A DNA stretch of 36,886 nt from Propionivibrio sp. (GTDB lineage Bacteria > Pseudomonadota > Gammaproteobacteria > Burkholderiales > Rhodocyclaceae). Position 1 is the first letter of the stretch, and the number at the start of each line of letters is the position of its first letter. The notes below the pieces were generated by a model. It was given only the letters and a program-made list of their open reading frames with translations, had not been told where the DNA came from and searched no databases. Of the stretch, positions 1 through 36,886 are shown piece after piece. Both the position numbers and the translations under genes were made by a program. The stretch is from the NCBI RefSeq assembly GCF_017995515.1, contig NZ_JAGOIT010000029.1, forward strand, positions 1-36,886. The letters are read 5' to 3'.

Positions 1-2
1 CA

Positions 3-803
3 GTGGCGGTTGTGCAGGTTGGGCAGGTCGGGCAGGTCGGGCAGGTCGGGCAGGTCGGGCAGGTCGGGCAGGTCGGGCAGGTCGGGCAGGTCGGGCAGGT
101 CAAGGTTGGCGGCTTGCCGGTAGAGGCCCCGATCCAAGCGGTTGAGCGCATGAAGACACCGGCGTTTCAACGCCGCGTGGCCGAAGCTATGGGCGACGAG
201 GAATGGTTGGGCAGCATTGCGCGCTCGAATTCGGGAACGACTAAGGATTTGGCGTTGCAGATCATCAAGGCGACGGCGGGGCCAGATCAAATCCCGCTCA
301 TTGAACTGCGCGCCAGTGGTTCGACCCAGGAAGCTGCTCAAAAGAAGGCAGAGGCTGCTGTTGGTCAATTGATCAGAGCACATGACGAACTGGCGCAACC
401 TGCGCTTACACGAATGCGCGCTGATCTGGCTATCAACCGGGAGAAACTGACCAGCGCCGAGCGTGATCTGGAGAACCTGGGTAAGCTGGTTGCAAGTGCA
501 AGTGTCAAGGATGACCGCTTCACGCAACTCGCGCTAATGACTTCCCTGCGGATAGAGAAGGAGGCGGAAACGTTCGCTCACCGCCAGATGATCTTGGCAT
601 TGGAAACCGCACTGGGCGCGCCGGCGACTCAGCCCGCAAAGACAATCGAGGCGGTTTTCGCTTCCGACAATCCGGTTTCGCCGAAGAAGTCACTCCTGAT
701 GGTCCTTGGACTTCTGGGCGGTCTGCTCTTGGGCTTGATGTCGGTTTTCGTATCTGACGCTTGGCGTCGGGCGCAACAGAGCAAGGGGACGGAGACTTCC
801 TGA
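3..803 (+). CDS. Wzz-like polysaccharide chain-length determinant, 5'-truncated
   Basis: This is the C-terminal part of a protein that would set polysaccharide chain length from the inner membrane, with its bulk in the periplasm. The visible part has a nine-fold Gly-Gln-Val repeat (residues 7-33 counted from the first in-frame GTG) and a charged helical stretch (about 95-215) typical of the periplasmic coiled-coil arm. It ends in a Pro-rich lead (NPVSPKKS) into a Gly/Leu-rich membrane helix (about 233-252) and a short basic tail. That Pro-then-TM ending is characteristic of Wzz-type proteins. The expected N-terminal membrane helix is absent because the frame is open to the window edge, so the GTG at position 3 is probably not the true start. 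H-NS family and galE genes follow in the same direction, which fits an exopolysaccharide locus. The family call is fairly sure; the substrate is unknown. Confidence 0.75.
   Translation: MAVVQVGQVGQVGQVGQVGQVGQVGQVGQVGQVKVGGLPVEAPIQAVERMKTPAFQRRVAEAMGDEEWLGSIARSNSGTTKDLALQIIKATAGPDQIPLIELRASGSTQEAAQKKAEAAVGQLIRAHDELAQPALTRMRADLAINREKLTSAERDLENLGKLVASASVKDDRFTQLALMTSLRIEKEAETFAHRQMILALETALGAPATQPAKTIEAVFASDNPVSPKKSLLMVLGLLGGLLLGLMSVFVSDAWRRAQQSKGTETS
21..101 (+). repeat. Nine perfect tandem copies of a 9-bp unit (GGGCAGGTC)
   Basis: Nine uninterrupted, identical copies of GGGCAGGTC lie in frame in the Wzz-like gene and encode (Gly-Gln-Val)9. The flanks (GTGCAGGTT before, AAGGTTGGC after) look like degenerate partial units. 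Perfect identity suggests recent expansion by slippage. Because the unit is a multiple of three, copy-number change alters protein length without shifting the frame. Confidence 0.97.
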
Positions 804-904
804 CCCAGGGAAGTCACCACGAACCGGTGCTTATTGCTGTATGTGTGAGGTTGGGGGGCTGTAGTCAATCGGGTTTCATCTGAAAACAACTTACGGAGAA
901 CGGA

Positions 905-1213
905 ATGGCGACCTATCAAGAACTACTCGTACAACGCGAGGTACTGGACAAGCAGATCGAAGAATTGCGACAGGCCGAACTGAAGTCGGCGATTGCGCAA
1001 GTTCGTCAGTTGATCGCCGAGTGGCAGTTGTCGTTGGAAGACTGCGGATTCAAGTCCACAGCGGTATCGGGTTCGAAGAAGGTGAAGTCGGCTGTCGCCG
1101 CCAAGTATCGCAGCCCGAACGGCGAGACGTGGTCAGGGCGTGGGCGTGCGCCGAAGTGGCTGGAGGCGCTTGAGGCGCAAGGGCGGCAGCGTGCCGAGTT
1201 TTCTATTTCCTGA
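905..1213 (+). CDS. H-NS family nucleoid-associated protein
   Basis: This is a 102-residue member of the H-NS histone-like family, DNA-binding proteins that bridge and silence AT-rich DNA. Residues 1-45 are a charged helical oligomerisation segment. The C-terminal half carries the family DNA-binding motif around residues 69-85 (KYRSPNGETWSGRGRAP), the aromatic and Gly-Arg-Gly-Arg core that inserts into the minor groove. The start is supported by GGAG about 7 bases before the ATG. The stop lies 9 bases before the galE ATG, so the two are probably co-transcribed. Its length matches the short H-NS paralogues common in betaproteobacteria. Its place inside a polysaccharide locus suggests, without proving it, local control of surface polysaccharide genes. 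Confidence 0.9.
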   Translation: MATYQELLVQREVLDKQIEELRQAELKSAIAQVRQLIAEWQLSLEDCGFKSTAVSGSKKVKSAVAAKYRSPNGETWSGRGRAPKWLEALEAQGRQRAEFSIS

Positions 1214-1222
1214 GTGACTCCG

Positions 1223-2230
1223 ATGCATATTCTTGTGACTGGCGGGACCGGCTTTATCGGTTCGCACACCTGTGTTTCGCTGATCGAGGCGGGGCACGAC
1301 GTTACGATCATTGATGACCTTTCCAACAGCAGCCGTGAAGCGCTTGATTGCGTCGAGCAGATCTCCGGCAAGCGCCCTGAGTTCTTTGAAGGCGACGTGC
1401 GCGATCGCGAATTGTTGCGCAAGATCTTTGCGCAGCGTCCGGTTGATTCGGTGATTCACTTCGCCGGGTTGAAGGCGGTGGGCGAATCGGTTGCGCAACC
1501 TTTGCGCTACTACGACTGCAACGTTGGCGGTGCGATCGTGTTGTGCGAAGAGATGGCTGCGGCTGGAGTCAAATCGATTATTTTCAGCTCGTCGGCCACC
1601 GTCTATGGCGATCCGGCGTCGGTGCCGATCCGCGAGGACTTCCCGCGCTCGACTACGAACCCATACGGCGCGAGCAAGCTGATGATCGAGGATATCCTCG
1701 CCGATCTGTACAAGTCCGATCCGGAATGGCGAATTGCTCGGCTGCGCTATTTCAATCCGGTTGGCGCGCATCCGAGCGGTTTGATTGGTGAGTCGCCGAG
1801 CGGCATTCCGAACAACCTGATGCCTTATGTTTCGCAGGTGGCTTGTGGGCAGCGCGCGCAGCTGAGCGTTTTCGGCGGCGATTATCCGACGCCGGACGGG
1901 ACGGGGGTGCGTGACTACATTCACGTTGTCGACCTGGCCGAGGGGCACGTTGCGGCGCTGAATTACCTAACGCGCGAAGCAGGTCTGCTGACGGTGAATC
2001 TTGGCACCGGCCGCGGCTATTCGGTGCTCGACATGGTGCGGGCGTTTGAGACGGCTAGTGGGCGGCCTGTGCCGTATGCCATCGTTGACCGCCGGCCGGG
2101 CGACGTGGCGGCGTGCTATGCCGATCCGGCGCTCGCTGAGAAACTGCTGGGTTGGAAGGCCAAGCGCGGGATCGACGAGATGTGTCGCGACGGCTGGAAC
2201 TGGCAGCAGAACCTGGCGGCGAAGGTGTGA
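1223..2230 (+). CDS. galE: UDP-glucose 4-epimerase
   Basis: GalE interconverts UDP-glucose and UDP-galactose in the cytoplasm and so supplies galactosyl donors for surface polysaccharide or galactose metabolism. It is a short-chain dehydrogenase/reductase-type protein of 335 residues. The NAD-binding GGTGFIG is at residues 7-13, the serine cluster FSSSATVYG near 121-129, and the catalytic Tyr148-x3-Lys152 in YGASK. The family ending (RPGDVAACYAD, then LGWKA) is present. An in-frame GTG lies 9 bases upstream at 1214, directly after the H-NS stop, but the ATG at 1223 gives the canonical MHILVTGG N-terminus and is preferred. Length and motifs match the family, with no sign of damage. Neighbours Wzz and H-NS support a role in polysaccharide precursor supply. 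Confidence 0.95.
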   Translation: MHILVTGGTGFIGSHTCVSLIEAGHDVTIIDDLSNSSREALDCVEQISGKRPEFFEGDVRDRELLRKIFAQRPVDSVIHFAGLKAVGESVAQPLRYYDCNVGGAIVLCEEMAAAGVKSIIFSSSATVYGDPASVPIREDFPRSTTNPYGASKLMIEDILADLYKSDPEWRIARLRYFNPVGAHPSGLIGESPSGIPNNLMPYVSQVACGQRAQLSVFGGDYPTPDGTGVRDYIHVVDLAEGHVAALNYLTREAGLLTVNLGTGRGYSVLDMVRAFETASGRPVPYAIVDRRPGDVAACYADPALAEKLLGWKAKRGIDEMCRDGWNWQQNLAAKV

Positions 2231-2339
2231 CCTCCCTGATTTTCTCAAGAATTCGCTGGCAGACGCTCAGGCAAAGAAGTCCGCGTAACCCACGTAACCG
2301 CCTAAGGGTGTAATCGAAAGGGTGGGGCGCTACCAAAAG

Positions 2340-2378
2340 CCCCTCTCCCCTAGCGGGAGAGGGGTTGGGGAGAGGGGG
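2340..2378 (+). repeat. Left inverted repeat of the DUF559 unit
   Basis: An outer hairpin, CCCCTCTCCC at 2340-2349 paired with GGGAGAGGGG at 2355-2364, is followed by the inner block GGGGAGAGGGGG at 2367-2378. Its reverse complement matches the right repeat over about 40 bases in the same order. The inner block contains GGAG 8 bases before the DUF559 ATG at 2381, so the repeat provides the ribosome-binding site. Confidence 0.9.
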
Positions 2379-2380
2379 CT

Positions 2381-2752
2381 ATGGAACAACTCGAGTTTGC
2401 CAAGCATCTGCGAAGCCGTATGACAGAGAGCGAGACCCTGCTTTGGCGGCACTTGCGAGCGCATCGTCTGAATGGGGGCAAATTCAGGCGTCAGCAGCCC
2501 ATTGGTCCGTATGTGGTTGATTTCGTGCATTTCGGCGTGCGACTGATTATTGAAGCCGATGGCGGCCAGCATAGCGATGCGCCAAGCGATGAAAGACGAG
2601 ATACGTGGTTACGGTCGCAAGGCTTTACGGTGCTACGGTTCTGGAACAACGAGATCATGACTAACCTGGAGGGCGTATTGTCAAATATCGCGTCGGTGAC
2701 GTCTGATTTCCCCCTCTCCCCCGGCCCCTCTCCCGCAAGGGGCGAGGGGTGA
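2381..2752 (+). CDS. DUF559 endonuclease-like protein
   Basis: This 123-residue protein belongs to the DUF559 family, which has the restriction-endonuclease-like fold related to very-short-patch repair nucleases. An N-terminal helical part (LRSRMTESETLLWRHLR) leads to the putative active site: Asp47 in VVDF, then Glu58-Ala-Asp-Gly-Gly-Gln-His64. A strand-rich segment (GFTVLRFWNNEI) ends the domain near residue 93. The last 13 residues (PLSPGPSPARGEG) are encoded by the right inverted repeat and look like appended repeat translation rather than part of the fold. The family call rests on the ExDGxQH motif and general shape. The substrate is unknown; a role in DNA repair, or in moving its own flanking repeats, are both open. 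Confidence 0.88.
   Translation: MEQLEFAKHLRSRMTESETLLWRHLRAHRLNGGKFRRQQPIGPYVVDFVHFGVRLIIEADGGQHSDAPSDERRDTWLRSQGFTVLRFWNNEIMTNLEGVLSNIASVTSDFPLSPGPSPARGEG
2710..2749 (+). repeat. Right inverted repeat of the DUF559 unit
   Basis: The inner block CCCCCTCTCCCC begins at 2710. The outer hairpin follows, CCCCTCTCCC at 2725-2734 with GGGGCGAGGGG at 2739-2749 around a GCAA loop. It mirrors the left repeat in order and sequence. It is translated in frame as the end of the DUF559 protein, and the TGA stop is at 2750-2752. Confidence 0.9.
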
Positions 2753-2801
2753 GGCGATGGACTCATCCCACCCTTCCGATCGCCCCCGCCGCGCTGGATC
2801 C

Positions 2802-2894
2802 GTCGTTCCGGCGAAACCGAATACCAGAAGTGCAGAGTCCGGGTCCCCGCGTGTGAGCCGGAAAAATGCATTCCCGGCCTTTGCCGGCGTGACG
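2802..2894. repeat. Inverted pair of REP-like palindromes
   Basis: One unit around 2802-2826 (GTCGTTCCGGCGAAACC) and an oppositely oriented unit at 2867-2894 (TGCATTCCCGGCCTTTGCCG, then GCGTGACG) flank a 40-base spacer. Both resemble the widespread GTCATTCCxGCGAAAGCxGGAAT palindrome seen between genes in many proteobacteria. The left copy has decayed on one side of its stem. It lies between the DUF559 unit and apaH. Confidence 0.65.
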
Positions 2895-2939
2895 TGGCTG
2901 TACGTCGTTTTCAACATGGCTGGCCGGTAGTCGCAGCGT

Positions 2940-3761
2940 ATGGCAACGTACGCAATTGGTGACATTCAGGGCTGTTTCGGTTCCTTTTCGCGCCTGCTTG
3001 AGCGCTGCGCGTTCGATCCGGCGGTCGACCAGCTCTGGCTGGTCGGCGATCTGGTCAATCGCGGCCCGCGCTCGCTGGAGACCTTGCGTTTTGTGCGTGA
3101 TCTTGGTGCGTCGGCGATTACCGTACTTGGCAACCACGATCTGTCGCTTCTGATGGCCTCGGAGGGCTTTGGCAAGCGCGGCAAGGGCGATACCTTCGAC
3201 GATATCCTCAATGCACCGGATCGGAACGAGTTGCTCGACTGGTTGCGGCGGCAGCCGTTGTGTCATGTCGCCGGTGACTATTGCATGGTCCACGCGGGCT
3301 TGCTGCCGCAATGGACGACCGGCGAAGCGCGTCTGCTCGCGGCTGAAGTTGAGCGCGCGTTAACGGCTGATGACTGGCGCGACTTCCTCGCGCATATGTG
3401 GGGCAGCGAACCGGCTGCCTGGCGCGATGATCTCGAAGGTTGGGCGCGCTTGCGCGTGATCGTCAATGCCATGACGCGAATGCGTTTCTGCACGCCGGAG
3501 GGCGTGATGGACTTCAAGGCCAAGGGCGAGGTCAGCAATGCGCCCGAGGGGTGTATTCCGTGGTTCGAGGTGCCGGGTCGGCGCAGCGCCGATAGCGTGT
3601 TGATCACCGGTCACTGGTCAGCGCTGGGTTTGAAAGTGTTGCCCAACCTGCTGGCGATCGACTCAGGCTGCCTGTGGGGCGGGCCGCTGACGGCGGTCAG
3701 GCTGGAGGATCGGGCTGTTTTCCAGGTGCCGTGCTCGAAAGAGGAAATCCGAGCCTGGTAG
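2940..3761 (+). CDS. apaH: Bis(5'-nucleosyl)-tetraphosphatase (symmetrical)
   Basis: ApaH splits diadenosine tetraphosphate symmetrically into two ADP, clearing a stress-linked dinucleotide, and it can also remove Np4 caps from RNA. The 273 residues carry the metallophosphatase metal-binding series: GDIQG at 7-11, GDLVNRGP at 36-43 and GNHD at 64-67, plus the later VHAGLLPQW and TGHWSALG blocks with metal-binding histidines. The length is close to the usual 270-280. No strong ribosome-binding site precedes the ATG at 2940, but MATYAIGDIQG is the canonical start. Its last 65 bases overlap the end of the acyltransferase gene on the other strand. Confidence 0.95.
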   Translation: MATYAIGDIQGCFGSFSRLLERCAFDPAVDQLWLVGDLVNRGPRSLETLRFVRDLGASAITVLGNHDLSLLMASEGFGKRGKGDTFDDILNAPDRNELLDWLRRQPLCHVAGDYCMVHAGLLPQWTTGEARLLAAEVERALTADDWRDFLAHMWGSEPAAWRDDLEGWARLRVIVNAMTRMRFCTPEGVMDFKAKGEVSNAPEGCIPWFEVPGRRSADSVLITGHWSALGLKVLPNLLAIDSGCLWGGPLTAVRLEDRAVFQVPCSKEEIRAW

Positions 3762-4503
3762 TCAGCGCGCTGGCGATGGCTTCGTGTGCGGCGCGGACGA
3801 CGTCGCGGCGCGATTTTCCGTTGGTGTCGATTGCCGGACTGGGCGAGAGATGAACGATCAGCGCGCGGCTGGCGAGGATGGCCGCGAAACTGTCGATCAG
3901 CGTCGCTTCGCCGACGAATGCCGGGCCCAGTGTGTGTCCGCCTGCTGCGTCGTGGTATGAGATGGCCAGCGGCAGGACCGGGCGGCCGGTTTCGACCGCC
4001 GGTTGCAGCAAGGCGGCGTGAAAACCGAGCAGGTGCGTGCCGTCGGTTGTCGTGCCTTCGGGAAAGATGGCGACGTCCCGGCCGGAGTTGAGCTTGCCGT
4101 CGATTTCCTCATTGACCACCTTGGCGTGGCCGCGGCTGCCGCGGCGCAGGAAGACCGTGTCGTTCTTCGCCGCCAGCCATCCGATGAACGGCCATGAGCG
4201 GACTTCGGACTTGGAAACGAAGGCCGACGGGCGCAGCGCGTTGATGACGAAGATGTCGAGCCAGGAGACGTGATTGGCAACGATCAGACTGCCCGGCGGC
4301 GCGTCGGTCGGTTTACGATCGAGGCGGATGGCGAGGATGCGCAGGATCTGGTGCGACCAGCGCTGTTTGAGGCGAGCCTTCTGCGCCTCGCTCACGCGTG
4401 GATAGAGCAGCGCTGCGCCAATGGCGATCCAAGCAAAATGCACGACAAGCCGCAGGCAGCGGTAGACGCGTACCGGGGCCGACGTTGGCCGCAGTTCGGA
4501 CAT
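3697..4503 (-). CDS. 1-acylglycerol-3-phosphate acyltransferase (PlsC family)
   Basis: This is a 268-residue membrane-associated acyltransferase that probably adds a second acyl chain to lysophosphatidate in phospholipid synthesis. An N-terminal membrane helix (about 17-35) precedes the catalytic NHVSWLD box (Asn77-His78 to Asp83, the HX4D motif) and the FPEGTT substrate-binding block at 147-152. The frame extends upstream to 4695, but that part reads through the kinase gene out of frame. The ATG at 4503, two bases after the kinase stop, gives MSELRP and is chosen. The tight spacing implies translation coupling to the kinase. The 3' end overlaps apaH convergently by 65 bases. The family also includes lyso-ornithine-lipid acyltransferases, so the exact acceptor is not certain. 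Confidence 0.88.
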   Translation of the reverse strand: MSELRPTSAPVRVYRCLRLVVHFAWIAIGAALLYPRVSEAQKARLKQRWSHQILRILAIRLDRKPTDAPPGSLIVANHVSWLDIFVINALRPSAFVSKSEVRSWPFIGWLAAKNDTVFLRRGSRGHAKVVNEEIDGKLNSGRDVAIFPEGTTTDGTHLLGFHAALLQPAVETGRPVLPLAISYHDAAGGHTLGPAFVGEATLIDSFAAILASRALIVHLSPSPAIDTNGKSRRDVVRAAHEAIASALTTRLGFPLSSTAPGKQPDPPA

Positions 4504-4505
4504 TC

Positions 4506-5441
4506 TTACCAGGGCGACGCGCCGAAGGCCTTCCTGTAGCGTTCGCCGATCTCGTCGCGCGTCGGCGTGTGGCTCTGGCAGCCCTGATGTGCGACCTTGA
4601 TCGCGCCCATCACCGCCGCGAGCGAGCCGGTCCGTTGCCAGTCCCACTGGTTCGTGATGCCGTAAAGCAGGCCGGAACGATAGGCGTCGCCGCAACCGGT
4701 CGGATCGACGACGGCGTCGGCTTCGACGCAGGGAATGTTGATGATCACGCCCTTGGCATGGATGCGCGAGCCCTCGGCGCCGAGCGTGACGATCAATGCT
4801 TCAACGCGCGCGGCGAGTTCTTCGAGCGATTTTCCGGTGCGATCGCTGAGCAGCCTGGTTTCGTAGTCGTTCAGACAGGCGTAGGTCGCCAGATCGAGGA
4901 ATTCGAGCAGTTCGTCGCCCGAGAACATCGGCAGCTGCTGGCCGGGATCGAAGATGAAGGGGACGCCTTTGGCGACCAGATCGCGCGCATGTTTCAACAT
5001 GCCGTCGCGGCCGTCCGGGGCGACGATCGCCAGCGTTGCATCCTTGGCGTCGGTCACCGAGTTGTAGTGCGAGAAGTTCATCGCGCCCGGGTGGAAGGCG
5101 GTGATCTGGTTGTCGTCGAGGTCGGTCGTGATGAAGGCCTGCGCGGTGAAGTTGCCGGGAACAACGCGCACGTGTTCGCGCGAGAGGCCGAGATCGTCGA
5201 GGCGGTTCAGGTAGGGGCCGGCGTCGTCGCCGATCGTTGCCATGATCAGCGGATCGCCGCCGAGCAGCTTCAGGTTGTACGCGATGTTGCCGGCGCAGCC
5301 GCCGAACACGCGCTTGATGTCGGGGACCAGGAAGCAGACGTTCAGGATGTGGATCTGGTCCGGCAGGATGCAGTCCTTGAAGCGGTCCTTGAAGACCATG
5401 ATGTTGTCGTAGGCGACGGAGCCGCAGATAAGCGTGGACAT
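4506..5441 (-). CDS. PfkB-family carbohydrate kinase, probable adenosine kinase
   Basis: This 311-residue ribokinase-superfamily protein probably phosphorylates adenosine to AMP using ATP in the cytoplasm. It has the N-terminal substrate-binding GGCAGN (47-52) and the C-terminal signature DPTGCGDAYRSG (246-257), in which Asp252 is the catalytic base and TGCGD forms the anion hole. The Cys in GCGD replaces the common Ala. Specificity for adenosine is inferred from resemblance to bacterial adenosine kinase-like PfkB proteins and from the adenosine deaminase gene just upstream on the same strand. Other nucleosides remain possible. An extended -10 (TGTTATAAT) lies about 30 bases upstream, and no clear Shine-Dalgarno precedes the ATG. 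The acyltransferase follows after two bases. Confidence 0.85.
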   Translation of the reverse strand: MSTLICGSVAYDNIMVFKDRFKDCILPDQIHILNVCFLVPDIKRVFGGCAGNIAYNLKLLGGDPLIMATIGDDAGPYLNRLDDLGLSREHVRVVPGNFTAQAFITTDLDDNQITAFHPGAMNFSHYNSVTDAKDATLAIVAPDGRDGMLKHARDLVAKGVPFIFDPGQQLPMFSGDELLEFLDLATYACLNDYETRLLSDRTGKSLEELAARVEALIVTLGAEGSRIHAKGVIINIPCVEADAVVDPTGCGDAYRSGLLYGITNQWDWQRTGSLAAVMGAIKVAHQGCQSHTPTRDEIGERYRKAFGASPW

Positions 5442-5463
5442 GGCGGGTTGGGGACAGTTTTTG

Positions 5464-5479
5464 ACGCGCGATTATAACA
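5464..5479 (-). promoter_or_regulatory. Extended -10 promoter for the adenosine kinase-like gene
   Basis: On the minus strand TGTTATAAT (complement of 5471-5479) gives a consensus -10 hexamer with an extended TGn. Transcription would begin near 5464, leaving about 23 bases before the ATG at 5441. No good -35 hexamer sits at 17 bases, which is common for extended -10 promoters. This suggests the kinase and acyltransferase can be expressed apart from add. Confidence 0.5.
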
Positions 5480-5542
5480 CCCGCGCCGTGCGGCCCCTTC
5501 AAGTGGTGTGATGGCTGGAGGCCCTATGAGTGCCACGATTCT

Positions 5543-5622
5543 TGTAGGAGCCCGATTTATCGGGCGAAGCGGCGGCTGCATTCCTCTGGCGCTGTGATCG
5601 CGCAGAAATCTGTGCTCCTACG
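5543..5622. repeat. GTAGGAGC-type REP pair, locus 1
   Basis: A forward unit (TGTAGGAGC, then stem CCCGATTTATCGGG, then CGAA) starts at 5543. An inverted unit at about 5599-5622 reads TCGTAGGAGCACAG on the other strand, with TTTCTG completing its stem. The pair lies between add and the kinase gene. It belongs to the same family as those at 7004-7190 and 17283-17363. Confidence 0.85.
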
Positions 5623-5649
5623 AGGATCGATGAACTTCGATAACAGTAT

Positions 5650-6873
5650 TTACGCTGCGATGTTGAAGTCCTTCGCAACCGCGTCGTAGTAGGCGACGAC
5701 GCGCTGCAGGTAAGCCTTTTTCTGCTGGTACGAGTGGTAGTAGAAGGAACGCTTGAAACCACGGATCGCGATGTCCTTCAAGGTCGCCGCGTCAATCGGG
5801 AAATGGTCGATTGCCAGCTGGTATTCCTGGCAGACGGTGGTGTTCGAGACTAGCCGGTTGTCGGTGCACAAGGTGACCGACAGTCCCCGCTCCAGCATCC
5901 GCCGCAGCGAGTGGTCGCGCAGCTCGCGGATCGCCGGCGTCGTCTGCATGTTGCTGCTCAGGCAGACCTCGAGCGTGATGCGCCGCTTGGCGATGAAGTT
6001 GACGAGGTCCTCGACGTAGGCGCTGCGGTCGGTGATTTCCGGGTGCTGCAGCAGGTCTTCGTCAAAAAGATAGAGGCCGTGGCCGATACGGCTGGCGTGG
6101 AGCTTGGTCACGGCCTGGAAGATGCTCTCGGCGCCGTAGGCTTCGCCAGCGTGCACCGTCTTGCCGAGCAGGCCCTTGCCGACGAGCGCGAAGGCCTCGG
6201 CGTAGTCGCTGGCGGGAAAACCCTTCTCAGCGCCGGCCAGATCGAAGCCGACGATCTGCACCGTGGAATTGCCGCGCAGCGCGACGACGTCGCGCGCGAG
6301 TTCGACGCTCGCCAGCTGCTGGACCTCCGTCGGTGTCAGGCTCGCGTTTTCGTGCGACAGCGCGCGGTAGTAGGGCGAGAAGTCGGCGGTGAAGAAGCGC
6401 ATCGCGCAGGCGATGATGCCGTAGTCGTACTCCGGCTCGCCGGGCCGCAGGCGGGCGTTGAGCTCGTCGCGCGCGCTGCGCAGGCCGCGATCGACGGCGC
6501 CCATCACCTGCGCGAAGCTCATCCGGTCGGACATCAACAACTGCGGCGCGAAGCGGACTTCGATGTAGCGCACGCCTTCGGCAGCGTTGTCCATCATCAG
6601 CTCGCAGGAGATTCGGAAGAGCGCGTCTTCCGAGTGCATGACTGCCGTCGTTAGCGAGAAGCCGCGCAGATACTCCTCGAGGCTGGCGTAATGATCCTTG
6701 AATACGGTCGCGCGCAGCGCTTGTTCAGTCTGTCCGGGCAGTGCGACACCGGCCTGCCCGGCGAGGTCGATCAAGGTCTCGATGCGCAGGCTGCCGTCGA
6801 GGTGCAGATGCAGGTCGGTCTTCGGAATGGCTTTGATGAATTCGGGTGGAAAAGCGGATTGAGATGCCGGCAT
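5650..6873 (-). CDS. add: Adenosine deaminase
   Basis: Add hydrolyses adenosine and deoxyadenosine to inosine and deoxyinosine, the form that the PNP encoded nearby can split. Metal and catalytic residues are all visible: His22-x-His24 with Asp26 in TDLHLHLDGS, His241 and Glu244 in HAGEAYG, His265 in RIGHGL, and Asp338 in CTDN. At 407 residues it is longer than the roughly 330-residue E. coli enzyme, with extra sequence in the middle and at the C-terminus, as in some betaproteobacterial homologues. It is transcribed away from the LacI-family regulator. The shared control region holds a good -10 (TAGAAT) for add and a CAATCGATTG palindrome near its predicted transcription start. Motif completeness makes the function firm. 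Confidence 0.93.
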   Translation of the reverse strand: MPASQSAFPPEFIKAIPKTDLHLHLDGSLRIETLIDLAGQAGVALPGQTEQALRATVFKDHYASLEEYLRGFSLTTAVMHSEDALFRISCELMMDNAAEGVRYIEVRFAPQLLMSDRMSFAQVMGAVDRGLRSARDELNARLRPGEPEYDYGIIACAMRFFTADFSPYYRALSHENASLTPTEVQQLASVELARDVVALRGNSTVQIVGFDLAGAEKGFPASDYAEAFALVGKGLLGKTVHAGEAYGAESIFQAVTKLHASRIGHGLYLFDEDLLQHPEITDRSAYVEDLVNFIAKRRITLEVCLSSNMQTTPAIRELRDHSLRRMLERGLSVTLCTDNRLVSNTTVCQEYQLAIDHFPIDAATLKDIAIRGFKRSFYYHSYQQKKAYLQRVVAYYDAVAKDFNIAA

Positions 6874-6923
6874 TGCGGGTTCTCCGGTTGTGGTCGTTGC
6901 ACTTAAATTGCGAGGTTGGTCGC

Positions 6924-6967
6924 CAATCGATTGACACGATTCTAGTTCCGGGATAGCGTTATGAAAA
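6924..6967. promoter_or_regulatory. Divergent add/lacI-type promoters with a palindromic operator candidate
   Basis: For add, the minus strand has TTTTCA (complement of 6962-6967), a 17-base spacer and TAGAAT (complement of 6939-6944). For the regulator gene, the plus strand has TTGACA at 6931-6936, 17 bases, then a poor -10 TAGCGT at 6954. The perfect 10-bp palindrome CAATCGATTG at 6924-6933, with the central CG typical of LacI-family operators, covers the predicted add start and touches the plus-strand -35. Binding by the adjacent LacI-type protein is inference. Confidence 0.45.
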
Positions 6968-7003
6968 GCTTTTCTTCGCTGTTTCAGGGCAGTCGGTTGT
7001 TTT

Positions 7004-7190
7004 CGTAGGAGCGCAGATTTTCTGCGCGAAGGGCGGTGGATGATCAGACGCTGTTATCGCCCAGTGGAACTGGGCTCTACGGGTGGCTTGCGATGCGTGT
7101 CGGGTTTTGTAGGAGCGCAGATTTTCTGCGCGATATCGGCGTATCCGCGGAAGTAACCGCCTAATCGCCCGATGAATCGTGCTCTTACAG
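7004..7190. repeat. GTAGGAGC-type REP array, four units, locus 2
   Basis: Four alternating units lie between the add promoter and the lacI-type gene: forward at 7004-7030, inverted at about 7057-7082, forward at 7109-7134 and inverted at 7165-7190. Stems differ (GCGCAGA/TCTGCGC, GCCCAG/CTGGGC, GCCCGAT/ATCGTGC) while the GTAGGAGC lead and GCGA end are kept. Together with the promoter region they fill the 362 bases between the two starts. The last unit ends 45 bases before the regulator start. Confidence 0.88.
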
Positions 7191-7235
7191 GGACAGGGGC
7201 GTCGCCGCAATAAGCACATCAACACAGGAGGCTGG

Positions 7236-8252
7236 GTGAACATCAAGGACGTGGCGCGCATGGCGGGGGTTTCGATCTCGACGGTGTCGCGCGTCATCAA
7301 TCGCTCGGCCTACGTCAACCCCGAGATTGCGCAGGCGGTCGAGAAGGTCATCGCCGAGACCGGCTATCGTCCCAATTCGCTGGCCAAGGAGCTGCTGCGC
7401 AACAAGACGAACACGGTCGGCGTCATGTTGCCGCGTATCGACCTCGGGACCTTCGCCGCAATGTTCGACGGCATCGTGCACGCGCTGAACGAACGTGGTT
7501 ACGGCGTGATGCTGGCGAACACGCGCGACGAGTTCGCGGAAGAATTGCGCTACATGGACCTCTTCTACGAGAAGCGCGTCGATGGCGTGCTGTTCTTCGG
7601 CACTGGCGAGAACCACGGCTACCTGCCGGCGATCGCCAAGCTGCGCGCGCCGGTCGTCGTCGTCGGGCAAACCGGTGCCTACCTCGGCTGCTCTTCGGTG
7701 TTTCTCGATAGTTTCAACGCCGCGAAGGCGATGGTCGGGCATCTCATCGCGCTTGGGCACCGGCGCATCGGCTGCCTCGCCGTGCCGGACCACGACGTGA
7801 ATGTCGGCATCGAACGCAAGCGCGGCTACCTCGCCGCCTTGGCCGAGCACGGCATCGAATTCGATCCGGCGCTGCTCGTCGTCGGCACCTTAGAATACGT
7901 CTCCGGCGAGGAGGGGGCCAAGGCCTTGATGAGCTGCGCGGGCGGGCCGCCGACGGCGGTCTTCACCGTCACCGACCGTCTCGCCGTCGCCGTCGCCGGC
8001 TGGCTGCTGCGCAACGGCTACCATGTGCCAGACGACGTCTCCGTCGCCTGCGTCGACGACCCGGCGCTTCTTTCCTACTCCTACCCGTCGATCACGACGA
8101 TGAGCTTCGACTACCGGTTGACCGGGATGCGCGCAGGGCAACTCCTGATCGACGCCATCGAAGGCGTACAGGGCGGTCTGGTGACCGAGGTCGTCATGCC
8201 CTACACCTTGCAGTCGCGCGACAGCACGCGCGCATTGAAAACGGAGCACTGA
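7236..8252 (+). CDS. LacI-family transcriptional regulator of nucleoside genes
   Basis: This is a 338-residue repressor-type protein. An N-terminal helix-turn-helix (NIKDVARMAGVSISTVSRVI, residues 2-21) and hinge (about 45-60) lead into a periplasmic-binding-protein-like effector domain (VGVMLPR to the end), ending in the usual SRDSTR. The frame is open further upstream, but the GTG at 7236 with AGGAG five bases before it gives the canonical VNIKDVA start. It stands at the head of a rightward nucleoside catabolism operon and divergent from add, so a nucleoside or purine base is the likely effector, by analogy with CytR and PurR of the same family. The next gene starts three bases after the stop. 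Confidence 0.9.
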   Translation: MNIKDVARMAGVSISTVSRVINRSAYVNPEIAQAVEKVIAETGYRPNSLAKELLRNKTNTVGVMLPRIDLGTFAAMFDGIVHALNERGYGVMLANTRDEFAEELRYMDLFYEKRVDGVLFFGTGENHGYLPAIAKLRAPVVVVGQTGAYLGCSSVFLDSFNAAKAMVGHLIALGHRRIGCLAVPDHDVNVGIERKRGYLAALAEHGIEFDPALLVVGTLEYVSGEEGAKALMSCAGGPPTAVFTVTDRLAVAVAGWLLRNGYHVPDDVSVACVDDPALLSYSYPSITTMSFDYRLTGMRAGQLLIDAIEGVQGGLVTEVVMPYTLQSRDSTRALKTEH

Positions 8253-8255
8253 ACC

Positions 8256-8876
8256 ATGTTCTACGGCATTTCCTGGATCGAGTGGTTTGGCTACGCGGCG
8301 TCGGTCGTCGTCGCCATCTCGCTGACCATGAGCTCGATCGTCAAGCTGCGCTGGCTCAATCTCACCGGCGCGATGATGTTCTCGACCTATGGCTTCATCA
8401 TCGGTGCGCTGCCGGTCGGCTTTCTCAACCTCTTCATCGTCGTCATCAACATCGTCTATCTGGTGCGCATGTATCGCGAGAAGGACGACTTCCGGATCAT
8501 GCGCTGGTCGGGCGAGGCCGAGTATTTGCGGCATTTTCTCGATTTCCATCGCGTGGACATCGAGCGTTTTTTCCCGCGTCTCGACGTTTCAAGTTTCGAC
8601 GGGCGCCACGTCTTCTTCCTCGTCAAGAACGCCGCGCCGATCGGCCTGCTGCTCGGCCGCCAGCCCGAGAACGGCTGCTTCCTGATCGAGCTGGACTATG
8701 TCGGACCGCAGTTCCGCGACTTCAAGATGGGCTCGTTCCTCTATGAGAAGAACGACTTTTTCCGCCAACAGGGCTATTCGACGCTGAAGGCGCCGGTAAC
8801 CGGCAGCCACCATGATGCGTATCTCGCGCGCATGGGTTTTGCGCGGCAGGGCGACTACTTCGTCAAGGCGCTTTGA
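8256..8876 (+). CDS. YgjV-like membrane protein with a GNAT-like C-terminal domain
   Basis: This 206-residue protein has two parts. Residues 9-72 form three membrane helices (FGYAASVVVAISLTMSS, then LNLTGAMMFSTYGFIIGA, then GFLNLFIVVINIVYLV) resembling the inner-membrane YgjV family. Residues 80-206 form a soluble domain resembling small GNAT acetyltransferases, ending in a typical GNAT-like tail (HHDAYLARMGFARQGDYFVK). No catalytic assignment can be made by eye. The ATG lies three bases after the regulator stop, so it is co-expressed with it. A weak promoter follows before the phosphorylase gene. Its place inside a nucleoside operon is unexplained; a role in sensing, transport or modification of a nucleoside-related compound is only a guess. 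Confidence 0.75.
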   Translation: MFYGISWIEWFGYAASVVVAISLTMSSIVKLRWLNLTGAMMFSTYGFIIGALPVGFLNLFIVVINIVYLVRMYREKDDFRIMRWSGEAEYLRHFLDFHRVDIERFFPRLDVSSFDGRHVFFLVKNAAPIGLLLGRQPENGCFLIELDYVGPQFRDFKMGSFLYEKNDFFRQQGYSTLKAPVTGSHHDAYLARMGFARQGDYFVKAL

Positions 8877-8883
8877 TTTTTCT

Positions 8884-8911
8884 TTGAATTGGCCTGGATC
8901 GCTGCTACAAA
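8884..8911 (+). promoter_or_regulatory. Possible internal promoter before the phosphorylase gene
   Basis: TTGAAT (8884-8889), a 16-base spacer and TACAAA (8906-8911) match the sigma-70 consensus at four of six positions each. They lie in the 62-base gap before the phosphorylase ATG at 8939. Weak, given by inspection only. Confidence 0.25.
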
Positions 8912-8938
8912 AGAGAATCGGAACGGGAGGGGGAAACA

Positions 8939-9769
8939 ATGATAGGGATGTTTGAAAAACTCGAAGAAACGGTCGCCTTCGTGCGCCAGCGGACGGTGTC
9001 GCGGCCGACCGTCGGCGTGATCCTGGGCTCGGGATTGGGACAACTCGTCGAACGCATGGAAGACACGATCGCGATCGACTACCGCGACGTGCCGCATTTC
9101 CCTGCGCCGACCGTCGCCGGCCACGCCGGACGGATGGTGTTCGGACGCATCGGCAGCGTCGACGTCGTCGCCATGCAGGGGCGCTTCCACTACTACGAAG
9201 GCCACGACATGCGCACGGTGGCGTACCCGACGGCCTTCATGCAGCAGTTCGGCGTGCGCACGCTGATCGTCAGCAACTCGGCGGGCGGCATCAATCGCGA
9301 TTTCACGCCGGGCGACCTGATGCTGATTACCGATCACATCAACCTGTTCGCGACCAACCCGCTGATCGGCCTCAACGACGAGCGCCTCGGCCCGCGGTTT
9401 CCGGACATGACCGATGGCTACAGCCCGCTCCTGATCAAAGTCGCCGATTCGGCGGCCGGCGAACTGGGCATGACTTTCCGGCGCGGCGTCTATGCCGGCC
9501 TCTCGGGGCCGTGCTATGAAACGGCAGCCGAGATACGCTATCTTGAGGCGATCGGCGCCGACGCGGTCGGCATGTCGACGGTGCCGGAAGTCATCGCCGC
9601 GCGTTATCTCGGACTGGAGGTGCTCGGCATCTCGTGCATCACCAACATGGCGACCGGCATCGCCACCGTGAAGCACGCGCACGAGGAAGTCGTGCGCATC
9701 GCCAACGAGGCGTCCGAACGTTTCTGCACCGTCGTTGCCGCGACCATCGCCAGGCTCGGGGAGGACTGA
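8939..9769 (+). CDS. punA: Purine nucleoside phosphorylase (trimeric, 6-oxopurine type)
   Basis: The enzyme cleaves inosine, guanosine and their deoxy forms with phosphate to a base and (deoxy)ribose-1-phosphate. The 276 residues show the trimeric PNP features: phosphate-binding GSGLG (30-34), GHAG (61-64), QGRFHYYEGH (80-89), SNSAGGIN (112-119), GPCYET (190-195) and the TNMATG loop. Glu194 and Asn236 match the human Glu201/Asn243 pair that selects 6-oxopurines. Adenosine should therefore be a poor substrate, which fits with Add being encoded next door. GGGAGG precedes the ATG. The stop is one base before the ABC ATPase ATG. The symbol follows the trimeric family; the hexameric E. coli DeoD is unrelated in sequence. 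Confidence 0.93.
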   Translation: MIGMFEKLEETVAFVRQRTVSRPTVGVILGSGLGQLVERMEDTIAIDYRDVPHFPAPTVAGHAGRMVFGRIGSVDVVAMQGRFHYYEGHDMRTVAYPTAFMQQFGVRTLIVSNSAGGINRDFTPGDLMLITDHINLFATNPLIGLNDERLGPRFPDMTDGYSPLLIKVADSAAGELGMTFRRGVYAGLSGPCYETAAEIRYLEAIGADAVGMSTVPEVIAARYLGLEVLGISCITNMATGIATVKHAHEEVVRIANEASERFCTVVAATIARLGED

Positions 9770-9770
9770 G

Positions 9771-11303
9771 ATGTCCGACACCGACCTGGTCGTTGAAATG
9801 CTCGGCATCCGCAAAGAGTTTCCGGGCATCGTCGCCAACGACGACATCACGCTCTGCCTCAGGAAGGGCGAAGTGCACGCGCTGCTCGGCGAGAACGGCG
9901 CCGGCAAGTCGACGCTGATGAGCATCCTCTTCGGCCTGTACCAGCCGGATGCCGGCAAGATCCGCATTCGCGGCAAGGACGTGCGCATCGACAACCCGAA
10001 CATCGCCAACGATCTCGGCATCGGCATGGTGCACCAGCACTTCAAGCTGGTGCACAACTTCACGGTGACCGAGAACATCGTGCTCGGCATCGAGCCGACC
10101 GCCGGCCTCGTGCTCAGCCTGAAGGAAGCATCGCAGCGCATCAAGACGCTGTCGCAGCAGTACGGCCTCAACGTCGAGCCCGACGCGCGCATTGAGGACA
10201 TCTCGGTCGGTATGCAGCAGCGGGTGGAAATCCTGAAAATGCTCTACCGCAACGCCGAAGTGCTGATCTTCGACGAGCCGACGGCGGTGCTGACGCCACA
10301 GGAAATCCAGGACCTCTTGAAGATCATGCGCAACCTGATCGACGAGGGCAAGTCGATCATCCTGATCACGCACAAGCTGCGCGAGATCAAGGCCATCGCT
10401 GACCGCTGCACGGTGATCCGGCGCGGCAAGTACGTCGGTACCGTCGAGGTCAAGGACACCGACGAGGCGCGCATGGCCGAGATGATGGTCGGGCGCCAGG
10501 TCAGCTTTAAAGTGGAAAAATCGGCGCGCGAGCCCGGAGACGTGATCCTCTCGCTGCGCAACCTGCGCATCCCCTGCCGGCGCAAGGGCGACCCGATCCT
10601 GATCGACGCGCTCGACATCCGCGCCGGCGAGATCGTCGGCGTCGCCGGCGTCGAGGGCAACGGGCAGACGGAGCTCATCGAGGCGCTCACCGGCCTGCGT
10701 CGCATCGAGTCCGGCAGCATGGTGCTCTCCGGCAAGGACATCACCAATGCGTCGATCCGCACGCGCAACGAAAGCGGCCTCGCGCACATCCCGGAGGACC
10801 GCCAGAAGCGCGGCCTGGTGCTCGACTACACGCTGGAAGAGAACTTCATCCTCAAGAACCACCGCGACGAGCCCTATTCGAGCGGTGGTTTTCTCCATCC
10901 GGAGGCCATTCGCGCGCACGCCGACAAGGTGATCGCCGCCTTCGACGTGCGTTCCGGCGAGGGCGCGGTGTCCAAGGCGCGCGACATGTCCGGCGGCAAC
11001 CAGCAGAAGGCGATCATCGGCCGCGAGTTCGACCAGAACCCGAATCTCCTGATCGCCGTGCAGCCGACGCGCGGGCTCGACGTCGGCAGCATCGAGTACA
11101 TCCACAAGCGCCTGATCGAGCAGCGCGACTCGGGCAAGGCGGTGCTGCTCGTCTCGCTCGAACTCGACGAGATCCTCGACCTGTCCGACCGCATCGCCGT
11201 CCTCAGTAACGGCGCGATCGTCGGCATCGTCGACGCAGCGAAGACCAACGAAAAGGAAATCGGGCTGATGATGACCGGGGTCAGGAAGGAGAAGGCAGCA
11301 TGA
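9771..11303 (+). CDS. Nucleoside ABC importer, duplicated ATP-binding subunit
   Basis: This is a 510-residue ATPase with two fused nucleotide-binding domains, as in simple-sugar and BMP-type nucleoside importers. The first half has Walker A GENGAGKST, Walker B VLIFDEPTA and an atypical signature (SVGMQQR). The second half has a divergent Walker A (GVEGNGQTE), the signature MSGGNQQK and Walker B LLIAVQPTRGLD with Gln in place of the catalytic Glu, a pattern usual for this family. The frame is open upstream, but the ATG at 9771 with GGGGAGGA before it follows the PNP stop directly. The gene overlaps the first permease by ATGA. With two permeases and a BMP binding protein in the same operon, the substrate is most likely purine and pyrimidine nucleosides. 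Confidence 0.92.
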   Translation: MSDTDLVVEMLGIRKEFPGIVANDDITLCLRKGEVHALLGENGAGKSTLMSILFGLYQPDAGKIRIRGKDVRIDNPNIANDLGIGMVHQHFKLVHNFTVTENIVLGIEPTAGLVLSLKEASQRIKTLSQQYGLNVEPDARIEDISVGMQQRVEILKMLYRNAEVLIFDEPTAVLTPQEIQDLLKIMRNLIDEGKSIILITHKLREIKAIADRCTVIRRGKYVGTVEVKDTDEARMAEMMVGRQVSFKVEKSAREPGDVILSLRNLRIPCRRKGDPILIDALDIRAGEIVGVAGVEGNGQTELIEALTGLRRIESGSMVLSGKDITNASIRTRNESGLAHIPEDRQKRGLVLDYTLEENFILKNHRDEPYSSGGFLHPEAIRAHADKVIAAFDVRSGEGAVSKARDMSGGNQQKAIIGREFDQNPNLLIAVQPTRGLDVGSIEYIHKRLIEQRDSGKAVLLVSLELDEILDLSDRIAVLSNGAIVGIVDAAKTNEKEIGLMMTGVRKEKAA

Positions 11304-12349
11304 GACTGCGCATCAACGGGGAGTTTGTGGTTGGCGTCGTCGCCGTCATCCTCGGCCTCATCGCCGGGGCGCTGCTGATGGTGGCGACCGGCAACGACGC
11401 GATGGAGGGCTACGAGTTCCTCTTCAAGGGTGGGCTGATGAACCTGGAGCGCGTCGGCAATACGCTGGCGACGGCGACGCCGCTCATCCTGACCGGCCTG
11501 TCGGTCGCCTTCGCGTTCCGCACCGGCCTCTTCAACATCGGCACGCCGGGACAGGTGCTGATCGGCGGTGTCATGGCGACGGTCGTCGGGCTGCTCGTCG
11601 ATGTGCCGAAGCCACTGCTGCTGATGCTGACGACGATGGCGGCCATCGCCGGCGGCGCGCTGTGGGGCGTCATTCCCGGCATCCTCAAGGCGCGCTTCAA
11701 CGTGCATGAGGTGGTGTCCGGGATCATGATGAACTGGATCGCCTACTGGATCACCTACTACCTGATGCCGGCGTATTTCAAGGGCGCCTACGAGACCGAA
11801 ACGCGCTATATCCCGGAAGCCGCCTCGCTCAAGGTGTCGTGGCTCACCTCGCTGTTCGCCGGTTCGTACATCAACATCGGGCTCTTCCTCGCCGTCATCG
11901 CCGTCATCATCGTCGGCGTCGTGCTCGAACGCACGGTGCTCGGCTACCAGCTCAAGGCCGTCGGCTTCAACCGCTTTGCCGCCGAGTACGCGGGCATCTC
12001 AGTCAATCGCAACATCGTGCTCTCGATGATGATCGCCGGCGCGCTCTCGGGCTTGGGCGGCGCGGCGATCTACACGGGCTACGCCTCGTCGATGCAGATC
12101 GGCGTCATGCCGAGCCAGGGCTTCGACGGCATCGCGGTCGCGCTGCTTGGCGCCAATACGCCGGTCGGCGTCGTCGGCGCGGCGCTCTTCTTCGGCGTCC
12201 TGCAATCGGGCAAGGGCTTCATGAACGCGATGACCGACATCCCGCCGGAGATCGGCGACACGATCATCGCCAGCATCATCTACTTCGCCGCGACCAGCGT
12301 CCTCATCCGCAACCTGATCGAACGCGCCCGCCGGCGCTTCGCGAAGTGA
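11300..12349 (+). CDS. Nucleoside ABC importer permease 1
   Basis: A 349-residue integral membrane subunit of the branched-chain/ribose-type permease superfamily that forms half of the transport channel. There are about eight to ten hydrophobic helices, starting with VVGVVAVILGLIAGALLMVA. Conserved blocks such as FNIGTPGQVLIGG, VHEVVSGIMMNWIA and GYQLKAVGFNRFAAEYAGI are typical of the permease partner of BMP-type binding proteins. Its ATG overlaps the ATPase stop (ATGA), so translation is coupled. Permease 2 follows after ten bases. It resembles the larger of the two permeases in Bacillus YufNOPQ-type guanosine/nucleoside importers. Confidence 0.9.
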   Translation: MRLRINGEFVVGVVAVILGLIAGALLMVATGNDAMEGYEFLFKGGLMNLERVGNTLATATPLILTGLSVAFAFRTGLFNIGTPGQVLIGGVMATVVGLLVDVPKPLLLMLTTMAAIAGGALWGVIPGILKARFNVHEVVSGIMMNWIAYWITYYLMPAYFKGAYETETRYIPEAASLKVSWLTSLFAGSYINIGLFLAVIAVIIVGVVLERTVLGYQLKAVGFNRFAAEYAGISVNRNIVLSMMIAGALSGLGGAAIYTGYASSMQIGVMPSQGFDGIAVALLGANTPVGVVGAALFFGVLQSGKGFMNAMTDIPPEIGDTIIASIIYFAATSVLIRNLIERARRRFAK

Positions 12350-12359
12350 GGTTTCAGCC

Positions 12360-13307
12360 ATGTGGAATACGATCGTTCATATCTTCCCCTACGCCATCGC
12401 GCTGGCCATGCCGCTGCTGATTACTTCGCTCGGCGGCCTGTTCAGCGAGCGCAGCGGCGTCGTCAATATCGGGCTCGAAGGGCTCATGGTCGTCGGCGGC
12501 TTCGCCAGCGCGGCGGCGACCGTCGGGCTCGAACCGAGCCTCGGCGGCGCGGCGATCTGGGTCAGTCTCCTCGTCGCCATGGTCATCGGCGCGCTGTTCT
12601 CGGTCCTGCATGCGTTCGCCAGCATCAACCTGAACGCCAACCAGGTGATCAGCGGCACGGCGATCAACATGATCGCCGGCGCCGTCACCGTCTTCCTCGC
12701 GCGCACCATCACCGGCTCGGGCAACATCCAGCTGACGAACGGCATCCCGCGCTTCGACGTGCCCTTCCTCGTCGACATCCCGCTCCTCGGCAAGCTGTTC
12801 TTCTACCAGACCTACGGGACGACCTGGCTGATCCTGGCGATCCTCGCGCTCGGCGCCTTCGTGCTCTACAAGACGGCATTCGGCCTGCGCCTGCGCGCCT
12901 GCGGCGAACATCCGCATGCCGCCGACGCGGCCGGTATCAACGTCTTCAAGGTGCGCTACGGCGCCGTGATGATCTCCGGCGCGCTCGCCGGGCTGGGCGG
13001 CGCGACGATCCTCGTCACCTACTCGGGCGAGTTCAGCGGCTCGGTCGCCGGCATGGGTTTCCTCGCGCTGGCGGCGCTGATCTTCGGCCAGTGGAAACCG
13101 CTCGGCGTGCTCGGTGCGACCTTCTTCTTCGGCTTTGCCGCGACGCTCGCCAACGCCTCGCAGGCCGAGCCGGCGCTGCAGGCGATCCCCGAGGTCATCC
13201 TCAAGGTCTTCCCCTACGTGGTCACGCTGCTCGCGCTGATCCTCTTCTCCAAATCGACACAGGCGCCGCGCGCAGCCGGCGAACCGTTCGAAAAAGGCAA
13301 ACGCTAA
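12360..13307 (+). CDS. Nucleoside ABC importer permease 2
   Basis: A 315-residue permease, the second half of the importer channel. Hydrophobic helices run throughout. Family blocks include GGLFSERSGVVNIGLEGLM near residues 23-41, NLNANQVISGTAINM, GLRLRACGEHPHAADAAGI, and a late GQWKPLGVLGA. The FSERSGVVNIGLEG motif is shared by the smaller permease of this transporter type. It begins ten bases after permease 1, and deoC begins 15 bases after its stop. The charged tail after the last helix is cytoplasmic by prediction. Confidence 0.9.
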   Translation: MWNTIVHIFPYAIALAMPLLITSLGGLFSERSGVVNIGLEGLMVVGGFASAAATVGLEPSLGGAAIWVSLLVAMVIGALFSVLHAFASINLNANQVISGTAINMIAGAVTVFLARTITGSGNIQLTNGIPRFDVPFLVDIPLLGKLFFYQTYGTTWLILAILALGAFVLYKTAFGLRLRACGEHPHAADAAGINVFKVRYGAVMISGALAGLGGATILVTYSGEFSGSVAGMGFLALAALIFGQWKPLGVLGATFFFGFAATLANASQAEPALQAIPEVILKVFPYVVTLLALILFSKSTQAPRAAGEPFEKGKR

Positions 13308-13322
13308 CTTCAAGGGCACCCC

Positions 13323-13985
13323 ATGAAACTCAATCAATACATCGACCACACGATCCTCAAGGCCAACGCGACCGAAAGCGACGTCGCGCAACTGTGCGAA
13401 GAAGCGCGCCAGCACGAGTTCTTCTCGGTTTGTATCAACTCCGCTTGGGTGCCGACGGCGCGCAAATTGCTCGCCGGTTCGCCGGTCAAGGTCTGTTCGG
13501 TGATCGGCTTCCCGCTCGGCGCCATGTCGACGGCGGCCAAGGTCTTCGAGGCCAAGCAGGCGGCAGACGACGGCGCCGACGAGATCGACATGGTGATCAA
13601 CGTCGGCTGGCTCAAGGACGGCAAGGATGACGCCGTGCGCGAGGAAATCCGCGCGATCAAGACGGCGATTGGTGCGCGTGTGCTCAAGGTCATCATCGAA
13701 ACCTGCTACCTGAGCGATGCGGAGAAGGTACGTGCGTGCGAGCTTTCGGTCGCGGCCGGCGCCGACTTCGTCAAGACCTCGACCGGTTTCGGCACTGGCG
13801 GCGCGACGGTCGAAGACGTCAAGCTGATGCTCGACACGGTTCAAGGCAAGGCCAGGGTCAAAGCGTCCGGCGGCGTGCGCGACGCGGAGGCCGCGAAGAA
13901 ATACATCGAAATGGGAGTCATGCGTCTCGGCACGAGCAACGGCATCAAGATCGTCGCGGGCGAGGCAGTTACCGGAGGTTACTGA
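13323..13985 (+). CDS. deoC: Deoxyribose-phosphate aldolase
   Basis: DeoC splits 2-deoxyribose-5-phosphate into acetaldehyde and glyceraldehyde-3-phosphate, the last step of deoxynucleoside breakdown. The 220-residue TIM-barrel protein has the Schiff-base Lys151 in FVKTSTGFGTGG, the second active-site Lys122 in VLKVIIETCYL, and Asp89 in EIDMV. The length is that of the short DeoC type. The preceding gap is 15 bases without a strong ribosome-binding site. The 191 bases after it hold an inverted repeat before deoB. No damage is seen. Confidence 0.95.
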   Translation: MKLNQYIDHTILKANATESDVAQLCEEARQHEFFSVCINSAWVPTARKLLAGSPVKVCSVIGFPLGAMSTAAKVFEAKQAADDGADEIDMVINVGWLKDGKDDAVREEIRAIKTAIGARVLKVIIETCYLSDAEKVRACELSVAAGADFVKTSTGFGTGGATVEDVKLMLDTVQGKARVKASGGVRDAEAAKKYIEMGVMRLGTSNGIKIVAGEAVTGGY

Positions 13986-14009
13986 ATGAACCTGAAAAAC
14001 TCGGTTCTT

Positions 14010-14165
14010 CACCGCAAAGGCGCAAAGATCGCAAAGGTTCGCAAAGAAAATCAAAGCGCTACGCGAACGGCACCTATCTTCCATCGCCACCCACAAGGTG
14101 AATGGTCAAGTACGACCCACCTGTTGTTTCCTTTGCGATCTTTGCGCTTTCGCGCCTTTGCGGTG
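14010..14165. repeat. CRCARAG-type long inverted repeat between deoC and deoB
   Basis: The left arm at 14010-14037 (CACCGCAAAGGCGCAAAG, then ATCGCAAAGG) and the right arm at 14130-14165 are inverted copies. They are identical apart from about eight extra bases in the right arm (GCGCGAAA on its complement). The right arm ends beside GAGG at 14165-14168, the likely ribosome-binding site of deoB. The 92-base centre shows no gene. A related element lies at 34087-34187. Confidence 0.85.
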
Positions 14166-14176
14166 AGGTTTTCAGG

Positions 14177-15364
14177 ATGAACGCTCCCGCAGCATTGGCG
14201 ATCAATCGCGTCTTCGTCATCGTCCTCGACAGTGCCGGCGTCGGCTTCCTGCCCGATGCCGGTGAGTACGGCGACAACGGCGGCGATCTCGGTGCGAACA
14301 CCCTCGGTCACATCGGCGACGCGGTCGGTCTGACCGTGCCGGTGATGGCGTCGCTCGGTCTCGGCCACATCACGCCGATTCGCGGTGTCGAACCGGTGGC
14401 CGCACCGCGCGGCGCGTGGGGCAAGGCCGCTTCGCGCTCGAAGGGCAAGGACACGTCGACCGGCCATTGGGAAATCGCCGGCGTCGTCATGGAGAAGGCG
14501 CTGCCGACCTTCCCGAAGGGCATTCCGCCCGAGATCGTGCAGGCCTTCGAGGCGCGCATTGGACGAAAAACCCTGGCCAACTCGATCGCCTCCGGAACGC
14601 AGATCATTGAAGAGTTCGGCGAGGAACACGTGCGCACCGGCTTCCCGATCGTCTACACCTCGGCCGACTCGGTGTTCCAGATCGCCGCGCACGAGGAGGC
14701 GGTCGGCCTCGACCTGCTCTACGAGTGGTGCCACATCGCGCGCGAGATGCTCGACGTCGGCCGCGTCATCGCGCGCCCGTTCATCGGCGCGCCGGGTAGC
14801 TGGCAGCGCACGGCCAATCGTCACGACTATTCCTTGCAGCCGCCGGGAACGACGATCCTCGACCGCCTTTCGGCCGCCGGGCAGCACGTGGTCAGCGTCG
14901 GCAAGATCTCGGACATCTTCGCCGGGCGAGGCGTCACGGCCAGTCACCCGATCAAGTCGAACGACGAAGGCATTGCGACGACGCTGCGTCTGGCGCAGAC
15001 GTCGGGGCAGGGCCTAGTGTTCACCAATCTCGTCGATTTCGACATGAAGTACGGCCACCGCCGCGACGTGATCGGCTACCAGCAAGCCCTGCAGTCCTTC
15101 GACGCGCAGCTCGCGACGCTGCTGTCGCTCCTGCGCGACGACGAACTGGTGATCATCACGGCCGATCACGGCTGCGACCCGATCTTCAAGGGCACCGACC
15201 ACACGCGCGAGTACATTCCCGTGCTCGTCGCCGGCCCGCGCGTCGTGCCGGGCGATCTGGGCGTGCGCGCCAGTTTCGCCGACATCGCCGCGACGATCGC
15301 CGACCTGCTGCTCAATGAACGCGATGCCGGGAGTTTCGCCCGCGACGTCGTTCGTTCTTATTGA
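14177..15364 (+). CDS. deoB: Phosphopentomutase
   Basis: DeoB moves phosphate between C1 and C5 of ribose and deoxyribose, joining the phosphorylases to DeoC and the pentose phosphate pathway. It belongs to the alkaline phosphatase superfamily. At 395 residues it has the metal-binding Asp18 in VIVLDSAGVG, the phosphothreonine region KGKDTSTGHWE (89-99), NLVDFDMKYGHRRD and the metal-binding ITADHGCDP. The frame continues upstream to 14102, but the ATG at 14177 gives the canonical N-terminus, with GAGG eight bases before it supplied by the edge of the inverted repeat. deoA follows after 163 bases that hold another repeat pair. Confidence 0.94.
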   Translation: MNAPAALAINRVFVIVLDSAGVGFLPDAGEYGDNGGDLGANTLGHIGDAVGLTVPVMASLGLGHITPIRGVEPVAAPRGAWGKAASRSKGKDTSTGHWEIAGVVMEKALPTFPKGIPPEIVQAFEARIGRKTLANSIASGTQIIEEFGEEHVRTGFPIVYTSADSVFQIAAHEEAVGLDLLYEWCHIAREMLDVGRVIARPFIGAPGSWQRTANRHDYSLQPPGTTILDRLSAAGQHVVSVGKISDIFAGRGVTASHPIKSNDEGIATTLRLAQTSGQGLVFTNLVDFDMKYGHRRDVIGYQQALQSFDAQLATLLSLLRDDELVIITADHGCDPIFKGTDHTREYIPVLVAGPRVVPGDLGVRASFADIAATIADLLLNERDAGSFARDVVRSY

Positions 15365-15387
15365 GGCTCGTGAATGTGACTGAGACT

Positions 15388-15477
15388 TCACCACCGCTCG
15401 CCCTGAGCCTGTCGAAGGGCGGGAAGTGCACCCCGAGCGCCTGTTCATGGTTCAACAAGCTCACCACGAACGGTGGA
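15388..15477. repeat. GAGCYTGTYGAA-type REP pair between deoB and deoA
   Basis: A forward unit (CGCCCTGAGCCTGTCGAAGG, ending GCG) lies within 15388-15421, and an inverted unit at about 15443-15477 reads CGTGGTGAGCTTGTTGAACC, then ATG, on the other strand. Stems differ by paired changes (GCCCT/AGGGC against TGGT/ACCA) around a constant TGAGCYTGTYGAA core. The family is widespread between genes in proteobacteria. No gene is seen in the 163-base gap. Confidence 0.85.
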
Positions 15478-15527
15478 AAAGCTCTCTGTGACTTTGCCGA
15501 TCCTCAAAATTACTGAAGAAGAGACTC

Positions 15528-17272
<1,745 letters not shown>

Positions 17273-17282
17273 GAGGTGCAAA

Positions 17283-17363
17283 TGTAGGAGCGCAGCTCGC
17301 TGCGCGATAACGGCGGATTTCCGCGCGGGAGCCGTCGATCGCCGATGAATCGGGCTCCTGCAG
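17283..17363. repeat. GTAGGAGC-type REP pair, locus 3
   Basis: A forward unit at 17283-17308 (TGTAGGAGC, stem GCAGCTCGCTGC, then GCGAT) and an inverted unit at about 17338-17363 (CTGCAGGAGCCCGATTCATC on the other strand) lie between cdd and the binding-protein gene. The bases after it (GGTGGC, then GATGCGTGTTGG) match the linker inside the array at 7083-7109. Confidence 0.85.
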
Positions 17364-17459
17364 GTGGCCGGTGATGCGTGTTGGTTTTTGTATCGACAAA
17401 CCGATCAATGATTTCTGTGTGGTTCTTTGTAGTGTTTCGCTGATAACGAGGAGATGTGA

Positions 17460-18530
17460 ATGAGCAAGAAAATACTGGCTTCTGCACTCATGGCCTTCGG
17501 CCTGCTTTCCGCGGCGCCGATGATGGCGACTGCCGCCGATCTCAAGGTCGGCATGGTGACCGACTCGGGTTCGATCGACGACAAGTCGTTCAACCAGGGC
17601 ACCTGGGAAGGCATCAAGAAAGCGGTCAAGGATCTCGGCGTCAAATCGAAGTATCTCAAGCCGGGCGGCACGACCGAAGCCGATTACGTCAAGGAAATCA
17701 GCAACCTGAACGACGCCGGTTTCAGCCTGATCGTGACGCCGGGCTTCAAGTTCGAATCGGCGATCTTCGTCGCGCAGGACAAGTACCCGAAGACCAAGTT
17801 CGTCCTGATCGACGGCAGCCCGAACAACGGCGTGTTCGACGCGACGCGCAAGGAAAAGGTCGGCTCGAACACCGTCTCGATCTTCTTCGCCGAGCATGAG
17901 TCGGGCTTCCTGGCGGGTGTGGCTTCCGCGCTGCAGATCAAGGAAGGCGACTTCGGCTTCATCGGCGGCATGGAAATTCCGCCGGTGCAGAAGTTCAACT
18001 GGGGCTTCCAGCAAGGCGTCGCTTACGCCAACCAGAGCCTCGGCACCAAGGTCAGCATGAAGGCCGAGAACGTCATCTACCAGGGCACTTTCAACGACGT
18101 CGCCGCCGGCCAGCAACTCGCCGCGCAGATGTACGACCGCGGCGTCAAGGTGATCTTCGCCGCCGCCGGCGGCGTCGGCGTCGGCGCGATCAACGAGGCC
18201 AAGGCGCGCGCCGCCAAGGGGGCCTGGATCGTCGGCGTCGACGTCGACCAGTACTCGCAGGGCATCTACAAGGGCGACAAGTCGATCATCCTGACCTCGG
18301 CAATGAAGCGCATCGACACCGCCGCCTACGACATGATCAAGGCGGAAAAGGAAGGCAAGCTTCCGGGCGGACAGACGCTGATTTTCGACGCGAAGAAGGA
18401 CGGCGTCGGCATCCCGGCGACCAACCCGAACCTCTCCGCCGACGTGTCGAAGAAGGTCGCCGATGTGCTGGCTGACCTCAAGGCCGGCAAGATCACCGTT
18501 GCCGCAGAAAAGGGCAACCTGATCAAGTAA
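17460..18530 (+). CDS. BMP-family nucleoside-binding protein of the ABC importer
   Basis: A 356-residue periplasmic binding protein of the basic membrane protein (BmpA/PnrA) family, which captures purine and other nucleosides for the importer. Residues 1-26 are a signal peptide (basic start, hydrophobic core, ATAA cleavage site before DLKVGMV). There is no lipobox Cys, so it should be soluble in the periplasm, unlike the lipoprotein members of Gram-positives and spirochaetes. Family motifs are GSIDDKSFNQGTWEG (about 37-51), ISNLNDAGFSLIVTPG, FIGGMEIPPV and VGVDVDQY. AGGAG lies 8 bases before the ATG. It is the last gene of the operon, separated from cdd by a REP pair and closed by a strong terminator. 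Placement at the end of the operon is the reverse of the common order, where it comes first. Confidence 0.93.
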   Translation: MSKKILASALMAFGLLSAAPMMATAADLKVGMVTDSGSIDDKSFNQGTWEGIKKAVKDLGVKSKYLKPGGTTEADYVKEISNLNDAGFSLIVTPGFKFESAIFVAQDKYPKTKFVLIDGSPNNGVFDATRKEKVGSNTVSIFFAEHESGFLAGVASALQIKEGDFGFIGGMEIPPVQKFNWGFQQGVAYANQSLGTKVSMKAENVIYQGTFNDVAAGQQLAAQMYDRGVKVIFAAAGGVGVGAINEAKARAAKGAWIVGVDVDQYSQGIYKGDKSIILTSAMKRIDTAAYDMIKAEKEGKLPGGQTLIFDAKKDGVGIPATNPNLSADVSKKVADVLADLKAGKITVAAEKGNLIK

Positions 18531-18571
18531 GGTGCGACGTCCGATGCGACGTTAGAACTGATCCAATAACA

Positions 18572-18604
18572 CGGGGGAGTCGCGGGCGGCTCCCCCGTTT
18601 TATT
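18572..18604 (+). terminator. Rho-independent terminator of the nucleoside operon
   Basis: A perfect 8-bp stem (CGGGGGAG at 18572-18579 with CTCCCCCG at 18590-18597) and a 10-base loop are followed by TTTTATT. It lies 42 bases after the stop of the binding-protein gene. Confidence 0.92.
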
Positions 18605-18672
18605 GACGGTTCGCCATGGTCGGCGTGGCTGTCACCCGCCATGTGCATGCAGACTTCATGCCCCCGGCGTGC

Positions 18673-18678
18673 TATGAT
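18673..18678 (+). promoter_or_regulatory. Possible -10 element before the response regulator operon
   Basis: TATGAT, five of six matches to the -10 consensus, lies 54 bases before the regulator ATG. No convincing -35 is at the right spacing. Confidence 0.35.
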
Positions 18679-18731
18679 CGCGGCCTATTCCCGTCGATCC
18701 ATCCGGGGCGACTCCTCCTGCCATACACACC

Positions 18732-19430
18732 ATGAGAATTGCCTACCTCGAGGACGAGGTCGAGACGGCGGCCTGCGTTGCCAGCTGGCTGCGTGATGCC
18801 GGCTACCAGGTCGAGATCTTCCATAGCGGCGAAGCATGCGCGCGCGCGGTGATCGGCGACCGTTTCGACGCCGTGCTGCTCGACTGGATGGTGCCCGATC
18901 TGCCCGGTACCGAGGTCTTGGCGCGGCTTCAGATCAAGCTGCGGCAGGCGATGCCGCCGGTCGTCTTCGCGACCGGACGTGACAGCGAGGACGACGTCGT
19001 CGCCGTGCTGGCGGCGGGTGCCGACGACTATGTGATCAAACCGCTTTCGCAGCGCGTGCTGCTGGCCCGTCTGCAAGCCGTGCTGCGCCGGACGGGCGGA
19101 GCCCCGGAGTCTTCTTCGGTGCAGGAATTCGGACGGCTGACGGTCGATTTTGAACGCCGCCAGTTTCGCATCGAAGGCAAGAGCATCACGCTGACCGAGC
19201 GTGAAACGGATCTGGCGCTGCACTTCTTCCGCTCGCCCGGTCGTCTGCTGACGCGCGACCATCTCATCCAGGTCGTCTGGTCGACGACGCCGCTGATCGA
19301 TACGCGGACGGTCGACGTCCATGTCAGCACCCTGCGCCGCAAGCTCGGCCTGACCCCGGAATTCGGCTGGCGATTGGTGTCGATCTACGGCCTGGGTTAC
19401 CGTCTCGAACGTCAAAAGGAATCGCTATGA
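18732..19430 (+). CDS. OmpR-type response regulator
   Basis: A 232-residue two-component regulator. The receiver domain (1-120) has the acidic pocket Glu7-Asp8, the phosphoacceptor Asp51 in LLDWMVPD, Thr81 in FATGRD and Lys103 in VIKP. The C-terminal winged helix (about 130-228) has the OmpR-type ending: RTVDVHVSTLRRKL, then the wing GWRLVSIYGLGYRL. All phosphotransfer residues are intact. Its stop overlaps the start of the LysM/FecR gene by ATGA, and the histidine kinase is the third gene, so the exported protein is built into the operon between regulator and kinase. The target genes are not visible. Confidence 0.92.
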   Translation: MRIAYLEDEVETAACVASWLRDAGYQVEIFHSGEACARAVIGDRFDAVLLDWMVPDLPGTEVLARLQIKLRQAMPPVVFATGRDSEDDVVAVLAAGADDYVIKPLSQRVLLARLQAVLRRTGGAPESSSVQEFGRLTVDFERRQFRIEGKSITLTERETDLALHFFRSPGRLLTRDHLIQVVWSTTPLIDTRTVDVHVSTLRRKLGLTPEFGWRLVSIYGLGYRLERQKESL

Positions 19431-21064
19431 AAGCCCCGTCATTCCGCCGCTGGCTGCGCATCGCCGTGCTTGCGACCGCGCTCGGCAGTGCGGCGCTCCG
19501 GGCCGACGAGGCGCCGGCGTGGCGCTACACGGTCAAGTCGGGCGATAACCTGATCAACATCGCCGCGCGCTATTTCGCCCGCGCCGATCAGTGGCCGAAG
19601 GTGCAGAAGGCCAATAACATCGCCGATCCGAACCGGATTCTGCCGGGTACCGTCCTGCGGATTTCGCCCGAACTCTTGCACAAGACGCCGGGAGAGGCGC
19701 TGCTGGAAAGCGTGAGCGGCAGCGTGCGCTGGCGCATGGTCGACGGCGACTGGCAAACGGCGGAGAACGGCCAGCAGCTCGTTGCCGGCAGCGCACTCGA
19801 GACGCTCGACGACGCGAGCGCGCTGCTGAGACTCGCCGACGGCAGCAAGATCGTGCTGGCGCCGAATACGCAGCTCTCGCTCGACGCCTTGACGCTCTAC
19901 GCGGGCGGGCTCATGGCCGATACGCGCATGCGCCTGCAGCGCGGACAAACGACGGTGGGGGCCAATCCCGAGCAGCGCGAGAACCAGCATCTCCGTATCG
20001 AGACGCCGTCGGCGCAGGCCGTCGTCCGCGGCACGCACTTCCGCCTTGGTGCCGATGACGAAGTGACCCGCGAAGAAACGCTCGGCGGTCTGGTCGGCGT
20101 GAGCGGTGCGGGCAAGGCCGTGCGTGTGCCGGCCGGATCGGGGACGATTGCGCGCGCCGGCGAAGCGCCGATCGAGCCGGTGCCGCTGCTTACCGCGGCC
20201 GATGTTTCGGGCTTGCCGAAGCGCTTCGAGCATCTGCCGATGCGCTTCCCGCTGCCCGCGTTGTCGGGTGCGACGTCGTGGCAGGGCGAGGTCGCGCAGG
20301 ATGAGTCGTTCGACCGTATCCTGCTCGCCAAGTCGGCGCGAGGCGAAATGCTCACGCTCGCCGACCTGCCCAACGGCGACTACGTCCTGCGTTTGCGTGC
20401 CGTTGACGGCAACGGTTTGCAGGGCTTCGATGCCGCGCATCGTTTCACGGTGTTCGCGCGCCCATTCCCGCCCGGAATCAACACGCCGGGCGACGCGGCG
20501 ACGGTGCGCGATGCGCGGGCGAAATTCGCCTGGACCAACGTGCTCGACATCGAGCGTTACCGCGTACAAGTTGCGCGCACGTCCGATTTCGCCGAGCTTC
20601 TTTACGACGAGACGTTGAGCGGCGAGGCCTGGCAGACGCCGGAAGAACTCCCTCCGGGTCAGCTCCACTGGCGCGCGGCGAGCATCGCGGCCGACGGGAA
20701 GCAGGGGCCGTGGAGCGTACCCGCCACCTTCATCTACAAACCCGGTCCCGGCGCCGTCGATGTCGGCCGCTCGGCGCTGCAGATCGAGTCGGAAACGCTC
20801 AATCTCAAGCTGCCGCCACCGCCGGATGGGCTGGGCTACGAGGCCGTCGTTTCTTCCGACAAGCAGCTGGAATCGCCTTTGGGTCAAGCGAGCGCGGACG
20901 ACGGGCAGCTCGAGCTGCCGCGGCCAGGGGTCGGCACTTACTATCTCGGCGTTCGTCTCGTTGATCGTGCCGACAACACGCCGGGGCCGTTCGCCGTGCA
21001 GAAGATCGAGATCCCGCCGAGCAAGCTGTGGTTGATGCTTCTGCTGGTGCCGTTCGGTCTGTGA
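19427..21064 (+). CDS. Exported LysM/FecR-domain protein
   Basis: A 545-residue envelope protein. Residues 1-26 form a signal peptide (AVLATALGSAALRA before DEAP). A LysM peptidoglycan-binding domain follows at 32-79 (YTVKSGDNLINIAARYF through NRILPGTVLRI). A FecR-like domain covers about 93-215, with the diagnostic IETPSAQAVVRGTHFRL near 191-207. The remaining third is made of beta-rich repeats with fibronectin/Ig-like features (LRAVDGNGLQGF; RVQVARTSDFAELLYDE). A hydrophobic C-terminus (SKLWLMLLLVPFGL) could be a short membrane tail. Co-translation with the response regulator and the following CHASE2 kinase suggests it takes part in signal input at the cell wall. The function is not known; the domain calls are firm. 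Confidence 0.82.
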   Translation: MKAPSFRRWLRIAVLATALGSAALRADEAPAWRYTVKSGDNLINIAARYFARADQWPKVQKANNIADPNRILPGTVLRISPELLHKTPGEALLESVSGSVRWRMVDGDWQTAENGQQLVAGSALETLDDASALLRLADGSKIVLAPNTQLSLDALTLYAGGLMADTRMRLQRGQTTVGANPEQRENQHLRIETPSAQAVVRGTHFRLGADDEVTREETLGGLVGVSGAGKAVRVPAGSGTIARAGEAPIEPVPLLTAADVSGLPKRFEHLPMRFPLPALSGATSWQGEVAQDESFDRILLAKSARGEMLTLADLPNGDYVLRLRAVDGNGLQGFDAAHRFTVFARPFPPGINTPGDAATVRDARAKFAWTNVLDIERYRVQVARTSDFAELLYDETLSGEAWQTPEELPPGQLHWRAASIAADGKQGPWSVPATFIYKPGPGAVDVGRSALQIESETLNLKLPPPPDGLGYEAVVSSDKQLESPLGQASADDGQLELPRPGVGTYYLGVRLVDRADNTPGPFAVQKIEIPPSKLWLMLLLVPFGL

Positions 21065-21101
21065 TGCTTGTGCCCCGGCCTGAGGCTCGGCGTCGGGCAC
21101 G

Positions 21102-23063
21102 ATGACGGCGCAGCCACGGCGGCGTGCATCGCACGGCGAGTTGCGCGAACGCGGCGTCGTCGCCCTCGTGCTTTTCGTTGTCGCACTGGCCGTTACCTTC
21201 TCCGATGTGTTCGCGCGCATCGATCACCTGGTCTTCGATTTCGGCCAGCGGCTTGGGCAACGCCTGGCGACGGACGACGTCGTCATCGTCGCCGTCGATG
21301 AAGAGAGCCTTGCCCGGATCGGTCGCTGGCCCTGGTCGCGCAGCGTCCACGCGCGAGCGCTGCAGGCCATCTGTCGATCCGACCCGGCGGTGGTCGGGTT
21401 TGACGTCGCCTTTTCAGAGCCCGGACCCGAGCGCGCGGCCGACGCCGACCTGGCCAACGCGGTTGCCGACTGCCGGCGGGTAGTCCTGCCGCTCGTCATC
21501 GAAACGGCGCACGTGGGCGGCCAGCTGCTCGAGTCGCCGCCGATTCCCGGACTCGCCGCTGCCGCGGCCGGCATCGGGCGGGTGGGGGTGCGTCTGGGAG
21601 AAGAAGGCATCGCGCGCAGCGTCGATCTGCGCGAAGGCGTCGGCGTGGCGAGCTGGCCGCTGTTTGCCGCCGAGCTTTTGCGCGTCTCCGGTCGCCAATC
21701 GGTGCCTCCCGTGCTCGCCGTGCCTTCAGTCGGCGAGGTGCATGAACTTGTCCGTCAGGATGAACGGCGCATCGCCTACGCCGGGCCGCCGGGAAGCATC
21801 CCGCGCATCTCGTTCGCTCAGGTGCTCGACGGAAATGTGCCGCGTGCGACGTTCGCCGGGAAAACAGTGCTGATCGGTGCGACGGCGGTCGGTCTCGGCG
21901 ACTTCCTGCCGACGCCCGTCTCGGCGCGCGCCCAGCCAATGCCCGGCGTCGAGGTGCAGGGCAACGTCTTTCTGAGTTTGCGCGATGGGCGCCTGAGTCG
22001 TCCATTGCCGCTCTGGGCCTCAGCGCTCTGCTGCGCCGTGCTTGCCCTCTTGCCGCTTCTCTGGTTACCGCGCCTGATGCCGCTCGCTGGACTCGGTGCG
22101 AGCCTGTGCTGGATGCTGCTGCTCGTCGGCGGCAGCGCTTGGCAGGCGGCGTGGCTTCCCGTCTTCATCGCGCCGAGCGGCGCCTTTGCCGCCGGCTTGC
22201 TTGCCTTTCCGCTATGGAGCTGGCATCGGCTGGAGGCGGCGCGTCGTCACCTCGATCAGGAGTTGCGGCGGCTCGCAGAGCGTCTCGGCGCGGATCGAGC
22301 CGTGTCGGCCGACGCCGTGCAGCGCATGGGATTTGAAGAGCGGATCGCGTCGGTGCAGGCGGCGCAGCATCGCCTGCAGACGCTCGAGATGCAGCGTAAC
22401 GAGGCGTTGGCGTTCATATCGCACGATCTGCGCACTCCGCTGGCGAGCGTCGTCCAGAGGCTGGAGAGCGAGCCGCTGGTTGCTTCGACCAAACTGCTGC
22501 CGTCGCTGCGCCGGACGCAGGCGATGGCGCAGGACTTCCTGCACACGGCGCGAGCCGAGGCGCTGGAACCGGAGCGGATGGCCGTGCTCGATCTGGTCTC
22601 GCTGCTCGAACAGGCAGCCGACGAGCTCTATCCCGTCGCGGCGGCGCAGGGCCGCAAGATCCTGCGATCCTTGCCGGAAGACCCGGTCTGGATCAAGGGT
22701 GACTTTGCCGCACTCGAACGGTGCGCGATCAATCTGCTGCAGAACGCCCTGAACTATGCGCCGGACGGCGAGGCGATCCGGCTTGAAGTCAATAGCAGCG
22801 GTGGCGACACGGGCGAAGTTCGCTTCTGTGTCGTAAATAGCGGTCGGGAGTTTTCGGTGCAAGAGCGGCGGCTTCTCTTTCAGCGCTACCAGCGTGGCGA
22901 CGGAAGCGCTGGCCAGCCGCAAGGCGCGGGCCTCGGCCTCTACTTCGTGCGTACGGTCGCCGAAAAGCACGGCGGTCACGCCGACGTCGAATGCCGGGAC
23001 GGGCTTGTGTGCTTCCGGGTCAGCCTGCCCGCAATGAAGTGCGCGCCCGTCGTCGATGCCTGA
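21102..23063 (+). CDS. CHASE2-domain sensor histidine kinase
   Basis: A 653-residue membrane kinase. One N-terminal helix (about 19-37) is followed by an extracytoplasmic CHASE2 sensor domain (about 40-295, with VDEESLARIGRWPWSR). Three membrane helices come next (about 303-372), then a short coiled region and the kinase core. His441 lies in ISHDLRTPL, the N-box is NLLQNALNYAPDG (544-556) and the G2 box is GAGLGLYFVRTVAEKHGG. The G1 box, usually DxGxG, reads VVNSGREFS, so the nucleotide-contacting Asp is replaced (Asn579). The ATG at 21102 is 37 bases after the LysM/FecR stop. The likely partner is the OmpR-type regulator two genes upstream. It converges on the FHA gene with six bases between stops. 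Confidence 0.9.
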   Translation: MTAQPRRRASHGELRERGVVALVLFVVALAVTFSDVFARIDHLVFDFGQRLGQRLATDDVVIVAVDEESLARIGRWPWSRSVHARALQAICRSDPAVVGFDVAFSEPGPERAADADLANAVADCRRVVLPLVIETAHVGGQLLESPPIPGLAAAAAGIGRVGVRLGEEGIARSVDLREGVGVASWPLFAAELLRVSGRQSVPPVLAVPSVGEVHELVRQDERRIAYAGPPGSIPRISFAQVLDGNVPRATFAGKTVLIGATAVGLGDFLPTPVSARAQPMPGVEVQGNVFLSLRDGRLSRPLPLWASALCCAVLALLPLLWLPRLMPLAGLGASLCWMLLLVGGSAWQAAWLPVFIAPSGAFAAGLLAFPLWSWHRLEAARRHLDQELRRLAERLGADRAVSADAVQRMGFEERIASVQAAQHRLQTLEMQRNEALAFISHDLRTPLASVVQRLESEPLVASTKLLPSLRRTQAMAQDFLHTARAEALEPERMAVLDLVSLLEQAADELYPVAAAQGRKILRSLPEDPVWIKGDFAALERCAINLLQNALNYAPDGEAIRLEVNSSGGDTGEVRFCVVNSGREFSVQERRLLFQRYQRGDGSAGQPQGAGLGLYFVRTVAEKHGGHADVECRDGLVCFRVSLPAMKCAPVVDA

Positions 23064-23069
23064 AGCGCG

Positions 23070-23993
23070 TCAGCAGGCGTCGATTTCGAACTCGAATACG
23101 GCGTCGGGCAAGCTCTTGATCGAATGGCCGAAGGCGAGTCGGCCGTGGTTCGGCAGCCGGAACGGCTTGTCGCGGATCAGCACCTCGGCGCCGTCGGGCA
23201 TCTGGATACACGTGCCGTTGGCGCTCTGGTCGGTCAGGAAGCAGCCCTCGGAGCCAATTTCGACGAGTGCGTGCAGGCGCGATGCAAACGGGTTGCTCAG
23301 CACGATGTCGCAACCCGGGTCGCGGCCAAAGCTGGCACACGGATTCATTCGGCCGAACTCGAAACGCTGGCGGCCGCGAGAAAAAACGAGCGCGCAGGTC
23401 GTCGCGAGAGATGCGGGAGTTACGGGCGCGGGCGACAGGAGCGAGCGCATGAGTACGTGGTGCCAGTTGAGTATGTGCATCGGCAGATCGGTGCCTTCGT
23501 CGCGCTTGGCGAGGCTCGATTCGAGCAGCGAAGCCTCGAGTGTCCCGGCGACCAGGCTCGAAATCACGATGCCGTTGTCCGGGGCGTGTTCGGAAAGCTG
23601 CCTTGCCACGTCGAAGCCAAAACGCCGTTTGAGGTCGCGGCGCTCCGCCGGTTTGAGCAGCGACAACGAAACACGTGGGGACTGGTGCAGCGCCGCCCGA
23701 TGAATTCCGATCCGGAGTGCGAGATTGCCGCCGGCGACCTGCGGCAGGCCGGCACAGCGGCGCTGCATTTCACAGGCGCCGAGCACGGCGGCCTTGGCCG
23801 TGTTGAAGGACATCAGCAACAAGTCGTTGCTCCGCCGCGCGAGCTGTCCGTCGTAAGCGAGGGCAACCCGTTCCATCCGGTTCAAGCGTCGAGCCGCGGG
23901 TTGCCCTGCCATGGCTTCGTCAACGTCGGGCGCTTGAGTTTCGGCACGCTGCAACCATGCCCAGAGAACGTAGCCGCGTTTTCCCTCGCTCAT
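23070..23993 (-). CDS. FHA-domain protein with a degenerate cyclase-like N-terminal half
   Basis: A 307-residue cytoplasmic protein. The C-terminal third (about 200-300) is a forkhead-associated phosphothreonine-binding domain: Gly223-Arg-Asp, Ser238-Arg239-His, then Asn259-Gly-Thr, the usual contact residues. The N-terminal part (about 35-180) resembles a class III nucleotide cyclase homology domain (AYDGQLARRSNDLLLMSF; ALRIGIHRA), but I cannot find the metal-binding aspartates, so cyclase activity is doubtful. It reads towards the CHASE2 kinase operon, and CHASE2, FecR and FHA modules often occur near each other in betaproteobacteria. It may bind a phosphoprotein in the same signalling circuit. 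The 185-base gap upstream of its start has no gene. Confidence 0.78.
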   Translation of the reverse strand: MSEGKRGYVLWAWLQRAETQAPDVDEAMAGQPAARRLNRMERVALAYDGQLARRSNDLLLMSFNTAKAAVLGACEMQRRCAGLPQVAGGNLALRIGIHRAALHQSPRVSLSLLKPAERRDLKRRFGFDVARQLSEHAPDNGIVISSLVAGTLEASLLESSLAKRDEGTDLPMHILNWHHVLMRSLLSPAPVTPASLATTCALVFSRGRQRFEFGRMNPCASFGRDPGCDIVLSNPFASRLHALVEIGSEGCFLTDQSANGTCIQMPDGAEVLIRDKPFRLPNHGRLAFGHSIKSLPDAVFEFEIDAC

Positions 23994-24178
23994 TCAAATC
24001 GCCTTATCCGCTGACATGTACGCGCAAACCACTGCCTTACCCCGGAGAATGCGCCCGTCATCCGAACGGCCGGAATCAGGGGGGCGATCAAGAGCTTATC
24101 GGCGACCCGATCCATGCGAAAGAAATGTGAAACGGGTTTTACATTCGCCGTGCGGCGCCGCGCGCATGCTGCCGGCGA

Positions 24179-25279
24179 TCAGGGGTAGAAAACGTAGAGA
24201 CGGTAGCCAGCGGCCGCGATCTCCCTGGCTTCGATCCAGAGCCGGACGGTGAGGTCGGAGTTGGCGGCAAACGGCTGATTGGCCGGCGTTTTGGGCGAGA
24301 GATAGTCGGCCGGCGAAAAAACGCGGCGGGCAACGGCGGCGTCCTGCGTATCGGTCAGCGAGAGTTCCAGCGAAGGATAGGCCTGGCCGTAAGCCGCGCG
24401 ATTGCGCAGGGTCGCATTGAGCACCAGAAGATTGCCGTGCGCGGGGTCGTTCTGCAGACCCGACACTTCGATGCTGATCAGTTCGACGTGGCGCGGCAGC
24501 GGCAGATCACGGCCCAGCGCCTGGCTCGCCGAAGTGAGCAGCGGACGCAGGCTCGGCAGCGCCGTGGCGAGTTCGCTGCGGAAATGGAAAATGACTTGCC
24601 CGAGCAACGCCAATACGAGCAGCAGCGCGACGAGCACGAAGGGCCAGCGCGCCGGTTTGTCCGATGGAAGGGAGACTGGCGCTGCCATCACGCCTTCCGA
24701 CCACTTGCTGTAGCCGGGGATTTCGGTCGTCTCGCGCGGCATGATGAGGCCGGTGGCCTTGCCGAGTTCTTGCGCGGCGGATTCGCTCAAAGGGACGACC
24801 AACTCCTTCGCTTCGGCGGCTACTGCGGGAGCTTCGACAGTCGGTTCGTGTGCTTCCTCGGTGAGGATCGATTCGATCTTTGGCCCCGCCGTTGCGTCTT
24901 CGTCGGCTGACGAAATGTAGAAAGCGTCGTCCGGCTCATCCTCGCGGGCTTCCGGTGCTTCGAAGTCGAGCGACGGCTCCTGCGGGGCGTTGCCGGCGAC
25001 CTCGGCAAAGAAGGGCGCCGTGGCGACAATGGTCGGTTCGTGGGCGTCGGTCGTCGCCGCCGGAGCAGGGACGGTGTCTGTGCTGGCGAACGAAGGCGTC
25101 GGCGCGAGCGCGATGACCGGCGTGGGTACCGGCGTAACGGGCTTTTCCTCTTCCAGCAGGCTGTCGAGCGCGTTGAACACCGCCTGGCACTGGCCGCAGC
25201 GCACCTTGCCGGCGCGCGCTTTCATCTGTTCCGGCGTGATGCGGAAGACGGTCTGGCAGTTCGGGCAGCGCGACATCAT
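24179..25279 (-). CDS. DUF3426 zinc-ribbon membrane protein
   Basis: A 366-residue protein with an N-terminal MJ0042-type zinc ribbon (Cys5-x2-Cys8, Cys28-x2-Cys31). A long acidic Pro/Ala/Glu-rich linker (about 42-200), one membrane helix (about 212-232) and the periplasmic DUF3426 domain follow. That domain contains LPRHVELISIEVSGLQNDP and ends in REIAAAGYRLYVFYP. Two adjacent ATGs are possible starts (25279 and 25276). It lies 15 bases after prmA and closes the acc-prm operon, its usual neighbourhood in betaproteobacteria. The function is unknown. Confidence 0.87.
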   Translation of the reverse strand: MMSRCPNCQTVFRITPEQMKARAGKVRCGQCQAVFNALDSLLEEEKPVTPVPTPVIALAPTPSFASTDTVPAPAATTDAHEPTIVATAPFFAEVAGNAPQEPSLDFEAPEAREDEPDDAFYISSADEDATAGPKIESILTEEAHEPTVEAPAVAAEAKELVVPLSESAAQELGKATGLIMPRETTEIPGYSKWSEGVMAAPVSLPSDKPARWPFVLVALLLVLALLGQVIFHFRSELATALPSLRPLLTSASQALGRDLPLPRHVELISIEVSGLQNDPAHGNLLVLNATLRNRAAYGQAYPSLELSLTDTQDAAVARRVFSPADYLSPKTPANQPFAANSDLTVRLWIEAREIAAAGYRLYVFYP

Positions 25280-25294
25280 GGCGTTGGCGCTCGG

Positions 25295-26188
25295 TCAGGC
25301 AGCCTTCGAGCCGGCCAGGCAGACCCAGCCGTCGCGGGTATCGGCGACGGCGAGCGGGATGTATGGCGCGTAGCAGGCGATCAGGTCGTCCGCCTGCTCG
25401 GCGAGGATGCCGGAAAGGGCGAGCCGGCCGCCGGGCCGCACGTGCGAACAGATGGCCGGCGCAAGCGCCTTCAATGGGTTGGAGAGGATGTTGGCGACGA
25501 CGATGTCGAACTGCCCCCTGAGTTCCTTCGCCGAATCGTCGAAGTGTGCGGCGACCTCGTTGCGTTCGGCGTTGCCTCTGGCGGCGCTGACCGCCTGCAG
25601 GTCGATATCGACACCATGCACGTCGCCGGCGCCGAGCTTGGCCGCGGCGATCGCGAGAATGCCTGAACCGCAGCCGTAGTCGAGCATCGACTCGCCGCCC
25701 TTGACCGTGCGTTCGAGCCATTCGAGACACAGCCGGGTGGTCGGGTGCGAGCCGGTGCCGAAGGCCATGCCCGGATCGAGCACGAGCACGATGGCGTCCG
25801 GGTCGGGCGCTTCATGCCATGAAGGGACGATCCACAGGCGCTCGGAAACGCGAATCGGATCGAATTGCGCTTGAGTGAGCTGCACCCAGTTCTGCTCGAC
25901 GACTTCCTCCTGCGTAAACGGCGGAATGTCCTCGAGCCCGATCGTCTCGGCGCAGGCGGCGAGCAGTTCGTCCGGATCGGTCCCCTCGGCGAGCAGGGCG
26001 ACGACGCGCGAACGCTCCCAACCCGGCGTGGTGACCGAGCCCGGCTCGCCGAACTGCGGCGTTTCGCGTTCTGTCCCCGCATCGGCGTCCTCAATGCTCG
26101 CCGAGAGCGCGCCCGCTTCGAGCAGTGCGTCGGCGAGCGCGTCGGCGTGGTGGCAGTCGGTTTCGATGCAGATGGAGAGCCAGGACAT
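25295..26188 (-). CDS. prmA: Ribosomal protein L11 methyltransferase
   Basis: PrmA trimethylates ribosomal protein L11 with S-adenosylmethionine. The 297-residue protein has the N-terminal substrate-recognition domain ([27 protein letters not shown]) and the linker block [15 protein letters not shown]. The SAM-binding motif I is [13 protein letters not shown], followed by the NPPY-like ANILSNPL. The length and all conserved blocks match the family. It starts nine bases after accC and is clearly in the same operon, an arrangement common in betaproteobacteria. Confidence 0.94.
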
Positions 26189-26197
26189 TTTTACGTC

Positions 26198-27562
26198 TTA
26201 GAGGTTGGATTTGACTTCGCTCTTCGCGGCCAGGCGCTTCTCCAGATAATGGATATTCGTACCGCCCTTGATGAAGCCCGCATCGTACATCAGCTCCTGA
26301 TGCAGGGCGATGTTCGTCTTGATGCCTTCGATGCTCATCTCCGAGAGCGCGATGCGCATGCGCCGGATCGCCTGGTCGCGCGAGTCGCCGTAGGCGATCA
26401 CCTTGGCCACCATCGAGTCGTAATGCTGCGGCACCGTATAGCCCTGATAGACGTGCGAATCGACGCGGATGCCGGGGCCGCCGGGCGGGTGGTAGAAGCT
26501 GATCTTGCCGGGAAATGGCACGAACGTGAAGGGATCTTCGGCGTTGATGCGGCATTCGATGGCGTGGCCGCGCAGCTCGATGTCGCGCTGGCGGAAGCGC
26601 AGTTTCTCGCCAGTGGCGACGCGGATCTGTTCCTGAACGATATCGACGCCGCTGATCATCTCGGTGACCGGGTGTTCGACCTGGATGCGCGTGTTCATCT
26701 CGATGAAGTAGAACTCGCCGTTCTCGTAGAGGAATTCGAAGGTGCCGGCGCCGCGGTAGTTGATGCGCCGGCAGGCCTCGGCACAGCGTTCGCCGATGCG
26801 CACGATGTGCCGCGTCGGGATGCCGGGCGGCGGCGCCTCCTCGATGACCTTCTGGTGCCGGCGCTGCATCGAGCAGTCGCGCGCGCCGAGGTGGATGGCG
26901 TTGCGGTAGCTGTCGGCGAGTACCTGGATTTCGACGTGGCGCGGGTTCTCGAGGTACTTCTCCATATAGACCTCGGGGTTGCCGAAGAAGCTCTGCGCCT
27001 CGGACTTGGTCAGCGTCACCGCGTTGAGCAGCGCCGCCTCGGTATGGACGACGCGCATGCCGCGCCCGCCGCCGCCACCGGCCGCCTTGATGATCACCGG
27101 GTAGCCGATGGCCTTGGCGATCTGCAAAATCAGCTTCGGGTTGTCCGGCAGCGCGCCTTCCGAGCCGGGAACGCAGGGCACGCCAGCGGCCTTCATGGCG
27201 TCCTTGGCGGAGACCTTGTCGCCCATCAGGCGGATCGTTTCCGGGCGCGGGCCGATGAAGACGAAGCCCGACGACTCGATGCGCTCGGCGAAGTCGGCGT
27301 TCTCCGAGAGGAAGCCGTAGCCGGGGTGGATCGCCTGTGCGTCGGTCACCTCGGCGGCCGAGATGATCGCCGGGATGTTCAAGTAGCTCTGGTTGGAGGG
27401 CGCCGGGCCGATGCACACCGATTCGTCGGCGAGCTTCACGTACTTGGCGTCGCGGTCGGCCTCGGAATGAACGACGACGGTGCGGATGCCGAGTTCGCGG
27501 CAGGCGCGCTGGATGCGCAACGCGATCTCGCCGCGATTGGCGATGAGGACTTTTCCGAACAT
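26198..27562 (-). CDS. accC: Acetyl-CoA carboxylase, biotin carboxylase subunit
   Basis: AccC carboxylates the biotin on AccB with ATP and bicarbonate, the first half-reaction of malonyl-CoA formation for fatty acid synthesis. The 454-residue ATP-grasp protein has the N-terminal [16 protein letters not shown], the glycine-rich ATP loop [14 protein letters not shown], the conserved [13 protein letters not shown], and the catalytic [14 protein letters not shown] block. The length is that of the bacterial subunit. It lies 12 bases after accB and nine before prmA. No anomaly is seen. Confidence 0.96.
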
Positions 27563-27574
27563 GTTCGCGGCTCC

Positions 27575-28048
27575 TTAGCCGATGATGAACAACGGTTCGC
27601 CGTATTCGACCGGCTGACCGTTGTCGACCAGGATCTTCTTGATCGTGCCGGCGCAATCGGATTCGATCTCGTTGAGCAGCTTCATGGCCTCGACGATGCA
27701 CAGCGTGTCGCCAACCTTGACCGTGCTGCCGACTTCGACGAAGGCGTCCGAGCCGGGGCTCGCCGAGCGGTAGAAGGTGCCGACCATCGGCGATTTGACG
27801 AAGTGACCCTTCTCGTCATCGTCTTCTTCCTCGTCGTCGAGGTCGTCGAGATCGACCGACTTCTTGCGCGGCGCGACCGGGGCCGCGCCGGCAATCGGCG
27901 CAGCCTGCGGCATCATGTACGTCGGCTGTGCGGCGACGTTCGGATTCTTGGCGATACGGACTTTTTCCTCGCCTTCGGTCACTTCGAGTTCGGTGATGCC
28001 CGATTCTTCGACCAGATCGATCAATTTCTTGAGTTTGCGCAGATCCAC
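27575..28048 (-). CDS. accB: Acetyl-CoA carboxylase biotin carboxyl carrier protein
   Basis: AccB carries the carboxybiotin between AccC and the transferase. The 157-residue protein has the N-terminal [18 protein letters not shown], a Pro/Ala-rich linker with an acidic [12 protein letters not shown] run, and the biotinyl domain from about 80. Its biotin lysine is in [12 protein letters not shown]. The start is a GTG (28046-28048) with AGGAG seven bases upstream. A 296-base gap separates it from the TlpA-like gene, so a promoter of its own is likely. In many relatives aroQ lies between these two genes; here there is none. Confidence 0.95.
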
Positions 28049-28344
28049 GGATGTTCTCCTTATAGTGCGTCTGGGTTCAGTGGCAACGAAACCCGCTGGC
28101 TGTGGGATGTCGTGCCGAGCGGTTTCGACAGGTTGTTCGGAGGGTTGCGGTCGTCGCCCAACGGGGGAATGGCAGCGACGCCGATGTCAGAGCGGTTGCT
28201 TAGACCGGTGGAGTGAGGAACAAGTTGCGTGACGATCTTGAATTTTGCCTCTTCATGCGGGGAGTTTGCCGCAAATCGAAGCATTTTGTCCAGAATGGGC
28301 GGTTCGAGTACCCTTGTCGGACTGGCTGCAGGCTGGCGCCAGCG
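28049..28344. other. Gap between accB and the TlpA-like gene; no gene recognised
   Basis: This 296-base stretch must hold the accB leader and perhaps a promoter. A short minus-strand ORF of 74 codons (28060-28284) has no recognisable features. There is no trace of a 3-dehydroquinate dehydratase (aroQ) reading frame. AGGAG next to accB is the only clear signal. Confidence 0.6.
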
Positions 28345-28884
28345 CTACCGGCGCACGATCTTTTCGAGAAGGGAATCGAGTTCCGCTTCGGAAAAGCGGC
28401 CCAGGCGGTTCATCTCGGTAACGCCGTCGCGGTTGAATACGACGGTGTAGGGAAGCGCCAATTGTGTGTTGCCGAGCAAGCGGCTCAAGTTGGTGGCGTT
28501 GGCGTCGCCCGTAAAAAGCGGATAGCTGGTGGGGTGTATCGCAGCGTATTGCGCGACGTTATCGGCGGTATCAAGCGCAATGCCGACAATTTGTACGCCG
28601 TTGCTCGCGTGTTTTGTTTGCAGGCGCGACAGGATGGGCGTCTCTTCGCGGCAGGGCGGGCACCAGGTCGCCCAGAAATTGACGACGAGAACCTTGCCGC
28701 GCCATTGTTCGATCGGCTGCAGTTTTCCCGCTGCGTCGGGAAGCTTCGCGGCAAGCAGGCGGTCGAAGGCGCTGATTGCGGGTCCCGGCCCGGTGTTGAG
28801 CGGGCGTTCGGCAACATAGACACTGGCGCCCATGGCCAGGGCGATGGTGGCGACGACGATCACCCAGCTCAGGCGTCGGCTCAT
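28345..28884 (-). CDS. TlpA/ResA-like periplasmic thiol-disulfide oxidoreductase
   Basis: A 179-residue thioredoxin-fold protein anchored by an N-terminal membrane helix (about 6-24), with the domain in the periplasm. The redox site is WCPPC (Cys75, Cys78) in VVNFWATWCPPCREE. The cis-Pro side is given by LPYTVVFNRDG. The family reduces disulfides, for example in cytochrome c maturation or protein repair. Its ATG overlaps the stop of the upstream nucleotidyltransferase-like gene (ATGA), so the two are translationally coupled. The client is not known. Confidence 0.9.
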   Translation of the reverse strand: MSRRLSWVIVVATIALAMGASVYVAERPLNTGPGPAISAFDRLLAAKLPDAAGKLQPIEQWRGKVLVVNFWATWCPPCREETPILSRLQTKHASNGVQIVGIALDTADNVAQYAAIHPTSYPLFTGDANATNLSRLLGNTQLALPYTVVFNRDGVTEMNRLGRFSEAELDSLLEKIVRR

Positions 28885-29522
28885 GGCGACAGGGCGGTGT
28901 CCGGATCAATGCCTGGGGCGCTATCGTTCGTGGTTTCGTCGAGCAGATTGCGCAGCGCATCAAGGCGAACGCGCTGGCGCACCCGTCCGTCGCGCGTCTT
29001 GAAGACGATGCGCTCCTCGAAGCGCGGGTAGACGATGAGGTTGATCGCCGCCACTTCGTCGTTGAGCGTGAGCACCGCTTCGGCACGGTCGCTGCGTGGT
29101 GTGCTGTGTGCGAAGTCGACGCGCCGGTTCAGGAGGAAGATCTCGACGTCCTTGGCGCTGTCGGTGAATAGCTGGATATCGATCTCGGCGTAGCGGCCAG
29201 CCGTTCCATCGAGCACCGATCCCGTCAGGTACGGGTTGAATTTCTGCATAACTTCCATGATCTCGCAGGCTTTGCGCCGGAGCTGGTTGATCCGTTCGGC
29301 GTGTTCGTCGCCCTGGAACAGGCGCTGGTAGGTGCGCAGCTCGGCTTCGACTTCGGCGTTTTCCGGAAGGTGTGTGCCTTCCGGCAGTCCGAGGGCGTGC
29401 AGTGCCTTGCGTTTGGCGAGCGAGTAGTCGCTGATGCCGCTCTCGGCGATCAGTCGCGCTGCGGTATTGGCGATGAGCGTCTTCTGCTGGGTCGTGTTCG
29501 AGGTGTCGTGGCGGTGGGGCAT
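28881..29522 (-). CDS. Nucleotidyltransferase-like conserved protein
   Basis: A 213-residue cytoplasmic protein that I recognise only loosely. The middle part, about 98-135, reads PYLTGSVLDGTAGRYAEID and then IQLFTDSAKDVEIFLL. A Gly-Ser followed by spaced acidic residues is what small nucleotidyltransferases show at their active site. The N-terminal region is helical and charged (IANTAARLIAESGISDYSLAKRKAL). Homologues appear to sit beside tlpA and mpl in betaproteobacteria. It is coupled to the TlpA-like gene and divergent from mpl with a 135-base gap. Activity and substrate are unknown. Confidence 0.7.
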   Translation of the reverse strand: MPHRHDTSNTTQQKTLIANTAARLIAESGISDYSLAKRKALHALGLPEGTHLPENAEVEAELRTYQRLFQGDEHAERINQLRRKACEIMEVMQKFNPYLTGSVLDGTAGRYAEIDIQLFTDSAKDVEIFLLNRRVDFAHSTPRSDRAEAVLTLNDEVAAINLIVYPRFEERIVFKTRDGRVRQRVRLDALRNLLDETTNDSAPGIDPDTALSP

Positions 29523-29593
29523 GGTTCCGTGTCGGTCGGGTTTGCCGGTCGAGGCGGCGTGTTTGACGAAGTATCTGGTAATCGGGGCAAGGG

Positions 29594-29599
29594 TACAAT
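29594..29599 (+). promoter_or_regulatory. Probable -10 element of mpl
   Basis: TACAAT, five of six matches to the -10 consensus, lies 58 bases before the mpl ATG. The -35 is poor. Confidence 0.35.
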
Positions 29600-29657
29600 G
29601 CGCCGGGTGCGCCGGCGCGTGCTCGCCGGCCGGTCGATTCTAACGTGGAACAATTAC

Positions 29658-31031
29658 ATGCATATTCACATTCTCGGCATCTGCGGCACCTTCATGGGCG
29701 GGGTCGCCCAGCTCGCACGGGCCACCGGGCACCGTGTCACCGGCTGCGACGCCGGCGTCTATCCGCCGATGAGCACGCAGCTCGAAGCCGCCGGGATCGA
29801 GCTCGTCGAGGGCTACGGTGCCGAGCAGGTCGGGCTCAACCCCGACTGCTACGTGATCGGCAACGCCATCTCGCGCGGCAATCCGCTGCTTGAAGAAATC
29901 CTCGATCGCGGGCTGCCCTACGTCTCGGGCCCGCAATGGCTCGCCGACAATGTACTGAGCGGACGCTGGGTGCTGGCCGTCGCCGGTACGCACGGGAAGA
30001 CGACGACGTCGTCGATGCTGGCGTGGATTCTGGAAGATGCCGGTTTGAGCCCGGGCTTCCTGATCGGCGGTGTGCCGATGAACTTCGGTGTTTCGGCGCG
30101 TCTGGCGGGGAAAATCAGCGATTCTCCTTTTTTCGTGATCGAAGCCGACGAGTACGACACGGCTTTTTGCGACAAGCGTTCGAAGTTCGTCCACTACCGG
30201 CCGCGAACCGCCGTGCTGAACAATCTTGAGTTCGATCATGCGGATATCTTCGCTGATCTGGCGGCTATCGAGACGCAATTCCATCATCTCGTGCGTACTT
30301 TGCCGCGCAACGGACTGATCGTCAGCAACGCGCGCGAGGCGAGCCTGGAGCACGTGCTGGCGCGCGGCTGCTGGACGCCGGTCGAGCGCTTCAACGGAGC
30401 CGATGGCTGGCGCGTCGAAGGCGACGATGCGGACGGTTCGCTGCGCCTGCTGCGCGGCGACGAAGTCATTGGTGAGACGGTCTGGTCGCTGAGCGGCGAG
30501 CACAACCGCGCCAACGCCGCGGCCGCGTTGCTCGCTGCACGGCACGTCGGCGTGCCGTTCGACAAGGGTCTCGACGCACTTTCGCGCTTCGGGAACGTCA
30601 AGCGGCGGCTCGAGCTGCGCGGCGTCGTCAACGAAGTCTCGGTTTACGACGATTTTGCGCATCACCCGACGGCGATTGCGACGACGGTCGCCGGGCTGCG
30701 GCGCAAGATCGGTTCGCGCGAGTCTGCACGGATTCTCGCCGTGCTCGAACCGCGCTCCAACACCATGAAGCTCGGGGTGATGAAGGCGCAGTTGCCGGCG
30801 AGTCTGGCCGAGGCGGACCTCGCCTTCTGCCATGCCGCCAATCTCGGCTGGGACGCGGCGGAAGCGCTGGCGCCGATGGGCGAACGGGCGCTGGTTGCCG
30901 ATGACCTTGGTGCGCTGGTCAAGGCGATCGTCGCCGAGGCGCGCCCGGGCGATCACATTCTGGTGATGAGCAACGGGAGCTTCGGCGGTATCCACGGCAA
31001 GTTGCTCGACGCGCTGACCGTCGTCGAGTAA
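29658..31031 (+). CDS. mpl: UDP-MurNAc:L-Ala-gamma-D-Glu-meso-DAP ligase
   Basis: Mpl joins recycled murein tripeptide to UDP-N-acetylmuramic acid, feeding cell-wall turnover products back into synthesis. The 457-residue protein is of the Mur ligase family: N-terminal MHIHILGICGTFMGG, the ATP-binding AGTHGKTTTSSML, FVIEADEYDTAF, SGEHNRANAAAALLAA, and the C-terminal YDDFAHHPTAI and LEPRSNTMKLG. The frame is open far upstream, but only the ATG at 29658 gives the family N-terminus. Upstream on the other strand is the nucleotidyltransferase-like gene; downstream the LysR gene converges, 12 bases between stops. Confidence 0.95.
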   Translation: MHIHILGICGTFMGGVAQLARATGHRVTGCDAGVYPPMSTQLEAAGIELVEGYGAEQVGLNPDCYVIGNAISRGNPLLEEILDRGLPYVSGPQWLADNVLSGRWVLAVAGTHGKTTTSSMLAWILEDAGLSPGFLIGGVPMNFGVSARLAGKISDSPFFVIEADEYDTAFCDKRSKFVHYRPRTAVLNNLEFDHADIFADLAAIETQFHHLVRTLPRNGLIVSNAREASLEHVLARGCWTPVERFNGADGWRVEGDDADGSLRLLRGDEVIGETVWSLSGEHNRANAAAALLAARHVGVPFDKGLDALSRFGNVKRRLELRGVVNEVSVYDDFAHHPTAIATTVAGLRRKIGSRESARILAVLEPRSNTMKLGVMKAQLPASLAEADLAFCHAANLGWDAAEALAPMGERALVADDLGALVKAIVAEARPGDHILVMSNGSFGGIHGKLLDALTVVE

Positions 31032-31043
31032 GGCCCCGGCGCA

Positions 31044-31934
31044 TCACTGCGCCCCAAACCAGTCCTTGAGGAAGTTGGCCATCGCCTGCACCTTGACCGA
31101 GAGGTGGCGGCGCGTCGGATAAACCGCGTGGATCGGCAGGCGCGGTGTGTTCCAGTCCGGTAGGACGCGTTGCAGGCGGCCGGCGTCAATCAAAGGCTGC
31201 AGGATGAAGCACGGGGCCAGCGCGATGCCGCCGCCGGCCGCGGCGATTTCGGCGAGCAGCATGCCGTTGTTGGCGTTGATCGGTCCGCCGATGCGCGCGT
31301 TCACCATTTGCCCTGCGTTGTCCTCGAACTGCCACTGATTGCCGAGCGCCGAATACGTGTAGGTCAGGCAGTCATGCCGCGCCAGATTGTCGGGGTGGGT
31401 CGGCGTCCCGGCGCGCGCCAGGTAGTCCGGCGCGGCGGCAACGAGCAGCCGGGTTTCGCCGATGTGCCGCGCCACCAGGTTCTCACTCCCCACGCGGCCG
31501 ACCCGGATGGCCAGGTCGAGCCCTTCCTCGGCGAAGTCGGCGACGTTGTCCGAAAGCTGGATGTCGAGCGTGATTTCCGGGTACTGGCGGGAGAACGCGG
31601 CAAACGCCGGCGGGAGACGCAAGGTGGCGAGCGCGATCGGCGCGGTCAGGCGCAAGCGGCCGCGCGGGTGAAGCGCCTCGCCGGCGACGCTGGCCTCGGT
31701 TTCCTCGAGATCGGCGAGCAATTGCGTGCAGCGCTCGAAGTAGGCGAACCCCTCATCGGTCGGACTCATGCGCCGCGTCGTGCGGTTGAGCAGACGGACG
31801 TTGAGATGCGCTTCGAGTTGCGCGACGTGGCGCGAAACGGCGGAGGTCGACAGTCCCATTCGCTCCGCCGCGGGTGCGAAACCGCCAGCTTCGATCACCG
31901 AACAGAAAACGCGCATCGCTTCAAACTTGTCCAT
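31044..31934 (-). CDS. LysR-family transcriptional regulator
   Basis: A 296-residue LysR-type regulator. The N-terminal winged helix (MDKFEAMRVFCSVIEAGGFAP onwards, with the recognition helix around AAERMGLSTSAVSRHVAQLE) is followed by a two-lobed effector domain from about 90. The ATG at 31934 is chosen over one 33 bases upstream because it gives the canonical start of this subgroup. It is divergent from the DoxX-GST-dioxygenase operon, and the 127-base gap contains two near-identical 14-base direct repeats, so it probably controls that operon. Similarity in layout to quinone- or electrophile-responsive regulators suggests the inducer type, but this is inference. Confidence 0.9.
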   Translation of the reverse strand: MDKFEAMRVFCSVIEAGGFAPAAERMGLSTSAVSRHVAQLEAHLNVRLLNRTTRRMSPTDEGFAYFERCTQLLADLEETEASVAGEALHPRGRLRLTAPIALATLRLPPAFAAFSRQYPEITLDIQLSDNVADFAEEGLDLAIRVGRVGSENLVARHIGETRLLVAAAPDYLARAGTPTHPDNLARHDCLTYTYSALGNQWQFEDNAGQMVNARIGGPINANNGMLLAEIAAAGGGIALAPCFILQPLIDAGRLQRVLPDWNTPRLPIHAVYPTRRHLSVKVQAMANFLKDWFGAQ

Positions 31935-31960
31935 TAAATTATCCCGAAAAACGCAACAGA

Positions 31961-31994
31961 TATTCAATTGTAAGCGTGTTTATTCCTTTGTAAG
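31961..31994. promoter_or_regulatory. LysR-type operator candidate: two 14-base direct repeats
   Basis: TATTCAATTGTAAG (31961-31974) and TATTCCTTTGTAAG (31981-31994) match at 12 of 14 positions and start exactly 20 bases apart, about two helical turns. They lie between the LysR gene and doxX, just upstream of a TATAGT -10-like hexamer at 32002. Confidence 0.6.
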
Positions 31995-32061
31995 GGATAT
32001 TTATAGTTCGCCTGTCGTCGGAACGACTCCGACATCCAACCGGAAATCAAAGGAGACTTTC

Positions 32062-32526
32062 ATGAACACCGCAACCGCTACCCGTACTTCGATCAACTTC
32101 GCCGCCGGCACCTCGGCAGGTGCGCAAACCTCGGCCAGCCAACTCGGCATTGCCCTGCTGCGCATCGCCTTGGGTTCAATGTTCCTGGCGCACGGATTGC
32201 TCAAGGCGCTCGTCTTTACGCTGCCGGGAACGGCTGGTTTCTTCGAGTCGGTCGGCTTCCCCGGTTTCTTCGCCTACATCGTCGTACCTGCCGAGATTCT
32301 TGCCGGTATCGCGTTGCTCGCCGGCTTCCGCACCCGCCTCGTCGCCGCCGCGACGATCCCGCTCCTGATCGGTGCCGCCTCGGTGCATCTCGGCAACGGC
32401 TGGCTCTTCAGTTCGGCGAACGGCGGCTGGGAATACCCAGTCTATCTCGTCGTCGCCGCGCTCGCGCAGAGCCTGATCGGTGGCGGCGCCTTTGCCTTCG
32501 ACAATCTGCGCGCCCGCTCGGCCTGA
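32062..32526 (+). CDS. DoxX-family membrane protein
   Basis: A 154-residue protein with four membrane helices and the DoxX-family features (IALLRIALGSMFLAHGLLK; VVPAEILAGIALLAGFRTRL; EYPVYLVVAALAQSLIGGG). DoxX proteins are linked to quinone or thiol redox chemistry and oxidative stress. AGGAGA lies 6 bases before the ATG. The first 40 residues are a polar Thr/Ala/Ser-rich leader longer than in typical relatives. A terminator-like hairpin stands between it and the GST gene. Co-occurrence with GST and DODA-type dioxygenase genes under a LysR regulator suggests a detoxification role. Confidence 0.88.
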   Translation: MNTATATRTSINFAAGTSAGAQTSASQLGIALLRIALGSMFLAHGLLKALVFTLPGTAGFFESVGFPGFFAYIVVPAEILAGIALLAGFRTRLVAAATIPLLIGAASVHLGNGWLFSSANGGWEYPVYLVVAALAQSLIGGGAFAFDNLRARSA

Positions 32527-32543
32527 TCCTGTCGATCCATCCA

Positions 32544-32564
32544 CGGGGCGTTCGCCCCGGTTTT
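32544..32564 (+). terminator. Terminator-like hairpin between doxX and gst
   Basis: CGGGGCG (32544-32550) pairs with CGCCCCG (32553-32559) over a two-base loop, followed by G and TTTT. It lies 18 bases after the doxX stop and 6 bases before the AAGGAG of the GST gene. The short T run suggests partial termination or mRNA end protection rather than a full stop. Confidence 0.5.
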
Positions 32565-32583
32565 CTGCCCAAGGAGTTACGCA

Positions 32584-33195
32584 ATGAAACTGTATTTCTC
32601 ACCTGGAGCCTGTTCGTTCTCTCCGCACATCGCCTTGCGCGAGGCCGGTGTCGACTTCGAGCTGGTCAAGGTTGACCTGAAGAACCGCAAACTCGCGGCG
32701 AATGGCGGCGACTATCTGGCGATCAATCCCAAGGGTTACGTCCCGGTGCTCGAACTCGACAACGGCGAACGCCTGAGCGAAGGGCCGGCAATCGTCCAGT
32801 ACATTGCCGACCTCAAGCCCGAACTCGGTCTGGCGCCGGCGACCGGATCGTTCGAGCGCTATCGCCTGCAGGAGTGGCTGGCGTTCATCAACTCCGAAGT
32901 GCACAAGGGCTTCAGCCCGCTGTTCAACCCGGCGACGCCGGAGGAAACGAAGGCCGCTGCGCGCGCGGCGCTGGCGAATCGCCTCACCTATCTCGCCGGC
33001 CACCTGAATCGCAACGACTATCTCCTGGGCAAACAATTCACGGTGGCTGACGGGTATCTCTACACCGTTCTCAACTGGGGCCAGTGGGTCGGCGTCGACA
33101 TCAGCCAATGGCCTTCGCTCGCGGATTTCGTCGAACGCGTCGCCAGCCGGCCGAGCGTGAGCGCCGCCCGCGCGGCGGAAGCGGGCAAGGGCTGA
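32584..33195 (+). CDS. Glutathione S-transferase (beta class)
   Basis: A 203-residue glutathione S-transferase with a thioredoxin-like N-terminal domain (MKLYFSPGACSFSPHIALREAG, with the beta-class Cys9 in SPGACS) and an all-helical C-terminal domain (QEWLAFINSEVHKGF onwards). The conserved cis-Pro region NPKGYVPVLEL and the EGPAIVQYIA glutathione-binding block are present. AAGGAG lies 7 bases before the ATG. It probably conjugates or reduces electrophiles using glutathione, in line with the DoxX and dioxygenase partners. Confidence 0.93.
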   Translation: MKLYFSPGACSFSPHIALREAGVDFELVKVDLKNRKLAANGGDYLAINPKGYVPVLELDNGERLSEGPAIVQYIADLKPELGLAPATGSFERYRLQEWLAFINSEVHKGFSPLFNPATPEETKAAARAALANRLTYLAGHLNRNDYLLGKQFTVADGYLYTVLNWGQWVGVDISQWPSLADFVERVASRPSVSAARAAEAGKG

Positions 33196-33271
33196 CGCGG
33201 TTGGTCACGGATGCCTGGAAGGATTGTGCCGGGTGCCCGCGGCCCGATCGGGCATTGATGAAACGAAAATC

Positions 33272-34060
33272 ATGAAAGCAAAACAACCTGTTCTATTCCT
33301 CTCGCACGGCTCGCCGATGACGGCGCTCGGCGGCGATGAACTCAACTTGGTCTGGACGAAGCTCGCACCGCGCCTGGCGCCACCGGCGGCGATCGTTTCC
33401 GTCTCGGCGCACTGGAACACGCGCCTGCCGATCGTCAGCGGCAGCGCACAACCGGAGACGATTCACGACTTTGGCGGCTTTCCCGAGGAACTCTATCGCC
33501 TGCGCTACCCGGCCCCGGGCGCGCCCGAACTGGCGCACCGCATCAAGGACCAGGTGACGCAGGCCGGCATTGCAACGGGTATCGATGCCGGTCGCGGGCT
33601 GGATCACGGTGCCTGGGTGCCGCTCTTGACGTTGTTTCCCAAGGCCGACATCCCGGTGGTGCAGCTTTCCGTGCAGCCAGAACGCTGCGCACGCCACCAC
33701 TACGCCCTTGGTGCGGCGATTGCATCGCTCGCGCAGCAGAACGTGCTCATCATCGCCTCGGGGCACATGACGCATAACCTGATGGACTACCTGCGACCCG
33801 GCGGCGTGCGCCCGACGGCGGCGTCACGCGACTTTCGCGAGTGGGCTCACGCGCGTTTGATGAGCGGTGATGATGCCGCGCTGTTCGACTGGGAGCACGC
33901 CGCACCGGGCGCGAAAGCCGCGCATCCGTCGCCCGAGCACTTCTTGCCGCTGTTCGTTGCGCTCGGCGCCGCCGGTGAGCGTCGGCACACAGAGTGGCTG
34001 GGCGGCGGCTGGATCGGCGACGCGCTGGCGGCTGATAACTACCTTTTCGAGGTTGATTGA
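33272..34060 (+). CDS. DODA-type extradiol aromatic ring-opening dioxygenase
   Basis: A 262-residue member of the LigB/YgiD family of extradiol dioxygenases, which open catechol rings using a mononuclear metal. The metal-binding histidines lie in FLSHGSP (His12), VSAHWNT and SGHMTHNL, with the further conserved GLDHGAWVPL. It resembles 4,5-DOPA dioxygenase more than catabolic LigB. The frame is open 48 bases upstream, but the ATG at 33272 gives the family N-terminus. It ends the doxX-gst operon and is followed by an inverted repeat and the rpoH terminator. The substrate is unknown. Confidence 0.9.
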   Translation: MKAKQPVLFLSHGSPMTALGGDELNLVWTKLAPRLAPPAAIVSVSAHWNTRLPIVSGSAQPETIHDFGGFPEELYRLRYPAPGAPELAHRIKDQVTQAGIATGIDAGRGLDHGAWVPLLTLFPKADIPVVQLSVQPERCARHHYALGAAIASLAQQNVLIIASGHMTHNLMDYLRPGGVRPTAASRDFREWAHARLMSGDDAALFDWEHAAPGAKAAHPSPEHFLPLFVALGAAGERRHTEWLGGGWIGDALAADNYLFEVD

Positions 34061-34086
34061 GAGGTTGTGGATAAATGCCGAAACAC

Positions 34087-34187
34087 CCACCACAGAGTCA
34101 CAGAGACGCAGAGTTTTCGCAGAGGAGACCTTTGGCAACGGCATTTTCTCTCTGCGTTTCCTCTGTGCCTCCGCGACTCTGTGGTGG
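34087..34187. repeat. CRCARAG-type inverted repeat after the dioxygenase gene
   Basis: The left arm at 34087-34113 (CCACCACAGAGTCACAGAG, then ACGCAGAG) and right arm at 34149-34187 are inverted copies, the right one with about eight or nine extra bases. The pattern matches the element at 14010-14165 after G/A changes throughout. It occupies most of the space between the dioxygenase stop and the rpoH terminator. Confidence 0.85.
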
Positions 34188-34241
34188 ATTTTGAGTTTTT
34201 TTCACAGACCCTGAGTTCACCGATCTGTCCTGTTGGCGCAA

Positions 34242-34278
34242 ACAAAAAGCCGTTCAGCTTGTTACTGAACGGCTTTTC
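34242..34278 (-). terminator. Bidirectional terminator between rpoH and the dioxygenase operon
   Basis: A perfect 9-bp stem, GCCGTTCAG (34249-34257) and CTGAACGGC (34265-34273), has a 7-base loop and T runs on both strands (TTTTC downstream on plus, GCTTTTTG on minus). It lies 38 bases beyond the rpoH stop and can serve both directions. Confidence 0.92.
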
Positions 34279-34316
34279 TTCGTCGGTGCTGTACGACGCG
34301 CGTGCTGACTTGACTC

Positions 34317-35168
34317 TCAGGCCACCAGCGGCAAGAGGTTCGTGCGCATCTTCTGCATCGCTTTGCTTTCAATCTGGCGGATACGCTCGGCCGAAACGCC
34401 GAACTCCGCGGCCAGATCGTGCAGCGTCGCGGGTTCCTCGCTCAGCCAGCGGGCCTCGACGATGCGGCGGCTGCGTTCGTCGAGGTTCCCCAGCGCGGTT
34501 TGCAGGCCTTCGCCTTGCAGGTGGTCGCGTGCGCGCGATTCGAGTACGCGCGTCGGCTCGCTGCGGCTGTCCTCGAGGTAAGCGATCGGCGCGAAAGCGT
34601 CCTCTTCGTCGTTGCCTCCCTCGAGCGCCAGATCGTGCCCCGAGAGGCGCGTTTCCATCTCGATCACTTCTTCCGGCTTGACGCTCAACTGATGCGCGAC
34701 GTCGGCGACCTGGCTGGAAGTTAGGGCCTCGCTACCCGGCTTCAGGCTGCGCAGGTTGAAGAACAACTTGCGCTGCGCCTTCGTCGTCGCCACCTTGAGC
34801 ATGCGCCAGTTCTTCAGCACATACTCGTGAATCTCGGCCTTGATCCAGTGGATCGCGAACGATACCAGGCGAACACCATGCGATGGATCGAAGCGCTTGA
34901 CCGCCTTCATCAGGCCGATGTTGCCTTCCTGGATCAGGTCGGCATGCGGCAAACCGTAGCCGAGGTAACCGCGGGCGATCGAGATGACCAGGCGCAGGTG
35001 CGAGAGAACCAGTTGACGCGCCGCCTCGACATCCTCTTCCTCGCGAAACCGCGTCGCCAGCCGGAACTCTTCCTCCTCGGTCAGGATCGGGAATTGCTTC
35101 GCTGCCTGGATGTAGGCGTCGATATTGCCTACAGCAGAGATCATCGGAAAAGCCAGAGCTTGCGTCAT
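34317..35168 (-). CDS. rpoH: RNA polymerase sigma-32 (heat-shock sigma factor)
   Basis: RpoH directs RNA polymerase to heat-shock promoters. The 283-residue protein has region 1.2/2.1 (DAYIQAAKQFPILTEEEEFRLA), region 2 with the polymerase-binding GLMKAVKRFDPSHGVRLVSFA, the sigma-32-specific RpoH box QRKLFFNLR, and region 4.2 (LHDLAAEFGVSAERIRQIES). An upstream TTG at 35192 is in frame, but the ATG at 35168 with GAGGAGG 11 bases before it gives the usual MTQALAF start. A CIRCE-like operator lies 46 bases upstream within the predicted promoter, which would place rpoH under HrcA. No other regulatory gene is near. Confidence 0.96.
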   Translation of the reverse strand: MTQALAFPMISAVGNIDAYIQAAKQFPILTEEEEFRLATRFREEEDVEAARQLVLSHLRLVISIARGYLGYGLPHADLIQEGNIGLMKAVKRFDPSHGVRLVSFAIHWIKAEIHEYVLKNWRMLKVATTKAQRKLFFNLRSLKPGSEALTSSQVADVAHQLSVKPEEVIEMETRLSGHDLALEGGNDEEDAFAPIAYLEDSRSEPTRVLESRARDHLQGEGLQTALGNLDERSRRIVEARWLSEEPATLHDLAAEFGVSAERIRQIESKAMQKMRTNLLPLVA

Positions 35169-35210
35169 GTGGATTTCAACCTCCTCAGCCAATGTAACTT
35201 GAGCACCCAG

Positions 35211-35240
35211 ATTTTAGCACTCTCGATATGAGACTGCTAA
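35211..35240 (-). promoter_or_regulatory. CIRCE-like HrcA operator within the rpoH promoter
   Basis: TTAGCACTC (35214-35222), nine bases, then GACTGCTAA (35232-35240) matches the CIRCE consensus TTAGCACTC-N9-GAGTGCTAA at 17 of 18 positions. On the rpoH strand it overlaps a candidate promoter: TTAGCA (complement of 35235-35240), 18 bases, then TAAAAT (complement of 35211-35216). The start would be near 35204. Control by HrcA follows from the known role of CIRCE; the repressor gene is not in this window. Confidence 0.88.
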
Positions 35241-35302
35241 AAACGGCAGGAGTTTCGTGTGCCGGTTTGTAATCTTTGACAATCATTAAGGCTCTGCCTG
35301 AA

Positions 35303-35713
35303 TTAGCTGTTGGTCGCCACGCGACCAACAGCTTCCTTGAGGCATGACGGAGAAATGGTGCCCCGATAGCGTTCGAGGAGGCGGCGCCAGCCAAGATAGT
35401 GTTCAAGGTATTTGGTGGCGACGCCGTGGAAGCGGCGCATCCGGGTTTTCAAGCGGCTATCGTAGGCATTGACGTTCTGGATGTGGAAGACGCCCTCAAG
35501 CACCTGGAGGCCGCGTTGCACATTGACCGGGCGGAGCACGGCGATGACATGAGGTGCGTCGAGTTTCCCGAGGCGGAACTCGTCCGTTTGACCGCTGCGG
35601 TCGCGTACCACCCGAACGGCGATCTGATCGGGGCTGGTGCCTCGGGTCTGCCCGACGCGGCCGCGTCGGCGAGCCGGTCGTGGCAAGCGGCGCTTCGGCG
35701 TTGCACGGTACAA
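35303..35713 (-). pseudogene. Decayed IS1595-type transposase
   Basis: The 136-codon frame keeps the end of an IS1595 (ISXO2-like) transposase: SPDQIAVRVVRDRSGQTDEF, then FHIQNVNAYDSRLKTRMRRF and GVATKYLEHYLGWRRLLER. The zinc-binding and helix-turn-helix N-terminus and the first catalytic acidic residue are missing. After LRPV, about 30-40 residues that normally carry the second catalytic Asp (a VSDGN-like block) are replaced by NVQRGLQVLEG. It therefore cannot be active. The last codons lie in a 12-bp perfect hairpin with a 3-base loop (35306-35332). No terminal inverted repeats or target duplication were found. Family recognition is from memory of conserved blocks. Confidence 0.75.
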
Positions 35714-35818
35714 GCGAGATTCAGCTTTTCCGGCTATTCGATCCGTTGAGGGGGCGCCTAACCCGTGAAAAGCAGGCCGACCGACAAGACGTCATACGTT
35801 CCCACTTTCGGACGCAAG

Positions 35819-36481
35819 TCAGAGCGTGTCGCCCGGAATCGCCGATAGTTCCATGCATGCGATCGCTCGAGCCTCTTCGCGTGGAATGCCGAATGCCGTC
35901 AGAACGAACTGCGCAGCGTCCGATCCCGCGTCACGCCATGTTTTGCGCCCCTCAAGCACCAGCAGCATTGAACCCAAGACAGCGCCGGTTATGAGAGTTA
36001 CGGCTGAGGCGAATTGCTCTTCCTGAAAAGCGTATCGTCCGGTTTCGAGTCCTTCTCGCAACTCCCTGACTACCTGACCCGTCCAGATCTCCTGCAACAC
36101 GGCCGAACTTAGTGCAAAACGACAGACGAAACGCCCCCAAAGAGGATCCTCGTGTGCGCGCTTCGCGCAATAGCGAACCCCGCCAGAAAGCTTCTGGGCC
36201 GGGTCCTTCATTTGTCCGACGCTATTCTCTATTCGCTCGGTTATTTCTGCGCTGAGCTGCGCAGCCACCTGGGAAAACAGGCCGTCCAGATCCGAGAGAC
36301 TGTTGTATACCGTAGCCCGCGCCATGCCAGCGACCTCGGCCAACTCGCTCGCATTGATGCGAGTGACGTTTTGCTCCGCGAACAGCTGCAAGGCGGCCCG
36401 ATGCAGTCGTCGTTGGGCTGCGGTCAGTTGCGGTACAGACGATACTTTTTTCGATTGAGCAAGCTCACTTGATTGGCCCAC
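35819..36481 (-). CDS. TetR-family transcriptional regulator
   Basis: A 220-residue regulator. The N-terminal helix-turn-helix is at about 25-70 (LHRAALQLFAEQNVTRINASE, then LAEVAGMARATVYNSLSDLDGLF), followed by an all-helical ligand domain. The start is taken as GTG at 36481 because AAGGAG lies six bases before it; an in-frame TTG lies two codons upstream. A 14-bp palindrome 128 bases upstream could be its operator, but no divergent target gene remains in view. It sits between a transposase remnant and an empty region, which suggests a rearranged neighbourhood. The ligand is unknown. Confidence 0.85.
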   Translation of the reverse strand: MGQSSELAQSKKVSSVPQLTAAQRRLHRAALQLFAEQNVTRINASELAEVAGMARATVYNSLSDLDGLFSQVAAQLSAEITERIENSVGQMKDPAQKLSGGVRYCAKRAHEDPLWGRFVCRFALSSAVLQEIWTGQVVRELREGLETGRYAFQEEQFASAVTLITGAVLGSMLLVLEGRKTWRDAGSDAAQFVLTAFGIPREEARAIACMELSAIPGDTL

Positions 36482-36493
36482 AAGCAACTCCTT

Positions 36494-36790
36494 ACGTTCT
36501 CGTTCTCAAGCAGGACGGCCCTTTACCCGAGGGCGCATTCGTCACTCCGACGTGCCGAACTACCATCCCGGAAGCGGGAAATTCAACACTATCGTCTCTT
36601 GTTACACATGAATGTTCATTCAAGCCGGCAGGCAAGCTCTAGCAGCCTGTCGGACTCGAGTTGGCCTGACGATGATTAACTGAATCGCGGGGTCGTTTTG
36701 GCGGGTTTTTTGGCTGTATTTTCGGTTTTCCGGGTGTTTTCAAGGTATTTTCAGCCGGACGCACCAAAAACAAGGCGCTGTCTGACAAAC
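36494..36790. other. Region without a recognisable gene upstream of the TetR regulator
   Basis: No coding sequence is supported here; a 68-codon plus-strand frame (36473-36679) has no family features. It contains the palindrome at 36609-36622 and a T-rich stretch from about 36690 to 36760 (repeated TTTTxGG-like runs). AGCAGCCTGTCGGAC at 36641-36655 looks like an insertion-sequence end, without a partner. Confidence 0.6.
36609..36622. promoter_or_regulatory. Palindromic operator candidate for the TetR regulator
   Basis: TGAATGTTCATTCA is a perfect 6+2+6 palindrome of the kind bound by several TetR-family proteins. It lies 128 bases upstream of the regulator start. Binding is inferred. Confidence 0.5.
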
Positions 36791-36813
36791 AAAAACCGGC
36801 CCGCAGGCCGGTT
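36791..36813 (-). terminator. Terminator of the leftward gene entering at the right edge
   Basis: AACCGGCC (36794-36801) pairs with GGCCGGTT (36806-36813) around a four-base loop. On the minus strand the stem is followed by TTTTTGTTTG. It lies 22 bases beyond the TAA of the partial gene at 36836. Confidence 0.85.
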
Positions 36814-36835
36814 GGCGTGCCATGCGTCCGGTTCC

Positions 36836-36886
36836 TTACGACGGCAGGTAGCGTACGCGCAAGACGCCGCCGATCGCCGTCAATTG
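36836..36886 (-). CDS. C-terminal end of a leftward gene, cut by the window edge
   Basis: Sixteen codons, ending GGVLRVRYLPS, followed by TAA at the complement of 36836-36838. A well-formed terminator lies just beyond. The sequence is too short to name the product. The terminator placement is the main support. Confidence 0.5.
   Translation of the reverse strand, partial: QLTAIGGVLRVRYLPS

Follow-up and report, generated by a model that had tools for sequence, protein, structure and literature searches.

We asked why a small DUF559 gene in a Propionivibrio genome stands between two inverted repeats that reach into its start and stop signals, and whether gene and repeats belong together elsewhere. 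The locus lies near one end of the window, by which we mean the whole 36,886-nt stretch of DNA analyzed. Its features are as follows.

1214..2230, + strand: galE-like gene, left neighbor
2306..2326, + strand: left arm of a weak outer inverted repeat, resembling the GGGTGCATTYGAAAGTGG... ends of a MITE family
2340..2378, + strand: left half-unit, with outer hairpin CCCTCTCCC/GGGAGAGGG and inner third block GGGGAGAGGG; triplex-motif match at 2341-2376
2369..2372, + strand: GGAG, Shine-Dalgarno-like, inside the left half-unit
2381..2752, + strand: DUF559 (PF04480) PD-(D/E)XK nuclease-like gene, 123 aa
2710..2749, - strand: right half-unit, inverted; triplex-motif match at 2712-2748; its codons yield the protein tail PLSPGPSPARGEG
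2767..2787, - strand: right arm of the weak outer inverted repeat
2940..3761, + strand: apaH-like gene, right neighbor

From their sequences, we take the two neighbors to be galE-like and apaH-like. The two half-units are GC-rich and stand in opposite orientation, each with a hairpin on its outer side and a GGGGAGAGGGGG block on its inner side; they are 87% complementary over ungapped 31-nt arms and 88% over the 39/40 nt of a BLAST self-match. The first-pass annotation had described such a pair around the gene, with the left repeat supplying the Shine-Dalgarno sequence and the right one encoding the last 13 residues up to the stop, and each part is borne out: The triplex-motif matches of the two repeats were reproduced by 0/100 shuffles, GGAG lies 8 nt before the ATG, and a direct reading places PLSPGPSPARGEG in 2711-2749 with TGA next. 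At the gene itself, the adjoining repeats may have a local use too, one providing the ribosome-binding site and the other the C-terminal tail. Folded as single-stranded DNA, the left repeat stands out from its shuffles (z = -2.57; 2/200 as good), and the right one is not exceptional (z = -1.25; 22/200 as good). The repeat is rare in the window genome: The type A pattern described below has two matches, one per strand (reported without their places), as the window pair would give, and a looser pattern has six. Rfam returned three matches, every one under the gathering score, and PADLOC a weak DpdF match alone (E = 0.0056). Elsewhere in the window, positions 14-101 hold 9.8 tandem copies of the 9-bp unit GCAGGTCGG, apparently in frame within a gene that we take to be Wzz-like.

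The repeats resemble a motif that has been studied in another setting. The published intrastrand-triplex formula is CCCTCNCCC-N3-6-GGGNGAGGG-N3-GGGNGAGGG (PMC4666352); both window copies fit all three 9-nt blocks, with a second loop of 4 and 5 nt where the formula has 3. Widening that loop to 3-5 nt yields a formula that matches both copies and none of 100 window shuffles. According to the same 2015 study, knowledge of BoxC/PIT/TM repeats in E. coli goes back to the 1990s, an E. coli sequence formed an intrastrand triplex in vitro, motifs were counted across 262 proteobacterial genomes, and mobility functions were not found near the E. coli motifs (PMC4666352). Its main text contains no word starting with DUF.

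The protein is readily placed. The window ORF matches PF04480 over residues 2-105 (E = 1.4e-39; 134.8 bits against a cut-off of 20.6), residues D47, E58, D60, Q63, and H64 are invariant across 59 aligned sequences, and the AlphaFold model has a mean pLDDT of 88. Both the fold and the conserved active-site residues assign it to the PD-(D/E)XK superfamily, on the Vsr/EDxHD side. Vsr itself, the endonuclease of very-short-patch repair, makes its nick at T:G mismatches within a methylated motif. Beyond the nuclease fold, profile search and model reveal no further domain except the repeat-encoded tail, and a search of Pfam and NCBIfam returned no Y1 family, with MTES_1575 and NF007294 appearing below cut-off only. 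Among 50,697 phage records, two carry a distant DUF559; plasmid copies occur in E. coli and Enterobacter, and such repeats also enclose the plasmid-borne DUF559 genes of Deinococcus aetherius and Azospirillum lipoferum.

To see how general the arrangement is, we assembled 40 relatives from a contig search (using peptides that exclude the repeat tail), the three genes of the window genome, and 29 loci from 150 genomes of the same family. Two of these 72 loci, L053 (of L009) and L059 (of L036), are duplicates and were dropped from all locus counts, leaving 70; L034, L057, and L067 are too short for the flank test. Inverted similarity between the flanks exceeded all 200 shuffles in 54 of the 67 loci tested and 95% of them in 63, with L036 counted as a failure owing to a misplaced start, though its duplicate has both repeats. 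Other ORFs in 40 of these loci served as a control, and just 3/86 beat all 100 shuffles (13/86 reached 95%). The expectation that such repeats flank other DUF559 genes, raised by the first-pass annotation, is strongly supported, and its contrary, repeats flanking unrelated genes as often, was not seen as a rule. Nor did orthologs at conserved loci lack them as a rule: In the single shared locus that was compared, two congeners (G240 and G244) both retain the repeats, although E. coli ycjD has them downstream only. In a phylum-wide draw of 299 genomes, 14 of 28 new loci beat all 200 shuffles, 18 reached 95%, and 10 fell short, suggesting that the link is weaker far from the window's family or that the repeats have diverged beyond the reach of the flank test.

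Several observations were made along the way. At four loci from other families of the phylum (L150, L157, L159, and L165; perhaps Alphaproteobacteria, as we would guess), the repeats beside the gene are longer and contain an additional hairpin, placed between the first one and the G-rich end; they may represent a further repeat class of this system. At L176, the NGO0050-like gene region of N. gonorrhoeae, DUF559 is flanked by GAGAGAGGG-variant repeats in the same orientation, with more copies downstream. Some DUF559 proteins end in PSPARGEG-like tails that are translated repeats. Finally, the same gene start, IPATYMRGGTSKG..., lies just downstream of DUF559 at L021-L024, L027, L031, L036, L043, and L063, from several distant genera; we presume this gene to be PrpF-like, which suggests a conserved DUF559 position within a propionate operon.

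What is the unit that accompanies the gene? Isolated half-unit pairs in ten stretches, some with a DUF559 locus, were oriented '-+' in 29 cases and '+-' in two. The '-+' pair has its third blocks outside and its hairpins inside, with a spacing of 72-79 nt in 11/17 pairs of G240 and G244 and of 38-45 nt in 9/10 pairs of G010 and G121. At the gene, the order is '+ gene -' in 37 of the 42 type A loci where each flank has a half-unit, and both doublets are present, as '-+ gene -+', in 10 of 53 type A loci. From these layouts, the gene stands between two doublets; in the window, only their inner halves remain. The third block begins with a G-run, which tends to be longer on the 3' side of the gene (longer in 23, shorter in four, and equal in 12 of the 39 loci with both flanks). 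The earlier proposal of a gene/palindrome unit thus stands as regards the partnership and is corrected as regards its anatomy: The lone unit is an inverted doublet, and the gene lies between two such doublets (10/53 loci).

The number of repeats in a genome goes with the presence of the gene. In the 150 genomes of the family sample, 41 had a DUF559 match of >90 bits, and at least five type A and B copies were found in 27 of these 41 as opposed to six of the 109 others (P = 4e-14). Both patterns were derived from DUF559 flanks, and we therefore repeated the test with the flanking copies removed, at two per gene (19/41 vs. 6/109; P = 3e-8), and with a second sample of 299 genomes across the phylum, two of them (G000 and G019) shared with the first, in which 77 genomes had DUF559 at an E-value of 1e-20 or better (43/77 vs. 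12/222 with at least five copies; P = 3e-20). Within the family sample, genus means favored the link in 16 of the 19 genera with both kinds of genome, opposed it in none, and tied in three. A reversed-pattern control is invalid for type A, because that pattern reads nearly the same backwards, and its counterpart for the looser pattern is, for this reason, only partly valid; the type B control gave 0 throughout the genomes shown. There are exceptions in both directions. No pattern match was found in 5/41 DUF559 genomes of the family and 23/77 of the phylum, and some genomes are repeat-rich without a strong DUF559 match: G044 in the family sample (48 copies) and, across the phylum, G322 (141), G381 (66), G236 (59), G343 (48), and G214 (42). 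For G044, G322, G381, and G236, the gene may have been lost or left unassembled, or the repeats may have another partner.

The partnership of gene and repeat is itself well supported, with these exceptions. Association, matching of types, doublet structure, and differing sites are shown directly; spread of the repeats by the nuclease, as the first-pass annotation proposed, remains an inference. Our reading, to which we assign a probability of roughly 0.5, is that DUF559 nucleases and their cognate triplex/hairpin repeats form a widespread partnership, of which the window holds one copy, and that the nuclease nicks a folded arm and spreads the doublets. A doublet would turn single-stranded, for example, on the lagging strand, and its two arms would fold; the DUF559 enzyme would recognize a folded arm through the hairpin and the purine third block and nick there; and from this nick, the doublet could be copied or transferred into new intergenic positions, in the way proposed for RAYT enzymes and REPINs.

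The roles could be reversed, with repeats of another origin present first and a selfish DUF559 gene acting as a homing-type colonizer that targets them, inserts between them, and spreads by repair. We consider this unlikely, since homing predicts many gene-bearing sites, whereas most DUF559 genomes of the family have one to three strong genes and the repeat-rich ones have tens of repeats. This point is qualified by the existence of multicopy DUF559, as in G084 (11 matches, many partial) and some genomes of the phylum (seven to 10). Congeners without the gene, moreover, are mostly without repeats, which also argues against homing, with G146 (11 copies), G130 (seven), and G018 (five) as exceptions.

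Repeats and nucleases also match by type. Scored against two consensus types, 97 loci had type A on both sides in 43 cases, type B on both sides in seven, A on one side in 22, B on one side in five, neither in 20, and a mixture in none. A quick tree of the 97 domains, based on few columns, separates the 12 type B genes from all others at a single branch (support 90), and the type changes once along the tree, as opposed to an average of 11.3 changes in shuffles (0/500 as low); L007 was omitted from both type scoring and tree. The correspondence extends to the rest of the genome: A exceeds B in 14/14 A-clade genomes, and B exceeds A in 12/13 B-clade genomes, the exception being G136 (Fisher's P = 7e-7). 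The comparison uses 27 of the 41 DUF559 genomes, chosen for having a typed locus, except that G108 was assigned from its position in the tree; left out were G112, with both types, and G019, which has type A flanks and 0 copies of either pattern and would make the A-clade count 14/15. Repeats elsewhere in a genome are thus mainly of the type found at the gene, and this type follows the nuclease clade.

These data bear on a maintenance or tolerance role, in which DUF559 would resolve or repair the structures formed by the repeats, and genomes would keep the gene because they contain repeats. Such a role has some appeal given the Vsr-like fold. VsrA, a DUF559 protein of Caulobacter, has been linked to DNA damage, with a predicted role in mismatch repair (PMC12907096), and triplex motifs have been linked to instability (PMC4666352). 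The term "inverted repeat" is absent from the main text of the VsrA paper. Tolerance leaves unexplained, however, why the gene sits between repeats at most tested loci and why the gene-side type is the main type of the genome, and we regard it as improbable.

Repeat sites were also compared between genomes. Two congeners, G240 and G244 (400 kb each, ∼65 kb aligned, 83%-92% identity in collinear blocks), both have repeats at their DUF559 gene. G244 lacks four other repeat sites of G240 whose two flanks were both found in the collinear blocks; the intergenic sequences show other differences as well, and the site differences could reflect either loss or gain. At the window site, congeners G182 and G160 have galE beside apaH with few bases between, and a further congener, G141, holds a RAYT gene there instead (L124, 948-1406; NF047646, E = 3.3e-38). 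The weak outer arms of the window locus are 81% complementary over 21 nt, with no clear target duplication seen for them at the window site. They resemble a MITE family of Gallionella/Nitrosomonadales genomes that has GGGTGCATTYGAAAGTGG ends, 9-bp target duplications, and varied cargo. This family encloses the DUF559 unit in the genomes of L004, L005, and L006; 9-bp duplications are clear at L091, L099, and L107, and at L107, a 97-bp copy retains the two ends of the DUF559 element but lacks the gene. As general mobile ends, we rejected the outer repeats, which were found in four of 10 genomes searched (one through a single match) and belong to a MITE with varied cargo. The GGGTGCATTYGAAAGTGG MITE is a second, local route of movement.

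Could another transposase move the repeats or the whole unit, with DUF559 riding along? The DUF559 units and gene-less derivatives inside the GGGTGCATTYGAAAGTGG MITE, with their 9-bp duplications and a weak trace in the window, are what such a passenger would leave. Against it, the inner repeat association is far wider than the outer ends with their 4/10 genomes, and the transposases that the test covered, RAYT and Y1, were not associated with the repeats at five or more copies. A first RAYT control with PF01797 missed the true RAYT in G141, and the control was therefore repeated with NF047646, which exceeded its curated cut-off in 41 of the 150 genomes. At least five repeat copies were present in 12/41 genomes with RAYT and 21/109 without (P = 0.19), and the DUF559 link holds inside both RAYT strata (9/13 vs. 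3/28 and 18/28 vs. 3/81). Y1_Tnp was compared with the presence of any repeat copy (35/75 vs. 21/75; P = 0.03). Neither RAYT nor any other Y1 transposase was accepted as driving the repeats, and a passenger role for DUF559 appears quite improbable. That GC-rich genomes merely have G-rich repeats near small genes is very improbable: The repeats are low in complexity, but their motif was matched by 0/100 shuffles, neighboring ORFs are seldom flanked, and the within-genus contrasts stand at 16 to 0 with three ties.

The reading in which DUF559 spreads its cognate doublets can be followed into E. coli, where the DUF559 gene is ycjD, present in 3365 of 5426 genomes. The end of the gene, from its last codons through the stop, overlaps a partial BoxC-like hairpin, with a full motif ∼180 nt beyond it; no repeat was found in the upstream 1.5 kb, so that repeats lie on the 3' side only. 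Among 60 records, the 37 with ycjD had a median of 17 BoxC-like places (11-25) and the 23 without it a median of three (1-17; P = 3e-9), with ycjD's own BoxC place subtracted and 51 genomes with no match at all standing outside the sample. Published counts include 29 motifs for strain 55989 and a single motif for IHE3034 (PMC4666352). The pattern of ycjD and repeats follows phylogroups (PMC12817139), and the E. coli correlation therefore reflects few independent events. The ycjD site was rejected as a clean example of an empty site: In the three ycjD-negative strains read, an efflux operon lies at this position (PMC12817139).

Extending the reading, DUF559 proteins may be dedicated mobilizers of intrastrand-triplex repeats, BoxC/PIT/TM and their lineage variants, across Proteobacteria: a second REP-type system, with a PD-(D/E)XK in place of an HUH enzyme, in which repeat type and nuclease clade codiverge. 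This extension is tentative, and we would put it just short of an even bet. The pairing was also seen on a Deinococcus plasmid and in two Nitrospira metagenome assemblies. The link between DUF559 and these repeats was not found in titles or abstract openings of the open-access papers that the searches returned. If the reading is true, DUF559, whose function has been little tested so far, gains a role, and the REP way of life arose also with an unrelated enzyme. Spread of BoxC/PIT/TM by a cognate nuclease can be tested at the bench in ordinary K-12, with ycjD as the gene, and annotators would gain an explanation, translated repeats, for DUF559 proteins with PSPARGEG-like ends.

The window locus shares features with several known systems. 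Its protein has the fold and the conserved acidic and histidine residues of Vsr and Vsr-like DUF559 proteins, such as VsrA of Caulobacter (PMC12907096) and NGO0050 (PDB 3hrl). Homing endonucleases of the I-Bth0305I type (PDB 3r3p) differ in that the window gene, by contrast, lies between repeats and has no domain beyond the nuclease fold except the tail. With BoxC/PIT/TM_ECO, the window repeats share the three 9-nt blocks, whereas their second loop is 4-5 nt and the right copy belongs to a gene. The inverted pairs of E. coli join two loop types (5/5; PMC4666352), and the two flanks of DUF559 genes likewise tend to diverge in that region. In organization, the locus resembles RAYT/REPIN, in which REP-associated tyrosine transposases accompany REP doublets (PMC3116915) and the foot of the palindrome bears a GTAG or CGTC tag (PMC3733652). 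The DUF559 unit is not a member of that system, because no HUH match was found in Pfam or NCBIfam; the enzyme there is an HUH tyrosine nuclease and here a PD-(D/E)XK nuclease, and unlike REPINs, the DUF559 repeats are triplex-type motifs whose number does not follow RAYTs. The comparison with RAYTs drawn by the first-pass annotation holds for the anatomy, with an unrelated enzyme that is Vsr/homing-endonuclease-like: a gene flanked by repeats with the inner halves beside it, inverted doublets dispersed in the genome, distinct repeat types with distinct cognate enzymes, and few genes with many repeats whose copy number tracks the gene.
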